Source of the DNA: Pseudomonas putida
Lineage (GTDB): Bacteria > Pseudomonadota > Gammaproteobacteria > Pseudomonadales > Pseudomonadaceae
Assembly: GCA_041879295.1 (NCBI GenBank)
Contig: CP047152.1
Coordinates: 3,291,501-3,355,500 of the forward strand
DNA length: 64,000 bases
Direction: 5' to 3'
Shown: piece by piece, positions 1 through 64,000 of the stretch
How the letters are laid out: each line of letters opens with the position of its first letter
Position numbering within the stretch: position 1 is the first letter of the stretch
Position numbers and translations under genes: made by a program
Notes under the pieces: model-generated
The model's database searches: none
What the model was told of the DNA's origin: nothing
What the model saw: the letters and a program-made list of their open reading frames with translations, nothing else

Positions 1-3000
1 GACTTCCAGCCCGAGTTGGAGCTGTTGCCAAAGCCAGAGCCATTCTGCAGCCATTTCACGCCGTGCAGGGTGACGTTGTGCTCCTCTTCGTGGCCACCGG
101 CGTGCATGCGCAGGCGCACGTTGTCACCGGAATAGGTTCGCAGCAATGGGGTGAACGGGTCGCCCGGCTCGGCGCCGGCCGTGTTGATATGTGGCGGGAA
201 CAGCGTGGTGCCGCCGGTGGGGCCGACTGCCGAGGTGATCGCCGATGGCGACAGGTTCATCGCCGGGATAGCGCGGTCGGTACGGGTTTGCAGGGCATAG
301 CTGAGGTCGCCGGCCAGGCCGTCGGCCTGCATGCCACGCTTGCCGTCCGGGCCGACCTTGTTCGGGTCGTACACGCGCAGGGCCAGCGGCTCGTTACGGT
401 AGTTGACGACGAACATCCCCGGGTCATCCACCGAGATCGCCTGCGGGCATGGCCGGCTTGGGCAGCCAGGGTTGATACCACCACGTTCCTCGACGATGGC
501 CTCAAGCAGGCTCGACGCCTTGCCACGCACGGGCGGGTTGATGGCGTAGCGGAAGCTGTCGGCCGTGGCCGGGTACGACTGGGCATTGGGAATGCCGTCC
601 GGCCCTGCGCCTACATACACGCCGGCTTCATAGGCATGCTGGAAGTCGCTGTACTCCAGGAAGAACTCGCGGTAGCTGTCGTTCTTGCCGTCGCCATCGT
701 GATCGCCGGTCTGGATCACCGCCTGCCACGAGGTCGGGCCGCCGTCCTGGCGCGTGGCCGGGTTATACAGCTGCTCGCCGGTTTCGGCGTGGTACCAGGT
801 AGAGCCGGCCGGTTCGGCCAGCACGGTGGCATACAGGCCCACTTGCTGGTGGGTCGATGGGCCAAGGTGGTCATGGGTGAAGATGGTGCCCAGGCCACGG
901 TCGACGTTATGCACGTTCACCAGCGGGTCGGCGAACCAGCGCTGCATGGCTGTACGTGCGCCCAGCCAGTCGGCGCGGCCAAAGCGGCCGAAGTACGGGT
1001 GCTGCCTGGCTATCGGGCAGGCAGCAGTGCCATCGCGACTATCCCCTTCGGTGCAACCGTTATAAGTACGAATGGCATGCACGCGCTCGACCACGCTACC
1101 GGGCGAAAGAATGCCGTCTTCGTAGTTCCAGCCGTTGGCCGAACCGTCGGCGGCGGTCAGGTCCCATTTGGGCAGGTGGATGTGCTGGCCGATCACGTCG
1201 GTCGGGGTGCGCACCTGGTAATCGTCCATCTCATAGATGTTCGGGATTAGGTTGGTGTGCTGGTACATCGCGCAGTCGAAGGTGTTCATGCGCATCACCA
1301 GCGGCTCTGGCGGGCGCTGCTTGGTAATGACCGGCCAGGCGTCCTCCCACAGGGCGATGATGCGTGCCTGCGGGAAGTGGTAGCCCACTTTGTTATACAC
1401 CGCGTCGAACTGGATGTTGGCCCCTTTGTAGATGCGTGGGCGGTCGGCAGTGAAGGCCGAGGCGCCACGGAAGTTCACACCCGTCAGGCTCTCTCCACTG
1501 TTGAACTCACCGACCCCGGAGGACTGCGTCAGACGTTTTCCACGGTCATCCATGCAGGGCTCGTAGTACGGCGCACCCGCAGTCGGCAAGGCGCCGTTGG
1601 TGCGGAACGCCTTGGCCACTGGCTGGTTACCGGGAATCAGTGCATAGCTGGGGTGTTCACCCATGGCGTGGAACTGCATGGCTGCCTGCTCCACATCGGT
1701 GCCCTCCTCAGGCAGGTAGATGGGCTTGGCCTTGTGCACGACCTTGGTGAAGTCCAGTTTGGTGGTGGTGGTATCCGCTACGCCACCGGCCGACACACCG
1801 TCCAGTGCATGGCGGCCAAGGCCGCCGTCCCAGCCATCGACCTGGTTCGCATCCAGGTTGGCCCACAGGGCTTTACCGCTGTCTTTCAGTTGCCGGGCCA
1901 GGGCCGGGTCGAGCATGTCCAGGGGCGGGGTTGGCGGGCGATTGCCGACGCTGCTTTCCATGCCGCCGATCCAGAACGGGTAGCCTGGGTTTTTCAACGT
2001 GCCGTCGGCATTTCGGTTGGCCTCGGTGCGGTCGACCAGCGCCAGCGAGCCCACGGCCTTGCGCACGGGCGCCTCGCCGGCAGGCTCGTCATCGTCTTCG
2101 TGGTCATCATCGTTGGCGGCAACCAACGTTTCGGAGAGCTTGGGCACGACCACGACTTTGCCGGGCATGGGCGGCATGGCCTTGCCGGGCAGCGGCACGA
2201 TGGCCGGAATAGGCGTACCGGCAATGATCTCGCCATCGGGCAGGGCTCGGGCGCCAACGGCCGGCTTACCGCTCCGCAGTGCGAACGGGGTACTGTGGAA
2301 GCCATTCTCGCCCTCCCCGCTTACCTCCAGCCGCGTGCCTTCTTCGAACACGTCATGCACCCGCCACATGGCCCACATGCCTTGGGCGAAGTGCGGGTAG
2401 AAGTGACAGTGGTAAATGGCATCGCCGGCAACACGGTTGCGGTTGCCCGAACCGCCGTTGGCGATTTCGTAGGTGTAGCCGACGCCAGCGCCGATGCCTT
2501 GGGCATCGATGTAGTCGGAGTTGTCGTCATTGGGGTTGAACAGCCACTGATGGCCGTGCAAGTGGAAGATGTGCTGCTCGTGCCCGTTGTGGGTGTTGCG
2601 GAACTTGGTGAAGTCACCGATATAGCTGTGGTGCACGTTGGCAGGCTCTGAGGGGTAAAGGGCCATGCTGGCCTTGACCCCGACGGCACTGGCCGGCGGC
2701 ACTTCGCCCGGGCGGATGTGTTCCAGGCCGACGTTGGCCGGTACATCCACCAGGGTGCCTATATCACCGACCGTGTGGGCGCTGAGGAAGAACTCTTCAT
2801 AGGCACACGACAGGCAGTCGTGCATCGGCCCCACCCCCAAGCGGTTGGCCACCACTTCGGCACCCATGCCACCAGAGCCGTAATTGATCATGAACGCATC
2901 GCGCGCCGGCTCCAGCACGTGGCCCATCACCGGGTCGGCCCAGTAGCCAGGGAAGGCCTGGGTACCGGCAACCTCGTCGGCGAACTGCGAGGCGAAATCA

Positions 3001-4013
3001 CGGAACGCCTCCAGTCGGTTGGGCAGCGCCGGGTTGCGTTTGCCCGTGCTTTCCAGCGGGTAAGTAGAGCTGGGGAAGCTGCCGTCGGGGTTGGGCCCCA
3101 TGACGATGGCATCGGTTTCGCTGCTGATGATCTCGTTGCCGTTGACCATGGCAATGATCGGTTTGCCAGCCTTGCCTTCGGCGATCCACGGCTCGACCTG
3201 CGGATAACGGGCTTCGTAGTCGATCACGGGCTGGCCGGTGGCAGTTCGACCGGTGGTGGCCAGGCGCATTTCTTCTTCGGTGAGGGTATTGCGGTAGGTA
3301 CGGCCCAGTTTGGGCACCACTACCACCTGGCCGAACAGGCCATTGGAGACGTTGCCCGCCGTGCCCTCGCCGCCGAACGTAGCGGCTTTGCTGGTGGCGG
3401 CGAAGGCGCCTTCGCGCTCGGCATACAAGGTGTAGCTGCGGGTGCTGCCGGGGTTGACGAAGAAGTTGCCGTTGCGCCCGGTATAGGCGGAAATATCGGC
3501 AATGCTGTTCACCGCCTGCATACCGTTGACCTGGAAGCCGACCATGCGCTCGGCCACCTGCTCGTCGGCGACAAAGCCTTCGCCGCCTTCGTTTTCAACC
3601 TCCGGCGCCTCTGCCTCACCCTCGGGCACTTCGGCCTCGATACCGTGCTTGTTGGGGTTCGCCTTGTAATCCAGCAGGTTGGTGAGGTTGACCGTCAGGC
3701 AGTCACCGGCCGCCACGCGCAGCACGATAGGCCGCGGGCGCTTGTCCGGGCGCAGGGTAACCTTGCCCGGTACTGCGGCCCCGCCCTTGCTGAGGGGGAC
3801 CTGCTTGTCGTCCACCACATCCTCACGAAGGGCAAACATCATGCCGTTGGCGTTTTGCGCGCCAAGGCGGTTGAACATCAGTGGCTGATCCAGTGCCACC
3901 ACGTTGGCGACCAGGGTGCGCTGGCACTGCACAGCCGCCTCGCTGGTTGCTTCCCAGCCAAGCAAGGCCAGTAAAAGTGACGACAGGATGGGGCCTTTGA
4001 GCGGCGTCGACAT
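1..4013 (-). CDS. Giant multicopper oxidase, MnxG/McoA type (3' end beyond left edge)
   Basis: The reading frame is open from ATG at 4013 to the left edge, giving 1337 codons with no stop; the C-terminus is outside the window. A signal-like hydrophobic stretch lies at residues 8-20 (ILSSLLLALLGW). Copper-site motifs are spread over several cupredoxin-like domains: HIFHLHGHQW near residue 481, HCHFYPHFAQGM near 535 (type 1 site with axial Met), THDHLGPSTHQQ near 1047, and RMHAGGHEEEH near 1301. An acidic DDDHEDDDE stretch lies near 640. This size and layout match the very large Mn(II)-oxidising MnxG/McoA family (about 1,700-1,950 aa) rather than CopA or laccases. An SD GGAGG at 4020-4024 sits 6 nt before the ATG and supports this start. 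The gene is divergent from the HIBCH gene. The real substrate (Mn, Fe or Cu) cannot be told from sequence. Confidence 0.88.
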   Translation of the reverse strand, partial: MSTPLKGPILSSLLLALLGWEATSEAAVQCQRTLVANVVALDQPLMFNRLGAQNANGMMFALREDVVDDKQVPLSKGGAAVPGKVTLRPDKRPRPIVLRVAAGDCLTVNLTNLLDYKANPNKHGIEAEVPEGEAEAPEVENEGGEGFVADEQVAERMVGFQVNGMQAVNSIADISAYTGRNGNFFVNPGSTRSYTLYAEREGAFAATSKAATFGGEGTAGNVSNGLFGQVVVVPKLGRTYRNTLTEEEMRLATTGRTATGQPVIDYEARYPQVEPWIAEGKAGKPIIAMVNGNEIISSETDAIVMGPNPDGSFPSSTYPLESTGKRNPALPNRLEAFRDFASQFADEVAGTQAFPGYWADPVMGHVLEPARDAFMINYGSGGMGAEVVANRLGVGPMHDCLSCAYEEFFLSAHTVGDIGTLVDVPANVGLEHIRPGEVPPASAVGVKASMALYPSEPANVHHSYIGDFTKFRNTHNGHEQHIFHLHGHQWLFNPNDDNSDYIDAQGIGAGVGYTYEIANGGSGNRNRVAGDAIYHCHFYPHFAQGMWAMWRVHDVFEEGTRLEVSGEGENGFHSTPFALRSGKPAVGARALPDGEIIAGTPIPAIVPLPGKAMPPMPGKVVVVPKLSETLVAANDDDHEDDDEPAGEAPVRKAVGSLALVDRTEANRNADGTLKNPGYPFWIGGMESSVGNRPPTPPLDMLDPALARQLKDSGKALWANLDANQVDGWDGGLGRHALDGVSAGGVADTTTTKLDFTKVVHKAKPIYLPEEGTDVEQAAMQFHAMGEHPSYALIPGNQPVAKAFRTNGALPTAGAPYYEPCMDDRGKRLTQSSGVGEFNSGESLTGVNFRGASAFTADRPRIYKGANIQFDAVYNKVGYHFPQARIIALWEDAWPVITKQRPPEPLVMRMNTFDCAMYQHTNLIPNIYEMDDYQVRTPTDVIGQHIHLPKWDLTAADGSANGWNYEDGILSPGSVVERVHAIRTYNGCTEGDSRDGTAACPIARQHPYFGRFGRADWLGARTAMQRWFADPLVNVHNVDRGLGTIFTHDHLGPSTHQQVGLYATVLAEPAGSTWYHAETGEQLYNPATRQDGGPTSWQAVIQTGDHDGDGKNDSYREFFLEYSDFQHAYEAGVYVGAGPDGIPNAQSYPATADSFRYAINPPVRGKASSLLEAIVEERGGINPGCPSRPCPQAISVDDPGMFVVNYRNEPLALRVYDPNKVGPDGKRGMQADGLAGDLSYALQTRTDRAIPAMNLSPSAITSAVGPTGGTTLFPPHINTAGAEPGDPFTPLLRTYSGDNVRLRMHAGGHEEEHNVTLHGVKWLQNGSGFGNSSNSGWK

Positions 4014-4341
4014 GCTGCACCTCCGGGACACAGGATCTCTGCGAGGAGCTGGAGCAAGGTGTGTGCCAGAAGAAAACTTCCATATTTGTCAGTAAGTTGT
4101 GCGGTCAACCGCAACAAACTGGGGAGGATCCCCCAACAGGTTCCCCCGAATCGGGGGACGACGTCCCGTGGGGTAATGGCTACTCCACAAGGCGCGCGCT
4201 GGGCTCGCACAAGGTAAAAACGCACGATACCCTTGCACAATTGTCGATTGTGCAAGGCAAATTCGCATGCAAGGATCCTGCGATCCTCCAGCGAACTCCA
4301 GACTTCACTTGGAAAATCAATAACAAAGCAGGGAGAACGCA
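4014..4341. promoter_or_regulatory. Divergent intergenic region with perfect 11-bp inverted repeat
   Basis: This 328-bp region separates the divergent oxidase and HIBCH genes. It holds a perfect inverted repeat CCTTGCACAAT (4231-4241), spacer TGTCG, ATTGTGCAAGG (4247-4257), about 85 bp before the HIBCH start. No T-tract follows, so an operator is more likely than a terminator. A GC-rich dyad TTCCCCCGAATCGGGGGA lies near 4141-4158. No coding signal is seen here. Confidence 0.6.
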
Positions 4342-5415
4342 ATGACTGCGCACGCTCATACCGCGGCAGCAACCGACCACGTACTGGCCGAGGTCCGCAA
4401 CCAGATCGGCCACCTGACCCTGAACCGCCCTGCCGGTCTCAATGCCCTGACCCTGGACATGGTGCGCAGCCTGCGTCAGCACCTGGATCAGTGGGCCGAC
4501 AACCCGCACGTGCGCGCCGTGGTCCTGCGCGGCGAAGGCCCCAAGGGGTTCTGTGCCGGTGGCGACATCCGCTCGTTGTACGACAGCTTCAAGGCCGGCG
4601 ACACGCTGCATGAAACCTTTTTCGTCGAAGAGTACGCCCTCGACCTGGTCATTCACCGCTACCGCAAGCCAATACTGGTGGTGATGGACGGTTTCACCCT
4701 CGGTGGCGGCATGGGCCTGGCCCAGGGCTGCGACCTGCGCGTGGTCACCGAGCGCAGCCGGCTGGGCATGCCCGAAGTTGGCATCGGCTACTTCCCGGAC
4801 GTGGGCGGCAGCTACTTCCTCTCACGCATCCCCGGCGAGCTGGGCATCTACCTGGGTGTCAGCGGTGCCCAGATCCAGGCGGCCGACGCCTTGTACTGCG
4901 GCCTGGCCGACTGGTACCTGGCCAGCGACCAGCTCGCCGCCCTATACCAAGGCCTCGACCAGCTCGACTTCAGCGACCACCCGCTGAAGGACCTGCAAAA
5001 CCTGCTGGCCAGGCTCGGTAGCCAGGTGCTGGATGATGCGCCACTGGAAAAGCTGCGCCCGGCCATCGACCACTTCTTCGCCCTGCCCGACCTGCCAGCC
5101 ATCGTCGAGCAACTGCGTGCGGTGAGCCTTGGCGACAGCCACGCCTGGGCGATGGCCACCGCCGATCAGCTGGAAACCCGCTCGCCTCTGGCCATGGCGG
5201 TTACGCTGGAGATGCTGCGCCGAGGGCGCGAGCTGGGCATTGACGACTGCTTTGCCATGGAACTGCACCTGGACCGCCAGTGGTTCCAGCACGGCGACAT
5301 CATCGAAGGCGTGCGTGCCCTGATCATCGACAAGGACAAGCAGCCCCGCTGGAACCCGCCGACCCTGGCCGCGCTGCAACGCCAGCGGGTCGAACAATTC
5401 TTCGAAGGCCTGTGA
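4342..5415 (+). CDS. 3-hydroxyisobutyryl-CoA hydrolase family protein (enoyl-CoA hydratase/isomerase fold)
   Basis: This is a 357-aa crotonase-fold protein. It has the oxyanion-hole motif [12 protein letters not shown] (about residues 70-82), [10 protein letters not shown] (about 117-127) and [13 protein letters not shown] (about 148-160). The C-terminal [22 protein letters not shown] segment ([11 protein letters not shown]) is diagnostic of HIBCH rather than simple enoyl-CoA hydratases. Expected reaction: 3-hydroxyisobutyryl-CoA to 3-hydroxyisobutyrate plus CoA in valine breakdown. The next gene, an acyl-CoA dehydrogenase, starts 16 nt downstream, so the two form an operon. A GGGAG-type RBS precedes the ATG. 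It may be annotated elsewhere as enoyl-CoA hydratase. Confidence 0.85.
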
Positions 5416-5431
5416 GCCCGGGAGTACACAG

Positions 5432-6583
5432 ATGCAAGACCTCGAACTGAGCGAAGAACAGATCATGATCCGCGACATGGCCCGGGACTTTGCCCGTGGC
5501 GAAATCGCACCCCATGCCCAGGCCTGGGAAAAGGCCGGCTGGATCGATGATGGCGTGGTGCGCAAGATGGGCGAACTGGGCCTGTTGGGCATGGTGGTGC
5601 CCGAAGACTTCGGCGGCAGCTACACCGACTATGTCGCCTACGCCCTGGCAGTGGAAGAGATCGCCGCCGGCTGCGGCGCCACCGGGGCGATGATGAGCAT
5701 CCACAACTCGGTAGGTTGCGGCCCGCTGCTGGCCTACGGCACCGCCGAACAGCAACAGCAGTGGCTGCCACGCCTGGCCAGCGGCGAGGTGATTGGCTGC
5801 TTCTGCCTGACCGAGCCACAGGCCGGCTCCGAGGCGCACAACCTGCGCACCCGCGCCGAGTTGGTGGATGGCCAGTGGGTCATCAACGGAGCCAAGCAGT
5901 TCGTCAGCAATGCCCGCCGTGCCGGCCTGGCGATCGTCTTCGCAGTGACCGACCCGGAGCTGGGCAAGAAAGGCCTGTCGGCGTTCCTGGTGCCCACCGA
6001 CAACCCTGGGTTCAAGGTTGACCGCAGCGAGCACAAGATGGGCATCCGCGCCTCCGACACCTGCGCGGTCACCTTCGACAACTGCCGCATTCCTGCCGCC
6101 AATATCCTCGGTGAGCGTGGCAAGGGCCTGGCCATTGCCCTGTCCAACCTCGAAGGCGGCCGTATCGGCATTGCCGCCCAGGCCTTGGGCATCGCCCGCG
6201 CCGCATTCGAAGCGGCGCTGGTCTACTCGCGTGACCGCATACAGTTTGGCAAGCCGATCAACGAACACCAGAGCATCGCCAATCTGCTGGCCGACATGCA
6301 GGTGCAGGTGAACGCCGCACGTTTGCTGATCCTGCATGCCGCCCGCCTGCGCAGCGCCGGCAAGCCGTGCCTGTCGGAAGCGTCACAGGCCAAGCTGTTC
6401 GCTTCGGAAATGGCCGAGCGGGTGTGCTCGATGGCTATCCAGGTGCATGGTGGGTACGGTTATCTGGAAGACTACCCGGTGGAGCGCTATTACCGGGATG
6501 CGCGGATTACGCAGATCTATGAAGGGTCGAGCGAGATCCAGCGCATGCTGATTGCACGGGAATTGAAAAACTATCCGCTGTAA
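5432..6583 (+). CDS. Acyl-CoA dehydrogenase, short/branched-chain type
   Basis: A 383-aa flavoprotein of normal ACAD length. It shows the FAD-binding segment [14 protein letters not shown] (about 128-141), the substrate loop FVSNARRAG, and the C-terminal [20 protein letters not shown] and [10 protein letters not shown] motifs; the Glu of IYEG is the usual catalytic base position. Located 16 nt after the HIBCH-like gene, it is a good candidate for an isobutyryl-CoA dehydrogenase (ACAD8-like), supplying methacrylyl-CoA two steps upstream of the hydrolase. The methacrylyl-CoA hydratase and mmsAB functions are not in the window. Substrate is an inference from context. Confidence 0.87.
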
Positions 6584-6630
6584 CGCAAAGGCAACGCGGT
6601 TTTTGGGGGAGTGGGCGACGCGGTGGATGG

Positions 6631-6672
6631 CACCGGCTTTGCCGGTGTTCGCGGGCGCGCCCGCTCCCACAG
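6631..6672. repeat. REP element
   Basis: P. putida-type REP: CACCGGCTTTGCCGGTG hairpin followed by GCGGGCGCGCCCGCTCCCACAG. It lies between the convergent acyl-CoA dehydrogenase and LysR genes and may also serve as a transcription barrier. Confidence 0.85.
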
Positions 6673-6699
6673 TAATGTCACCGCGGCAAACTTCTCGCC

Positions 6700-7632
6700 T
6701 CAGCGCCAATACCGCGCATCATCCACCACTCTGGCATGCCCCTCGAACAACGCCGGCAACTGTTCCTTGAGGTAGTCGATCCAGGTGCGCACCTTGGCGT
6801 CCAGGTAGTGGCGTGACGGATACATCGCATACAGCGCACTCTCCCGCAGCCGATACGGTGCCAACAACCGGCACAAGCGCCCCTGCCTGATCGCCTCGCT
6901 GGCGGTGTAGAACGGCAGCAGGCCAATGCCCATGCCCAGCTCGCTGGCCACCAGCATGGCGTCGGCGACGTTGGTAGAGAAACTGTCGTTCGGGGCGATC
7001 ACGCACTGGTCAACCCCTTGCGGGAACACCCAGTCACCTTCGTACATCGGGTAAGCCATGCGCAGGCAGCGATGGCCGTGCAAGTCTTCGGGGCGCTCCG
7101 GTACACCGTGAGTATCCAGGTAACCGGGGGCCGCGCAGGGGATGCTGAAAATGTTGCCCAGCGGCACAGCGATCAGCTGCGAATCCGGCAGCGCACCGTC
7201 CACAGTGATCACCACGTCATGCCCTTCGGCCAGCGGGTCGGGGTTGCGCTGCGACAGCGTCAGCTCGATCACCACTTCCGGATATAGCGTGTTGTAGCCG
7301 GCCACCAGCGGCATCAGCAACAGCCCCATGCCGTGTGGGCAGTGCAAACGCAGATGGCCGCGAGGCGTGAGGTGCGCCCCTCGCGCTTCGCCCACGGCTT
7401 CTTCGGTCAGCAGCATGATCTGCCGCGCACGCTCCAGAAACCGCTCACCCGCCTCGCTCATGCGCAAGCGCCGGGTGGTGCGGTGCAGCAGGCGGGTCTG
7501 CAGCTGGTTCTCCAGCTCGGCAACGATGCGCGAAACCTGCGCTGCAGAAATATCCAGAGCATTGGCAGCTGCAGCAAAGCTGCCACATTCCACCACACGG
7601 GTGAAGGTACGCATGGCATGCAGCATGTCCAT
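6700..7632 (-). CDS. LysR-family transcriptional regulator
   Basis: A 310-aa LysR-type regulator. The N-terminal winged helix is clear (FTRVVECGSFAAAANAL, then SAAQVSRIVAELENQL around residues 10-45, then LLHRTTRRLRMSEAG). The rest is the periplasmic-binding-like effector domain. It is convergent with the acyl-CoA dehydrogenase and divergent from the small exported protein at 7747, so its target could be that gene, the acyl-CoA pair or itself. No effector can be read from sequence. Confidence 0.92.
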   Translation of the reverse strand: MDMLHAMRTFTRVVECGSFAAAANALDISAAQVSRIVAELENQLQTRLLHRTTRRLRMSEAGERFLERARQIMLLTEEAVGEARGAHLTPRGHLRLHCPHGMGLLLMPLVAGYNTLYPEVVIELTLSQRNPDPLAEGHDVVITVDGALPDSQLIAVPLGNIFSIPCAAPGYLDTHGVPERPEDLHGHRCLRMAYPMYEGDWVFPQGVDQCVIAPNDSFSTNVADAMLVASELGMGIGLLPFYTASEAIRQGRLCRLLAPYRLRESALYAMYPSRHYLDAKVRTWIDYLKEQLPALFEGHARVVDDARYWR

Positions 7633-7746
7633 GAAGGTGCGCTCCTTATTGTTGCGTTAAAAGCAGGAATCTATCACGTTTTAGCCCATTTATTGTGGAT
7701 GACCAATGAATAGATCATAAGCCATCCATTAAAAAAGGAGCCTGTG

Positions 7747-8007
7747 ATGAAACGCTCGATCGCTGTCCTTGCCATTGCCGCTGCCTTCGCCTCGTTCGGT
7801 GCTTTTGCCGATGCCGGCGACAACCAGCCCGTCAGCAGCCACTATGAATACGGCATGCCGCTGGACGTGGCCAAGGTCATTTCCATCACCCCGGCCAGTA
7901 ACGCCGCCGACTGCCAGGTGGGCACCGCACACATGGTGTACGTCGACCATCAGGGCCAGAAGCGCGAAATCGACTACCGGGAAATGGGCAACTGCTCGCA
8001 GCAGTGA
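7747..8007 (+). CDS. Small exported DUF2790-type protein
   Basis: An 86-aa protein with a clear Sec signal peptide (MKRSIAVLAIAAAFASFGAFADA, cleavage after AFA). The mature part carries two cysteines (DCQVG and GNCSQQ) that could form a disulfide. It resembles the DUF2790 family of small periplasmic Pseudomonas proteins, of unknown function. The ATG at 7747 follows AAGGAG (7735-7740) at 6 nt; the GTG one codon earlier is too close. The stop lies 1 nt from the convergent trmK stop. Confidence 0.8.
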   Translation: MKRSIAVLAIAAAFASFGAFADAGDNQPVSSHYEYGMPLDVAKVISITPASNAADCQVGTAHMVYVDHQGQKREIDYREMGNCSQQ

Positions 8008-8008
8008 G

Positions 8009-8701
8009 TCAGGCCAGCACCTGGGTGATCCAGCCCACCTGCTGATTGAAATCGTCGATCTTCGCCTGAGGCACCGCATCGCGGGCCCGCTGGAAATTGG
8101 CCAGGGTCTGCTGCTTCTGCCGCAGCATGCGCCGCCACTTGACCACAAACGCCTCGCTTTTTTCCTGCATCAACACGGGGCCGAAGTACAGCTGTTCAGC
8201 GCTATACATCACCCTGCCCGGCTCGGCGACGATGATCTCGTAATCGAAGCGGTTTTCCCGTAGCAGCTCTTCGCTGACGATCTGGTAACCATTGCCCGCC
8301 AGCCACTGGCGCAGCTCGCGCTCACCACCATTGGGCTGCAGTACCAGGCGCGTGACGCCGCCAAGGCGCTGCTTGCCGGCCTCGAGTATCTCGCACATGG
8401 TGTCGCCGCCCATGCCGCATATGCTCACCACCGAGATACGGTCTTGCGGCTCGACCGCTGCCAGCCCATCGGCCAGGCGCACGGTGACCCGCTCTTGCAG
8501 GCCGTTCTTGTGCACATTGCGCTGGGCCGAGGCGAACGGTGTCTGTGCCACCTCACCCGCTATAGCGGCCTCAAGCACGCCACGCAGCATCAAGGCCACC
8601 GGCAGGTAGCCGTGGTCCGAGCCAATGTCGGCCAAGCGCGCGCCCTGCGGTACATGGGCGGCCACGCGCTCCAGGCGCCTGGACAAAGTCTGTTCGTTCA
8701 A
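8009..8701 (-). CDS. trmK: tRNA (adenine22-N1)-methyltransferase TrmK family, TTG start
   Basis: SAM-dependent methyltransferase. Motif I is LADIGSDHGYLP (about residues 22-33); GMGGDTMCEIL and LVLQPNGGERELRQWL follow, all typical of TrmK (YqfN/COG2384). I chose the TTG at 8701 (LNEQTLSRRLERV...) because it gives the family's usual start and 230 aa, and AGGGG lies just upstream. An ATG at 8857 would add about 50 unrelated residues and overlap the start of the divergent RidA gene. It is expected to methylate N1 of A22 in tRNA. Confidence 0.82.
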   Translation of the reverse strand: MNEQTLSRRLERVAAHVPQGARLADIGSDHGYLPVALMLRGVLEAAIAGEVAQTPFASAQRNVHKNGLQERVTVRLADGLAAVEPQDRISVVSICGMGGDTMCEILEAGKQRLGGVTRLVLQPNGGERELRQWLAGNGYQIVSEELLRENRFDYEIIVAEPGRVMYSAEQLYFGPVLMQEKSEAFVVKWRRMLRQKQQTLANFQRARDAVPQAKIDDFNQQVGWITQVLA

Positions 8702-8837
8702 CGTAAACCCCTGGTTTTGCAATCGGCCGCGATTCTGACGGCGAACGCCGCGCATTTCAAACACCGAGGCACCCTCGACCGGGCGGATGCGCTCGCGTAG
8801 GCTTGCCGTTTTCCTTCCGTTGCAAGGCGAACACACC

Positions 8838-9218
8838 ATGGCAAATGCAGACATCATCTACACCCCGGACCCGGATGCCGAGTCGATTTCCTCCGACGTT
8901 GCCGAGTACAACGGCGTGCTGGTCACCACGCAAATCCCGACCCACGCCGACGGCAGCCTGGAACTGGGCGGCATCGTCGAGCAGAGCGAATGCACCCTGC
9001 AGGCGCTGAAAGTGGCCCTGGAAAAGGCCGGCAGCGGTATGGACCGCGTGCTGCACCTGACCATCTATCTCACCGACATGGCCGACCGCGCGGCGTTCAA
9101 CGAAGTGTACCAGCGCTTCTTCAGCAAGCCCTGGCCGGTGCGTGCGGCGGTGGGTGTGGCTTCGCTGGCATTTGAAGGCATGCGTGTGGAAGTGACGGCA
9201 ATGGCTGCCAAGCGCTGA
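8838..9218 (+). CDS. RidA/YjgF/YER057c/UK114 family protein
   Basis: A 126-aa Rid protein. The C-terminal PWPVRAAVGVASLAFEGMRVEVTAMA segment corresponds to the family signature, with Arg in the PVRAAVGV position that binds the carboxylate of imine/enamine substrates. Start ATG at 8838 follows AAGGCGA. Members deaminate reactive 2-aminoacrylate-type intermediates. It is divergent from trmK with a short shared promoter region. It is distinct from the second RidA-like gene at 28036. Confidence 0.88.
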   Translation: MANADIIYTPDPDAESISSDVAEYNGVLVTTQIPTHADGSLELGGIVEQSECTLQALKVALEKAGSGMDRVLHLTIYLTDMADRAAFNEVYQRFFSKPWPVRAAVGVASLAFEGMRVEVTAMAAKR

Positions 9219-9275
9219 GCTGCGCTTGTTGGGGTGCACAGCGCCCCCAACATCGTTGACTGACCGCAAAACCGC

Positions 9276-9321
9276 CGGGGCCGCTCTGCGGCCCTTTCGC
9301 GACACAAGGCCGCTCCCACAG
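9276..9321. repeat. REP element
   Basis: Divergent REP copy: GGGGCCGCTCTGCGGCCC hairpin followed by CGCGACACAAGGCCGCTCCCACAG, between ridA-like and rlhA genes. Confidence 0.75.
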
Positions 9322-9430
9322 TTGCGCGTGCCCGCAGCCAATCCCACCTCTCGGCACCCCAATGATGCCGCCAGCCCGTTTCACCGCTACAATGCCCGCC
9401 TAAACCGTGACAGCCCGAAAATATAACGAC

Positions 9431-11431
9431 ATGTCCCTTCCAAAGAATCACCTGGAACTGCTCAGCCCTGCCCGTGACGTGGCCATCGCCCGTGAAGCGA
9501 TCCTGCACGGCGCTGACGCCATCTATATCGGCGGCCCGAGCTTTGGCGCGCGCCATAACGCCTGCAACGAAGTCAGCGATATCGCCGAGCTGGTCGAGTT
9601 CGCCCATCGTTACCATGCACGCGTGTTCACCACCATCAACACCATCCTGCACGACAACGAGCTGGAACCGGCGCGCAAGCTGATTCACCAGCTGTACGAT
9701 GCCGGCGTTGACGCGCTGATCGTGCAGGACCTCGGGGTGATGGAGCTGGACATCCCGCCGATCGAGCTGCATGCCAGCACCCAGACCGACATCCGCACCC
9801 TGGAACGGGCCAAGTTCCTCGACCAGGCCGGGTTCTCGCAACTGGTACTGGCGCGTGAGCTGAACCTGCAGCAAATCCGTGCCATCGCCGCCGAAACCGA
9901 TGCTGCCATCGAGTTCTTCATCCACGGCGCGCTGTGCGTGGCGTTCTCCGGCCAATGCAACATTTCTCATGCGCAGACCGGCCGCAGCGCCAACCGTGGT
10001 GATTGCTCGCAAGCCTGCCGCCTGCCCTATACGCTGAAAGATGACCAGGGCCGCGTGGTTGCGTTCGAGAAACACTTGCTGTCGATGAAGGACAACAACC
10101 AGACCGCCAACCTGGCTGACCTGGTCGATGCCGGCGTGCGCTCGTTCAAGATCGAGGGCCGCTACAAGGACATGGGCTATGTGAAGAACATCACCGCCCA
10201 TTACCGCAAAGAGCTCGATGCCATCCTTGAAGACCGCCCTCAGTACGCCCGCGCGTCCAGCGGCCGTACCGAACACTTCTTCCTGCCCGACCCGGACAAA
10301 ACCTTCCACCGCGGCAGCACCGACTACTTCGTGACCGACCGCAAGGTCGATATCGGCGCCTTCGACTCGCCAACCTTCACCGGCCTGCCGGTGGGCGTAG
10401 TGGAAAAGGTCGGCAAGCGTGACATGCAAGTGGTCACCGACGTACCGCTGACCAACGGCGACGGCCTCAATGTGCTGGTCAAGCGCGAAGTGGTGGGCTT
10501 CCGCGCCAACATCGCCGAACCGCGTGGCGAATTCGAAGAAGATGGCCACAAGCGCTACCGCTATCGCGTCGAGCCCAACGAAATGCCCGAAGGCCTGCAC
10601 AAGCTGCGGCCCAACCACCCGCTGTCGCGCAACCTCGACCACAACTGGCAGCAGGCCCTGCAACGCACCTCCTCCGAACGCCGGGTCGGCGTGGAGTGGC
10701 ACGCAGTCCTGCGCGAGCAGCGCTTGATGCTTACCCTGAGCAGTGAAGAAGGCGTGAGCGTGCAAGTGGCCCTGGATGGCCCGTTCGGCGTAGCCAACAA
10801 GCCGCAGCAGGCACTGGAGCAGCTGCACGACCTGCTCGGCCAATTGGGCACCACCCTGTACCACGCCGACCGCATCGAACTGGATGCCCCGCAGGCGTAC
10901 TTCATTCCCAACTCGCAGCTCAAGGCCCTGCGCCGCGAAGCCATCGAGGCACTGACTGCAGCACGCGTGCAGGCGCATCCACGTGGCGGGCGCAAGGCCG
11001 AGACCACGCCACCGCCGGTATACCCCGAGTCGCACCTGTCGTTCCTGGCCAACGTGTACAACCAGAAGGCCCGCGACTTCTACCACCGCCACGGCGTGCA
11101 ACTGATCGATGCGGCCTATGAAGCCCATGAAGAGCATGGCGAAGTGCCGGTGATGATCACCAAGCACTGCCTGCGCTTCTCCTTCAACCTGTGCCCCAAG
11201 CAGGCCAAGGGCGTGACCGGCGTGCGCACCAAGGTGGCACCGATGCAGCTGATTCAGGGTGACGAAGTGCTGACCCTGAAGTTCGACTGCAAGCCGTGCG
11301 AGATGCATGTGATCGGCAAGATGAAGAGCCACATCATCGACCTGCCGACCCCGGGCAGCGCGGTGGCCCAGGTGGTGGGGCATATCAGCCCGGAAGACTT
11401 GCTCAAGACCATCCCGCGCGGGCCGCACTGA
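9431..11431 (+). CDS. rlhA: 23S rRNA C2501 hydroxylation protein RlhA (YdcP, U32 peptidase family)
   Basis: A 666-aa protein of the U32 family. It begins HLELLSPARDVAIAREAILHGADA and carries EFFIHGALCVAFSGQC followed by RSANRGDCSQACRLPY, whose cysteines are characteristic. The length (about 650 aa) and the C-terminal module (LSFLANVYNQKARDF, CLRFSFNLCPKQAKG, KPCEMHVIGKMK) match RlhA/YdcP rather than the shorter TrhP/YegQ. RlhA is needed for 5-hydroxycytidine at C2501 of 23S rRNA. ATG 9431 is preferred over the GTG at 9407. The gene stands alone. Confidence 0.9.
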   Translation: MSLPKNHLELLSPARDVAIAREAILHGADAIYIGGPSFGARHNACNEVSDIAELVEFAHRYHARVFTTINTILHDNELEPARKLIHQLYDAGVDALIVQDLGVMELDIPPIELHASTQTDIRTLERAKFLDQAGFSQLVLARELNLQQIRAIAAETDAAIEFFIHGALCVAFSGQCNISHAQTGRSANRGDCSQACRLPYTLKDDQGRVVAFEKHLLSMKDNNQTANLADLVDAGVRSFKIEGRYKDMGYVKNITAHYRKELDAILEDRPQYARASSGRTEHFFLPDPDKTFHRGSTDYFVTDRKVDIGAFDSPTFTGLPVGVVEKVGKRDMQVVTDVPLTNGDGLNVLVKREVVGFRANIAEPRGEFEEDGHKRYRYRVEPNEMPEGLHKLRPNHPLSRNLDHNWQQALQRTSSERRVGVEWHAVLREQRLMLTLSSEEGVSVQVALDGPFGVANKPQQALEQLHDLLGQLGTTLYHADRIELDAPQAYFIPNSQLKALRREAIEALTAARVQAHPRGGRKAETTPPPVYPESHLSFLANVYNQKARDFYHRHGVQLIDAAYEAHEEHGEVPVMITKHCLRFSFNLCPKQAKGVTGVRTKVAPMQLIQGDEVLTLKFDCKPCEMHVIGKMKSHIIDLPTPGSAVAQVVGHISPEDLLKTIPRGPH

Positions 11432-11454
11432 GTTCGCCTGGCAGGGCCTCTTCG

Positions 11455-11737
11455 CTACACGGGCTTGTGGTTTCCCTGTAGGAGCGGCTTTAGCCGCGAC
11501 TACGGTAGCCGAGACAACGGTGAACGGCAGGTGGAAATTGGCCAGCAGGCACGGCCCTTTCGCGGGTAAACCCGCTCCTACACGGGCTTGTGGTTCCCTG
11601 TAGGAGCGGCTTTAGCCGCGAATACGGTAGCCGCGACAACGGTGAACGGCAGGTGGAAATTGGCCAGCAGGCACGGCCCTTTCGCGGGTAAACCCGCTCC
11701 TACAGGGGGTTGTGGTTTCCCTGTAAGAGCGGCTTCA
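11455..11737. repeat. Tandem 122/123-bp repeat built on REP elements
   Basis: Two near-identical units (starting at 11455 and 11578) and a partial third (from 11700). Each unit contains TGTAGGAGCGGCTTTAGCCGCGA, a unique linker (GGTGAACGGCAGGTGGAAAT) and TTTCGCGGGTAAACCCGCTCCTAC. The units differ by a one-base deletion (tggtttccc/tggttccc) and a few substitutions, so this is a recent BIME-like duplication. It fills the gap of about 336 bp between rlhA and the sigma-54 activator and may terminate both convergent transcripts. Confidence 0.9.
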
Positions 11738-11767
11738 AAGAACGGCGCAAGCGTACCTCAGCAACGC

Positions 11768-13093
11768 TCAGCGTATCTGATGCTTGTGCAGCAACCGATA
11801 GAACGTCGGCCGCGAGACGCCCAGCACCTTGGCCGCCACGCTCAGGTTGTCGCTGTGCCGGTTGAGCACATCGCACAACGCCTGGCGCTCGGCGCGGTGC
11901 TTGTATTCTTCCAGCGTGCCGAGCGGCTGTTGTTCCGGGTCAAGCAACTGCAACCCCAGGTCCTGCGCCTCGATCTGCCGCCCTTCAGCCAGCACCAGCC
12001 CGCGGCGCACACGGTTGGCCAGCTCGCGTACATTGCCCGGCCAGTCATGTCGGCCCATCGCCGCCAGGGCATGGTCGCTGAACGACCGTGGCCGACGCCC
12101 GGTTTCCACGCTGTAGAAATGGGCGAAATGGCTAGCCAGCATCGACAGGTCACCATGGCGGTCGCGCAACGGCGCGGTAACCACTTGCAAGACGTTCAGG
12201 CGGTAATACAGGTCTTCGCGGAAACGCCCTTGCTCGATGGCCCGCTCGAGGTCCACATGAGTGGCCGCCAGCACCCGGACATCCACCGGTATTGGCTGGC
12301 TGCCACCCACCCGCTCAATGTGCTTCTCCTGCAGGAACCGCAGCAGGTTCGCCTGCAACTCCAACGGCAAATCGCCGACTTCATCAAGGAACAGCGTGCC
12401 GCCATCGGCCGCTTCGATACGCCCGGCCTTGCGCTGGTGGGCACCGGTAAAGGCGCCCTTCTCATGGCCGAACAGTTCGGACTGGATCAAGTGCTCGGGG
12501 ATCGCTCCGCAGTTGATAGCGATGAACGGCTGCTCGCTGCGTAGCGACTGGCGGTGCAGGGTGCGCGCCACCAGCTCTTTGCCGGTGCCGCTCTCACCGC
12601 GGATCAGCACAGGCGATTCGGTGGGTGCCAGTTTGCCCAGCAACTTGCGCAACTCGCGGATAGGCCGGCTTTCGCCGAGCAACTCATGGGTTGTCTCATC
12701 GACCTTGACGGCCCCCTTGCCGCGCAGGCGTGCCATGCCGAAGGCCCGGCCCAGGGTTACCTGCACACGGGAAACGTCGAACGGCAGGGTATGGAAGTCG
12801 AAAAACCATTCACATACAAAATCGCCGAACGCCGGCATGCGCAGCTGGTCGGCACTGAGCACGGCAATCCATTCGGTGTTGCTGCGCTTGATCATGTCCT
12901 TGACCGCGTCCGGCTGCCTCAGGTGCGAGGCCTGCAAGCGCAATAGCCCGACATCGCAAGTGTGGTCCAGCGCAGTCCCGAGCATGCAGCTGTCCACATC
13001 CCAGCCTGCGTTGCGCAGGCCAGGTAACAAACGGTGGCAATCGTCGCAGGGGTCGACGACAAGCAAACGGCGTTGAGCGGCAGGCTGCTGCAT
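11768..13093 (-). CDS. Sigma-54-dependent Fis-family transcriptional activator
   Basis: A 441-aa enhancer-binding protein. An N-terminal domain of about 130 aa (LLVVDPCDDCHRLLPGL...) looks receiver-like but is not a standard phospho-receiver. The AAA+ domain shows Walker A GESGTGKE, the sigma-54-contacting GAFTGA loop, Walker B GGTLFLDEVGDL and the FREDLYYRLNVL segment. The C-terminal Fis-type HTH is LSVAAKVLGVSRPTFYRLLHKHQIR. It is divergent from the small gene at 13435 across 341 bp. The output promoter is unknown; I could not find a convincing -24/-12 element in the adjacent gap. Confidence 0.93.
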   Translation of the reverse strand: MQQPAAQRRLLVVDPCDDCHRLLPGLRNAGWDVDSCMLGTALDHTCDVGLLRLQASHLRQPDAVKDMIKRSNTEWIAVLSADQLRMPAFGDFVCEWFFDFHTLPFDVSRVQVTLGRAFGMARLRGKGAVKVDETTHELLGESRPIRELRKLLGKLAPTESPVLIRGESGTGKELVARTLHRQSLRSEQPFIAINCGAIPEHLIQSELFGHEKGAFTGAHQRKAGRIEAADGGTLFLDEVGDLPLELQANLLRFLQEKHIERVGGSQPIPVDVRVLAATHVDLERAIEQGRFREDLYYRLNVLQVVTAPLRDRHGDLSMLASHFAHFYSVETGRRPRSFSDHALAAMGRHDWPGNVRELANRVRRGLVLAEGRQIEAQDLGLQLLDPEQQPLGTLEEYKHRAERQALCDVLNRHSDNLSVAAKVLGVSRPTFYRLLHKHQIR

Positions 13094-13434
13094 GACCGGT
13101 CCTTGGCGCCAGTTTTTGGTTTTTTGAAATAAAACAGCAAGTTGTGGCGCTCGTTTAACAGTAGCAACGAAGTTGACGGTTCCCAGTACCGTTTGTCTGC
13201 CGAATCATTTTCTTACAAACCACCACGGGAATTTTCGCACTTTATCGACATCACATGGCGGCGCAGGCAAGAACAGCGTCACCCCTGAAAAAAATTTTAC
13301 AACCAATGTGTGACTTACCCACTAACAACGAGCATCAGTACACACAACCCCGCGCTGCACTTCGCGATACATGAGGCGACTTTAAAGCAACGCGGACTTC
13401 ACTTCGATGTTTGGGACCATAGAGAGACCGAACC
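13094..13434. other. Intergenic region, no recognised element
   Basis: 341 bp between the sigma-54 activator and the small protein gene, with several A/T tracts (for example near 13121 and 13289). I saw no convincing gene, terminator, -24/-12 promoter or inverted repeat. Confidence 0.4.
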
Positions 13435-13701
13435 ATGAATGCCCCGCTCCGTGTCAACGAAGCACTGCTGATTGCCGACCACGCCTTCGAACCTTTCCAG
13501 TGCGTAGCCTGGGATGCGCCCAACGGTACTGGTGAACTGAGCTTGGCAGTGATCGACCGGACCAGCACCCGCATCGGCGCCAAGCAGGTGTCGTCGCGCA
13601 TCTACTCCGACCCGGCCCAATGGGCCAGCCTGATCGAAGAAGTGCGCGCCGAACTGTGTGAAAAGGGTTACGACCTGCAACCGTGGTCGATGCCAAAGTA
13701 A
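13435..13701 (+). CDS. Small conserved-looking hypothetical protein (88 aa)
   Basis: An 88-aa acidic cytoplasmic protein without signal peptide or membrane segment (starts MNAPLRVNEALLIADHAFEP). Codon use fits the neighbours, and GAGAGACC lies just before the ATG. I do not recognise the family. It is divergent from the sigma-54 activator and ends beside a hairpin at 13717-13742. Confidence 0.65.
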   Translation: MNAPLRVNEALLIADHAFEPFQCVAWDAPNGTGELSLAVIDRTSTRIGAKQVSSRIYSDPAQWASLIEEVRAELCEKGYDLQPWSMPK

Positions 13702-13716
13702 TATCGGCCGGCACAG

Positions 13717-13742
13717 CAAGTGCGTGCACTGTCACGCACTTG
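13717..13742. terminator. Perfect 10-bp hairpin after the 88-aa gene
   Basis: CAAGTGCGTG, loop CACTGT, CACGCACTTG, then TACAATTTCTCTG. The stem begins 15 nt after the stop codon at 13701. The following tract is only moderately T-rich, so termination efficiency is uncertain; it could act on either of the convergent transcripts. Confidence 0.55.
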
Positions 13743-13761
13743 TACAATTTCTCTGTTGCTG

Positions 13762-13798
13762 TTGCGACAACTTTTCTGATTGCGACATAGTGTCGCAA
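13762..13798. promoter_or_regulatory. Triple TTGCGACA motif with perfect inverted repeat
   Basis: TTGCGACA occurs at 13762-13769 and again at 13780-13787. The second copy forms a perfect inverted repeat with TGTCGCAA (13791-13798) across a TAG spacer. It lies in the 3' gap between convergent genes, just below the stop of the chelatase frame. It could be a transcription-stop hairpin for the cobalt operon or an operator for an unknown regulator. Confidence 0.4.
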
Positions 13799-13807
13799 AC
13801 CGCCCTT

Positions 13808-15498
13808 TCAATCCACCACCTTGAATTGTTGCAAATGCTGGTAATCGGCGTGCAATTGTTCTGCCAGACGCTGCGCGCGCCCCAGGCGCACTGGCGCCAG
13901 CTCCATATCGACCAACAACGTGGCGCACGGCATCGGTTGCACGGCATTGCAGTGCTGCAGGCGACCGTCGGTGAACACCAGGCAACGCAAGGCCTCTTGC
14001 GGATGCGCTCGCTGCCGCGCCTGTAGCCAGTGCCGCGCCTGCTCCAGTGCGGCCAACAGCGGCGTGCCCCCACCTGCCCCCAAGGCCTGCAGCCAGGGTT
14101 GCAAGGCGGCGGATGCCTTCAGCCCGTGGCGCTGCCACTGTGGCGTGCGCCCGCTGGCAGTCAGCAGGGCCAGGCGGGCGCGCTGGCGATAGGCCTGGTC
14201 GAACAATGCCGCCAGCAGCCCTTTGGTCTGCGCCAACGCCTGATGACGCCGGGTTGAAGCCGAGGCGTCGACGATCACCAGCCACAACTCTGCAGGCCTG
14301 CCCTTGCGCTGCTGCCAGCACAGGTCCTCTCGCAGACGTGGCCGCCCTTTGAGCAAGGTCGGCAGCCAGGCCACCCGGCCAGCCGCCGCATGACGCACGG
14401 GGCCACGGCGGGTACCGTTCTGCTTGCCTTTGCCCGCTCTGGCATCCGCCCCTCTGGCTGGTGGCTGGGGGATGCTCAGGGCTTTTTTGCCCAGTTCGGC
14501 ACCTCGCGGCGGGCGCCGCTGGCCACCGGCTGTGCCGGCAATGCCCCCCAGTCGCCCTGCCCGCTCTGTTCGCCAGGGTTGTCGGCACTCTGATGACGGA
14601 GCTGCTGCTCAGGCGGCGGTGGCGCCGACGGCGGGTTGGCCTGAGGCGTCATACGGCGGCGATGGCGCAAGGCGAACTCGGCCACCGCCTCGACATCCAC
14701 TTCTTCGATAGCTGCAGCCCCACGCCACGCACAGTGGGCGCGCGCAGCGCGCAGCCACACCAGGTCGGCGCGCAGGCCGTCCACGCCGGCGGCGTAGCAG
14801 CGCTCGGTAATCCAGGCCAGCGCCTGATCATCCAGGGCAATGTCGGCCAAGGTCTGGCGCGCCGCCTGGCAGCGCTCGCGCAGTTGCGCCTGGGCCTGGG
14901 CCCAGTGTGCGCAGAACGCCTGAGGGTCACTGTCGAAGGCCAGACGGCGGCGAATGATCTGCTGCCGGGCCTCGGGCTCCGGCAAGCCCTCCAGCGCCAC
15001 GTTCAATCCGAAACGGTCGAGCAACTGCGGGCGCAGTTCGCCTTCTTCCGGGTTCATGGTGCCGATCAGTACAAAGCGGGCGCTGTGCCGGTGCGAGATA
15101 CCGTCACGCTCGACGCGGTTTGTGCCGCTGGCAGCCACGTCAAGCAACAGATCGACCAAGGTGTCGGGCAGCAGATTGACCTCATCGACATACAGCACAC
15201 CGCCGTCAGCCTGGGCCAGCACGCCCGGAGAAAACTGCGCCTTGCCCTGCCCTAGCGCGGCATCCAGGTCGAGGGTGCCGACCAACCGCTCCTCACTGGC
15301 GCCCAATGGCAAGGTGACGAACGGGCCTTCGCCAAGCAGGTCGGCCAGGCCACGGGCCAGGGTGCTCTTGGCCATGCCACGCGGCCCTTCGATCAGCACA
15401 CCACCGATCCTGGGGTCGATGGCGGTCAGGCACAGCGCCAGCTTGAGGTCGTCTGCACCGACCACGGCCGCCAGCGGAAATTGTACGGGTTCACTCAT
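13808..15498 (-). CDS. chlD: ChlD-like chelatase medium subunit made by -1 frameshift (AAA+ plus VWA)
   Basis: Predicted product of about 563 aa: residues 1-339 in the ATPase frame, then a -1 shift at A AAA AAG (14482-14488) into the frame that ends at 13808. The second part has a basic linker (RAGKGKQNGTRRG) and a von Willebrand A domain with a MIDAS motif DASAS (in LVIVDASASTRRHQ) and a later TDGR. AAA+, Pro-rich linker and VWA in that order is the architecture of ChlD/BchD. There is no stop codon in the -1 frame between 14480 and 13808. The only in-frame start near the VWA part is a GTG at 14398 without a good SD, which argues against independent initiation. Frameshift use itself is inferred. 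Confidence 0.72.
14442..14505 (-). promoter_or_regulatory. Programmed -1 ribosomal frameshift signal (dnaX-like)
   Basis: Reading the mRNA 5' to 3': an SD-like GAGGTG (14505-14500), an 11-nt spacer, the slippery heptamer A AAA AAG (14488-14482) in the zero frame GCA AAA AAG, a 6-nt spacer CCCTGA holding the zero-frame stop, then a stem-loop. The stem pairs GCATCC with GGATGC and CCC with GGG, with one bulged C (14475-14467 with 14451-14442) and a 15-nt loop. All three dnaX-type stimulators are present with near-ideal spacing. Confidence 0.82.
14476..15498 (-). CDS. chlI: ChlI-like AAA+ chelatase small subunit (zero-frame product)
   Basis: A 340-aa AAA+ protein. Walker A is GPRGMAKST (about 37-45), Walker B is GVLYVDEVNLLPD (about 100-112), and the sensor/Arg region is GTMNPEEGELRPQLLDRFGL (about 139-158). 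The last 60 residues are a Pro/Gln-rich tail (PPSAPPPPEQQ) of the kind that links the AAA+ and VWA domains in ChlD. That is odd for a free-standing ChlI and supports the frameshift fusion. Start ATG 15498 lies 1 nt after the cobN stop (15500), so translation is coupled. It forms the motor ring that drives metal insertion by CobN. Confidence 0.88.
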   Translation of the reverse strand: MSEPVQFPLAAVVGADDLKLALCLTAIDPRIGGVLIEGPRGMAKSTLARGLADLLGEGPFVTLPLGASEERLVGTLDLDAALGQGKAQFSPGVLAQADGGVLYVDEVNLLPDTLVDLLLDVAASGTNRVERDGISHRHSARFVLIGTMNPEEGELRPQLLDRFGLNVALEGLPEPEARQQIIRRRLAFDSDPQAFCAHWAQAQAQLRERCQAARQTLADIALDDQALAWITERCYAAGVDGLRADLVWLRAARAHCAWRGAAAIEEVDVEAVAEFALRHRRRMTPQANPPSAPPPPEQQLRHQSADNPGEQSGQGDWGALPAQPVASGARREVPNWAKKP

Positions 15499-15499
15499 T

Positions 15500-18400
15500 T
15501 CAAGCCTGTTCCTCGCCGTCGAGCAATTGTTCCTCAAGGGCTTCGCGGTAGTCGCCCGGCGCCTGCCACAAGCCGCGCTGCTGGGCCTCCAGCAGGCGCT
15601 CGGTGAGGTCGCGCAAGGCCTCGGGGTTGTGCTCGCGCATGAAATCGCGGGTCGCCGGGTCGAGCACGTAGGCATCGGCCAGCCCCTGGTAATGATGGTC
15701 GTCGATCAGGTGCGTGGTGGCGTCGAAGGCGAACAGGTTGTCGACTGTCGCTGCCATCTCGAAGGCACCCTTGTAGCCGTGACGCTTGACCCCGTCGATC
15801 CACTTGGGGTTGAGCGCACGGGCACGGATCACCCGGTTCAGCTCTTCCTTGAGGGTACGGATGCGCGGCCGGTCGGCCTGGCTGTGGTCGCCATGGTAGC
15901 TGGCCACCACCGCCCCGGACAGGGTTTCCGAGGCCGCCAGCATGCCGCCCTGGAACTGGTAGTAATCGTTGGAATCGAGCAGGTCGTGCTCGTGGTTGTC
16001 CTGGTTCTGCAGCACCGCCTGCACCTTGGCCAGGCGCTGGGCGAACTGGGCGCGGGCCGGGGTGCCGTCGTCGCTGCCACCGTAGGCATAGCCGCCGTGG
16101 TTGAGGTAGACCTCAGCCAGGTCGTCGCGACTGTTCCACAAGCGCCCATCGATGGCGTTCTGCACCCCGGCACCGTAAGCGCCAGGTTTGGCACCGAACA
16201 CCCGCCAGCCTGCCTGACGCGCGGCCTGCTCGGCATCCACGCCCTGAGCCTGCAGCGCTGCCCGTTCGCTGCGCACGCGGGCAGCCAAGGGGTTGAGGTC
16301 GTCAGGTTCGTCCAGCGCGGCCACTGCCTGCACGGCGGCGTCGAACAGGCGGATCAGGTTGCCGAAGGCATCACGGAAGAAGCCGGAAACGCGCAAGGTC
16401 ACATCCACCCGCGGGCGGTCGAGCAGGCTCAACGGCAAGATTTCGAAGTCGTCCACGCGCTGGCTGCCGGTAGCCCATACAGGCCGCACGCCCATCAGCG
16501 CCATGGCCTGCGCGATGTCGTCGCCGCCGGTGCGCATGGTCGCCGTGCCCCATACCGACAGGCCGAGCTGACGCAAGTGGTCGCCGTGGTCCTGCAAATG
16601 GCGTTCGAGGATCAGGCTGGCCGAGGCGAAGCCCAGGCGCCAGGCCGTGGTGGTGGGCAGGTTGCGCACGTCCACGGTATAGAAGTTGCGGCCGGTGGGC
16701 AGCACATCGAGGCGCCCTCGGCTTGGCGCACCACTGGGGCCGGCGGGCACGAAGCGCCCGGCCAGTGCCGCCAGTAGGCCATGCATTTCAGCCGTGCCGC
16801 AGGCGTCCAGGCTGGGTGCGACCGCCTCACACAGGGCCTGCACGACAGCGTGCACCGGTTGCCACTCACTCAGGTCGGGTAACTTTACTGTGCCCTCCAG
16901 TGCCTGCCCAATCACCTGCAGTGCCAACAGCTCAAGGCGCTCGCGGGTATCGCCACAGGTGCGCCAGGGTTCATTGCTCATGGCCAGCAGCTGTTCAGGG
17001 CGCATGCCCTGCCACGGCTGCCCAAGGTCGCAATCGAGCGGGTCCCAGCCCGGCACCAGTGCTTTGGCCAAAGCCCGCAGCAGGCTGGCATTGCCGCCAC
17101 GGCCGTCGCCACGCTCGACCCGCAACAATGCCAGCAGCGTATCCAGGCGCAGCCGCCCTTCAGGTGACTGACCAAACACGTGCAGGCCATCGCGAATTTG
17201 CGACTCCTTCAGGTCGCACAGGTAGGTATCCAGGCGCGGCAGCCAGAGCGCCGCATCGTCCAGTTGCCCTTCCAGTTGCAACTCACGGTCGATGTGGTTG
17301 GCCTTGACCAGCTCGAGGATGTCACGCTGCAACTCGCGGGCACGCCGAGGGTCGAGCAACTGCGCTTCGTAGAATTCGTCGGCCAGTTGTTCCAGGTGGC
17401 GCAGCGGGCCATAGGTTTCAGCACGGGTCAGCGGCGGCATCAGGTGGTCGATGATCACCGCCTGGGTACGGCGCTTGGCCTGGGCGCCCTCGCCCGGGTC
17501 GTTGACGATGAACGGGTAGATGTTCGGCAGCGGACCCAGCAGCGCGTCCGGCCAGCACTGCTCCGACAGCCCGACGCCTTTGCCGGGCAACCATTCGAGG
17601 TTGCCATGCTTGCCGACGTGGATCACCGCATCGGCGGCAAATGCGTGACGCAGCCAGAAGTGAAACGCCAGGTAGCCGTGCGGTGGCACCAGGTCAGGGT
17701 CGTGATACACCGCGCTAGGGTCCACCTGGTAGCCCCGCGCCGGCTGGATACCAACGAAGGTCAAGCCAAAGCGCAGGCCGGCAACCATCAACCGGCCGCT
17801 GCGGTACATCGGGTCCTGTTCGGGCGGCCCCCAGCGTTCCAGCACTGCCTGGCGGTTGGCCTGCGGCAGGCGCTCGAAGGCCACCTGGTAATCGGCCAGG
17901 CTCAGGCTCTGGGCACAGGGGCGCTGGTCGAGGTGGTCGAGGTCGTTGGTCACGCCACCGAGCAACTGGTGGATCAGTTGCGTACCGCTGCCCGGCAATT
18001 CGGCCAGCGGGTAGCCTTCGGCCTGCAGCGCCTTGAGGATGTTGAGTGCGGCGGCGGGCGTGTCCAGGCCGACACCATTACCAATGCGACCATCCCGGGT
18101 CGGGTAGTTGGCCAGCACCAGGGCTACACGCTTCTGGGCATTGGGCAGGCGGGCCAGCTCGACCCAGCGGCGGGCCAATTCGGCGACAAAGTCCATGCGC
18201 TCGGGGTGGGCGCGGTAGCAGACGACATCGGACTGACTGCGCTCGCTGCGCCAGGCCATGTCCTTGAAACTGACCGGGCGCGTGATGATGCGCCCGTCCA
18301 GCTCCGGCAATGCAATGTGCATGGCCAGGTCGCGCGCGCCCAGGCCCTGCTCGCTGGCTTCCCAGCCAGGCTGGTTGTCCTGCGCACAGATGGCCTGAAG

Positions 18401-19261
18401 CACCGGGATGTCGCGGCGGAACGGGCGCAGGTTGGGGCGCTCGGGGCTGGACAAGGCGAAACCGGTGGTATTGACCAGCACTTCGGCGCCGACCTCGTCC
18501 AGCCAGGCTTCGACCTGTTCCAGGCAGGCGCTTTCCTTGAGGCTGGCCACGGCGATCGGCAACGGGTTCAGGCCGGCAGCCTGCAGGCGCTGGCAGAACA
18601 CGTCGATGAAGGCGGTATTGGCCGCTTGCAGGTGCGAGCGGTAGAACAGTAACGGCGCCACCGGCTGTTCGGGGTGCCAGTGCGGGTACCAGTCCTCGAG
18701 TGTCGCGCTGCCGTTGGCCGGGTGATAGACCGCCGTGCGCGGCAAAGGCTGCGGTTCGTCCCAGGCATAGTCGCGGCCCAGCCACTGGCTGGCCAGGCAG
18801 TTGAACAGGTTGATGGCGTTGGCCTTGCCGCCCTGGCGCAGGTAATGCCAAAGCCGCTCGGCCTGCTCACCGCGGACGTTGCCCAGGCTGGTCAGCTCCG
18901 GGTCCGGGCGGTCGTCGCCCGGCACCAGAATCAGCTGCACGCCACGGGCGGCCAGCTCGACCAGTTGTTCGACGCCGTAGCGCCAGTAGCCAACGCCACC
19001 GTGCAGCGACACCAGGATGACCTTGGCGTGACGCAGCACCTGGTCGACATACAGGTCGACCGAGGCATGGTTCTGCACCTGCATCGGGTTGGCCAGGCGC
19101 AGGCTGGGAAAGTCTTCGGGCAATTGCTCGGCGGTGTCGGCGAGCAATGCCAGGTGTGAATCGCCGCTGCAGAGAATCACCAGCTCGGCGGGTGTCTGGC
19201 CGAGGTCGGCAATGCTGTCATCCGGTACGAAACCACCGGGCTGAGTCCGCAGCAGGTGCAT
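15500..19261 (-). CDS. cobN: Cobaltochelatase large subunit CobN
   Basis: A 1253-aa protein of normal CobN length. Recognisable segments include [15 protein letters not shown] near the N-terminus, [22 protein letters not shown] (about 370-395), [26 protein letters not shown] (about 530-560) with the metal/porphyrinoid-site histidines, and [16 protein letters not shown] near 910. It inserts Co(II) into hydrogenobyrinic acid a,c-diamide in aerobic cobalamin synthesis. Its ATG lies 3 nt after the cobW stop and its stop lies 1 nt before the chlI start, so cobW-cobN-chlI/D is one tightly coupled operon. Confidence 0.95.
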   Translation of the reverse strand: [1253 protein letters not shown]

Positions 19262-19264
19262 GGG

Positions 19265-20332
19265 TCAGGCGCCCAGCGCCTGGCGCAGGCGCGCCTCCAG
19301 CTGGGCAGCATCGAGGTCCTGGCCGATCAGCACCAGGCGGGTGATGCGCGGCTCGTCGGCGCGCCAGGCGCGGTCGAAGTGCTTGTCGAAACGGGTGCCC
19401 ACGCCTTGTACCAGCAGGCGCATCGGCTTGCCCGGGATGGCGGCGAAGCCTTTGGCGCGCAGGATACCGAACTCCACCACCAGCTGGGTCAGCGCATCGA
19501 GCAGCAGGCTTTCGTCGGCTTCAGGCAGGTCGATGGAGATGGAATCGAAAGCGTCGTGGTCATGATCGTCATGATCGTCGCCGTCGTGGTGGGAATCGTG
19601 GTGAGTTCGACGGCCATCGATATGTGACTCGGACTCGGCACCCACGCCCAGCAGCACGTCCAGTGGCAGCTTGCCGCTGCTGGCCTCGATCACTTTCACC
19701 GCCGGCGGCAGTTCTTCGGCCACCTCGGCACGCACCTTGGCCAGGCCTTCGGCGTCGATCAGGTCGGCCTTGTTCAACACCACCAGGTCGGCGCTGGCCA
19801 GCTGGTCAGCGAACAGCTCGTGCAGGGGCGATTCATGGTCCAGGTTAGGGTCGAGCTTGCGCTGGGCATCGACCTGGTCCGGGTAGGCGGCGAAGGTGCC
19901 AGCGGCCACGGCCGGGCTGTCGACCACGGTGATGACCGCATCGACGGTGCAGGCATTGCGGATTTCCGGCCACTGGAACGCTTGTACCAATGGTTTGGGC
20001 AGGGCCAGGCCGCTGGTTTCGATGAGAATGTGGTCGAGGTCGCCACGGCGTGCCACCAGCTCGCGCATCACCGGGAAGAATTCTTCCTGCACGGTGCAGC
20101 ACAGGCAACCGTTGGCCAGTTCGTAGACGCGGCCGCTGGCTTCTTCCTCGGTGCACCCGATGCTGCACTGCTTGAGGATTTCGCCATCGATGCCCAGTTC
20201 GCCGAACTCGTTGACGATGACCGCAATGCGGCGGCCCTGGGCGTTGTCGAGCATGTGGCGCAGCAAGGTGGTCTTGCCCGAGCCGAGGAAGCCGGTGACG
20301 ATGGTGACGGGGAGCTTGGCCAGTGTTTTCAT
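19265..20332 (-). CDS. cobW: CobW, COG0523-family G3E GTPase/metallochaperone
   Basis: A 355-aa G3E GTPase. It shows Walker A GFLGSGKTTLL, the metal-binding GCLCC motif (in ANGCLCCTV, about 78-86), the Walker B-like ETSGLALP and the G4 motif NKADL. A His/Asp-rich loop (THHDSHHDGDDHDDHDHD, about 258-275) should bind metal. ATG 20332 is preferred over upstream starts because it begins directly with the GTPase fold (MKTLAKLPVTIVTGF). It leads an operon behind a B12 riboswitch, which favours a role in cobalt delivery to CobN rather than zinc homeostasis. Confidence 0.93.
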   Translation of the reverse strand: MKTLAKLPVTIVTGFLGSGKTTLLRHMLDNAQGRRIAVIVNEFGELGIDGEILKQCSIGCTEEEASGRVYELANGCLCCTVQEEFFPVMRELVARRGDLDHILIETSGLALPKPLVQAFQWPEIRNACTVDAVITVVDSPAVAAGTFAAYPDQVDAQRKLDPNLDHESPLHELFADQLASADLVVLNKADLIDAEGLAKVRAEVAEELPPAVKVIEASSGKLPLDVLLGVGAESESHIDGRRTHHDSHHDGDDHDDHDHDAFDSISIDLPEADESLLLDALTQLVVEFGILRAKGFAAIPGKPMRLLVQGVGTRFDKHFDRAWRADEPRITRLVLIGQDLDAAQLEARLRQALGA

Positions 20333-20445
20333 GTCGCATTGCCCTTGGCAGTGTGGCGCGGGCATGCAGGACGACAGCCGCGGGCCAGACCGGCCGGGCT
20401 TGTTCGCCACCGGATCACCCCGCCCGGTTGAAAGTCGAAAACGTG

Positions 20446-20645
20446 ACGAGGCAGGTCTCCTGGCTTGCACCGTTCCATGCCCCCGTTCAGTTGAACGGCA
20501 GGCTGGCGGGATGACGCCTTCCCGCGCGCTGGCGCAGTGGCTGTGTCGATCCGTTGTCGGTGCTTACAGTTGCGGGGGCAGCCGCGGCTTGTACCGCGTT
20601 CCCGTCTTAGCTCCGGCCATGCCGAAGAACCTCGAAGTGGGCAAG
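20446..20645 (-). ncRNA. Cobalamin (B12, AdoCbl-type) riboswitch
   Basis: On the minus strand the region contains the conserved core GCTGCCCCCGCAACTGTAAGC (about 20563-20583), the flanking GGGAAC, and the B12 box AAGCCAGGAGACCTGCC (20466-20450). These are the hallmark elements of the cobalamin riboswitch. It lies about 115 nt upstream of cobW and should repress cobW-cobN-chlI/D when adenosylcobalamin is plentiful. Confidence 0.95.
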
Positions 20646-20749
20646 GCTACGCAGTGGCTGGCGGGTGGTCAACCATTGCTGCCGGCTGGTCGACCATAAG
20701 GGCAGCAACTGCGCTACAGTGGCACTTTTTCAACGGACAAGGACGCCCC

Positions 20750-20902
20750 ATGCCCCTCGCCCCCGCCCTACCGGTATTGCGCATGTTCTCCGCCGACAAG
20801 GCCAAGGCTTTTTACCTGGATTTTCTGCAGATGCAGGGGCAAGACCCGTTCGGCAACCGCCTGCGCTTTTGCCAGCAGATCGATGACGAGGCCAACCCAT
20901 GA
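20750..20902 (+). pseudogene. Glyoxalase-superfamily gene collapsed by in-frame internal deletion
   Basis: A 50-aa frame. Its first half (LPVLRMFSADKAKAFYLDFL) is the N-terminal strand-helix of glyoxalase/bleomycin-resistance proteins. Its second half (DPFGNRLRFCQQ) is the C-terminal strand of the same family. The usual 70 or so residues between them are missing, with the junction near LQMQGQ, and the frame is kept. One half-fold cannot make a normal metal site, so it is probably a remnant. It overlaps the next gene by 4 nt (ATGA at 20899-20902), so it may persist for translational coupling. Confidence 0.7.
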
Positions 20903-21261
20903 AGGCATTGGGCAAACGCGAGATAAGTCGCCTGGAGCGGGAGTTGGTCGCGTGCCTGACCGATGCCTGCGAAGCCGCCAAGGCGGAGATTGTCGGCTTC
21001 AGTTGGCTTACCCATCGCCTCGACCCCGAGGACTTTCCGAGCAGCCTGCGTATCACCTGGGTATTCGAGCAAGAGGCCGACAAGGCAGCGGCCGTGGTCG
21101 GTGATGCGAAGGCGCGCATGCTGGCGCTTACCGGCCTGGCGCTGGAGCAAGCCGGCATTGAGCTGGACCATCCGGCCTGGCATGTGCGATTCGACAGTGA
21201 AGAGGCCTGCGCGCACGGCCACGGCGGAGACTGGGCCAAGCGCTTGCAGACGCAGCGCTGA
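20899..21261 (+). CDS. Hypothetical protein (120 aa)
   Basis: A 120-aa soluble protein without signal or membrane segments (begins MKALGKREISRLEREL, ends near HGHGGDWAKRLQTQR). The ATG overlaps the stop of the glyoxalase remnant, so they are co-transcribed and likely coupled. I do not recognise a characterised family. Codon use matches neighbours, which suggests a real gene. Confidence 0.75.
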   Translation: MKALGKREISRLERELVACLTDACEAAKAEIVGFSWLTHRLDPEDFPSSLRITWVFEQEADKAAAVVGDAKARMLALTGLALEQAGIELDHPAWHVRFDSEEACAHGHGGDWAKRLQTQR

Positions 21262-21330
21262 GCCCCAACCGGCAGCCGGTGCTTTACCCGGCCCCAAACG
21301 GTCCGTTAGGCTACGCATTCCCTAAATTAC

Positions 21331-21406
21331 GAGGTGTTCGTCCAATGCGCCATTGATGCCGCCGTCCGTTCGACGGCCAGTCTTCAGCCTCCGGTTCGTT
21401 CCGGAG
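21331..21406 (+). promoter_or_regulatory. Structured leader of the ABC-F gene: mini-ORF and two hairpins
   Basis: GAGGTG (21331-21336) is followed 8 nt later by ATG CGC CAT TGA (21345-21356), a possible 3-codon leader ORF. Two perfect hairpins follow: GCCGTC-CGTTC-GACGGC (21361-21377) and CTCCGG-TTCGTT-CCGGAG (21389-21406). The ABC-F start codon is at 21433. This arrangement is reminiscent of ribosome-sensing attenuators upstream of ABC-F genes, but that role is speculative here. Confidence 0.4.
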
Positions 21407-21432
21407 ATGTCGCGGCATTTGTGGAGATGTAC

Positions 21433-23010
21433 ATGACGAACACGTCGATTCTGACGCTGGACAGCGTTTCCTTGGTCTTGCCTGATGGCAGGCCGCTGTT
21501 TAGCAACCTCAACGAAACCTTCGACCAACGCCGCACCGGCCTGGTCGGGCGCAATGGCGTGGGCAAAAGCCTGCTAGGGCAGATTCTTGCCGGCCAGCGT
21601 GAACCGAGCAGCGGCCATTGTCGGCGCCTCGGGCCTGTCCACTTGCTGGATCAGCAAGTCATCGAGCGCAGCGCCACGCTGGCCGACCTGGCTCAAGTGG
21701 GGCCGGTGATTGCGGCGCTGGAACGCATCGAGCAAGGCAGCATCAAGCCCCAGGATTTCGACACCGTTGGCGAGCGCTGGGATATGCGCGAGCAATTGCA
21801 ACTGCAGCTTCAGGGCCACGGCCTGGGTCAACTTGACTGGCGCCAGCCCGCTCGGACCCTGAGCGGTGGCCAAGCCATGCGCGTGGCACTGATTGGCGCG
21901 TGGCTCAGCGATGCCGATTACCTGATCCTCGACGAGCCAAGCAATCACCTGGACAGCAACGCCCGCGCCCAGTTGCTGAGCATGATCGAAGCCTGGGACC
22001 GTGGCTTGCTGGTGATCAGCCACGACCGCAGCCTGCTGGCGCACATGGCACGCATTGTCGAACTATCCAGCCTGGGCTTGCAGGCCTATGGTGGCAACTA
22101 CAGCCTCTATAGTGCGCAAAAAGCCAACCAGACGGCGCAGGCCCAGCAGCAACTTGCCCGGCTGAAGCAGGAGCAGCAACGCCAGGCCCGTGAACTGCAG
22201 CGCCAACGCGAAGACCTGGAGCGCCATCAGGCTCGGGCCGGGCGCCAAGCCAAGCACACCAACCAGGCCAAGATTCTGGTCGACCGCAAGCAGGAGCGCA
22301 GCCAGGCCACTGCCGGCAAGCAGCGCCGCGACCATCGCGATGCTCGGCAAACGCTATTGGGCAAAGTGCGTGACGCCGCCCGCGAGGTGGAGCAAGACAG
22401 CGCTATTACCTTGCACGCGCCCACCCCTCAGCGTCATCCGGGCCGAGAAGTGTTGGCCTTGCAGGCACTTTGCTTGCCCCATGGCACCCGTAAAGCGCTT
22501 GACCTGCGCTTGTGCCTGGGCCAGCGCGTAGGACTGATCGGCGCCAATGGCAGTGGCAAGTCCACCCTGCTCAGGCTGCTGAATGGGGAATTGCCGGCAT
22601 CGCCCGACAACGTGCGCCTCAGTGGTGAGACCGCCCTGCTCGACCAGCACTGCAGCACCCTGCCAGGCAACCGTAGCGTGCTCGAACACCTACGCCAAGC
22701 CAACCCGACGCTGGCCCAGGGAAAATTGCGCAGCCGCCTGGCGCAACTGGGCCTGGATGCGCCCCGTATCGAACTGCCCAGTGGCCTGCTTAGCGGCGGC
22801 GAGCGTATGAAGGCGGCGCTGGCCGCCGTGCTGTACCGCGAACGGCCGCTCGACCTGTTGCTGTTGGACGAACCCGGCAACCACCTGGACCTGCCATCGC
22901 TGACAGCCCTGGAACACATGCTTGGGCAGTTTCGCGGGGCGCTGATAGTGGCGTCCCATGATGCGGTATTGCTGGAAAACCTGGCGCTGGATGAGTACTT
23001 GCGGTTGTAG
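21433..23010 (+). CDS. ABC-F family ATP-binding protein (Uup/EttA-like)
   Basis: A 525-aa protein with two ABC domains and no membrane segments. Walker A sites are GRNGVGKSLL (N-terminal) and GANGSGKSTLL (C-terminal). Signature motifs are LSGGQAMR and LSGGERMK, followed by LILDEPSNHLD and LLLDEPGNHLD. A charged Gln/Arg-rich linker (about 230-310) takes the place of the P-site tRNA-interaction motif. ABC-F proteins act on the ribosome (translation factors or antibiotic protection). ATG 21433 with GGAG at 21423-21426 is preferred over the GTG at 21334. Confidence 0.88.
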   Translation: MTNTSILTLDSVSLVLPDGRPLFSNLNETFDQRRTGLVGRNGVGKSLLGQILAGQREPSSGHCRRLGPVHLLDQQVIERSATLADLAQVGPVIAALERIEQGSIKPQDFDTVGERWDMREQLQLQLQGHGLGQLDWRQPARTLSGGQAMRVALIGAWLSDADYLILDEPSNHLDSNARAQLLSMIEAWDRGLLVISHDRSLLAHMARIVELSSLGLQAYGGNYSLYSAQKANQTAQAQQQLARLKQEQQRQARELQRQREDLERHQARAGRQAKHTNQAKILVDRKQERSQATAGKQRRDHRDARQTLLGKVRDAAREVEQDSAITLHAPTPQRHPGREVLALQALCLPHGTRKALDLRLCLGQRVGLIGANGSGKSTLLRLLNGELPASPDNVRLSGETALLDQHCSTLPGNRSVLEHLRQANPTLAQGKLRSRLAQLGLDAPRIELPSGLLSGGERMKAALAAVLYRERPLDLLLLDEPGNHLDLPSLTALEHMLGQFRGALIVASHDAVLLENLALDEYLRL

Positions 23011-23146
23011 AAACCGAAAAAAAAGCATCGCAGCCTATCAATTCGTGACTGGCCGTTCCCGATCCGCCAAGGATGGTTTAAGGTGGCATGGTGCGCATAT
23101 AACAGCAGCCCGAGCGATCGGGCACTTGCAAGACAATGAGGGTGTC

Positions 23147-24166
23147 ATGAGCAACGAAAGCATTAATTGGGACAAGCTGGGTTTCGACTACATCAAGACC
23201 GACAAACGCTACCTGTCCGTATGGCGCAATGGCGAGTGGGACAAGGGCACCCTGACCGAAGACAACGTACTGCACATCAGTGAAGGCTCCACGGCCCTGC
23301 ACTACGGCCAGCAGTGCTTCGAAGGCCTGAAGGCCTACCGTTGCAAGGACGGCTCGATCAACCTGTTCCGCCCGGACCAGAACGCCGCCCGCATGCAGCG
23401 CAGCTGTGCACGCCTGCTGATGCCGCACGTGCCGACCGATGTTTTCATCGAAGCCTGCAAGCAAGTGGTCAAGGCCAACGAAAAGTTCGTGCCACCGCAC
23501 GGCAAAGGCGCCCTGTACCTGCGCCCGTTCGTGATCGGCACCGGCGACAACATTGGCGTGCGCACCGCCCCCGAGTTCATCTTCTCGGTGTTCGCCATCC
23601 CGGTTGGTTCGTACTTCAAGGGCGGCATGAAGCCGCACAACTTCCAGATTTCCAGCTTCGACCGTGCAGCCCCGCAGGGCACCGGCGCGGCCAAGGTCGG
23701 TGGCAACTACGCTGCCAGCCTGCAGCCGGGCGCGGAAGCGAAGAAGGCCAACTTCGCCGATGCCATCTACCTCGACCCGCTGACCCACACCAAGATCGAG
23801 GAAGTCGGTTCGGCCAACTTCTTCGGCATCACCGCCAACAACGAGTTCGTCACCCCGAAATCGGCCTCGGTGCTGCCAGGCATCACCCGCCTCTCGCTGA
23901 TGGAGCTGGCGCAATCGCGTCTGGGCCTGACCGTGATCGAAGGCGATGTCGAGATCAGCAAGCTGGACCGCTTCGTCGAAGCCGGTGCCTGCGGCACCGC
24001 AGCCGTGATCACCCCAATCGGCGGCATCGAGTACAACGGCAAGCTGCACGTGTTCCACGACCTGGAAAAGGTCGGCCCGGTTACCCAGAAGCTCTACAAC
24101 GAGCTGACCGGTATCCAGAGCGGTGATGTAGAGGCACCGGCAGGCTGGATCGTCAAGGTCGCCTGA
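23147..24166 (+). CDS. ilvE: Branched-chain amino acid aminotransferase IlvE
   Basis: A 339-aa fold-type IV PLP enzyme of the longer (eukaryotic-like) BCAT group. It has LHYGQQCFEGLKAYR, LYLRPFVIGTG, and AKVGGNYAASL with the Schiff-base lysine, then IEEVGSANFFG. It interconverts Val, Leu, Ile and their 2-oxo acids. Start ATG 23147 follows GAGGGTG. It has its own promoter region of about 135 bp, containing a small GCCCGA/TCGGGC hairpin near 23109-23124, and a strong terminator, so it is monocistronic. Confidence 0.95.
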   Translation: MSNESINWDKLGFDYIKTDKRYLSVWRNGEWDKGTLTEDNVLHISEGSTALHYGQQCFEGLKAYRCKDGSINLFRPDQNAARMQRSCARLLMPHVPTDVFIEACKQVVKANEKFVPPHGKGALYLRPFVIGTGDNIGVRTAPEFIFSVFAIPVGSYFKGGMKPHNFQISSFDRAAPQGTGAAKVGGNYAASLQPGAEAKKANFADAIYLDPLTHTKIEEVGSANFFGITANNEFVTPKSASVLPGITRLSLMELAQSRLGLTVIEGDVEISKLDRFVEAGACGTAAVITPIGGIEYNGKLHVFHDLEKVGPVTQKLYNELTGIQSGDVEAPAGWIVKVA

Positions 24167-24183
24167 GGCGCATCAGCTGTATG

Positions 24184-24222
24184 AAAACGGGGCATGCCAG
24201 TAATGGCATGCCCCGTTTTTCT
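24184..24222 (+). terminator. Rho-independent terminator of ilvE
   Basis: AAAACGGGGCATGCCA, loop GTAA, TGGCATGCCCCGTTTTTC: a 12-bp GC-rich stem extended by A/T pairs and followed by a T-tract, 18 nt after the ilvE stop. Confidence 0.95.
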
Positions 24223-24344
24223 TGGGTTTATACGGTCACCTCGAGCGGTTTTTACCCGCAAAGCAGGCGGCGCGGGGCATGGCACCAGCTGCGCCCAACC
24301 ACCGACCTGTGCCCCCGATCAGTGAACCGCGCAGGGTTGCAGAA

Positions 24345-24773
24345 TCATGCCAGGTGCCGCTGCACCAGCAGGTGCCGGGCTTTGTCGAACGCCCAGTTGT
24401 ACACCACGGTGTAGGGCAGGATGATCACGAAGAAGCCCAGCTCCACCATGAACGCCTGCAGCAGCGAAATCTCCAGCATCCAAGCCGCCACCGGCAGGCA
24501 CCACACCACCAGACCGGCTTCGAAGCCAAGACCGTGCACGAAACGCATACTGGCCTTCCAGTTGATGCGTTCGGTTTGCACCCAGCGATCGACCAGTGCG
24601 TTGTAGGCCATGTTCCACAACATGGCGATTACCGACAGGGTCACCGCCAGCGCGCCCGCCGTTGCCAATGACCTGCCCATGATCCAGGACAGCAGCGGCG
24701 CACACAGCAGTACCGCGAAAACTTCATAGCCAACCGCGTGGACCAGGCGTTCGGTGAAAGACACGTTTTTCAT
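24345..24773 (-). CDS. PACE-family multidrug efflux transporter
   Basis: A 142-aa membrane protein with four hydrophobic helices in two repeats (bacterial transmembrane pair). It carries the family's conserved positions: RLVHAVGYEVFAV in helix 1, WNMAYNALVDR after helix 2, RFVHGLGFEAG at helix 3 and YTVVYNWAFDK after helix 4. The proteobacterial antimicrobial compound efflux (AceI-like) proteins export chlorhexidine, acriflavine or short diamines using the proton gradient. MKNVSF (24773) is preferred; ATG 24785 adds 4 residues. It is divergent from a LysR gene, a typical PACE arrangement. Confidence 0.88.
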   Translation of the reverse strand: MKNVSFTERLVHAVGYEVFAVLLCAPLLSWIMGRSLATAGALAVTLSVIAMLWNMAYNALVDRWVQTERINWKASMRFVHGLGFEAGLVVWCLPVAAWMLEISLLQAFMVELGFFVIILPYTVVYNWAFDKARHLLVQRHLA

Positions 24774-24865
24774 TGCAAATTCCATCCATTGCGTGAGTCG
24801 TGCTTCCCATTCTCTTTGATAGAACTGATACTCGCGATATAGCTGCCATCGGTTTTATCAATACC

Positions 24866-25720
24866 ATGCGATACTCTCCCGAAGCTCTGGTCGCCTTTAC
24901 CGAAGCCGCATCACTCGGTTCGTTTTCTGCGGCGGCGCGCAAGCTGCGCAAAAGCCAGTCCACCGTCAGCATCGCCATTGCCAATTTCGAGGCCGATATC
25001 GGCTGCCCGCTGTTTGATCGCAGTGGCCGCCACCCCACGCTGAATGAAGCGGGTAGGCAGGTGCGGAGCCATGTAGAGGCGATTCTCGATGCCAGCGCCC
25101 AGCTCGATGCGCTGGCAGTGCGACTGGCGCAAAATGTCGAGGCGCTGGTATCTGTGGTGATGTCGGACAGCTACAGCGTAACGTTCCAGGGGGCGGTGAT
25201 GACTCGTTTCGCCCAGCACTACCCCCATACCGAGCTACGCTGCGGCCCGGCGGAAGACGCTGATGTGATCGAGATGATCCAGCAGGGCCTGGCCCATGTC
25301 GGCATCCTTGCCACACAGCCCGGCTACCCCGCCGACGTGGCCGTGGCGCGCTTGCCGGAGCAGGCAGAGTTCGGCGTATATGTCGCCAGCGAGCATCCGC
25401 TGGCAAGCCTGCCGCAAGTAAAGGCACAGCATCTGGAGAACGCACGACAGCTGTATATCAAGACCTATGCCCCCAGCCTGCACCACGGCCGTGGCCAAGC
25501 GTGGTCGGCACCGGATTACCTTACCCTGCTGGAGTTCGCCGTACGCGGGTTTGGCTGGGCCGAACTGCCCAGGGCGCTGGTAAGACGGTTTGGCCACGAG
25601 CTGGTGGAGTTGCAGATAGCGGGTTACCCCCGGCGGGTGGATATGGATGTGGCCTGGTCGAGCCGACGTGCCTTGGGGCCGGCCGGGCAATGGCTGGTGC
25701 GACAGATGTTGGGGCAATAG
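24866..25720 (+). CDS. LysR-family regulator, probable controller of the PACE gene
   Basis: A 284-aa LysR protein. The N-terminal HTH is LVAFTEAASLGSFSAAARKLRKSQSTVSIAIANFEADIG, and the effector domain follows. ATG 24866 (MRYSPEALVAFTEAA) matches the normal start of LysR proteins; an upstream ATG at 24800 would add 22 residues. By analogy with AceR/AceI it may activate the divergent efflux gene when a drug or polyamine binds. Confidence 0.9.
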   Translation: MRYSPEALVAFTEAASLGSFSAAARKLRKSQSTVSIAIANFEADIGCPLFDRSGRHPTLNEAGRQVRSHVEAILDASAQLDALAVRLAQNVEALVSVVMSDSYSVTFQGAVMTRFAQHYPHTELRCGPAEDADVIEMIQQGLAHVGILATQPGYPADVAVARLPEQAEFGVYVASEHPLASLPQVKAQHLENARQLYIKTYAPSLHHGRGQAWSAPDYLTLLEFAVRGFGWAELPRALVRRFGHELVELQIAGYPRRVDMDVAWSSRRALGPAGQWLVRQMLGQ

Positions 25721-26006
25721 TTGTGTTGCCCGCCCGAACTTGAAGTGCGCCCAGACACAACAACCGGTACACCCAGCGACAAGCCTTCCTTCCGCCCCGT
25801 ACCGAGCACGCCGCATTGCTTCGATGCCCGTCAGGGCCTGGGGCGCATCGTCGTCGAGCAGTTAGACCTGTACCTAGGTGACCCCGATCTGCTTCCTCGG
25901 AACCGTCGATAGTCACTATCGAGCAGGGCAATTTCTACCGAACGCTGTGGCCGCATAACCTAGCTCCATCCCCTCGCTGCCTACTAGCCTGCCCTGGAGC
26001 TAACCG
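25721..26006. promoter_or_regulatory. Intergenic region with 7-bp inverted repeat before the lipoprotein gene
   Basis: A 286-bp gap. TCGATAG (25906-25912), spacer TCA, CTATCGA (25916-25922) is a perfect inverted repeat about 85 bp before the lipoprotein start. It may be an operator. Short open frames here show no recognisable protein family. Confidence 0.4.
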
Positions 26007-26258
26007 ATGAATGCCCTGGCCCGCCAGCTTTCCGCCACCCTTGTCGTTTTCGCCATCGCCGTGATCAGCGGCTGTGCCAGCCACCCTGAGCTGCGCCCGT
26101 ACACCGCTGAAGAAACTCGCCAGTTGCAACTGGAAGCCTTGCAGCGCCGCGGCCTGTCGCTGGACAATTACGAGCAGCAACGGCGGGTAATCCTGCGTGC
26201 TGGCAAGCTGCCTGTGGTGACCGAAACCACCGACAATGAACCTTCGACCAAAGGCTGA
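26007..26258 (+). CDS. Small lipoprotein
   Basis: An 83-aa protein with a lipoprotein signal peptide and lipobox VISGC (Cys about residue 23), followed by a short charged region rich in Gln/Glu. It is expected to be lipid-anchored in the envelope. Function unknown. The next residue after Cys is Ala, which favours outer-membrane sorting. Confidence 0.78.
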   Translation: MNALARQLSATLVVFAIAVISGCASHPELRPYTAEETRQLQLEALQRRGLSLDNYEQQRRVILRAGKLPVVTETTDNEPSTKG

Positions 26259-26339
26259 ACGGGCTAGCCGGCGGTTCCCTCCCTCCACTTGCGCAGGTAT
26301 CCTCTACCGCTCAACCGCAAGCCTTCCAGGACGGAGACC

Positions 26340-27059
26340 ATGATCAGGCCCCTTCTGTTGCTGAGTGCTGCGCTGCTTTTCAGCTCCGTATCGCTAGCCC
26401 AGCAGATGAAACGCCAACTGGGCGATTTCGACTTTACACTCGGTACCACTCCCTCGCGCAGCATGGCGCAAGGGCTTATCTCACCCAGCGCCGTCGGCGC
26501 ATTCCATGGTGGGCTCGACCTTAGCCACCCCAATGGCTGGTATCTGGGCCAGTACGCCCCCAGCATGGGCGTCGCCCACAACTCGACCCTGCGCCTGGAC
26601 AGTTACCTGGGCTACAAGCACCATTTCGACAGCAGCCTGGGCTACGAGGTAGGGTTGATCCATTACAGTCAGCCAAATATCGCAGGCCCCGACAGCTACG
26701 CCCTGTATGGGGGTGTTTCGGTGCTAGGCAGCCGCTTCGGCGGGGCGCTGCGCGACAACCCCGACAACCGCACCGGCACGCTGTTCGCCGACTTCGGCCA
26801 TCTGCCGATGTTCGACGTCGACTTCACCGTCAAGCTCGCCCACCACCGCCTGGGCACACCGTTCACCATTGGTGATGGTAGCCAGGTGAATGCCTTTTCC
26901 GATTGGTCACTGGAATTGTCGCGGCCTTGGCTGGGCATCGACCTGAACCTGATCTACAGCAACTCCAGCCTGAGTGGCGACGGCTGCGATGCGTACTCAG
27001 GTATCAACACCTATTGCGACAGCGTGGTCACCCTCAAGGCCCAGCGCAACTTTTTTTAA
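26340..27059 (+). CDS. TorF-family putative porin (outer-membrane beta-barrel)
   Basis: A 239-aa protein with a signal peptide (MIRPLLLLSAALLFSSVSLAQQ) and alternating beta-strand segments with aromatic girdles (GWYLGQYAP, SYLGYKHHF, YEVGLIHYSQP). It ends in Phe (QRNFF), as is usual for outer-membrane barrels recognised by BAM. The layout fits the TorF (Gcw_chp) family, found by comparison only and of unknown substrate. Start ATG 26340 follows GGAG. Its stop codon overlaps that of the convergent transporter gene. Confidence 0.75.
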   Translation: MIRPLLLLSAALLFSSVSLAQQMKRQLGDFDFTLGTTPSRSMAQGLISPSAVGAFHGGLDLSHPNGWYLGQYAPSMGVAHNSTLRLDSYLGYKHHFDSSLGYEVGLIHYSQPNIAGPDSYALYGGVSVLGSRFGGALRDNPDNRTGTLFADFGHLPMFDVDFTVKLAHHRLGTPFTIGDGSQVNAFSDWSLELSRPWLGIDLNLIYSNSSLSGDGCDAYSGINTYCDSVVTLKAQRNFF

Positions 27060-27928
27060 CGGCGCGACGCCAGCGCCAGGGCAATGCCGCCCAACACCAC
27101 CACACAGGCGATCAACAAGCGCAACGACACCGGCTCGCCGATCAGGACAACCCCGCCCAGTGCGGCAATCACCGGCACGCTGAGCTGCAGGGTCGCCGCC
27201 TGTTGCGCACTGACCTGCCTGACCACGCCATACCACACGGCGTAGCCGGCGCCTGAGGCCAGCACACCCGAAGCCAATGCATACGCCAAGCCAAGCGGCG
27301 TGAGGTGCGGGCCGGCGCCCAGCAACAGCATCGGTAGCAGCAGCACCAGGCAAGGCAGGCTGCGGGCAAAATTGCCGGCAGTGTCGGCCAGCGGCCTGGG
27401 CGAGCCTTTGCCCAGTAGCGTATACACCCCCCAGGCCACCCCGGACAGAGCCATCAGCAAGGCACTGGCCAACGAAGGTGCCGAAGCACCGGGCAACAGC
27501 AGCACCAGCAGGCCGGCAAAGGCGATCAGCATGCCCAGAAGCATGCGTACCGTGATGTGTTCGCCCCGGTACCAGGCAAAGCCGAACATGGTGATTTGTA
27601 CAGCACCGAACAGCAACAACGCCCCCACCCCAGCCCCCAGTTGCAGGTACGCCGCAGAAAACAGGAACGCGTACAGAAACAGCGCCAGGCCGCCCCACCA
27701 ATTGCCGCCCATGGTGTGCACCGGCTTACGCAGGCGAATCAGCAACAGCAGAAAGAGCGCACCACTGGCCAGGCGTACCATGGTGAAGGATACCGGGTCG
27801 ATGGCCCCGTCTTTCAGCGCCAGCCGGCAGAACACCGAGTTGGCAGCAAATGCCACCAGGCTGAACAGCGCAGGCCAAAGCCAGGCTCTGGTCTTGCGGT
27901 CAGTAAGCGTGCTCGTGCCAGTGCTCAT
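27056..27928 (-). CDS. DMT-superfamily EamA-type transporter
   Basis: A 290-aa integral membrane protein with about ten hydrophobic helices in two EamA repeats (WPALFSLVAFAANSVFCRLAL in the first; PVIAALGGVVLIGEPVSLRLLIACVVVLGGIALAL at the end). Such proteins export amino acids or other metabolites. ATG 27928 gives the family's normal length; upstream in-frame starts add an unrelated tail. Terminal stop codons overlap with the TorF gene, leaving no room for a separate terminator. Confidence 0.87.
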   Translation of the reverse strand: MSTGTSTLTDRKTRAWLWPALFSLVAFAANSVFCRLALKDGAIDPVSFTMVRLASGALFLLLLIRLRKPVHTMGGNWWGGLALFLYAFLFSAAYLQLGAGVGALLLFGAVQITMFGFAWYRGEHITVRMLLGMLIAFAGLLVLLLPGASAPSLASALLMALSGVAWGVYTLLGKGSPRPLADTAGNFARSLPCLVLLLPMLLLGAGPHLTPLGLAYALASGVLASGAGYAVWYGVVRQVSAQQAATLQLSVPVIAALGGVVLIGEPVSLRLLIACVVVLGGIALALASRR

Positions 27929-28035
27929 GGTGTGGTCACCTCTGAGTGGGATTGTTGTTATAGCAGCAGTGCCGATGGTGCCTGCATCGATATACAACAG
28001 AGTAATTCCCTGGCGCCACCACTGATTTGACTGCA

Positions 28036-28446
28036 CTACACCGCAGCGACTGCCTCGATTTCCACCAGCATGCCGTCCAGCGCCAGCCGTGGCACCGGTA
28101 TCAACGTGCAGGTCGGTTTCATGCGCGTTCCCCAGGCCCTGTCGGCCTCGGCCACCCATTGGCCCAGGCGCGCTTCGGAGTGCTCGACAATCAGCAGGGT
28201 CAGCTTGAACACCTGGGCCAGGCTGGCACCTTTCGACGCCAGGGCCAGTTCCAGGTTAGCCAGTGCCTGGCGAGCCTGTTCGGCGAACACAGGTGACAAC
28301 CGGCCATTGCTCTCCTCCCCACCCTGGCCGGCGATGAACAGTAGACGGCTGTCAGCGCGCACTTCGGCGACATGGGAGTAGGCGTTGCCACTGGGGTCGT
28401 AGAGGCCTTCGGGGTTGCTTAGCTGGAATGCGTTTGATGGGGTCAC
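28036..28446 (-). CDS. RidA-family protein, GTG start
   Basis: A 136-aa protein of the Rid superfamily (LLFIAGQGGEESNGRLSP, QARQALANLELALASKGA, and a C-terminal TLIPVPRLALDGMLVEIEAVA). The conserved substrate-carboxylate Arg lies in the VPRLAL position. GTG 28446, preceded by GAGGG, is the best start. It is a different subgroup from the RidA at 8838; substrate unknown. It lies upstream of, and in the same direction as, the EamA gene (107-bp gap). Confidence 0.82.
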   Translation of the reverse strand: MTPSNAFQLSNPEGLYDPSGNAYSHVAEVRADSRLLFIAGQGGEESNGRLSPVFAEQARQALANLELALASKGASLAQVFKLTLLIVEHSEARLGQWVAEADRAWGTRMKPTCTLIPVPRLALDGMLVEIEAVAAV

Positions 28447-28588
28447 GACAAGCCCTCGCTCGGTTGGAAGAGCGCCGGAGTATCGGACCTTAAGCTAACT
28501 CGAGGTCAAGCACCAAGTAGGACATTTCGTACAAAACACCGTCATGTCAGAACCACGCGTGTGTTTGCGCGGTGGCTGTAAGGCCGTA

Positions 28589-28742
28589 GGCTCTGTACGA
28601 AAAGTCTTGAGACGCAGGTCAGGCAAGGCGAATACAGCCGAGGAACGGCCGGGGTCGCGCCCGACTGTACTGGAGTACATGAGCATTCCGAGGCTGTTTT
28701 CAACGCAGCATCAACAAGTATCAAGGCTTTCCGTACAGAGCC
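28589..28742. mobile_element. MITE, 154 bp, TA target duplication
   Basis: The terminal inverted repeat is GGCTCTGTACGAAAAGTCTTGA at the left end, matched at the right end with two mismatches (complement GGCTCTGTACGGAAAGCCTTGA). The element is flanked by TA on both sides (28587-28588 and 28743-28744). It has no transposase frame. An internal dyad GTACTGGAGTAC is present. It looks like a non-autonomous derivative of an IS that duplicates TA (IS5/IS427 or IS630 type). It sits about 50 bp upstream of the gene at 28792. Confidence 0.8.
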
Positions 28743-28791
28743 TAGAGTGCAAAGCCCGGCATGGAGGCCTTTAACCAACAAGGAAAAACCG

Positions 28792-29118
28792 ATGAGCAAA
28801 TTTGATTTTCAGCTGGCCTATACCATCAAGCCGCACAACGCTCCACGCGATGAAACCGATGCGGCACAGGCACGTCTGCACCTGCGGGAAAAGCTCGGCC
28901 TGGACACCGTCGAGCACATTGAAACCACGTTGCTTGGCATGATCACGCTCAATGGCACCAGCCTCGCTGACCGCAAGCGTGAAGCTGAAAAGCTGGTCCG
29001 CGACTACATCCATGACGCGCTCAAGGAATTGCGCGTACTGTCTACCGTGAAATTCTACGGGTGCCTGATGGTGGACGGGCTGGGCCCTGCCATACGTTTC
29101 GACATCCTGCCTAAATAA
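28792..29118 (+). CDS. Hypothetical protein (108 aa)
   Basis: A 108-aa soluble protein (MSKFDFQLAYTIKPHNAPRDETD..., ends IRFDILPK) with no signal or membrane segment. ATG 28792 follows AAGGA. I do not recognise a named family. The promoter region carries the MITE, so its expression may be driven or altered by the insertion. Confidence 0.75.
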   Translation: MSKFDFQLAYTIKPHNAPRDETDAAQARLHLREKLGLDTVEHIETTLLGMITLNGTSLADRKREAEKLVRDYIHDALKELRVLSTVKFYGCLMVDGLGPAIRFDILPK

Positions 29119-29126
29119 ACCTCGAA

Positions 29127-29154
29127 GGCCTCAGGCGCCCCCGCGCCTGAGGCC
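29127..29154. terminator. Strong 12-bp hairpin between convergent genes
   Basis: GGCCTCAGGCGC, loop CCCC, GCGCCTGAGGCC. It sits in the 43-bp gap between convergent genes ending at 29118 and 29162 and can act on both strands, though no long T-tract follows on either. Confidence 0.7.
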
Positions 29155-29161
29155 GCAAACC

Positions 29162-29374
29162 TCATTTCTCCTGCAGCACCGCCCTGCCCTTCACCGCCCG
29201 CGGCCCGCGCCAGGCCCAGAACAGCAAACCGGGGAATGGTGCGTAGACCACGAAGACGATCCACAGCATCTTGCGCTCGGCGCGCCGTTCACTGCCGATG
29301 ATGTGCCAGATGGCCCAGATCTCCAGCAGAATGACCAGGGCCGCAATGATGATCCAGATTGTACCGATTTCCAT
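29162..29374 (-). CDS. Small membrane protein, PLDc_N-type domain
   Basis: A 70-aa protein with two hydrophobic helices (IWIIIAALVILLEIWAIWHII and LWIVFVVYAPFPGLLFWAW), the pattern of the phospholipase D N-terminal (PLDc_N) small membrane proteins. ATG 29374, preceded by GGGAG, is chosen over the upstream start at 29449, which would add 25 polar residues before the first helix. Function unknown. Confidence 0.75.
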   Translation of the reverse strand: MEIGTIWIIIAALVILLEIWAIWHIIGSERRAERKMLWIVFVVYAPFPGLLFWAWRGPRAVKGRAVLQEK

Positions 29375-29477
29375 GAGCGCTCTCCCAATGGCATGTAATG
29401 GGTTGGGTTGCTGCAAGCGCTGAGGGTTCAGATTGATTTGACTCGCCACACCTCTTTGCAGGCGCGGCGATAGGGCC

Positions 29478-29948
29478 TCATTGCCGTGGTGCGTTCTCCA
29501 GTGCAGCCTTCAACGCCGCTGCATCGGTAAACGCCCGCTGGCTGACCAGCACGCCCTGCTGCAGTTGCAACCACTGCACCTGGCCATCCTGCCCGGGGTA
29601 ACGGCTGGCCACTCGCCCTTCTCGGTCGAGCAGCACCCGGTAGCTGTAATCGCGCATGGCCGGTACAGCAAACAGTTTGCTGATCAGTGCAGGCATGCGC
29701 TGGATGTCGGCCACAAATACGGCGCTACGTGCTTCCAGGTAGCCCTTGGGCTCCTCGGCCAATGCCGCCTTGACCAGCTTGGCACCGTCCATATCGCGTG
29801 CCACCAGCAGAATCTGCGTGTCGGCATCCAGGCTGTAGGCCTGGTCGTACTGGTCGAGCAGTGTGAACGGGGCGAGCTTGTCGCCCTGCTCCAGGGCGTT
29901 GGCCAGCAACGGCAACAGGCTGAGCAACACTACAGCGGCATATTTCAT
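29478..29948 (-). CDS. Exported thioredoxin-fold-like hypothetical protein
   Basis: A 156-aa protein with a signal peptide (MKYAAVVLLSLLPLLANALEQ). The mature part (KLAPFTLLDQYDQAYSLDADTQILLV..., VLLDREGRVASRYP) resembles a redoxin/thioredoxin fold but has no CXXC motif, so it is unlikely to be a classic disulfide oxidoreductase. I infer a periplasmic location. ATG 29948 opens directly on the signal peptide. It is divergent from the GlxA-type regulator. Confidence 0.72.
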   Translation of the reverse strand: MKYAAVVLLSLLPLLANALEQGDKLAPFTLLDQYDQAYSLDADTQILLVARDMDGAKLVKAALAEEPKGYLEARSAVFVADIQRMPALISKLFAVPAMRDYSYRVLLDREGRVASRYPGQDGQVQWLQLQQGVLVSQRAFTDAAALKAALENAPRQ

Positions 29949-30154
29949 CAGGGGCATCCTCAATGACGGGAATGTCAGCATAGCGACAAAGCACCAGGAC
30001 AGGCAGGTTGCCTGAACACGACCTGTAATACGACACCGCCACCAGGGAGATTGTCTTTCCCCCGGGCACCGTCCACACTCTGCGGGCCAGCCAGGAAGCG
30101 GAGTCCAGAGTGCCCACGCCACGCCAGTTCAGCAAAAAAACCAGCACCAGCAAC

Positions 30155-31117
30155 ATGCTACGGCTGAAAACAAGCAGCGCCAATATCCAGGCGCCCTATC
30201 GGGTCGACTTTATCCTGCTCGAACACTTCTCGATGGCCAGTTTCACCGTGGCCATGGACGTGCTGGTCACGGCAAACCTGCTGCGTGCCGACAGCTTCCA
30301 GTTCACTCCGCTGTCGCTGGACGGCGACCGGGTGCTCAGCGACCTGGGGCTGGAACTGGTAGCCACCGAGCTGTCCGCCGCGGCGCTGAAGGAGCTGGAC
30401 CTGTTGGTGGTCTGTGGCGGCTTGCGCACACCACTGAAGTACCCGGAACTCGATCGCCTGCTGGACGATTGCGCGGCCCACGGCATGGCCTTGGGCGGCT
30501 TGTGGAACGGCGCCTGGTTCCTTGGCCGCGCCGGGGTACTGGACGACTACGGTTGCAGCATCCACCCCGAGCAACGCGCCAGCCTGTCCGAGCGCAGCCC
30601 GCAAACCCGCATCACCCCGGCCAGCTTTACCCTCGACCGTGACCGCCTCAGCGCCGCCAGCCCCAATGGCGCCATGGAGCTGATGCTGGGCCTGGTGCGC
30701 CGGCTGTATGGTGATGGCCTGGCCGAAGGGGTCGAGGAAATCCTGTCATTTTCCGGTGCGCGCTACCGCCAGGTGGGTCCTGGGGCGAAGAAGTCCATGA
30801 GCCTGCACCTGCGCACCATTGTCGAGCTGATGGAAAACAACCTGGAGGAAACCCTCAGCCTCGACCAGTTGGCCGCCTACAGCGGGCGCTCGCGCCGGCA
30901 GATCGACCGCCTGTTCCAGGCCCAGCTGGGCACGTCGCCACGGCGCTATTACATGGAGCTGCGCATCACCAAGAGCCGCCGGCTGCTGCAGTATTCCGAC
31001 CTGTCGGTGATGGAAGTGGCAGTGGCCTGCGGGTTTGTCTCGGTGTCGCACTTCAGCAAGTGCTATGCGGCGTATTTCGGCTACCCGCCGTCGCGCGAGC
31101 AACGGCTGGGCGAGTGA
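30155..31117 (+). CDS. GlxA-family regulator (DJ-1/PfpI-like plus AraC HTH)
   Basis: About 320 aa. Residues 1-190 form a DJ-1/PfpI-like amidotransferase fold (VDFILLEHFSMASFTVAMDVL, LDLLVVCGGLRT) whose nucleophile loop reads LWNGAWFLG instead of the usual Cys motif, so it is a sensor rather than an enzyme. The C-terminal AraC domain has two HTHs (LSLDQLAAYSGRSRRQIDRLFQ and VMEVAVACGFVSVSHFSKCYAAYFGYPPS). Relatives control choline, carnitine or amino-acid catabolism. The start could also be GTG 30110. Confidence 0.88.
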   Translation: MLRLKTSSANIQAPYRVDFILLEHFSMASFTVAMDVLVTANLLRADSFQFTPLSLDGDRVLSDLGLELVATELSAAALKELDLLVVCGGLRTPLKYPELDRLLDDCAAHGMALGGLWNGAWFLGRAGVLDDYGCSIHPEQRASLSERSPQTRITPASFTLDRDRLSAASPNGAMELMLGLVRRLYGDGLAEGVEEILSFSGARYRQVGPGAKKSMSLHLRTIVELMENNLEETLSLDQLAAYSGRSRRQIDRLFQAQLGTSPRRYYMELRITKSRRLLQYSDLSVMEVAVACGFVSVSHFSKCYAAYFGYPPSREQRLGE

Positions 31118-31155
31118 CCGAGGCTCTTTGAGTCAGCCTAGGCGCTCGAGCAGTC

Positions 31156-31845
31156 TCACGTACGAGGTTCGAGCTGGATATACCGCAACACCGCATCACA
31201 GATCATGGCTTTGTGGCGCAGCTTTACCTGCTCATCAGACAGGTCGATCTGGAAGATCTCGCCAAAGGTATGGCGGTTCGACACCCGGTAGAAGCAGAAC
31301 GAGCTCATCAGCATGTGCAGGTCGATGACCTCGATGCCGGCGCGGAACACGCCTTCCTGCACGCCGCGACGCAGGGTGTTGCCCAAGGCCTCCAACACCA
31401 GGCTGCTCATTTCGCGAATGGCCGGTGACTGCTTGACGTACTCGCCATAGTGGATGTTTTCGGTGCAGATGATGCGCACGAAATCGACGTTGCGGTCGTG
31501 GTGATCGAAGGTGAACTCCACCAGCCGACGAATCGCCTGCTCAGCCGGCAACGACTCCAGGTCCAGGCTCTGCTCGGTCTTGCGGATATCCCCGTACAAC
31601 TTCACCAGGCACTCGCAATACAGCTGCTCTTTGCTGCCGAAGTAGTAGTAGATCATGCGCTTGGAAGTGGCGGTGCGTTCGGCAATGGCGTCGACGCGGG
31701 CGCCGGCCAGCCCTTGCTGAACGAACTCGTTGATGGCGGCCTGGAGGATGTCCTCGCGTGTTTTCTCAGGGTTGTTCTTGCGCGTTTTGCGCACCCCTTC
31801 GGTTTCAGGCTGGCCGAGGCCGACTACGGAATCACTCATACCCAC
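31156..31845 (-). CDS. TetR-family transcriptional regulator
   Basis: A 229-aa regulator. HTH: REDILQAAINEFVQQGLAGARVDAIAERTATSKRMIYYYFGSKEQLY (about 29-76). The C-terminal ligand domain resembles the RutR/AcrR-like group with a C-terminal extension. ATG 31839 is an equally possible start. It lies 142 bp below, and co-directional with, the beta-propeller gene at 31988; targets could also include the sulfonate-type genes 1.3 kb away. Ligand unknown. Confidence 0.9.
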   Translation of the reverse strand: MGMSDSVVGLGQPETEGVRKTRKNNPEKTREDILQAAINEFVQQGLAGARVDAIAERTATSKRMIYYYFGSKEQLYCECLVKLYGDIRKTEQSLDLESLPAEQAIRRLVEFTFDHHDRNVDFVRIICTENIHYGEYVKQSPAIREMSSLVLEALGNTLRRGVQEGVFRAGIEVIDLHMLMSSFCFYRVSNRHTFGEIFQIDLSDEQVKLRHKAMICDAVLRYIQLEPRT

Positions 31846-31987
31846 TCACAGGCTGTTTATTGGAATGCCGGGATTATCCGTTAGCGCGACCATGCAGGGA
31901 AGCACGCTGTTGGTCGGGTAGCCATGATGCCTTGGGCTCGAGCAGCGCGGTCAGCCTGCGGGCACTGATCATCAGCCAGGCGCACAG

Positions 31988-32872
31988 TCAGTTACGCTGG
32001 GCAGTCGCGGGCGCCGGCGCGGGCGTCAGGCGCAGCACGCGGTTACGCCCACCTTCAGCGAGCAGATAACCCCCGATACCATCGGCGATGATCGCCTGGG
32101 GAGCCTTGAGGAAAGTCAGCACCGTTTGCTGGCTACCATCGGCATCGATGCGCAGCAGGCGCGCACGGTGTGTGTTGTCCTCGCTGATCCATAGGCCACG
32201 TTGATCACAATACAAGAACGTAGGGTTACGCAGACCGTCGATCACCACCGGGTCGCTGCCATCGTCGGACAGGGAGCGGACCCTGCCATTGGCCTTTTCG
32301 GTGTACAGCAGGCGGCCGTCGCTGCAGCGGGTCAGGCCTTCGGTTTCGGTCAGGCCGGACCGCAGTACATCCAGCTGACCGCTGCTCCAGTCATAGCGCA
32401 TCAGGCGACCATTGCCCTTGCGGTCTTCGATGGCATAAAGATAGTTGCCTTCGTTCCAGAGGCCTTGCACGCTCTCGCCGTCGAACAGCCGGGTGACCTG
32501 GCCATCGAGGGACAGGCTGACAGGTGCCAGGCCACCTTCCTGGCTGAACACCCAGCCGCCCTGTGCCGCGACCATACCATCGGGCTTGGACAGGTTATCG
32601 ATCAGCACGACGCGCTCGCCCGTAGCCGTGATCTTGAGGATGCTGCCCCGGCCGTCATCCAGTTCACGGCTGACCAGCAGGCTGCCATCCGCTTGCGGTA
32701 ACAGCGAGGCGGCTTTGGTTACGCCGCGATGCAACACCTCAACATCCCAGCCGGTAGCGGCCTGGACCGGGTAGAAACTCTGCCACGCGAAGAAGCCCAA
32801 GGTGGCCGCGAGCAGCCCGGAGGTGGCAGTCATGGCGATGCGGGCGCTGCGCTTGCGCAGGATGTGCGGCAT
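31988..32872 (-). CDS. Exported or membrane-anchored SMP-30/NHL-like beta-propeller protein
   Basis: A 294-aa protein with an N-terminal hydrophobic segment (IAMTATSGLLAATLGFFAW) acting as signal or anchor, followed by repeated blades (LLVSRELDDGRGSILKI, GLTRCSDGRLLYTEKANGRVRSL, GLWISEDNTHRARLLRI). This is the pattern of SMP-30/gluconolactonase or NHL-type propellers. Start ATG 32872 with AGGAG 7 nt upstream is well supported. The enzymatic activity, if any, cannot be assigned. Confidence 0.75.
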   Translation of the reverse strand: MPHILRKRSARIAMTATSGLLAATLGFFAWQSFYPVQAATGWDVEVLHRGVTKAASLLPQADGSLLVSRELDDGRGSILKITATGERVVLIDNLSKPDGMVAAQGGWVFSQEGGLAPVSLSLDGQVTRLFDGESVQGLWNEGNYLYAIEDRKGNGRLMRYDWSSGQLDVLRSGLTETEGLTRCSDGRLLYTEKANGRVRSLSDDGSDPVVIDGLRNPTFLYCDQRGLWISEDNTHRARLLRIDADGSQQTVLTFLKAPQAIIADGIGGYLLAEGGRNRVLRLTPAPAPATAQRN

Positions 32873-33131
32873 GAAGGGGCTCCTCGGAATCGTTGCGGAT
32901 CCTAGCAAGCGAATGTGAAAAAAATGTCGAAAGCTGCACAAACGGGTGCTGCAGGACCCGCCGATCTCAGCCGATGGCGCCTCCAACAACGATAGGCACC
33001 CCGCTACTAAAAACAAAAGGATATAAAAATAACTAAACAATCTAACAAACTGGAATATATAAATTGAAAGCCAAACGCCACCTCCTTAGCCTGGGCAGAT
33101 CGCCTCTCACCCGATTCAAGGAGCAATGCCC
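32873..33131 (+). promoter_or_regulatory. AT-rich promoter region of the sulfonate-type operon
   Basis: A 259-bp divergent gap. Bases 33005-33070 are strikingly AT-rich for this genome (runs such as TATAAAAATAACTAAAC and GGAATATATAAATTG), a composition seen at CysB-activated sulfur-starvation promoters. No exact CysB site can be defined by eye. Confidence 0.5.
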
Positions 33132-34112
33132 ATGCCCAAACATGCCTTCTCCCCACTACGCCGTCTGCTGATCGGCGGTTTACTGGCCAGCGTCGCCAGC
33201 GCCCTGCTGCCCTGGTCCGAAGCCATTGCCGACGACGCCAGGACACTGCGCATCGGCTACCAGAAATTCAACAGCATCAACATCCTCAAAGGCAGCGGCG
33301 CCCTGGAGAAGGCCCTGGCACCGCAAGGTGTGAAGGTCAGCTGGCATGAGTTCGCCGCCGGCCCCCAGCTACTGGAGGCACTGAGCACCGGCGCCATCGA
33401 CCTCGGCCACGCAGCCGATGCCCCCTCGGTGTTCGCCCAGGCCGCCGGCAAGCCTGTGGTCTACCTGGCCGCCGAACAACCCTACCCACGCGGCATTGGC
33501 CTGGTCGTGCGCGAGCAAGACCACCTGGCCAGTGTGCAGGACCTGAAAGGCAAGCGCGTGGCCACCGGCCGCGGCTGGAATGCCCAATACCTGCTGGCCG
33601 TAGCCCTGCAGCAGGCTGGCCTCAGTTACAAGGACATTACCCCCGCCTACGTCAACAATGCCGCCGATGCCGTGGCCGCCCTGCAATCGGGCAGTGTGCA
33701 GGCCGTGACCCTTTGGGACCCGTTCCTCGCCGCAGCAGAAAGCCAGCCAGGGTTGAGAAACCTGCGCGACGGCAGCGGCCTGTCCAACAACCGCACCTTC
33801 TACCTGTCCACAGCCCGCTATGCCGACGAGCACCGTGCACTGCTGAAAACCTTCTTTGCCGAGCTAGGCAAGGTCAGCCAGTGGGCCAACGCCAAGCCTG
33901 CCGAAGTTGCCGCGCTGCTGGCACCGCAGCTGGGGATCAGCACCCAGGTGCTGGAAGTGGCCAGCGAACGGCGCAACTACAACGCCGTCGCTATCACCCC
34001 GCAGATCGTTGCCGAACAACAGAAGCTGGCGGACACCTTTCAGGGCCTGGGCCTGATTCCACGCAAGCTACAGGTGGCCGAAGCGGTGTACCCGGCTTCC
34101 GTGTTGCCTTGA
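33132..34112 (+). CDS. ABC transporter substrate-binding protein, aliphatic sulfonate/SsuA type
   Basis: A 326-aa periplasmic protein with a signal peptide (RRLLIGGLLASVASALLPW...AIA). The mature start RIGYQKFNSINILKGSGALEKAL and the segments AGPQLLEALSTGAIDLGHAADAPSVFA and VTLWDPFLAAAE are typical of SsuA/TauA. AAGGAG at 33118-33123 is 8 nt from ATG 33132 but only 2 nt from the ATG at 33126, so 33132 is the start. No permease or ATPase gene is adjacent, so it must share one encoded elsewhere. It is co-transcribed with the monooxygenase (16-nt gap). Confidence 0.9.
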   Translation: MPKHAFSPLRRLLIGGLLASVASALLPWSEAIADDARTLRIGYQKFNSINILKGSGALEKALAPQGVKVSWHEFAAGPQLLEALSTGAIDLGHAADAPSVFAQAAGKPVVYLAAEQPYPRGIGLVVREQDHLASVQDLKGKRVATGRGWNAQYLLAVALQQAGLSYKDITPAYVNNAADAVAALQSGSVQAVTLWDPFLAAAESQPGLRNLRDGSGLSNNRTFYLSTARYADEHRALLKTFFAELGKVSQWANAKPAEVAALLAPQLGISTQVLEVASERRNYNAVAITPQIVAEQQKLADTFQGLGLIPRKLQVAEAVYPASVLP

Positions 34113-34128
34113 ACGGAGCGCGCTGACC

Positions 34129-35520
34129 ATGCCCCGCCCGATCCGCTTCAACGCCTTCAGCATGAACGCTGCCAGCCACCAGTCCCCTGGACTGTGGCGC
34201 CATCCGCGCAACACCAGTATGGCGTTCAACCGCCTGAGCTACTGGACCGACCTGGCCCGCCTGCTCGAACGCGGCCTGTTCGACGCCCTGTTCATCGCCG
34301 ATGTGCTGGGTATCTACGACGTCTATCAAGGCAGCCCGCAAGCCGCTCTGCGCGGTGGCGTGCAGGTGCCGGTCAATGACCCGCTGCTGCTGGTGCCGGC
34401 AATGGCCGGGGTGACCGAGCACTTGGGTTTTGGTGTCACCTTTTCGCTGACCTACGAACACCCCTACCCCTTCGCCCGGCGCATGTCCACGCTCGACCAC
34501 CTGAGCAATGGCCGGGTCGGCTGGAACATCGTCACCGGGTATCTGGACAGCGCTGCGCGCAACCTCGGCCTGGCGCATCAACTGGGCCACGACCAACGCT
34601 ACGACCTGGCCGAGGAATACCTGCAGGTGCTGTACAAACTGTGGGAGAAAAGCTGGGACGACGACGCCGTGCTGCTGGAGCGTGAAAGCGGGCGCTATAT
34701 CGAACCCTCGCGGGTACACCCGATCAACCATGTGGGCGAGCACTTCCAGGTGCCCGGCATGCACCTGTGCCAGCCGTCGCCGCAACGCACCCCGGTGTTG
34801 TTCCAGGCCGGTGCGTCGGCACGCGGTCAGCAGTTTGCCGCACGGCATGCCGAATGCGTGTTCATCAGCGGGCCAACGCCGCCGGTGCTGCGCCGCTACG
34901 CCGACGGCATCCGCCAGGCCTGCGAAGCGGCCGGGCGTGGCCGTGACGAAGTGCTGATCTACGCCCAGGCGCTGTTGATCGTCGCCCCCACGCGGGAAGA
35001 GGCCGAGGCCCGCTTTAACGACTATCGCCGCTATGTTGACCTGGACGCTGCCCTGGCGCTGCTGTCAGGCTGGACCGGTATCGACTTCGCCGGCCTCGAC
35101 CCCGATGCACCGATCGAGTACGTCGAGAACGATGCTGGCCGTGCCGCCCTCGCAGCCTTTACCGCCGCCGACCCAACTCGCCGCTGGACCGTACGCGAAG
35201 CCGCCGAATTCGTTGGCCTGGGCGGCCGCGGCCCCGTGCTGATCGGCACTGTCAGCGAAGTGGCCGACCAGCTGGAAACCTGGCTGGACCATACCGGCAT
35301 CGACGGTTTCAACCTGACCTACGCCGTGCAACCGGACGACCTGGCCAATGTAGTCGACCTGCTGGTGCCCGAGCTGCAACGGCGTGGCCGCTACCCGCTG
35401 AGCTACATCGAGGGTCCCCTGCGCCACAAGCTGTTCGGCCGCGGTAGCCAGCTGCCCGAACGGCACGTTGGGCGTCAGGTCAGTATTCAGCGATCAAATA
35501 CCGGGTATTCCAACATTTAA
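34129..35520 (+). CDS. FMN-dependent monooxygenase, NtaA/SnaA/DszA family
   Basis: A 463-aa bacterial-luciferase-like enzyme. Family features: LDHLSNGRVGWNIVTGYLDSAARNLG (about 123-148), HFQVPGMHLCQPSPQRTPVLFQAGASARGQQFAARHAECVF (about 205-245), and VREAAEFVGLGGRGPVLIGTVSEVADQLE. It uses FMNH2 from a separate reductase, not seen here, to oxidise substrates such as sulfones, sulfonates or aminopolycarboxylates. Pairing with an SsuA-like binding protein points to scavenging of an organosulfur compound. The precise substrate is unknown. Confidence 0.9.
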   Translation: MPRPIRFNAFSMNAASHQSPGLWRHPRNTSMAFNRLSYWTDLARLLERGLFDALFIADVLGIYDVYQGSPQAALRGGVQVPVNDPLLLVPAMAGVTEHLGFGVTFSLTYEHPYPFARRMSTLDHLSNGRVGWNIVTGYLDSAARNLGLAHQLGHDQRYDLAEEYLQVLYKLWEKSWDDDAVLLERESGRYIEPSRVHPINHVGEHFQVPGMHLCQPSPQRTPVLFQAGASARGQQFAARHAECVFISGPTPPVLRRYADGIRQACEAAGRGRDEVLIYAQALLIVAPTREEAEARFNDYRRYVDLDAALALLSGWTGIDFAGLDPDAPIEYVENDAGRAALAAFTAADPTRRWTVREAAEFVGLGGRGPVLIGTVSEVADQLETWLDHTGIDGFNLTYAVQPDDLANVVDLLVPELQRRGRYPLSYIEGPLRHKLFGRGSQLPERHVGRQVSIQRSNTGYSNI

Positions 35521-35626
35521 TTTGTGGATGGCACGCACTCGACCCTATTCTGTGGCCACATCCCCTGCGCCGCACCGGCCGGTGCGGTTCAAGGCATGGG
35601 GAGAGAACAACAAGTCGAGATCGTCC

Positions 35627-36463
35627 ATGTCGAACCATTCGTACTTCGCCCCACACGGTGGGCACCCGGCTCAAACCGAGCTGCTGACTGACCGTGCCAT
35701 GTTCACTGAAGCCTATGCCGTCATCCCTAAAGGCGTGATGCGTGACATCGTCACCAGCCACCTGCCCTTTTGGGACAAGATGCGCATGTGGGTCATCGCC
35801 CGCCCGCTGACCGGTTTTGCCGAAACCTTCTCCCAGTACATCGTCGAACTGGCCCCGGAAGGCGGCAGCGAGCGCCCTGAGCTGGACGCTGATGCGGAAG
35901 CCGTGGTGTTCATCGTCGAAGGCGAACTGGACATCACCGTCGAAGGCAAGCACCACACCCTGGTACCTGGCGGCTACGCCTTCCTGGCCCCGGGCGCCGA
36001 GTGGAGCCTGCGTAACAACAGCAAGTCCAACGTCACCTTCCACTGGCTGCGCAAGCACTATCAGAAGGTTGAAGGCCTGGATGTACCGGAATCCTTCGTC
36101 ACCCACCGCGACAACGCCACCGTCATCGAAATGCCGGGCACCGAAGGCCGCTGGAAAACCACCCGCTTTGTCGACATGGCCGACATGCGCCACGACATGC
36201 ACGTGAACATCGTCACCTTCCAGCCGGGCGGTGTGATTCCGTTCGCAGAAACCCACGTGATGGAACACGGCCTGTACGTGCTGGAAGGCAAGGCAGTGTA
36301 CCGTCTGAACCAGGACTGGGTCGAAGTGGAAGCCGGCGACTTCATGTGGCTGCGCGCCTTCTGCCCGCAAGCCTGCTACGCTGGCGGCCCAGGCAACTTC
36401 AGCTACCTGCTGTACAAGGACGTGAACCGTCACGTACACCTGACGCTGAACCCTAAACGCTAA
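35627..36463 (+). CDS. (S)-ureidoglycine aminohydrolase-like bicupin protein
   Basis: A 278-aa protein with two cupin domains (VVFIVEGELDITVEGKHHTLVPGGYAFLAPG, about 88-118; and FAETHVMEHGLYVLEGKAVYRLNQDWVEVEAGDFMWL, about 205-240). The second contains the ETHVxEHG metal-binding motif of UGHY/AllE enzymes, which release ammonia from ureidoglycine in allantoin breakdown. ATG 35627 gives the normal start (MSNHSYFAPHGG). No other purine-catabolism gene is close, so the physiological context is unclear. A terminator follows. Confidence 0.88.
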   Translation: MSNHSYFAPHGGHPAQTELLTDRAMFTEAYAVIPKGVMRDIVTSHLPFWDKMRMWVIARPLTGFAETFSQYIVELAPEGGSERPELDADAEAVVFIVEGELDITVEGKHHTLVPGGYAFLAPGAEWSLRNNSKSNVTFHWLRKHYQKVEGLDVPESFVTHRDNATVIEMPGTEGRWKTTRFVDMADMRHDMHVNIVTFQPGGVIPFAETHVMEHGLYVLEGKAVYRLNQDWVEVEAGDFMWLRAFCPQACYAGGPGNFSYLLYKDVNRHVHLTLNPKR

Positions 36464-36481
36464 GCCCAGGCTGATGCCCGC

Positions 36482-36511
36482 AAGCCCGCCAACCTGGCGG
36501 GCTTTCTGTTT
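36482..36511 (+). terminator. Rho-independent terminator
   Basis: AAGCCCGCCA, loop ACC, TGGCGGGCTT, then TCTGTTTG, 18 nt after the bicupin gene stop. Confidence 0.85.
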
Positions 36512-36551
36512 GCCGCGCATACTGAAACACCCACCCCTGCAGGGTACGGCC

Positions 36552-37151
36552 ATGAACCGCTACCTGCTGATCGCGACCTTGCTGCTGTGCACCTCTGCCC
36601 TGGCCACCGATGGCTGGAAACTCGCCTACGACCGCGAAGGCATTCGCGTGTACCTGAAAGACCCAAGCGCCTCGCCCTACCCGCAGTTTCGTGGTGTCAG
36701 CACCATGAAAGCCAGCGTGCGCACGCTTACTGACCTGCAGGATAACCTGCGCGTAGCCTGCAAGTGGCTGTACGCCTGTGACCAGCTGCGGCTGCTGGAT
36801 GTGGAAGGTGATAGCACCTGGGTATACCTGACCACCAACCCACCATGGCCGACGAGGCCGCGAGACATGGTGCTGAAAGTGACCAGCGAACGCCTGGCCG
36901 ACGGTACCCTGGTGCGCCACCTGAGCGCCGAGCCCGACAGAATCCCCAAGGTTGACGGACTGATCCGGGTACGGCACCTGAGTGGCAAGTGGCGGATGAA
37001 GCCGCTGGGTGAGCGGGTGACCGAGGTGACCTACCAGTTGCAGGCCGCCCCTGCCGGGGATGTGCCGAGCTGGCTGGCCAACCGGCTAATGGTGGATATA
37101 GCGGTGGTGACGCTGCGTACCTTGCGAGCGGTGGCTGAGCGCCAACCTTGA
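36552..37151 (+). CDS. Exported START-domain protein
   Basis: A 199-aa protein with a signal peptide (MNRYLLIATLLLCTSALATDG). The mature part has START/StAR-like lipid-binding features: GWKLAYDREGIRVYLKD, FRGVSTMKASV, and PWPTRPRDMVLKVTSERLADGT. It would place a lipid-binding cavity in the periplasm. Bacterial members are poorly characterised. ATG 36552 directly precedes the signal peptide. Confidence 0.85.
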   Translation: MNRYLLIATLLLCTSALATDGWKLAYDREGIRVYLKDPSASPYPQFRGVSTMKASVRTLTDLQDNLRVACKWLYACDQLRLLDVEGDSTWVYLTTNPPWPTRPRDMVLKVTSERLADGTLVRHLSAEPDRIPKVDGLIRVRHLSGKWRMKPLGERVTEVTYQLQAAPAGDVPSWLANRLMVDIAVVTLRTLRAVAERQP

Positions 37152-37294
37152 GTATGCTGGTCGCCGCCATCCGCCGGGCTTCGCTCTGGAAGATCACGCC
37201 GTACCACGGTACGTACTACAGAAAATAAAAAACGCGGGATGTGCGCAAGGATCGAGACCTTGAATCAGGTCCGGCGAACAGGGAGCGTGACGGG

Positions 37295-37317
37295 TGTGGG
37301 AGCGGGCTTGCCCGCGA
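37295..37317. repeat. Single REP half-element
   Basis: TGTGGGAGCGGGCTTGCCCGCGA, a short P. putida REP palindrome in the 273-bp gap between the START-domain and LysR genes. Nothing else is recognised in that gap. Confidence 0.8.
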
Positions 37318-37424
37318 TGCAGGCTGCGCGATGGAAGGCAAAGGGCTTCACCTGTATTCGCCGGACAACCTCACAGTGATCGTGCTGGCTTTGAGTGCTG
37401 TGCAAGAGCATCTTCCACAGATCG

Positions 37425-38318
37425 TCAGATCCCACCGCCCGCCAGCAACTGCGCCATCACCTCAGCCAACGCCTTGACCATTGCATCCGCGGTCGGCCGG
37501 TGCACGATGACGATCTCATAACTGTCGACCTCCGGCAGCCCTTGCCCGGCCCCCAACACCCTGTGCTCGCCGGTGGCCGCCCTTGGCGGCAGCAGGCTGA
37601 TACCCATGCCATCGGCGACCGCGGCCTGGATGCCACTGAGGCTGGAACTGGTAAAGCTGATGCGCCAGCGCCGGCCCATGCCTTCGATGGCGTTGATCAT
37701 GTCCTCGCGATACAGGCCACGTGGCGGAAAGGTGACCAACGGGATCGGGTCCAACTCGAAGGCAGGCGTGCGCGCGCTGTCGATCCACTGCAGACGCTCT
37801 GGCCAACAGGCCACGCCCTCACGGCTGTTGCGTCGTTGCTTGAGCAGCACCAGGTCAAGCTCGCCATTGTCGTAGGCCTGGCTCAGGTCGCGGCACAAGC
37901 CGCTGGTCACTTCGAGCTTCACCTGTGGGTGCAGCCGGCTGAATGCCGACAGCGCATTGGTGGTACGCCCGCCAACGAAGTCCTCGGGCACGCCAAGCCG
38001 TACCGTGGTGCCTACCATCGCCCCGGCCAGGGCTTCAAGCATCTGATCGTTCAGGGCAAGCATGTGTCGGGCATAGCCGAGCAAGGTCTGCCCGGCGTCG
38101 GTCGGCAGCACATCACGGTTGCCCCGCACCAACAGGCGGTGGCCGACCATGTCTTCCAGGCGGCGTACCTTCTGGCTGATCGTCGACTGGGTCGAATGCA
38201 AACGCGCAGCAGCGGTAGTGAAGCTGCCGCAGTCGGCTACTACGACAATAGCGCGCAGCAGATCGAGGTCGAACAAGGCTCTATTCGATTTCACGCTGAT
38301 GGACATCTGGATATTCAA
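37425..38318 (-). CDS. LysR-family transcriptional regulator
   Basis: A 297-aa LysR protein: FDLDLLRAIVVVADCGSFTTAAARLHSTQSTISQKVRRLEDMVG forms the HTH, followed by a standard effector domain (VRLGVPEDFVGGRTTNALSAF). It lies 32 bp downstream of ggt on the same strand, so it may be co-transcribed with it. MSISV four residues in is an alternative start. Confidence 0.9.
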   Translation of the reverse strand: MNIQMSISVKSNRALFDLDLLRAIVVVADCGSFTTAAARLHSTQSTISQKVRRLEDMVGHRLLVRGNRDVLPTDAGQTLLGYARHMLALNDQMLEALAGAMVGTTVRLGVPEDFVGGRTTNALSAFSRLHPQVKLEVTSGLCRDLSQAYDNGELDLVLLKQRRNSREGVACWPERLQWIDSARTPAFELDPIPLVTFPPRGLYREDMINAIEGMGRRWRISFTSSSLSGIQAAVADGMGISLLPPRAATGEHRVLGAGQGLPEVDSYEIVIVHRPTADAMVKALAEVMAQLLAGGGI

Positions 38319-38350
38319 CTAATGAATGGCAAGTCTGCGTTCTATCACGG

Positions 38351-40141
38351 CTAGTCACCGAGGGCCACTCCTTCCCGCCGAGGATCGGCACCGCCTGACC
38401 AACCCTCGCCGCTGCGCTGGATGATCTGCATGCCGCTGGTCATGGTCATCGGCGTCACCTCATGGCCCCAGGCTGCCAACTGGCGGATCAGCGCCGGGCT
38501 GCTCAGCCCTGCTTCCACTTCGGTGCCGGCATTGCGACTGCCGAAGTTGGGCAGGCCAGCGGCCTGTTGCGGGTCGAGCTGCCAATCCAGCAGGCCGACC
38601 AGTGCCTTGTTCACGTAACCGATGATCTGCGAACCACCCGGCGAACCTAGGCTCGCGACAAACTCGCTCGTGGCACGCGAGAACACCAATGTCGGCGCCA
38701 TGGCCGACAGCGGCCGTTTGCCCGGCTGCACCCGATTGGCCACAGGTTTGCCGTGCTCGTCGGGGATGAACGAGAAATCGGTCAGCTGATTGTTGAGCAG
38801 GAAGCCCTTGACCATCAGGTGCGAGCCAAATGCGGCCTCCACCGAGGTGGTCATGGCCAGGGCCTGGCCGCTGTCATCCACCGCACTGAGGTGAGAGGTG
38901 GAGATACGCAGTGGCGAGCGGTCGGGCGCAAGTGCCAGGTCCGCTCCTTGCGGGTGGCCCGGACGGGCGCGCTTCATGCTGTGCTCGCCGATCAGCGCCG
39001 CGCGGCTGGCCAGATAAGCAGAGTCGGTCAGGGCCTTGACCGGGACGGGCACGTAGTCGCTGTCGGCCAGGTACTGAGCGCGGTCGGCGTAGGCCAGGCG
39101 CTCGGCCTCGGCGATCAGGTGCACGGCCAAGGGCGGGGCTTCCAGGCGGGCCGGGGACGAAGTGGCCAGCGGTCGCAGCGCTGCCAGGTCGCGTTGCGGC
39201 GCGGTGCGCTGCACGGCTTCGAGCAGGCCCAAGGTTTGCAGGACGGTCACCCCACCCGATGAAGGTGGCGGCATGCCGCAGATCTGCCAGGCCTTGTAGG
39301 GACCGCACAACGGCTCGCGCTCCTTGGCCTGGTACCGCTGCAAGTCCTGCAACGACAGATAACCGGCATTGGCGTGGCTACGCACCTTGGCGACGATGGC
39401 TTCGGCAATTTCACCGCTGTAGAACACCTCGGGCCCCTGTGCGGCGATCTGCTCGAAGGTATGAGCCAACTCAGGGTTGCGCAGGATCGTTCCCACCGCC
39501 AGCGGCGTGCCCTGTTCATCGAGGAAGTAACGGGCCATGGCGGGTGAGCGTGCAATATAGGGATCCCCGGCCAGTAGCGTGTGCAGGCGCTCGGAAACCG
39601 CGAAGCCGTTGCGTGCCAGGGCGATGGCCGGGGTGAACAGGGCGTGCCAGGGCAACTTGCCATGCTGCTCGTGGACCTGTTTCAGGGCACGCAGCACCCC
39701 GGGCACGCCCACCGAACGCCCTCCGATCTGCGCCACCCGGAACGGCATGGGTGTGCCATCGGCTTGCAGGAACAGTTTTTCCGTCACCGCCGCAGGTGCT
39801 GCCTCCCGCCCGTCGAATGCCTGCACGCGCTTGCCATCCCAGTACAGGATGAACGCCCCGCCACCGATCCCACTGGACTGCGGCTCGACCAGTGTCAGCA
39901 CCATTTGCATGGCGATGGCGGCGTCAATCGCACTGCCGCCGGCACGCAGCATCGCCCGCCCCGCTTCACTGGCCAGCGGGTTGGCTGCGGCGACCATGTG
40001 CCGGCTGGCGTGCACCGGCTGCAAACCGCTACGGTAGCCAGAGGCCAGTTCCGGTGGTGCGGGCAATACCTGGTCGGCCCCGGCCCAGTCACTGGCAGCC
40101 AGCAGGCACAGAACGCAGATCAGCGGGGTGGGATATTTCAT
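38351..40141 (-). CDS. ggt: Gamma-glutamyltransferase (glutathione hydrolase), periplasmic
   Basis: A 596-aa Ntn hydrolase with a signal peptide (MKYPTPLICVLCLLAASDWAGA). The large subunit holds ASEAGRAMLRAGGSAIDAAIAMQ. The autoprocessing site is at the STSHLS motif, with the catalytic Thr at about residue 415, followed by TTSVEAAFGSHLMVKGFLLNNQ; PLSAMAPTLVF and SLGSPGGSQI complete the family signature. It cleaves glutathione and other gamma-glutamyl compounds in the periplasm. ATG 40141 starts on the signal peptide. Confidence 0.93.
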   Translation of the reverse strand: MKYPTPLICVLCLLAASDWAGADQVLPAPPELASGYRSGLQPVHASRHMVAAANPLASEAGRAMLRAGGSAIDAAIAMQMVLTLVEPQSSGIGGGAFILYWDGKRVQAFDGREAAPAAVTEKLFLQADGTPMPFRVAQIGGRSVGVPGVLRALKQVHEQHGKLPWHALFTPAIALARNGFAVSERLHTLLAGDPYIARSPAMARYFLDEQGTPLAVGTILRNPELAHTFEQIAAQGPEVFYSGEIAEAIVAKVRSHANAGYLSLQDLQRYQAKEREPLCGPYKAWQICGMPPPSSGGVTVLQTLGLLEAVQRTAPQRDLAALRPLATSSPARLEAPPLAVHLIAEAERLAYADRAQYLADSDYVPVPVKALTDSAYLASRAALIGEHSMKRARPGHPQGADLALAPDRSPLRISTSHLSAVDDSGQALAMTTSVEAAFGSHLMVKGFLLNNQLTDFSFIPDEHGKPVANRVQPGKRPLSAMAPTLVFSRATSEFVASLGSPGGSQIIGYVNKALVGLLDWQLDPQQAAGLPNFGSRNAGTEVEAGLSSPALIRQLAAWGHEVTPMTMTSGMQIIQRSGEGWSGGADPRREGVALGD

Positions 40142-40291
40142 CGTCAAGCGTCCTGCCTTCACCTATTCAGCGAAGTACTGTCGGTCATAGGCAGTCTCGA
40201 CTTCAAGCCTTGGTGCAATTACCGGCAAGCCATTCGCTGACCAATACAGCCTTTGCTCTCTGCGTGAGTGCCAGGTTTGCGCAATGACAGA

Positions 40292-41539
<1,248 letters not shown>

Positions 41540-41545
41540 TTAGGG

Positions 41546-41571
41546 TTTGCCATTGCATTTTTAATGGCAAA
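41546..41571. promoter_or_regulatory. Perfect 9-bp inverted repeat in the pobA control region
   Basis: TTTGCCATT (41546-41554), spacer GCATTTTT, AATGGCAAA (41563-41571). It lies 67 bp upstream of the pobA start and 80 bp upstream of the AraC-family start. It is a strong candidate binding site for the pob regulator or another repressor or activator. Confidence 0.6.
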
Positions 41572-41651
41572 AAATGCCGCTTAAGTGTGCTATTCCATAA
41601 AAAAACTGCACTTTTACGAAAAGCGTTCGATTAACGGACAGGTCAGCCCAG

Positions 41652-42530
41652 ATGAAATCCACCCTCCCCGGCGTCCCGTTGTTCAAGCTGTACGGCGAAA
41701 ATCAGGCCTGGCCCGGCACCGACCTGCTGCACTGCGAATCAATCCCGGCGCGCAGCCGCCTGCATCACTGGGAGATCAAGCCGCACCAGCATGCCGAGCT
41801 GTTCCAGCTGCTGTATGTACAGCGTGGCCAGGCCCAGGTGGAGATCGAGGGGGTGCGCAGTGCCATCGGCGAAGCGGCGATCCAGGTAGTGCCGCCGATG
41901 ACCGTGCATGGTTTTCGCTTCAGCGCCGATATCCAGGGCTATGTCCTGACCTTTGGTACTGCCCTTGTAGCGAACCTGGAACAGCGCCTGGGCGCGCCAC
42001 TGACGGTGCTGGCACAACCTGCGTGTTACCCGCTGGGCCATGACCGCGTGCACCTGCGCAGCCTGGTCGACACCTTGCAGCAGGAGTACCAGGGCAATGC
42101 CCCGGCTCGCGCAGCGATGCTCGAAGCGTTGGTGACCGCGCTGATGGTGTGGATCAGCCGCCGCCAGCAGCAAGGGCTGGCGCCGCGCAACCGCGATGAA
42201 CGTGACCGGCTGTTGCTGGGGCAGTACTTGCGCCTGGTCGAAGCGCATTACCGCGAGCATCTATCGGTTGAAGATTATGCCGCGCGGCTGAATGTTCCGA
42301 GCTTGCAGCTGAACCAGCTGTGCCGGACGCTGAGTGGCCAGACTGCGTTGCAGGTGGTGCACCAGCGGTTGTTGCTGGAGGCGCGACGCAACCTGATCTA
42401 CACGCGGATGAGCATCGGGCAGTTGTCGGACAGCCTGGGGTTTACCGACCCGACCTACTTCGCCCGGTGGTTCAAGCGCTTGAGTGGGCAGACACCCAAT
42501 GGGTATCGCAGATCGGGGCTGTCTGAATAA
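41652..42530 (+). CDS. pobC: AraC-family activator of pobA (PobC/PobR type)
   Basis: A 292-aa regulator with an N-terminal cupin-like sensor (HWEIKPHQHAELFQLLYVQRGQAQVEIEG...) and a C-terminal AraC DNA-binding domain (LSVEDYAARLNVPSLQLNQLCRTLSG and IGQLSDSLGFTDPTYFARWFKRLSGQTPNGYR). The divergent position beside pobA matches the known AraC-type 4-hydroxybenzoate activator of Pseudomonas (called PobC in P. putida, PobR in others). The symbol rests on position and family. Confidence 0.85.
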   Translation: MKSTLPGVPLFKLYGENQAWPGTDLLHCESIPARSRLHHWEIKPHQHAELFQLLYVQRGQAQVEIEGVRSAIGEAAIQVVPPMTVHGFRFSADIQGYVLTFGTALVANLEQRLGAPLTVLAQPACYPLGHDRVHLRSLVDTLQQEYQGNAPARAAMLEALVTALMVWISRRQQQGLAPRNRDERDRLLLGQYLRLVEAHYREHLSVEDYAARLNVPSLQLNQLCRTLSGQTALQVVHQRLLLEARRNLIYTRMSIGQLSDSLGFTDPTYFARWFKRLSGQTPNGYRRSGLSE

Positions 42531-42547
42531 TCCATGCCGGCCTCATC

Positions 42548-42563
42548 TTGACGTATACGTCAA
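42548..42563. promoter_or_regulatory. Perfect 16-bp palindrome upstream of MerR-mvaB
   Basis: TTGACGTATACGTCAA, 43 bp before the MerR start. Its left end is also a consensus -35 (TTGACG). Overlap of a palindrome with a promoter is typical of MerR-family autoregulated operators, and the site resembles that of the leucine-pathway regulator LiuR. Confidence 0.75.
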
Positions 42564-42605
42564 CCTGCCCTCAGGATATCCGCATACCCTACGTCGAGCC
42601 CGAGC

Positions 42606-43004
42606 ATGAGCACTCAGACCTACAGCATCTCCGACCTGTCCCGCGAGCTGGACATCACCACCCGCGCAATACGCTTCTATGAAGAACAGGGACTGCTCAG
42701 CCCTGAGCGTCGTGGCCTGGAACGTATCTACTCACCGCGCGACAAGGTCAGCCTGAAGCTCATCCTGCGCGGCAAGCGCATCGGCTTTTCCCTGGCCGAG
42801 TGCCGTGAGCTGATCGAACTGTACGACCCCACCAGCGGCAACCTCAAGCAGCTCAACAGCATGCTGGCGAAAATCGCCGAGCGCCGTGCCCAGCTGGAGC
42901 AGCAGATGCTGGACATTCACCAGATGCAACTGGAACTGGACACCGCCCAGGAGCGCTGCGAACAAGCCCTGGCCGCCACCCTGAACAACAAAGACAACCG
43001 CTGA
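42606..43004 (+). CDS. MerR-family regulator, LiuR-like
   Basis: A 132-aa MerR protein: YSISDLSRELDITTRAIRFYEEQGLLSPERRG is the winged helix, followed by the recognition region (GKRIGFSLAECRELIELYD) and a C-terminal coiled coil (RRAQLEQQMLDIHQMQLELD). No Cys metal site is present. Size and sequence fit LiuR, which controls leucine/isovalerate catabolism. mvaB starts 19 nt downstream, so the two are one operon with a likely autoregulatory palindrome. Confidence 0.88.
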   Translation: MSTQTYSISDLSRELDITTRAIRFYEEQGLLSPERRGLERIYSPRDKVSLKLILRGKRIGFSLAECRELIELYDPTSGNLKQLNSMLAKIAERRAQLEQQMLDIHQMQLELDTAQERCEQALAATLNNKDNR

Positions 43005-43023
43005 ACGCCACAGGAAACCCGCC

Positions 43024-43923
43024 ATGTCCTTGCCCAAACACGTCCGCCTGGTCGAAGTCGGCCCCCGCGACGGCCTGCAGAACGAAGCCCAGCCCATCAG
43101 CGTCGCCGACAAGGTACGCCTGGTCAACGACCTCACCGAAGCGGGCCTGGCCTATATAGAAGTGGGCAGTTTCGTGTCCCCCAAGTGGGTGCCACAAATG
43201 GCCGGCTCTGCCGAGGTTTTCGCCGGCATCCAGCAGCGCCCCGGTGTGACGTATGCCGCACTGGCGCCGAACCTGCGTGGTTTCGAGGACGCCCTGGCTG
43301 CCGGGGTGAAGGAAGTGGCGGTCTTCGCTGCCGCCTCCGAAGCGTTTTCGCAGCGCAACATCAATTGCTCGATCAGCGAAAGCCTCAAGCGTTTCGAACC
43401 CATCATGGACGCTGCGCGCAGCCACGGCGTGCGCGTGCGCGGGTATGTGTCTTGCGTGCTGGGCTGCCCTTATGAGGGCAAGGTCAGCGCCGAGCAGGTG
43501 GCCCCGGTGGCCCGCGCCCTGCACGACATGGGCTGCTATGAGGTCTCGCTGGGTGACACCATCGGCACCGGAACCGCAGGCGACACCCGGCGCCTGTTCG
43601 AGGTGGTGTCGGCCCAGGTACCGCGCGAGCAGCTGGCCGGACACTTCCATGACACTTACGGCCAGGCCCTGGCCAACGTCTATGCCAGCCTGCTTGAAGG
43701 CATCAGCGTGTTCGACAGCTCAGTAGCCGGGCTGGGCGGCTGCCCTTACGCCAAGGGTGCTACCGGCAATATCGCCAGTGAAGACGTCGTGTACCTGCTG
43801 CAAGGGCTTGGCATTGAAACCGGCATCGACCTGGGCCGGCTGATAGCCGCCGGCCAGCGCATCAGCAGCGTGCTGGGCCGCGAAAACGGGTCGCGGGTAG
43901 CACGGGCCTGCAGCGCTCAATAG
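43024..43923 (+). CDS. mvaB: Hydroxymethylglutaryl-CoA lyase
   Basis: A 299-aa TIM-barrel enzyme of the HMGL/DRE family. It has VEVGPRDGLQNE (metal and catalytic Arg-Asp, about 8-19), GSFVSPKWVPQMAG, SCVLGCPYEG and the signature SVAGLGGCPYAKGATGN with the catalytic Cys. It splits HMG-CoA into acetoacetate and acetyl-CoA, the last step of leucine catabolism. The rest of the liu pathway is not in the window. Confidence 0.95.
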   Translation: MSLPKHVRLVEVGPRDGLQNEAQPISVADKVRLVNDLTEAGLAYIEVGSFVSPKWVPQMAGSAEVFAGIQQRPGVTYAALAPNLRGFEDALAAGVKEVAVFAAASEAFSQRNINCSISESLKRFEPIMDAARSHGVRVRGYVSCVLGCPYEGKVSAEQVAPVARALHDMGCYEVSLGDTIGTGTAGDTRRLFEVVSAQVPREQLAGHFHDTYGQALANVYASLLEGISVFDSSVAGLGGCPYAKGATGNIASEDVVYLLQGLGIETGIDLGRLIAAGQRISSVLGRENGSRVARACSAQ

Positions 43924-44079
43924 GTCACACGGGTGTCACATTGGTGTGGGTGAAGTGTTACCTCCCGCACATTTCACAGCAAAAAATCGGGTAACAGGGA
44001 AACAAATCGGCAGAATTTCAGGCTGGGCGGTGTCGACCAAAATTCTTAACTCATTGATTTTAAAGGGTTTTCAAAAGTT

Positions 44080-44093
44080 GGCACGCACCCTGC
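44080..44093 (+). promoter_or_regulatory. Sigma-54 (-24/-12) promoter of crcY
   Basis: TTGGCACGCACCCTGCTA with GG at 44080-44081 and GC at 44092-44093, exactly the 12-nt spacing of RpoN promoters. The predicted start is near 44104. Expected activator: CbrB, known to drive crcY/crcZ. An enhancer site should lie upstream in 43924-44079, but I did not identify it. Confidence 0.88.
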
Positions 44094-44103
44094 TATATCT
44101 CTG

Positions 44104-44460
44104 GTACAACAACAAAAAAAACGCGATACCCAATAAAAACAACAGGTAACGGCTCTGACATAACAAGAACAACACGGCAGAGGCGTAGCAAGCAGATTTT
44201 TTTGGAGTCGACACGCTTTTCAGGGGTTCGCCCCGCGGTCTGGCACAGAACAATAAAACTACCTCAAGGTAGCGGCAGCCAGGTTCGGATCAGCGATGAT
44301 GACAGCAGGTCAGCGCTCAAAAAAATACGTTTGCTCTTGACCCCGCATGGGGGTCGCCCGCAGCACCAGGACAAGCCGACAAAAACAACAATAGGCCGGT
44401 CCCAATAATAAAAAAAGAGCAGGCAACAACGCTTTGAGGGGAGCTTCGGCTCCCCTCAGT
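44104..44460 (+). ncRNA. crcY: CrcY small RNA (Crc/Hfq decoy)
   Basis: The region starts at the -24/-12 promoter and ends at a hairpin (44435-44458), about 357 nt. It carries six exact AAYAANAA catabolite-activity motifs, at 44108, 44132, 44162, 44249, 44384 and 44404, spread along an otherwise noncoding sequence. CrcY lies between mvaB and the mgtC-like gene in P. putida, as here. It titrates Hfq/Crc and so relieves catabolite repression when CbrAB is active. Confidence 0.88.
44435..44458 (+). terminator. crcY 3' hairpin with UUCG tetraloop
   Basis: TGAGGGGAGC, loop TTCG, GCTCCCCTCA: a very stable 10-bp stem. No T-tract follows. The stem overlaps the stop codon of the convergent mgtC-like gene (44456-44458). 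Confidence 0.75.
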
Positions 44461-44974
44461 GCTTCCTGCCCTCTTCCTCCTTCTGCTTCTCCTCATCCTT
44501 TCCTTCGACCTTCTCCACCAGCAACGGCATCGTGCCCAGTACCAGCAGGGCCAGTACCGTGCTGATCAGCGCCGTGGCTTCGCGTCCCATGCCAGCCGCC
44601 ATACCGATGGCAGCCGTCATCCATAGCCCGGCAGCGGTCGTCAGCCCCTTCACATGGCTGGTGTTCTGGCCGTTACCCTTCAGAATGGTACCCGCACCGA
44701 GAAACCCGATACCGGCAACGATGCCTTGGATCACCCGGCTTAGCGCCTGGTCATCGGCCCCCGCCATGCTGGGTGACAGCATGAACAGGGCAGCGCCCAG
44801 CGAGACCAGCATGTGGGTACGCACCCCGGCAGACTTGCCCCTGTGTTCACGCTCGAAGCCCAGTATTGCGCCAAGCACAGCAGCCATCAGCAAGCGCACA
44901 AGGATTTGCGTGACCTCGCGCTCATCGGTGACATCGGCGAATTCGGCCTGGATTGCTTGCCAGATGACATCCAT
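44456..44974 (-). CDS. MgtC/SapB-family membrane protein
   Basis: A 172-aa membrane protein with about five helices. It has the family core LLMAAVLGAILGFEREHRGKSAGVRTHMLVSLGAALFML and GIGFLGAGTIL...VKGLTTAAGLWMTAAIGMAAG. ATG 44974 with GGGGAG upstream is chosen over the start at 44998. The C-terminal tail is highly charged (EGKDEEKQKEEEGRKH). MgtC proteins affect Mg2+ limitation survival and ATP synthase; this one is a short generic member. Confidence 0.88.
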   Translation of the reverse strand: MDVIWQAIQAEFADVTDEREVTQILVRLLMAAVLGAILGFEREHRGKSAGVRTHMLVSLGAALFMLSPSMAGADDQALSRVIQGIVAGIGFLGAGTILKGNGQNTSHVKGLTTAAGLWMTAAIGMAAGMGREATALISTVLALLVLGTMPLLVEKVEGKDEEKQKEEEGRKH

Positions 44975-45110
44975 CGCGGTGCTCCCCTGCCTGAGCATAT
45001 GGTTTCAGGGTTGACCTCTTCACGCAGTGCAAAGTGCCGCTCAGCCTACCGATGCAGCAACTGGCCCCTGACCGCGGTCCACCCTGTAACCACCCCAGGA
45101 GGATCCCACC

Positions 45111-45350
45111 ATGCCCATTGAAATCGACGAAACCACCCGCCGCTGCACGCTGATTGGCGAAGGCTTGCGCATCGAGGGCGAAGGCCCGGACATCGAGATC
45201 ATCACCGACGAGCAGTTGCGCATGTCGGTGGCCATTCTGGCCGGCCAACGCGTGCCGATCACGGAAACCGAAGCCGATACACTGACCGTGGCGGGTGCGG
45301 TGGATAGCCGCAGGCATCTGAAGGCCAGCGCGCCAGGCTCGGTGATATGA
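45111..45350 (+). CDS. DUF3203-type small protein
   Basis: A 79-aa acidic protein (MPIEIDETTRRCTLIGEGLRIEGEGPDI..., ITETEADTLTVAGAVD) that I place in the Pseudomonas DUF3203 family; function unknown. AGGAGG-like SD (CAGGAGGATC) lies just before the ATG at 45111. It is divergent from the mgtC-like gene. Confidence 0.75.
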   Translation: MPIEIDETTRRCTLIGEGLRIEGEGPDIEIITDEQLRMSVAILAGQRVPITETEADTLTVAGAVDSRRHLKASAPGSVI

Positions 45351-45471
45351 GGCCTGGCGGGGCTATGCGGCAAATCTGATATGGTTTTTATCGTAAAATC
45401 TGAACCTGTGCTGATAACAGCTTCAGCGCCATAGTGCTCATGCCTGATCGAGGCCTGATGAGCAGCGAACC

Positions 45472-46875
45472 ATGAACGATAGAATCCCTTTTACAGAGAT
45501 CGCCACCGCCCCAGCCAGCATCCAAGCGCGACGCACCGACAGCGGCATCCATACCCGCAGCTTTACCGGGCTTTACCGTAACCTGCGCATCGGCTTTGCC
45601 GGCGCCCTGTTCGTGCTGTTCTTCGGCACGGCCTGGCTGAACTGGAACGGCCGCCAGGCCGTACTGTGGGACCTGGGGAACAGCAAGTTCCACATCTTCG
45701 GCGCCACCTTCTGGCCACAGGACTTCATCCTGCTGTCGGCGCTGCTGATCATCTGTGCCTTTGGCCTCTTCGCCATCACCGTCTACGCCGGGCGTGTCTG
45801 GTGCGGTTACAGTTGCCCGCAAAGTACCTGGACCTGGCTGTTCATGTGGTGCGAAAAGGTTACCGAGGGCGACCGCAACCAGCGCATCAAGCTGGCCGCG
45901 GCGCCCTGGAGCATGAACAAACTGGCCCGTCGCACGCTCAAGCACAGCCTGTGGTTGGCCATTGGCGTGCTCACGGGGCTGACCTTCGTCGGCTACTTCA
46001 CCCCGATCCGGCCACTGGCCGCAGAATTGCTCACCTTGCAACTGGGCGGTGTGGCACTGTTCTGGGTGCTGTTCTTCACGGCCGCTACCTACATCAATGC
46101 CGGCCTGCTGCGTGAAGCGGTGTGCCTGCACATGTGCCCGTATGCGCGCTTCCAGAGCGTGATGTTCGACAAGGACACCCTGGCGGTCGCTTACGACCCG
46201 CGTCGTGGCGAAGCCCGTGGTCCGCGCAAGAAAGGCAGTGATGTCGGTGCCCAGGGACTGGGCGACTGCATCGATTGCACCCTGTGCGTGCAGGTGTGCC
46301 CCACCGGCATCGACATCCGTGATGGCTTGCAAATGGCTTGCATCGGCTGTGCCGCGTGCATCGACGCCTGTGATGGGGTAATGGACAAGATGGGTTACGC
46401 CCGCGGCCTGATTGGCTACAAGTCCGAGCACAGCCTGCAAGGCGGTACCACGCACTGGCTGCGCCCGCGCCTGTTGGGCTACGCTGCCGCACTGCTGGTC
46501 ATGATCGGGGCACTGGTGGTGGCCCTGCAGATGCGCCCGATGGTATCGCTGGATGTGATCAAGGACCGCGGCCTGTTCCGTGAAAACGCCCAAGGCCAGA
46601 TCGAGAACATTTACCTGCTCAAGGTCATCAACAAGACCGAACGTACCCAGCACTATCAATTGCGCCTGCTGGACGCTGACGGTTTCACCCTGCAGGGCAG
46701 TAGCGCACTGGTCATCCCTGCTGGCGAAATGAGCGAACTGCCGGTGTCGGTGGCGATGCTCGCCGAGCGCCCGACCAGCAGCTCGCAGACGCTGAGCTTT
46801 GAAATCAGCGAGCGTGACGACCCCGCTATCCGCAGCGTGGCGCACAGTCGCTTCGTCGCCCCCATGAACCGCTGA
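45472..46875 (+). CDS. ccoG: Cytochrome c oxidase accessory protein CcoG (RdxA/FixG)
   Basis: A 467-aa membrane iron-sulfur protein. It has several TM helices (GFAGALFVLFFGTAWLNW; FILLSALLIICAFGLFAITVY; LLGYAAALLVMIGALVVAL) and the CGYSCPQSTW motif. Two 4Fe-4S ferredoxin clusters follow in CIDCTLCVQVCPTG and CIGCAACIDACDGV. The C-terminal domain is the FixG Ig-like fold. It reduces Cu(II) for cbb3 oxidase assembly. It is usually next to ccoNOPQ; here it stands alone, so it may be a second copy. Confidence 0.93.
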   Translation: MNDRIPFTEIATAPASIQARRTDSGIHTRSFTGLYRNLRIGFAGALFVLFFGTAWLNWNGRQAVLWDLGNSKFHIFGATFWPQDFILLSALLIICAFGLFAITVYAGRVWCGYSCPQSTWTWLFMWCEKVTEGDRNQRIKLAAAPWSMNKLARRTLKHSLWLAIGVLTGLTFVGYFTPIRPLAAELLTLQLGGVALFWVLFFTAATYINAGLLREAVCLHMCPYARFQSVMFDKDTLAVAYDPRRGEARGPRKKGSDVGAQGLGDCIDCTLCVQVCPTGIDIRDGLQMACIGCAACIDACDGVMDKMGYARGLIGYKSEHSLQGGTTHWLRPRLLGYAAALLVMIGALVVALQMRPMVSLDVIKDRGLFRENAQGQIENIYLLKVINKTERTQHYQLRLLDADGFTLQGSSALVIPAGEMSELPVSVAMLAERPTSSSQTLSFEISERDDPAIRSVAHSRFVAPMNR

Positions 46876-46924
46876 TCCCTTACACTCACCCCACCTTGCC
46901 TGCCAGGCTGGACAGAAGGCCAGA

Positions 46925-48334
46925 ATGAAACGCTACGAACGCTTCGCCGATGACATTGCCGAACTGATCCGCTCCGGGGTGCTGGGCCCCGGCCAGCGCG
47001 TGCCGTCCGTACGCTACGCCAGCCAGACCCACGGGGTCAGCCCGTCTACCGTGTTCCAGGCCTATTACCTGCTGGAACGCCGCGGGCTGATCCGCGCCCG
47101 GCCGCGCTCCGGGTATTTCGTCAACGCCCACGTGCCGCGTCAGTTCTGCGAGCCGCAAGCGCTGCAGCCGGTGAGCGAGTCTACCGATGTCGACGTCAGC
47201 GCCTTGGTATTTTCGATCCTCGACTCGATCAAGGACCCCAACACCATTGCCTTCGGCTCAGCCTTTCCCAGCCCTGAGCTGTTCCCGCTGCAACGCCTGT
47301 CGCGCTCACTGGCCAGTGCCAGCCGCAGCATGGACCCGCGCATGGTGGTGACCGATCTGTCCCCCGGCAACCCGCAGCTGCGCCGGCAGATCGCCCTGCG
47401 CTACATGGTCGGTGGGCTGATGCTGCCGATGGAAGAGCTGCTGATCACCAACGGCGCACTGGAGGCCCTGAACCTGTGCCTGCAGGCCGTGACCCAGCCG
47501 GGCGACCTGGTCGCCATCGAGGCCCCGGCCTTCTATGCCTGCCTGCAGGTGCTGGAGCGGCTCAAGCTCAAGGCCGTGGAAATCCCCGTGCACCCGCGCG
47601 AGGGCATGGACCTGGGGGTGCTGGCGCAGACCCTGGAAAAGCACCCGGTAAAGGCCGTGTGGTGCATGACCAACTTCCAGAACCCGGTGGGTGCAAGCAT
47701 GCCGGAGGCCAAGAAACAGGCCCTGGTGGAGTTGCTGGCGCGCCATCAGGTGCCGTTGATCGAAGACGACGTGTACGCCGAGCTGTACTACTCGCAACAG
47801 GCGCCCAAACCCGCCAAGGCCTTCGACACTCAGGGCCTGGTCATGCACTGCGGTTCGTTCGCCAAAAGCCTGGCACCGGGCTATCGCATTGGCTGGGTGG
47901 CCGCCGGGCGCTTTGCGCAGAAGATCGAGCGGTTGAAACTGATGACCTCCCTTTGTGCCTCCATGCCGGCCCAGGCGGCCATCGCTGACTACCTGCAACA
48001 CGGCGGCTACGACCGCCACCTGCGCAAGCTGCGCTACGCGCTGGAGGGCCAGCAGGCCAACATGCTGGCAGCCATCGCCCGCCACTTCCCGGCGCAGACT
48101 CGGGTCAGCCAGCCCTCCGGCGGCTACTTCCTGTGGCTGGAACTGCCCGAGCAGATGGATGCCCTCAAGCTGTTCCACATGGCCCTGGCCCAAGGCATCA
48201 GCATCGCCCCTGGGCCGATCTTTTCGCCCACCCGACGCTTTGGCAATTGCATCCGCCTGAACTACGGCAGCCCCTGGCATGACGGCGCCGAACAGGCGAT
48301 GGAGACCCTCGGGCGGATCATTCGCTCGTTCTGA
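46925..48334 (+). CDS. MocR-type regulator (GntR HTH plus aminotransferase-like domain)
   Basis: A 469-aa protein. The GntR winged helix is at residues 1-75 (RFADDIAELIRSGVLGPGQRVPSVRYASQTHGVSPSTVFQAYYLLERRGLI). A fold-type I PLP domain follows with NGALEALNLCLQAV, WCMTNFQNPVGASM and the Schiff-base lysine in CGSFAKSLAPGYRIGW. MocR proteins sense PLP or amino compounds rather than transaminate. Its target is unknown. It starts 49 bp after ccoG. Confidence 0.92.
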   Translation: MKRYERFADDIAELIRSGVLGPGQRVPSVRYASQTHGVSPSTVFQAYYLLERRGLIRARPRSGYFVNAHVPRQFCEPQALQPVSESTDVDVSALVFSILDSIKDPNTIAFGSAFPSPELFPLQRLSRSLASASRSMDPRMVVTDLSPGNPQLRRQIALRYMVGGLMLPMEELLITNGALEALNLCLQAVTQPGDLVAIEAPAFYACLQVLERLKLKAVEIPVHPREGMDLGVLAQTLEKHPVKAVWCMTNFQNPVGASMPEAKKQALVELLARHQVPLIEDDVYAELYYSQQAPKPAKAFDTQGLVMHCGSFAKSLAPGYRIGWVAAGRFAQKIERLKLMTSLCASMPAQAAIADYLQHGGYDRHLRKLRYALEGQQANMLAAIARHFPAQTRVSQPSGGYFLWLELPEQMDALKLFHMALAQGISIAPGPIFSPTRRFGNCIRLNYGSPWHDGAEQAMETLGRIIRSF

Positions 48335-48391
48335 TAGCGAGGGGCCAGAGGGACGACTATAGTTGCTCGGTCCGACCATCAGGCCCTCGTC

Positions 48392-50047
48392 ATGCAGCCA
48401 GATACGTCCTTTGCCCGATTGCAAGCGCGTGTCGCAGAACTGGAAGCACGCCTGGCAGAACGCGAAGACAGCGCTCAGGCGCATGACAGGCTGCTTGGAG
48501 AACTGCTCGACAACAGCCCGGCCAACGTGTTTGCTGCCGACCGCAGGATGCGCCTGTTGGCCATCAACCGCACGGCGCGCGAAACCTTCGAGCGTTACCG
48601 AGGCTTCGTGCCGCAGATTGGTGACTACGTACCCCAGTTCCTGACCGGTCAACCCGACATCATGGGCCGCCTGGCCCCGATATGGCCGCGCATACTGGCA
48701 GGGGAAGCGTTCATCGACACCGTCACCTTCGGGCCGGACGACGCACCACGCCACTACGAAATTCGCTATCACCCGTTACTCGATGCTCAGCAGCGAATTC
48801 AGGGCGGCTACCTGTTCGCCTATGACATCACGCAGCGCGTGACCGAACAGGAACGCCTGCAGCAGGCCGAAGAAGCACTGCGCCAGGCGCAGAAAATGGA
48901 GGCGGTCGGCCAGTTGACCGGCGGGATTGCCCATGATTTCAACAACCTGCTGGCCAGCATCCTTGGCGCCCTGGAACTGGCCGGGCAGCGTCTGGTGCAG
49001 CAACGCGTGGCGGACACCGCGCAGCTGCTTGAACTCAGCCGGCACAATGCCCAACGCGCCGCAGCCTTGGTGCAGCGCTTGCTGGCATTCTCACGGCAGC
49101 AGACGCTGGTCCCGCACCGGGTCGATGTGCAGCAACTGGCGGCCGGTATGCACGACCTGATCAGCAGCTCCACCGGCCCCTATGTCGACTACCACGACCA
49201 GACACATGCCGGGCTATGGCCCATCCGAATAGACGCACAGCAACTGGAAAATGCGCTGCTCAACCTGTGCATCAACGCCCGTGACGCCATGCCGCTTGGC
49301 GGCACCTTGAGCATCGGTTGCGCCAATGTCGAAGTGCAAGGCGCCGAAGCCAGACAGCTGGGCCTGGCCGCTGGCCAGTTTCTGCGTATACGCGTTGAAG
49401 ACACTGGCATGGGCATGTCCAAAGCAGTGATGCAGCGCGCCCCTGAGCCCTTCTTCACCACCAAGCCGCTCGGCCAGGGCACTGGCCTTGGGCTCTCCAT
49501 GGTCTACGGCTTTGTGCGGCAATCCGGGGGCCAGCTGGTCATCGATAGCACCCCTGGCCAGGGTACGGCCATCAACCTGTATCTGCCCCGCGATGAAAGC
49601 GTCGCCGCCGCTTCACCCAGCCCCCACGTCGAGGGGCCTGCGCCTGCGGCCTCGCTTCAGCAGCGCGTATGCAAGGTGATGCTGGTGGAAGACGAGCCGG
49701 CCCTGCGCCTGGTCATGCTGGAGGTATTGCTGGACCAGGGCTATGAAGTTCAGGCATTCGAAGATGGCCGCCAGGCATACAAGGCCTTGCAGGAAGCCCC
49801 AGCGCCGGACTTGCTGATTACCGATGTCGGCCTGCCCGGGGGAATCGATGGCTACCAACTCGCGGACGCCTGTCGAGCTATTGCGCCGCATGCAGCGGTG
49901 CTGCTGATCACAGGGCATGACCCTGCGCACAGTATGGCAAATGCGCGGCCCGACCGGCGCACCGAACTGCTGGCCAAGCCATTCGATCTTCAGGCACTTG
50001 CCCAGGCGCTTGAACGGCTGCTGGGGAGCACCGCCCAGTCGCACTGA
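48392..50047 (+). CDS. Hybrid sensor histidine kinase (PAS-HK-REC), cytoplasmic
   Basis: 551 aa: an N-terminal coiled coil ([14 protein letters not shown]), one PAS domain (about 50-155), the H-box [16 protein letters not shown] (His about 187), an HATPase with [16 protein letters not shown] and [18 protein letters not shown], and a C-terminal receiver ([12 protein letters not shown]; phospho-Asp in [11 protein letters not shown]). There are no TM segments, so it senses a cytoplasmic cue. It is followed 62 bp later by a close paralogue. No stand-alone response regulator is adjacent. Confidence 0.92.
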
Positions 50048-50109
50048 GCGGCTATTCGCCTACAGGTGAACACGTTAAAGTCAGGACTTTTCATTTGCCG
50101 GACGCAGGC

Positions 50110-52176
50110 ATGCCTTCTCGTGATCTGAACTCACTGCGCCAACAAGTCGAAGACCTCCAGCGACAGAACACACTGCTGGAGCAACGGCTTGCAAGCCTCC
50201 AGGCGCACGACCAGGACTTCTATCGCTCACTGTTCGACACCATGGACGAAGGCTTCTGCATTATCGAATTCTTCGATGGCCCCCATGGCCCGCTGAGTGA
50301 CTACGTGCATGTGCTGGCCAACGCAGCCTATACCAAACACGCCGGCATCCCCAACGTGGTCGGGCAAAAACTGCGCGAGATGGTGCCTGATGAGGCAGAT
50401 GACTGGGTGGCCCGCTATGGCGCGGTGCTTCGCACCGGTGAACCGCTGCACTTCGAGCAGGAACTGGTTGCTACCGGCCGTGTGCTGTCAGTGACCACTT
50501 TTCGCATAGAGCCTGCCGAGAAACGCCAGGTAGCGGTATTGTTCAAGGATGTGACCGAACGCCGGCGTGCAGAGCAGGCCCTGCAGCGTCTGAACGAAGA
50601 GCTCGAACAACGGGTGAGTGCCGCACTGGCGGAGCGACGCTTGTTTGCCGAGCTTGTCGATCACAGTGTGGTCAATGTGCATGTGGTCGACAAGGACCTG
50701 CGCTGGCTGGCTGTCAATCGCCAGGCCAGGCATGACTTCCACCTGCTGTACGGGAGGACACCCGAAATCGGCGACTACCTGCCCGGGTTGTTCGACGATG
50801 GCACCGCCGGCCAGACGCCTATTCTGCCGATGTGGCAGCGCGCCCTGGCAGGCGAGCAGTTCATCGAGATCGGTACCTTCGGCAAGCCCCCCGCGCTGCG
50901 CCATTACGAGTTGCGGTTCAACGCCTTGCGCGACCCCAAAGGCGAGGTACAGGGCGCGTTTCTGTTCGCCTATGACATCAGTGAACGGGTGCAGGAGCAG
51001 GAACGCTTGGCCAAGGCCGAAGCGGCGCTGCGCCAGGCACAGAAAATGGAGGCAGTAGGCCAGCTCAGTGGCGGCATTGCCCATGACTTCAACAATTTGC
51101 TGGGCGGCATCCTTGGTGCTCAGGAGCTGATGCGTCAACGCCTGGACCAGTCACGCTTCGACGCCCTGGCACCCTTGCTGGAGCTGTCCAGCAGCGCGGC
51201 GCAGCGGGCCTCGTCGCTGGTGCACCGGCTGCTGGCGTTCTCCCGCCAGCAGACCCTGCAACCCTGCTCCACGCAGGTGGCCACTTTGGTGGCTGGCATG
51301 GAAGACCTGCTTCGCCGCACCATCGGCCCGGCGATTACCCTGAGCAGCCGCTTCGCCAACCAGCTGTGGCCAACCTTCATCGACCCTCCCCAACTGGAAA
51401 GCGCCTTGCTCAACTTGTGCATCAACGCGCGCGATGCCATGCCGGCCGGTGGTGTGATCGAGATCATTGGCGACAACCTGCGGCTTGACGACAAGCAGGC
51501 CCTGGCACTGGCACTGCCGGCCAGCGAGTACGTGCGGCTGAGCATCGTCGACAACGGTAGCGGCATGTCGGCTGAAGTCGTTGAGCGCGCAGTCGAGCCG
51601 TTCTTCACCACCAAGCCGATGGGCCAGGGCACCGGCCTGGGTCTGTCCATGACCTATGGCTTCGTGCGCCAGTCGGGTGGGCAATTACGGGTGCTGTCGG
51701 TGCCTGGCGAGGGTACCCGCATCGAGCTGCTGTTACCCCGCCACCACGCGCAAGCCCAGGCGCCAATCAGCAAACCGCAGCGCGCGCCTTTGCGAAGAAG
51801 CAGCGAGACTGCAAAACGCATTCTGTTGGTTGAAGACCAGACCGCCTTGCGCCTGGTGATAGGTGAAGTGCTGGAAGAGCTGGGCTATCGGGTGGACGCC
51901 TTCGAGAACGGTCCGTCTGCCCTCACCCACCTGCAAAGTGGCGAACGGCCGGACTTGCTGCTGAGCGATGTCGGCCTGCCTGGCGGCCTGAATGGCCGCC
52001 AGGTAGCCGAACGCTGCCGTGAGCGTTACCCGGACCTCAAGGTACTGTTGATGACTGGGTACGATGAGAGCGCGGCGTTCAGCGACGGCCAACCGCTGCA
52101 AGGTACGCTGGTGTTGACCAAGCCGTTCGAACTGGACGCACTGGCGGAGCGGGTTCGTGAGCTGCTGGAAACTTGA
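50110..52176 (+). CDS. Hybrid sensor histidine kinase (PAS-PAS-HK-REC), tandem paralogue
   Basis: 688 aa: a coiled coil ([17 protein letters not shown]), a first PAS (about 40-155), a second PAS that aligns with the PAS of the upstream kinase ([23 protein letters not shown]), the H-box [16 protein letters not shown], HATPase ([34 protein letters not shown]) and a receiver ([23 protein letters not shown]). ATG 50110 is chosen over a TTG at 50095. The strong similarity outside the extra PAS shows tandem duplication. Confidence 0.92.
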
Positions 52177-52185
52177 CGGGCGCGT

Positions 52186-52932
52186 TCAGCGCCCGCCGCC
52201 CAGGTCGATGAAGCTGCCGGTGGCATAGGAGGCTTTGTCCGAAAGCAGCCAGAGGATGGCCTCGGCCACTTCCTCGGGACGCCCCCCTCGGCCCATGGGC
52301 AAGCCAGGTTCGAGCTTGCTGACGCGGTTTGGGTCACCCGACAGCGCATGGAAACCGGTATGGATATAGCCCGGCCGGACGCCATTGACGCGCACGCCCT
52401 CGCCTGCCACTTCTTTGGCCAGGCCGATGGTGAAGGTGTCGAGCGCGCCCTTGGAGGCGGCATAGTCGACATATTCGTTGGGCGAACCCAGGCGTGCGGC
52501 TACCGATGATACGTTGACGATGGCCCCGCCTTGCCCGCCATGTCGGCGCGCCATGCGCAGCAGGGCGTGCTTGGCGCAGAGCATGGGGCCGACGACGTTG
52601 GTTTTCATGACGTTCAGCAGCCGGAACTCGGACATGTCCTCGACCCTGCTTTGCTGGCCGATGGTGCCGGCGTTGTTGACCAGTGCGGTGACCGGGCCGA
52701 GCTCATCGTCGACGCGCAGGAACAGTTGGATGATTTCATCCTCGACGCTGACGTCGGCGCGCACCGCGATGGCCTCGGCGCCCAGGGCGCGGACCTGGCT
52801 GAGGATGGTTTCGGCGGCCTGGTCATCGGCGTGATAGTTGATGCAGATGCGGTAGCCCTGGCGGGCGGCCAACAGCGCAGTGGCGGCGCCGATGCCGCGG
52901 CTGCCGCCGGTGATGACGATGACGTTCTCCAT
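52186..52932 (-). CDS. SDR-family oxidoreductase
   Basis: A 248-aa classical short-chain dehydrogenase: TGGSRGIGAAT cofactor motif (TGxxxGxG), DVSVEDE, NNAGTIG, and the catalytic triad Ser (VSSVAARLG) and YxxxK (YAASKGA). The C-terminal VRPGYIHTGFHA is conserved. The absence of an acidic residue right after the second beta-strand suggests NADP preference. ATG 52932 (MENVIVITGGSRG) is the proper start. The long upstream extension read from the repeat array is spurious. Substrate unknown. Confidence 0.92.
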   Translation of the reverse strand: MENVIVITGGSRGIGAATALLAARQGYRICINYHADDQAAETILSQVRALGAEAIAVRADVSVEDEIIQLFLRVDDELGPVTALVNNAGTIGQQSRVEDMSEFRLLNVMKTNVVGPMLCAKHALLRMARRHGGQGGAIVNVSSVAARLGSPNEYVDYAASKGALDTFTIGLAKEVAGEGVRVNGVRPGYIHTGFHALSGDPNRVSKLEPGLPMGRGGRPEEVAEAILWLLSDKASYATGSFIDLGGGR

Positions 52933-53386
52933 GGGTTTGCCAATGGTTTTGGGAAGGGAGCATCGACAATAGGCGAAATGGCGCTGCGTTGGAATGACAA
53001 AGATCAGCACAGCCAACCCTCTGCTGTTGATGTGGCTGTTGATGTGGCTGTTGATCTGGCTTTTGATCTGGCTTTTGATCTGGCTTTTGATCTTGATCTT
53101 CGCGACTTCAGGAGGCCGAACGCAGGCCTTGCGGAGGCAGGTGACGGGCATGGATGCCCGTCAAGCGCTGAGGCCCCAGGATGGGGCCTTCGGCGCGGTC
53201 CTGCCGGGAGCAAGGCCGGAGTGAGGGAACCCCGGAGCGCAGCGCAGGGGCCGGATGATGGGAGCGCAGCGTTTTTTGGTTACTTTTTGTCGCGTTTGAC
53301 AAAAAGTGACTCGCCGTAAGGGCGAAAAGGTGAGTCCGTGTCGCCATCGCGAATGGACTGTTCGCTGAGTCAAAACAGACGAATTT

Positions 53387-53449
53387 GCTTCTTGCTTCTT
53401 GCTTCTTGCTTCTTGCTTCTTGCTTCTTGCTTCTTGCTTCTTGCTTCTT
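53387..53449 (+). repeat. Heptanucleotide microsatellite (GCTTCTT)9
   Basis: Nine perfect tandem copies of GCTTCTT in the spacer between A and B. The equivalent spacer of the second unit has only four copies (54184-54211). Confidence 0.95.
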
Positions 53450-53784
53450 GGATGTGGGCATCCACATCGAGTAGGTATTCATTCGCGCAGGTGGCGCATC
53501 ATCACCTTTCCGCCCTTACGGCGGGTCACTTTTTGTCAAACGCGACAAAAAGTAACCAAAAAACGCTGCGCTCCTATCATCCGGCCCCTGCGCTACGCTC
53601 CGGGGTTCCCTCGCTCCGGCCTTGCTCCCGGGAGGACCGCGCTGCAGGCCCCATCCTGGGGCCCAGCGCTTGACGGGCATCCATGCCCGTCACCTCCCTT
53701 CGCAAGCCCTGCGCTCGGCCTCCTGAAGTCGCAATCCGCAGCGCCTGGGCTATCGCGCGCTTAGAAGCAAAATCAAAAGCCGAA

Positions 53785-53820
53785 GCGAGAGCGAGAGCGA
53801 GAGCGAGAGCGAGAGCGAGA
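53785..53820 (+). repeat. Hexanucleotide microsatellite (GCGAGA)6
   Basis: Six perfect copies at the end of unit B. The matching place in B' has a different hexamer, (GACCGA)5, at 54551-54580. Confidence 0.95.
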
Positions 53821-53859
53821 GCATCGAGATCTTGCCTTGTGTTTAGATCAACTCTGCTG

Positions 53860-53895
53860 TTGATCTTGATCTTGATCTTGATCTTGATCTTGATC
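53860..53895 (+). repeat. Hexanucleotide microsatellite (TTGATC)6
   Basis: Six copies of TTGATC at the B/A' junction. Before A the corresponding tract (53027-53097) is made of 12-mers such as CTGGCTTTTGAT. Confidence 0.9.
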
Positions 53896-54183
53896 TTCGC
53901 GACTTCAGGAGGCCGAACGCAGGCCTTGCGGAGGCAGGTGACGGGCATGGATGCCCGTCAAGCGCTGAGGCCCCAGGATGGGGCCTTCGGCGCGGTCCTG
54001 CCGGGAGCAAGGCCGGAGTGAGGGGACCCCGGAGCGCAGCGCAGGGGCCGGATGATGGGAGCGCAGCGTTTTTTGGTTACTTTTTGTCGCGTTTGACAAA
54101 AAGTGACTCGCCGTAAGGGCGAAAAGGTGAGTCAGCGTCGCCATCGCGAATGGACTGTTCGCTGAGTCAAAACAGACGAATTT

Positions 54184-54211
54184 GCTTCTTGCTTCTTGCT
54201 TCTTGCTTCTT
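54184..54211 (+). repeat. Heptanucleotide microsatellite (GCTTCTT)4
   Basis: Four perfect copies in the second unit, against nine in the first. Confidence 0.95.
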
Positions 54212-54549
54212 GGATGTGGGCATTCACATCGAGTAGGTATTCATTCACGAAGGTGGCGCATAGTCACCTTTCCGCCCTTACGGCGGGTCACTTTTTGTCA
54301 AACGCGACAAAAAGTAACCAAAAAACGCTGTGCTCCCATCATCCGGCCCCTGCGCTACGCTCCGGGGTCCCCTCGCTCCGGCCTTGCTCCCGGGAGGACC
54401 GCGCTGCAGGCCCCATCCTGGGGCCCAGCGCTTGACGGGCATCCATGCCCGTCACCTCCCTTCGCAAGCCCTGCGCTCGGCCTCCTGAAGTCGCAATCCG
54501 CGGCGCCTGGACTATCGCGCGCTTAGAAGCAAGATCAAAAGCCGAAGCA

Positions 54550-54583
<34 letters not shown>

Positions 54584-54607
54584 CATCGGGATCTTGCCTT
54601 GTTTAGC

Positions 54608-56143
54608 TCAATGCCCCGCCGATGCCGGGCCCGCCTTGGCGGTAAAGGGCGGCTTGGCGAACCACACCAGCAGAATCAACCCGGCAAACACCCAGCTCAT
54701 CAACGTGAAGTAATCCACCGTCGACATCATGTAAGCCTGCCCGTTGAGTATCTGCTCCAACTGCGCATAACTCTGCGGGCTGGCGCCGCCCAACTGCTCA
54801 AGGGTATACCGCGTCGCCGGGTCGAACTGGCTGATGTGCTCGCTCAGATAGGCATGGTGCTGGTCCGCCCGACGAATCCAGATCCAGGTGGTCAACGAAG
54901 CCGCAAAACTCCCGCCCAAGGTTCGCAGGAAAGTCGCCAGCCCCGAACCGTCGGCAATCTGGTGCGGCGGCAGATCAGACAGAAGAATGCTCAACGTCGG
55001 CATGAAGAACAACGCCACGCCAATCCCCATGAACAACTGCACCAAAGCCACGTGCTGGAAGTCCACCTCGCTGGTGAAACCAGCACGCATGTAGCAACTG
55101 GTACCGATCGCCAGGAACGCCAACCCAGCCAGCACCCGCAAGTCGAACCGGTGCGCATATTTACCCACGAACGGCGACATGATCACCGGCAGCAAGCCGA
55201 TCGGCGCAACCGCCAGGCCTGCCCAAGTCGCGGTATAGCCCATCTGCGTCTGCAACCACTGCGGCAGGATCAGGTTGATACCGAAGAACCCGGCATACCC
55301 CCCGACCAGCACAATGGTGCCAATGCGGAAGTTGCGGTGCACGAACAGACGCAAGTTGACCACCGGGTGCCGGTCGGTCAGCTCCCAGATCACGAACACC
55401 GCCAGGAACACCACCGAGATCAGGCTGCCGACAATGATGAACGACGATTCGAACCAGTCCAGATCGTTGCCTTTGTCCAGCACTACCTGCAAGGCACCGA
55501 CGCCGATAATCAGGGTCAGCAGGCCAATGTAATCCATCGGCTGGCGGCTGGTGACCACCGGGCGCGTGCGCATCTGCTGGCGCACCACGGCAGCAGCGAA
55601 CAGGCCGATGGGCACATTGATGAAGAAGATCCATGGCCAGCTGTAGCTATCGGTAATCCAGCCCCCAAGAATCGGCCCGGCAATCGGCGCCACCACCGTG
55701 ACCATCGCCAGCAGCGCCAGTGCCATCCCCCGTTTTGCCGGGGGGTAGACAGCAATCAGCAGGGTTTGGGTCATCGGGTAAAGCGGCCCGGCGACCACGC
55801 CCTGCAAGACACGAAACCCCACCAGCTCGGGCATCGACTGGGCAATACCACACAGGAACGACGCCAGCACGAACAGCAGCGTGGCCCAAATGAACAGCTT
55901 CACTTCACCAAAGCGCCGGCTCAGCCAGCCGGTCAGCGGCAAGGCGATAGCGTTGCTCACCGCGAACGAGGTGATGACCCAGGTACCTTGCTCGTAACTC
56001 ACCCCCAGGTTGCCGGAAATGGTCGGCAAGGCCACGTTGGCGATGGTGGTGTCCAGCACCTGCATGAACGTCGCGAGCGACAGGCCGATGGTGGTCAGCA
56101 GCAGACTCGGCGGCGTGAACTGGGCAGCGGCGTTGTTGCTCAT
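54608..56143 (-). CDS. emrB: EmrB/QacA-type MFS multidrug transporter (DHA2)
   Basis: A 511-aa protein with 14 predicted TM helices. DHA2 signatures include LDTTIANVALPTISGNLG in TM1 and GWLSRRFGEVKLFIWATLLFVLASFLCGIA at TM2-3 (motif A), with GPILGGWITDSYSWPWIFFINVPIG at motif C and the following loop. It is the inner-membrane pump of a tripartite EmrAB-TolC-like system. Its ATG overlaps the emrA stop by 4 nt, so translation is coupled. Confidence 0.94.
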   Translation of the reverse strand: MSNNAAAQFTPPSLLLTTIGLSLATFMQVLDTTIANVALPTISGNLGVSYEQGTWVITSFAVSNAIALPLTGWLSRRFGEVKLFIWATLLFVLASFLCGIAQSMPELVGFRVLQGVVAGPLYPMTQTLLIAVYPPAKRGMALALLAMVTVVAPIAGPILGGWITDSYSWPWIFFINVPIGLFAAAVVRQQMRTRPVVTSRQPMDYIGLLTLIIGVGALQVVLDKGNDLDWFESSFIIVGSLISVVFLAVFVIWELTDRHPVVNLRLFVHRNFRIGTIVLVGGYAGFFGINLILPQWLQTQMGYTATWAGLAVAPIGLLPVIMSPFVGKYAHRFDLRVLAGLAFLAIGTSCYMRAGFTSEVDFQHVALVQLFMGIGVALFFMPTLSILLSDLPPHQIADGSGLATFLRTLGGSFAASLTTWIWIRRADQHHAYLSEHISQFDPATRYTLEQLGGASPQSYAQLEQILNGQAYMMSTVDYFTLMSWVFAGLILLVWFAKPPFTAKAGPASAGH

Positions 56144-57333
56144 CGTTGCGCCGTCTTGCCGGTTGCGCTGTTCTCGTGAATCAGCCGGGCGATCAGGTTG
56201 TCGGCTTCGACCAGCTGGTGGTCATACACCTGGGTGGTGTAGCTGGCCTTCTGCGGAGGCTGCTGGGCCAAAGCCGGGCCGCTCTGGTCATGCAGGTCGA
56301 CTTCAACCACGGTGGACAGGCCGATACGGAGGGGGTGGTCCTTGAGCTGGTCGGGGCTGAGGTGGATGCGCACGGGTACTCGCTGGACAATCTTGATCCA
56401 GTTACCGGTTGCGTTCTGCGCCGGCAGCAAGGCAAAGGCGCTGCCGGTGCCCGCGCCAAGGCTGTCGACCGTGCCGCTGTACTTGACCTCGCTGCCGTAC
56501 AAATCAGCGGTGACTTCCACCGGCTGGCCAATGCGCATCTCACGCAGCTGGGTTTCCTTGAAGTTGGCATCGATCCACACCTGATCCAGCGGGATTACCG
56601 CCATGGTCGCGGTGCCCGGCTGCAGGCGCTGGCCCAACTGGACGGTACGCTTGGCAACGTAGCCGGTGACCGGCGCGACCAACGTGGTGCGGGCGTGGTC
56701 GAGGTAGGCCTGGCGCAGGTCGGCAGCAGCAGCCATGACGTCGGGGTGCGAGGACACCACGGTGTCGTCGACCAGCGCGCTGCTGGTGCTGAGCTGTTGG
56801 CGCGCACTGTTGACGGCGGCCTGGGCAACGGTCAGGTCGTCGCGGGCATGGGACAGTTCTTCTGCGGCAATCGCACCGCTGTCAGCCAGCACCTTGCGCC
56901 GGTTGAAGTCCTGCTGCGCCTTGCGCAGTTCAGCTTGGCGCGTTTCCAGTTGAGCCTTCAGCGAGTCGACGTTGCTGTACAGCCCGCGCACCTGCCGCAC
57001 GGTGCGTGCCAGCTTGGCTTCGGCGGACTGCAAGGCCACTTCGCTGTCGGCCGGGTCGAATTGCAGCAACACCTGGCCGGCGTGGACCAGGTCGCCGTCA
57101 TCGGCCCCGATGCTGGTAACGGTGCCAGCGACCAGCGGGGTGATCTCCACCACGTTGCCGTTGACGTAGGCATCGTCGGTGCTTTCGTGCCAACGCCCGA
57201 CAATGCTGTACCAGGCCCAGGTGCCGACCCCGGCAAGGATCAGCAGCAACAGCAGGCCAAGCAGCCAGGCCTTGCGCTTGCGTGACGACTCGGGCGCGGC
57301 GGAGGGAGTCGGGGTGTCTGTGGGAGTGGCCAT
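56140..57333 (-). CDS. emrA: EmrA-type periplasmic adaptor (HlyD family)
   Basis: A 397-aa membrane-fusion protein. It has an N-terminal anchor (AWLLGLLLLLILAGVGTWAWY), a lipoyl/biotinyl half-motif (STDDAYVNGNVVEITPLVAGTV), a long coiled-coil hairpin (about 100-200) and a beta-barrel (APVTGYVAKRTVQLGQRLQPGTA...VWIDANFKETQLREMRIGQPV). It bridges EmrB to an outer-membrane channel encoded elsewhere. It starts 30 bp after the MarR gene, forming emrRAB. Confidence 0.94.
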   Translation of the reverse strand: MATPTDTPTPSAAPESSRKRKAWLLGLLLLLILAGVGTWAWYSIVGRWHESTDDAYVNGNVVEITPLVAGTVTSIGADDGDLVHAGQVLLQFDPADSEVALQSAEAKLARTVRQVRGLYSNVDSLKAQLETRQAELRKAQQDFNRRKVLADSGAIAAEELSHARDDLTVAQAAVNSARQQLSTSSALVDDTVVSSHPDVMAAAADLRQAYLDHARTTLVAPVTGYVAKRTVQLGQRLQPGTATMAVIPLDQVWIDANFKETQLREMRIGQPVEVTADLYGSEVKYSGTVDSLGAGTGSAFALLPAQNATGNWIKIVQRVPVRIHLSPDQLKDHPLRIGLSTVVEVDLHDQSGPALAQQPPQKASYTTQVYDHQLVEADNLIARLIHENSATGKTAQR

Positions 57334-57363
57334 GACAATACCTTGGATAATTCGTTACAGGGT

Positions 57364-57837
57364 TCAACGGTCGCCGAAGCGGCGGATCGTCAACGGGTCG
57401 CCAGCACTGAGCAGCACCTTGGCCAGCAGGCCTTCCAGGGTCTTGAGCTCCTCTGGTGCCAGCACGCCGCACAACTCGTTCATGGCGGCGGCGCCAATTT
57501 CCGGCAGGCGGTTGGCCAGGCGCTGGCCGTCCGCAGTGAGTGCCAGGCGCACTTGGCGCCGGTCGTCGGCGCAGCGGTTGCGCACGATCAGTTCCTTCTG
57601 CTCGAGGCGGTCGAGCATGCGGGTCATCGAACCGCTGTCCAGGCCCAGGTACCGGCACAGTTCGGCCGGGGTATCCACCTGGTACTGGGTGACGATGATC
57701 AGCACTTTGAACTGCGCGGCGGTGACGCCCTCTGACTCCAGGTGCCAGTCAAGAATGCGGTCTTTGAGAATCGCAGCACGGCCAAGCAACATGCCGATGG
57801 CGCAGGTCTGGAAGTTTTCGGGGGAAAAATGGGCCAT
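57364..57837 (-). CDS. MarR-family repressor of the emrAB operon
   Basis: A 157-aa MarR regulator: VTAAQFKVLIIVTQYQVDTPAELCRYLGLDSGSMTRMLDRLEQKELIVRNRCADDRRQVRLALTADG forms the winged helix and wing. Position at the head of emrAB matches EmrR/MprA. It probably binds the palindromes just upstream and is released by phenolic or hydrophobic drugs. Confidence 0.92.
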   Translation of the reverse strand: MAHFSPENFQTCAIGMLLGRAAILKDRILDWHLESEGVTAAQFKVLIIVTQYQVDTPAELCRYLGLDSGSMTRMLDRLEQKELIVRNRCADDRRQVRLALTADGQRLANRLPEIGAAAMNELCGVLAPEELKTLEGLLAKVLLSAGDPLTIRRFGDR

Positions 57838-57870
57838 CGTTGACTGCTCAGTTAAGTGTGTAGAAATATT

Positions 57871-57884
57871 ACTGCCTAGGCAGT
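57871..57884. promoter_or_regulatory. Perfect 14-bp palindrome, probable MarR operator
   Basis: ACTGCCTAGGCAGT, 33 bp upstream of the marR start. The core TGCCTAGGCA matches the kind of palindrome bound by many MarR-family repressors. Confidence 0.75.
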
Positions 57885-57911
57885 GAATGTCAAAGCCTTC
57901 ATTAGCAAGCT

Positions 57912-57925
57912 ATGAAATATTTCAT
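57912..57925. promoter_or_regulatory. Second 14-bp palindrome ATGAAATATTTCAT
   Basis: A perfect AT-rich palindrome 27 bp beyond the first one. It could be a second regulator site in the same promoter region. Confidence 0.5.
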
Positions 57926-58017
57926 GACTTCTGCCTGTCTCACCGCTCTCAGCAGGCGCGTATTGCGGCCCATTGCTGCACACAAGGCCGCGCCTGCAAG
58001 GGTGTGCGTAAAGGCGG

Positions 58018-58650
58018 CTAACGCGCTCGCAGGCCCAACGCCTCCACCGCCCCGCAAGCAATCGCCATTCCCACCAGTTCTGCGAGGCTGCCCGCCTGCA
58101 ACCGCTTCATCACCCGCCCCCGGTACAGGTCCACGGTCTTGACGCTGATGCCCAACTGCTCGGCAATTTCGCGGTTGCTCAACCCTTGGGCCAAGGGTAC
58201 GAACACGTCCCGCTCACGCGGCGTCAGGCCATCGATACGCGCCTGCACCAAGGCCAGCGCCTGATCGCCTTGTCGCGCCAGCCCGGCGTGCTCCAGCGCA
58301 GCCTGAACGCTGTCGAGCAGCAACTGGTCGTTGTAGGGTTTTTCGATGAAGTCGCAGGCACCGGCCTTGAATGCCCGCACCACGATCGGTACATCGGCAT
58401 GACCGCTGACGAAGATCACCGGCACCATCAGGCCACGCTCACGCATCGCCTGCTGCACAGCCAGCCCGCCCAACCCCGGCATGCGCACATCCAGCAGCAC
58501 ACAGGCGGGCCCATCATCGACGCAGGCGTCGAGAAACGCCTGCCCGCTGGCGAACGGCAAGGCTTGCAGGCCCACCGACTGCAGCAGCCAGACCGTAGAG
58601 TCGCGCATCCCCTGGTCGTCATCGACCACATACACTTTTGCTTGCAACAC
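58018..58650 (-). CDS. FixJ/LuxR-type response regulator
   Basis: A 210-aa regulator. The receiver domain (VYVVDDDQGMRDS; phospho-Asp in VLLDVRMPGLGG; Thr/Ser site in IFVSGHAD; Lys in IEKPYNDQLL) is followed by a LuxR HTH (LTPRERDVFVPLAQGLSNREIAEQLGISVKTVDLYRGRVMKRL). It is the FixJ/TodT/StyR subfamily. The start lies 9 bp after the cognate kinase gene stop, so they are one operon. Likely target: the divergent acyl-CoA ligase/dehydrogenase operon. Confidence 0.92.
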   Translation of the reverse strand: MLQAKVYVVDDDQGMRDSTVWLLQSVGLQALPFASGQAFLDACVDDGPACVLLDVRMPGLGGLAVQQAMRERGLMVPVIFVSGHADVPIVVRAFKAGACDFIEKPYNDQLLLDSVQAALEHAGLARQGDQALALVQARIDGLTPRERDVFVPLAQGLSNREIAEQLGISVKTVDLYRGRVMKRLQAGSLAELVGMAIACGAVEALGLRAR

Positions 58651-58659
58651 TGCCTCCCC

Positions 58660-60066
58660 TTATTCCCTGCTGACCGCCAGCCGGCAGCACAGTACCAGAC
58701 CGCCGTTGTCACCCGCCCGCGCCCACAGGCTGCCACCAAAGCCTTCGATCAGGCTGCGGCTCATGCTCAAGCCCAAGCCCAGGCCGTCGGCCTTGCTGGT
58801 GGTGAACGGCGTAAAGATTTCATCCAGCCGCTCCGGTGCCACGCCCGGGCCCTGGTCGGCTACCTCGACCAGCACCCCATCGCCATCGCGCGCAGCGCAG
58901 AGCAGGATACGTGACGGCCGCTCCCCCTGCCGCTCGCGATTGGCATCGATGGCATTGCGCAGCAGGTTGAGCAGCACCTGCTCCAGCAGCACCCGGTCGG
59001 CATACACCAAGGGCAGTTGAGCGCTCATGCGAAGTTCCACCTGCACTTGGTCCCGCGCGGCTTCCCAGGCGCACAGGCGCATGGCTTCGCCAGTCAGCTC
59101 GGCCACATCCAGCGCCTCCAGGCGGCGCGGCCCCTTGCGCAGGAAGGCACGCAGGCGGCGGATCACTTCGGCGGCATGGGTGGCCTGTTCGCTGATACGC
59201 TGCAGGCCCTGGCCTACCCGATCGCGAGCCTGGGGGTCACGTTCCAGGCCCTGCAGGTAACGCTGACTGGCGTTGGCATAGTTGACCACGGCGGCCAGTG
59301 GCTGATTGATTTCATGGGCGATGCCCGAGGCCAGCTCGCCCAGGGTCGCGAGGCGGGCACTGTGAGCCAGGCTTTCCTGCGCTTCGATGCGCAAGGTGAT
59401 GTCGCGGGACACGCTGACCACCTCCACCACCGCGCCCGTGTAGGTCTCGCGGATCGCCCGGCTGGCGATTTCGAACCAGCGGTAGTCGCCTGTCGCCTGG
59501 CGTACCCGGCAGGTCATGGTGTGGTAGCCATCCTGGTCCAGCGCGGCAGCGGCCTGGCGCAGTACCTGACGCCGTTCGCGCGGATGCAGCAGGGTATGTA
59601 CAGGCATGCCACGCAGTTGTTCGGGCCACAGGCCGAGCAGGCGGTAGGCTGCCGGTGAGGCATCGAGAAAGCGGCCATCGGGGCTGTGCCGGGAAATCAG
59701 GTCGGTGGTGTTTTCGATGATCAACCGATACAGGCGCCGGGCGCGGCTGGCTTCGCGTGCGCCGAGGCGCTCTTCGCTGGCATCACGGCAGCGGCCCAGC
59801 ACCTGCTGGCCGTGGTTGTCCGGCATGAACGTCCACAGCACGATACGTTCGCCGACCTGCACTTCGACCTCGCTGATCGCCCGGTGCTGGCGCAGACAGG
59901 CACGCACCAGGGCAGCGCAATTGGCCGGCAGCCAGCAAGCCAGCTCAGGCCCTTCGGCGACCCAGGCCTGCAGTGCCGGGTTGAGTGCCAGCGGGCTTGC
60001 ATCACTGGCCAGCAACAGACTGGGTTGTGGGTCTTTGGCGAGCAAGGGGTAAGCAGTGTCATCCAC
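58660..60066 (-). CDS. PAS-containing sensor histidine kinase (FixL-like)
   Basis: A 468-aa soluble kinase. An N-terminal region of about 120 aa is weakly PAS-like. A clear PAS/PAC follows at about 125-240 (LYRLIIENTTDLISRHSPDGRFLDASPAAYRLLG), then the H-box LGELASGIAHEINQPLAAVVNYA and an HATPase (LLNLLRNAIDAN, VADQGPGV, GLGLGLSMSRSLIEGFGG). The HEINQPLAA box is that of the FixL/DctB group. There are no TM helices. It is co-operonic with the FixJ-type regulator. Confidence 0.92.
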   Translation of the reverse strand: MDDTAYPLLAKDPQPSLLLASDASPLALNPALQAWVAEGPELACWLPANCAALVRACLRQHRAISEVEVQVGERIVLWTFMPDNHGQQVLGRCRDASEERLGAREASRARRLYRLIIENTTDLISRHSPDGRFLDASPAAYRLLGLWPEQLRGMPVHTLLHPRERRQVLRQAAAALDQDGYHTMTCRVRQATGDYRWFEIASRAIRETYTGAVVEVVSVSRDITLRIEAQESLAHSARLATLGELASGIAHEINQPLAAVVNYANASQRYLQGLERDPQARDRVGQGLQRISEQATHAAEVIRRLRAFLRKGPRRLEALDVAELTGEAMRLCAWEAARDQVQVELRMSAQLPLVYADRVLLEQVLLNLLRNAIDANRERQGERPSRILLCAARDGDGVLVEVADQGPGVAPERLDEIFTPFTTSKADGLGLGLSMSRSLIEGFGGSLWARAGDNGGLVLCCRLAVSRE

Positions 60067-60083
60067 GGTAGGCGGCCTGTTTT

Positions 60084-60101
60084 TATAGTAGTTTTACTAT
60101 A
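60084..60101. promoter_or_regulatory. AT-rich inverted repeat in the divergent kinase/acyl-CoA-ligase region
   Basis: TATAGTA (60084-60090), spacer GTTT, TACTATA (60095-60101), followed by a further half-site CTATAG at 60105-60110. It lies 18 bp upstream of the kinase start, in the shared control region with the ligase. Confidence 0.5.
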
Positions 60102-60261
60102 TTGCTATAGTCGATATTCCTAATACCATAGCGACTCGCGTAAAACTGCGACAGAGGGGGCGGCCCACCGTCCGCCCCTACTGCACCCTGAACAGAGCTA
60201 ACAATCAGCCATCGGGGGCCAGGTGCACAGGCTGCGTCTGCCTCCCTTACAGGATTACCGC

Positions 60262-61884
60262 ATGTCGATCTATGCCCAGGGCCTGATGCCCGCTGCCGTC
60301 AACCATGTCGCCCTCACCCCGCTGAGCTTCATCGAACGCACCGCTGCCGTTTACGGCAACTACCCGGCCGTCATCCACGGCGCCATCCGCCGCAACTGGC
60401 AAGAAACCTACCAACGCTGTCGGCGCCTGGCCAGCGCCCTGGCCGGCCGTGGCATTGGGCGCGGCGACACCGTGGCAGTGATGCTGCCCAACACCCCGAC
60501 CATGCTCGAGGCGCATTTTGGCGTACCCATGACCGGTGCTGTGCTCAATACCCTGAACGTGCGCCTGGATGCCGAGGCTATCGCCTTCATGCTGCAGCAT
60601 GGCGAGGCCAAGGTGCTGATCACCGACCGCGAGTTCCATGCGGTCATCGAAGGTGCTCTGGCACTGCTTGAACACCCGCCGCTGGTGGTTGATGTGGATG
60701 ACCCGGAGTACGGCGAAGGCCGCGCGGTCAGCCAGCTGGACTATGAGGCCCTGCTCAACGAAGGCGACCCGGAATTTGCCTGGGAATGGCCCGATGACGA
60801 ATGGCAGGCCATATCACTGAACTACACCTCCGGCACCACCGGCAACCCCAAGGGCGTGGTCTACCACCACCGTGGCGCCTACCTGAACGCACTGGGCAAC
60901 CAGATGACCTGGGCCATGGGCCACCGCCCGGTGTACCTGTGGACGCTGCCGATGTTCCACTGCAACGGCTGGTGCTACCCCTGGACCATCACCGCGCTGG
61001 CCGGCACCCATGTGTTCCTGCGCCGGGTCGACCCGCAGAAAATCCTGACCCTGATCCGCGAGCACAAAGTCAGCCACCTGTGCGGTGCGCCGATCGTGCT
61101 CAACGCGCTGGTCAACATGCCCGAGGCGGCCAAGGCAGCCATCGAGCACCCGGTGCAGGCCATGGTCGCCGGCGCTGCACCACCGGCCAAGGTCATCGGC
61201 GCTGTGGAGCAAATGGGCATCAAGGTCACCCACACCTATGGGCTGACCGAGGTCTACGGCCCGGTGACCGTGTGTGCCTGGCATGACGAATGGGACGCGC
61301 TTTCGCTGGAAGAGCGTGCCCGGATCAAGTCTCGCCAAGGCGTGCGCTACCCGACCCTCGATGGCCTGATGGTCGCCGACCCGCAAACCCTTCAGCCGGT
61401 GCCCCGCGACGGCGATACCCTGGGCGAAATCTTCATGCGCGGCAACACGGTGATGAAGGGCTACCTGAAAAACCCTGAAGCCACCGCCGAAGCCTTCCGT
61501 GGCGGCTGGTTCCACACCGGCGACCTGGCCGTGTGGCATGCCGACGGCTATATCGAGATCAAGGACCGGCTAAAGGACATCATCATTTCCGGTGGCGAGA
61601 ACATCTCCACCATCGAGGTCGAAGACGCCCTGTACAAGCATCCGGCAGTGCTGGAAGCCGCCGTGGTGGCGCGCCCGGATGAAAAATGGGGGGAAACCCC
61701 GTGCGCCTTCGTTGCCCTGAAGCCAGGCCGGGAGGACACCCGTGAAGCCGACATCACCAGTTGGTGCCGCGAGCACCTGGCCGGGTTCAAGGTGCCGAAG
61801 ACCGTGGTGTTCGGCGAGCTGCCCAAGACCTCGACCGGCAAGATCCAGAAGTACGTGTTGCGCGACCGGGCCAAGGCCCTCTGA
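60262..61884 (+). CDS. Acyl-CoA synthetase (AMP-forming, medium-chain fatty-acid type)
   Basis: A 540-aa ANL-superfamily ligase. It has the P-loop YTSGTTGNPKGVVYHHRG (about 193-210), the adenine motif HTYGLTEVYGP (about 330-340), GWFHTGDLAVWHADGYIEIKDRLKDIIISGGENIS (about 415-450), and the catalytic Lys in TSTGKIQKYVLRD near the C-terminus. It activates a carboxylic acid to its CoA ester. ATG 60262 (MSIYAQGL) is chosen over an upstream start at 60223. It pairs with the downstream acyl-CoA dehydrogenase and a divergent two-component system; the chain length is not defined. Confidence 0.92.
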   Translation: MSIYAQGLMPAAVNHVALTPLSFIERTAAVYGNYPAVIHGAIRRNWQETYQRCRRLASALAGRGIGRGDTVAVMLPNTPTMLEAHFGVPMTGAVLNTLNVRLDAEAIAFMLQHGEAKVLITDREFHAVIEGALALLEHPPLVVDVDDPEYGEGRAVSQLDYEALLNEGDPEFAWEWPDDEWQAISLNYTSGTTGNPKGVVYHHRGAYLNALGNQMTWAMGHRPVYLWTLPMFHCNGWCYPWTITALAGTHVFLRRVDPQKILTLIREHKVSHLCGAPIVLNALVNMPEAAKAAIEHPVQAMVAGAAPPAKVIGAVEQMGIKVTHTYGLTEVYGPVTVCAWHDEWDALSLEERARIKSRQGVRYPTLDGLMVADPQTLQPVPRDGDTLGEIFMRGNTVMKGYLKNPEATAEAFRGGWFHTGDLAVWHADGYIEIKDRLKDIIISGGENISTIEVEDALYKHPAVLEAAVVARPDEKWGETPCAFVALKPGREDTREADITSWCREHLAGFKVPKTVVFGELPKTSTGKIQKYVLRDRAKAL

Positions 61885-61976
61885 TGCCGTAGCCGCTCCC
61901 CTTCAGGCGCAGTACACGGCTGCGCCTGAAGGTTCAGCGCACGCCCAACCATCCCCCACTATTGCAAGAGCTGCCG

Positions 61977-63746
61977 ATGACCACCTATTCCGCCCCCCTG
62001 CGCGACATGCGCTTCGTCCTGCATGACGTGTTCAACGCTTCGGACCTGTGGGCCCGCCTGCCCGCCCTGGCCGAACGCATCGATGCCGACACTGCCGACG
62101 CCATTCTCGAAGAAGCTGCCAAAGTCACCGGCCAGCTGATTGCCCCGCTCAGCCGCAACGGTGACGAGCAAGGTGTGTGCTTCGACGCAGGCCAGGTCAC
62201 CACCCCTGATGGCTTCCGCGAGGCCTGGAACACCTACCGCGAAGGTGGCTGGGTTGGCTTGGGCGGCAACCCGGAACACGGCGGCATGGGCATGCCAAAG
62301 ATGCTCGGCGTGCTGTTCGAAGAGATGCTCTACGCCGCTGACTGCAGCTTCAGCCTGTATTCGGCGTTGAGCGCCGGCAGTTGCCTGGCGATCGATGCCC
62401 ACGCCAGCGAAACCCTCAAGGCCACTTACCTGCCACCGCTGTATGAAGGCCGCTGGGCCGGTACCATGTGCCTGACCGAACCCCATGCCGGCACTGACCT
62501 GGGGCTGATCCGCACCCGCGCCGAGCCCCAGGCCGATGGCAGCGTGCGCATCAGTGGCAGCAAGATCTTCATTACCGGCGGCGAGCAGGACCTGACCGAG
62601 AACATCGTCCACCTGGTGTTGGCCAAACTGCCGGATGCGCCCGCCGGTGCCAAAGGTATATCGCTGTTCCTGGTGCCCAAATTCCTGGTCGAGGCCGATG
62701 GCCGTCTGGGCGCGCGCAACGCTGTCCACTGTGGCTCGATCGAACACAAGATGGGCATCAAGGCCTCGGCGACCTGTGTCATGAACTTTGATGGTGCCAT
62801 CGGTTACCTGGTGGGCGAGCCGAACAAGGGCCTGGCAGCGATGTTCACCATGATGAACTACGAACGCCTGTCCATCGGCATACAAGGCATCGGTTGTGCC
62901 GAAGCCTCCTACCAGAGCGCCGCCCGCTACGCCAACGAGCGCCTGCAGAGCCGCGCAGCGACTGGCCCGCGGGCACACGACAAGGCGGCCGACCCGATCA
63001 TCCACCATGGCGATGTCCGGCGCATGCTGCTGACCATGCGCACCCTCACCGAAGCAGGTCGGGCGTTCGCCGTCTACGTTGGCCAGCAACTGGACGTGGC
63101 ACGCTATGCCGAGGACGCCGGCGAGCGCGAGCATGCCCAGCGCCTGGTGGCACTGCTGACACCGGTGGCCAAGGCATTCTTCACCGATAACGGTCTGGAA
63201 AGCTGCGTGCTTGGCCAGCAGGTGTATGGCGGTCATGGCTACATCCGCGAATGGGGCCAGGAGCAACGGGTGCGAGACGTGCGCATTGCACAGATCTATG
63301 AAGGCACCAACGGCATCCAGGCCCTTGATCTGCTGGGGCGCAAGGTGCTGGCCGACGATGGTCAGGCGTTGGCCAGCTTTGCCAGCGAAGTGCGAGCCTT
63401 CAGTGTGGATGCGCCCTTGTACCGCGAGGACCTGCAGGCGAGCCTGGCGCGGCTGGAGGCCACCAGCAGCTGGCTGCGGGAGCAGGCAGGCGAAGATGCC
63501 AACCTGGTCAGCGCGGTGGCGGTTGAGTACCTGCAGCTGTTCGGGCTGACTGCGTACGCATATATGTGGGCGCGGATGGCTGCGGTGGCGTTGGCCAAAC
63601 GTGAGGAGGATGAGGCGTTTCATGGCGCGAAGCTTGCGTGTGCGGCGTTCTATTTCCAGCGGGTCTTGCCGCGAGGGCTGGGGCTGGAGGCGAGTATTCG
63701 GGCCGGCAGTGGCAGCCTTTATGGGCTAGAGGCTGCACAGTTCTGA
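61977..63746 (+). CDS. Acyl-CoA dehydrogenase, long form (C-terminal extension family)
   Basis: A 589-aa ACAD about 200 residues longer than standard. The core has CLTEPHAGTDLGLIRTRA (about 162-179), FITGGEQDLTENIVHLVLAKL, HKMGIKASATCVMNFDGA, QVYGGHGYIREWGQEQ (about 418-433) and IYEGTNGIQALDLLGRK. The C-terminal extension carries the helical domain typical of the AidB/FadE-like phenylalkanoyl or medium-chain group. ATG 61977 (MTTYSAPLRDMRF) is the family start. It lies 92 bp after the ligase and probably oxidises the acyl-CoA that ligase makes. Confidence 0.92.
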   Translation: MTTYSAPLRDMRFVLHDVFNASDLWARLPALAERIDADTADAILEEAAKVTGQLIAPLSRNGDEQGVCFDAGQVTTPDGFREAWNTYREGGWVGLGGNPEHGGMGMPKMLGVLFEEMLYAADCSFSLYSALSAGSCLAIDAHASETLKATYLPPLYEGRWAGTMCLTEPHAGTDLGLIRTRAEPQADGSVRISGSKIFITGGEQDLTENIVHLVLAKLPDAPAGAKGISLFLVPKFLVEADGRLGARNAVHCGSIEHKMGIKASATCVMNFDGAIGYLVGEPNKGLAAMFTMMNYERLSIGIQGIGCAEASYQSAARYANERLQSRAATGPRAHDKAADPIIHHGDVRRMLLTMRTLTEAGRAFAVYVGQQLDVARYAEDAGEREHAQRLVALLTPVAKAFFTDNGLESCVLGQQVYGGHGYIREWGQEQRVRDVRIAQIYEGTNGIQALDLLGRKVLADDGQALASFASEVRAFSVDAPLYREDLQASLARLEATSSWLREQAGEDANLVSAVAVEYLQLFGLTAYAYMWARMAAVALAKREEDEAFHGAKLACAAFYFQRVLPRGLGLEASIRAGSGSLYGLEAAQF

Positions 63747-64000
63747 GCGATGTGTCACTGACGCGCTTTTTGCAGGCGCAGCCGTGTGCTGCGAAGAGGC
63801 CGGTGCAGGCTAACGAATCTGTACTCACTGACCTCTTCGCAGCATCAGCCCGTTCCAGAAGCGATTGCAGACATCGTCTTGTGCCCGCGAAGGGTTCTCA
63901 AACGCTGAAAAACCATGGCTAATCCGACGAAAAACCGGCACAACTGATAGTCATTCGCCATTACATTGGTTCTCGGGAGCCCTCCCGCAAGGGTAGAATG
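63747..64000. other. Right-edge intergenic region with 13-bp inverted repeat
   Basis: TGCTGCGAAGAGG (63787-63799) and CCTCTTCGCAGCA (63832-63844) form a perfect inverted repeat with a 32-nt loop, perhaps terminating the acyl-CoA operon. GATAGTCATTCGCCATTAC (63946-63964) weakly resembles a Fur box. No gene start can be confirmed before the edge. Confidence 0.5.

Follow-up and report, generated by a model that had tools for sequence, protein, structure and literature searches.

The locus described here lies on the minus strand of the window, the whole 64,000-nucleotide stretch of P. putida contig CP047152.1 that was analysed, and all of its features are given on that strand. A cobalamin riboswitch aptamer (20433..20649; Rfam RF00174, 100.8 bits against a cut-off of 31.5) precedes the cobW-cobN-chl genes, in agreement with the coupling to a B12 riboswitch proposed in an initial annotation of this DNA. 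It is followed by cobW (19265..20332; PF02492 at 199.8 bits and PF07683 at 66.2 bits, both above cut-off), the start of which was set at an internal ATG of the listed open reading frame 19265-20470, and by cobN (15500..19261), which encodes the large subunit of cobaltochelatase, 1253 aa in length (TIGR02257 at 1727 bits, cut-off 822; PF02514). The AAA+ frame of the chelatase gene (14476..15498) begins 1 nt past the cobN stop and runs from ATG 15498 to TGA 14478-14476; its product, a ChlI-like AAA+ subunit of 340 aa, matches the Pfam families AAA_5, AAA_lid_2 and Mg_chelatase above cut-off. Elsewhere in the window, on the plus strand, lies a match to the small RNA CrcZ, a known Pseudomonas family (44106-44490; Rfam RF01675, 325 bits).

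The 3' end of the AAA+ frame reads GAG GTG CCG AAC TGG GCA AAA AAG CCC TGA and carries the elements of a dnaX-type cassette. The Shine-Dalgarno-like GAGGTG (14500..14505), a putative stimulator, has its last base 11 nt 5' of the slippery heptamer A_AAA_AAG (14482..14488), which contains the in-frame Lys codons AAA AAG. The zero-frame stop TGA (14476..14478) stands one codon past the heptamer, inside the 6-nt spacer CCCTGA (14481-14476) that separates the heptamer from a hairpin (14442..14475; arms 14475-14467 and 14451-14442, one bulge). After a -1 slip, the reading would continue as GCC CTG AGC ATC and stay open for 224 codons, up to a stop at 13808. This -1 frame (13808..14482) encodes a linker and a VWA (MIDAS) domain, 224 aa in all, and the joined product is predicted to comprise 339 residues up to the slip site plus 224. 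An AAA+ frame is thus followed at this locus by a VWA frame in -1. The positions of both frames, the heptamer, GAGGTG and the spacer, together with the length of the -1 frame, were all re-derived and agree with the initial annotation. The stem, described there as a 9-bp stem-loop, has nine canonical pairs, but these are arranged as 6+3 with one bulged base and are not continuous.

Each half of the predicted product was compared with known chelatase subunits. The AAA half reaches 416 bits against TIGR02442 and 329 bits against TIGR02030, both below their cut-offs, and matches the ChlI structure 8osf (PDB) with an E value of 4.8e-80. The VWA half matches VWA_2 (PF13519) above cut-off and the BchD structure 2x31 (PDB) at E 2.1e-16. 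In the in-frame ChlD-like cobaltochelatase proteins of TIGR02442, the AAA half forms the N-terminal part and the VWA half the C-terminal part; unlike these, the P. putida gene is divided by one frame, and neither half alone reaches the TIGR02442 cut-off of 779 bits (the VWA half scores 65 bits). Residues D72, S74 and S76 of the VWA half are invariant among 18 diverse members, and we take them to be the DxSxS of the VWA metal site. In an AlphaFold2 model of the VWA half, residues 1-33 fall below a pLDDT of 50 and the VWA fold (mean pLDDT 79.2) begins only after them, so that the frame junction looks as if it were placed in a flexible linker. A Foldseek search with this model returned general VWA domains, with no chelatase among the 50 matches listed.

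Conservation of the shift site

The comparison was based on 266 locus rows, of which 174 come from the genus and 92 from the genus and the family. The genus search matched 279 of 298 genomes and scored at most nine first-look candidates in each, so that the 19 unmatched genomes are not proven to be without the gene. The genus loci consist of a first 30, a further 80 taken best scores first, and 65 named loci minus L157, the contig of which begins before the AAA part; 20 further genus genomes, mostly weak scorers, were also inspected. In the family, 70 of 84 matching genomes were read. Two genomes (G174 and G076) were skipped as truncated by the contig end, L001-L004 were excluded as other VWA genes or a duplicate from the P. 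putida genome itself, and L180-L187 were not used. The 266 rows include repeats of single genomes and overlaps between named and unnamed loci; the 260 rows in which the VWA frame lies in -1 were reduced by shared 14-mers to 228 non-redundant loci, and the removal of L227 from the tree and covariation sets leaves 227. The six rows that depart from the -1 arrangement stand outside every codon and stem count. The loci share descent and the counts are therefore not independent trials; for this reason the reference in the codon comparison is the remaining columns of these genes, which have the tree in common.

All 260 rows in -1 carry AAAAAAG as an A-rich shift site at the junction. A relative that keeps both frames but has lost the heptamer, which would speak against the frameshift reading, was looked for, and no locus clean in both frames and lacking the heptamer was seen among the 266 rows. 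The heptamer is in phase as AAA AAG in 227 of the 228 non-redundant loci, the exception being L227, where the run is A7G and out of phase; a stop follows 3 nt past the heptamer in 226 of the 228. The preceding codon ends in A in every one of these loci (228/228), mainly as CCA (122) or GCA (88), while the background usage in the same genes is 31.7% for Lys AAA, 12% for Pro CCA and 9.3% for Ala GCA. Codon invariance was assessed over columns of the AAA frame in which the amino acid is conserved to at least 95% and degenerate in the code. Over 227 loci, only two of 172 such columns, both of them heptamer codons (AAA and AAG), are codon-invariant; within the P. putida clade (80 loci) the count is three of 218, the third being the Glu GAG inside GAGGTG. 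Five loci with extra bases between the heptamer and the upstream element (L084, L086, L091, L104 and L108) still have the heptamer.

The six departing rows correspond to five genes. Two, L032 and L118, have the VWA frame in +1 and the heptamer intact; the frame changes within VWA in the former, and the latter contains an N gap. The remaining four (L109, L271, L273 and L277, with L273 and L277 representing one gene) were computed to be in the same frame. In L109 the A run is one short and there is a single open frame, but the linker is in another frame; in L271 the heptamer is changed by substitution and the frame changes in AAA and VWA both; in L273/L277 the heptamer is likewise changed by substitution and the VWA frame is broken. 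The short A run of L273 was considered as a homopolymer error, a reading rejected on the substitution in its sequence. The cobN gene is broken in the genomes of L032, L109 and L273 (G245, G034 and G052) and intact in that of L271 (G080, 86% complete). The five genes may be decayed or badly assembled, and those of L271 and L273 are possibly in decay.

These plainly disrupted loci, together with the in-frame AAA-VWA genes found in relatives outside the family, are what could be cited for a pseudogene, or a sequencing error, splitting a normal in-frame chlD. An identical -1 step at AAAAAAG in 260 of 266 rows and the invariance of D72, S74 and S76 argue so strongly the other way that we give this explanation almost no weight. 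Possible fusions, suggested by family open frames 540-565 aa long, were rejected, as the seven that were read (L217-L223) have the -1 arrangement with the heptamer intact. Some Pseudomonadaceae carry a divergent form of the gene (L225-L229 and L274-L276), in which VWA is 31-37% identical to that of the window and the -1 A-run site is kept; replacement or transfer is one possible reading of this form.

The downstream hairpin

The fold energy of the window stem is no better than that of shuffled sequences (z of 0.03 over 92 nt and -0.64 over 52 nt), and the case for the stem is therefore a comparative one. It was examined in an alignment derived from the proteins and unfitted to the stem, on a tree built from the remainder of the gene. 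Over 11 pairs and 227 loci, canonical pairing is seen in 84.7% of the cells; sliding the 3' partner by 1 to 6 columns lowers this to 31-58%. Compensatory double changes occur on 26 branches, against 2-12 in the slid controls. The clearest pair links an Ile wobble base with the first position of an Asp/Asn codon, and is canonical in 224 of the 227 loci with seven double changes. The outer part contains a run of six pairs, each canonical in 206 to 224 loci; a twelfth pair, outermost and not counted among the 11, is so in only 80 of 227. Changes that break a pair number 78, within the 44-97 of the slid controls, and fall mostly in the inner part. The covariation indicates that an RNA structure is conserved downstream of the shift site, as in other frameshifted chelatase genes, with a putative stimulatory role. 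The triplex suggested by Atkins (2016) was also considered, by way of the purine/pyrimidine asymmetry of the stem, and set aside: 60-64% of the paired 5'-arm bases are pyrimidines, and an all-pyrimidine inner 5' arm is found in only 9% and 2% of the two groups of loci.

The retention of the heptamer and the covariation of the stem support the frameshift interpretation of the initial annotation, and on this comparative evidence programmed -1 frameshifting at the chelatase gene is very likely. They also bear on an alternative, namely that the locus holds two genes and that VWA translation starts alone at GTG 14398 or GTG 14374, coupled to termination of the AAA frame, with no frameshift. The initial annotation had seen no credible start for the VWA frame; three candidates do exist in the -1 frame of the window (GTG 14398, GTG 14374 and TTG 14356), the best-scoring of which, GTG 14374, has a modest anti-Shine-Dalgarno score of -5.0. 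The claim nevertheless stands in substance, as in 42 of the 227 loci neither ATG nor GTG nor TTG occurs ahead of the VWA core, and in 166 of the 227 ATG is absent. No start codon is common to all loci, and even the commonest start column 3' of the heptamer is used by only 70 of 227. A separate start would moreover leave the codon-invariant heptamer and the covarying stem unexplained, and we consider this two-gene explanation to be very unlikely.

The Shine-Dalgarno element

The upstream element has a different distribution. All 80 loci of the P. putida clade contain GAGGT, which only 3 of the 148 loci outside it share; for any of four Shine-Dalgarno core tetramers located from -22 to -6, the counts are 80 of 80 and 14 of 148, respectively. 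The mean anti-Shine-Dalgarno energy of the stretch from -20 to -9 is -7.1 kcal/mol in the clade and -1.7 kcal/mol in the others, with at least one locus outside the clade reaching -10.3 kcal/mol. Conservation across Pseudomonas, put forward in the initial annotation as a check on all three elements of the cassette, is therefore seen for the heptamer and, as covariation, for the stem, but the Shine-Dalgarno element belongs to the P. putida clade. The spacing of 11 nt in the window falls inside the range of 9-14 nt given for such elements (Atkins, 2016, PMC5009743). The mean stem energy is -18.9 kcal/mol in the clade and -24.5 kcal/mol in the others. A trade-off between Shine-Dalgarno element and hairpin was considered, and is unsupported beyond this one difference: the difference in stem energy between clades acts as a single event, and the correlation of contrasts is -0.05.

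We favour, with some reserve, a history in which an older cassette of heptamer and hairpin acquired the Shine-Dalgarno element at the origin of the P. putida clade or close to it, and the element was then fixed, most sister groups using heptamer and hairpin. If this is true, the boundary of the clade constitutes a natural experiment in the gain of a stimulator and in selection on the subunit ratio. Loci on its two sides form matched natural cassettes that have or lack the stimulator and could serve to measure its contribution.

The distribution of these elements is also relevant to transcriptional slippage, in which RNA polymerase would add or drop an A on the A run and so produce mRNAs in both frames. 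An A run is indeed present in every -1 locus, and relatives outside the family have runs of A7 and A10 before G. Polymerase slippage usually needs runs of 8-9 or more. With exactly six A followed by G in 224 of the 228 non-redundant loci, the run is short for such a process, and the conserved hairpin 3' of the site, together with the Shine-Dalgarno element 5' of it, points to the ribosome; slippage by the polymerase accordingly seems most improbable.

Cobaltochelatase role and in-frame relatives

CobN adjoins the chelatase gene and co-occurs with it. Of 39 genus genomes tested, all 20 that carry the gene have a CobN above cut-off, as do 2 of the 19 in which the gene was not matched; in both of these, cobN lies at a contig end. 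A distant CobN-like protein below cut-off was seen in six of those 19 (G060, G082, G180, G185, G242 and G260), with open frames of 1408-1491 aa; these six have no full cobN and no match to the chelatase gene. CobT above cut-off was found in 0 of 99 genus genomes; nine match below it, seven of these at 234-297 bits (G013, G015, G038, G041, G042, G054 and G060). G041 and G042 show neither CobN nor the frameshifted gene. In the P. putida genome itself, a search for CobS and CobT able to fill the role gave at best 19.5 bits for CobT (cut-off 759) and 42.1 bits for CobS (cut-off 559); the two weak matches adjoin one another on contig C2, at about 219094-220421. Mutation of cobN in P. aeruginosa makes aerobic B12 synthesis defective (PMC5962746). 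Given the co-occurrence of CobN, the absence of CobT above cut-off and this mutant phenotype, the role of the gene is likely that of a cobaltochelatase of aerobic B12 synthesis.

Relatives of the gene were also sought in a draw of 321 gammaproteobacterial genomes, with at most nine candidates scored in each, and 20 genomes matched. The 19 matches other than that of P. putida comprise four in -1 with an A run, 12 in frame, one in +1, in which the VWA match is in two pieces, and two without an AAA match. Five of the 12 in-frame genes are only 25-34% identical in AAA. The other seven (L282, L284-L287, L290 and L291), with an AAA identity of at least 48%, come from genomes outside the Pseudomonadaceae, each of which has a PF02514 protein that may be CobN or BchH. 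Their linkers contain no slippery heptamer in frame, with one A5 run, in L291. A separate ChlI had been expected beside these in-frame genes. No second AAA homologue was found in the seven genomes at E 1e-30, which counts against a simple two-subunit story; the AAA-only subunit may therefore be dispensable or replaced there.

It can thus be proposed that the frameshift is real while the AAA-only protein is a by-product, only the AAA-VWA protein working with CobN. The seven genomes just described are consistent with this proposition, which overlaps with, and does not exclude, our preferred reading, in which both products take part. However, a single indel would be enough to fuse the two frames, and the 266 Pseudomonadaceae rows include no fusion in clean surroundings; this speaks for selection on both products or on their ratio. 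A by-product role for the AAA-only protein consequently appears unlikely. The need for both products is nonetheless less secure than the shift itself, given the in-frame relatives in which no further close AAA homologue was found.

Discussion

We propose with high confidence, on the comparative evidence, that the gene is an fs-chlD gene, which would yield a ChlI-like AAA+ protein by termination at TGA and a ChlD-like protein of AAA-linker-VWA order by a -1 slip, the two forming a cobaltochelatase with CobN. Some ribosomes would terminate at TGA 14478 and release the AAA+ protein of 340 aa, while others would slip by -1 on A_AAA_AAG and produce the longer protein of 339 + 224 residues. The slip would be aided by the downstream hairpin and, in the P. 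putida clade, also by pairing of GAGGTG with 16S rRNA 11 nt upstream. Both products would then combine with CobN into the cobaltochelatase of aerobic B12 synthesis, under the control of the B12 riboswitch. The cassette, its conservation, the covariation, the linkage with CobN and the absence of CobS and CobT above cut-off are all read from the sequences; we infer slipping in P. putida, its rate, the stability of and need for both products, and the metal. If the locus is read as two genes, the medium subunit of the chelatase goes unnoticed, and it is very probable that Pseudomonas relies on ribosomal frameshifting for its aerobic synthesis of B12. As the Pseudomonadaceae have kept the shift site and in-frame genes occur elsewhere, the need for an AAA-only subunit can be tested directly.

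The frameshifted chelatase gene of Pseudomonas is already known, since three earlier studies cover Pseudomonas or fs-chlD (PMC3711429; PMC5009743; PMC9227772). The initial annotation was right, and even understated, in describing the principle as published, Pseudomonas itself having been named in 2013 and 2016. The magnesium-chelatase cluster of Antonov (2013, PMC3711429) comprises 23 fs-genes with -1 shifts, Pseudomonas among them, and three of its cassettes, with A runs of 11, 9 and 7, gave 63, 40 and 10% shifting in E. coli. Downstream structures have been described for fs-chlD genes, which were also placed with B12 synthesis (Kuznetsov, Milenkin and Antonov, 2022, PMC9227772). The P. putida locus has the same gene order, frames, -1 direction and A-rich shift site as the fs-chlD genes of these two studies, but differs from the tested cassettes in having six A plus G and a Shine-Dalgarno element. 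For Pseudomonas, Atkins (2016, PMC5009743) reported purifying selection on A_AAA_AAR and, in P. protegens, a stem-loop that is like the stems in the present loci. The section on Pseudomonas in that work has no Shine-Dalgarno element and describes the stem sequence as not strongly conserved, with a triplex suggested, whereas in the present loci the stem covaries. A literature search, with Antonov 2020 and supplementary files lying outside it, returned no description of a Shine-Dalgarno element for an fs-chlD gene, and within that scope its apparent restriction to the P. putida clade is a detail that we did not find in print.

The -1 frameshift cassette of dnaX in E. coli and its relatives is also among the closest known systems. 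In E. coli dnaX, the shift yields the shorter product. In the P. putida chelatase gene, the shift would give the longer product, opposite to dnaX, and the Shine-Dalgarno element is mostly absent outside the P. putida clade. The two cassettes have in common the A6G run, an upstream Shine-Dalgarno-like stimulator, putative in P. putida, and a downstream hairpin (Antonov, 2013, PMC3711429).
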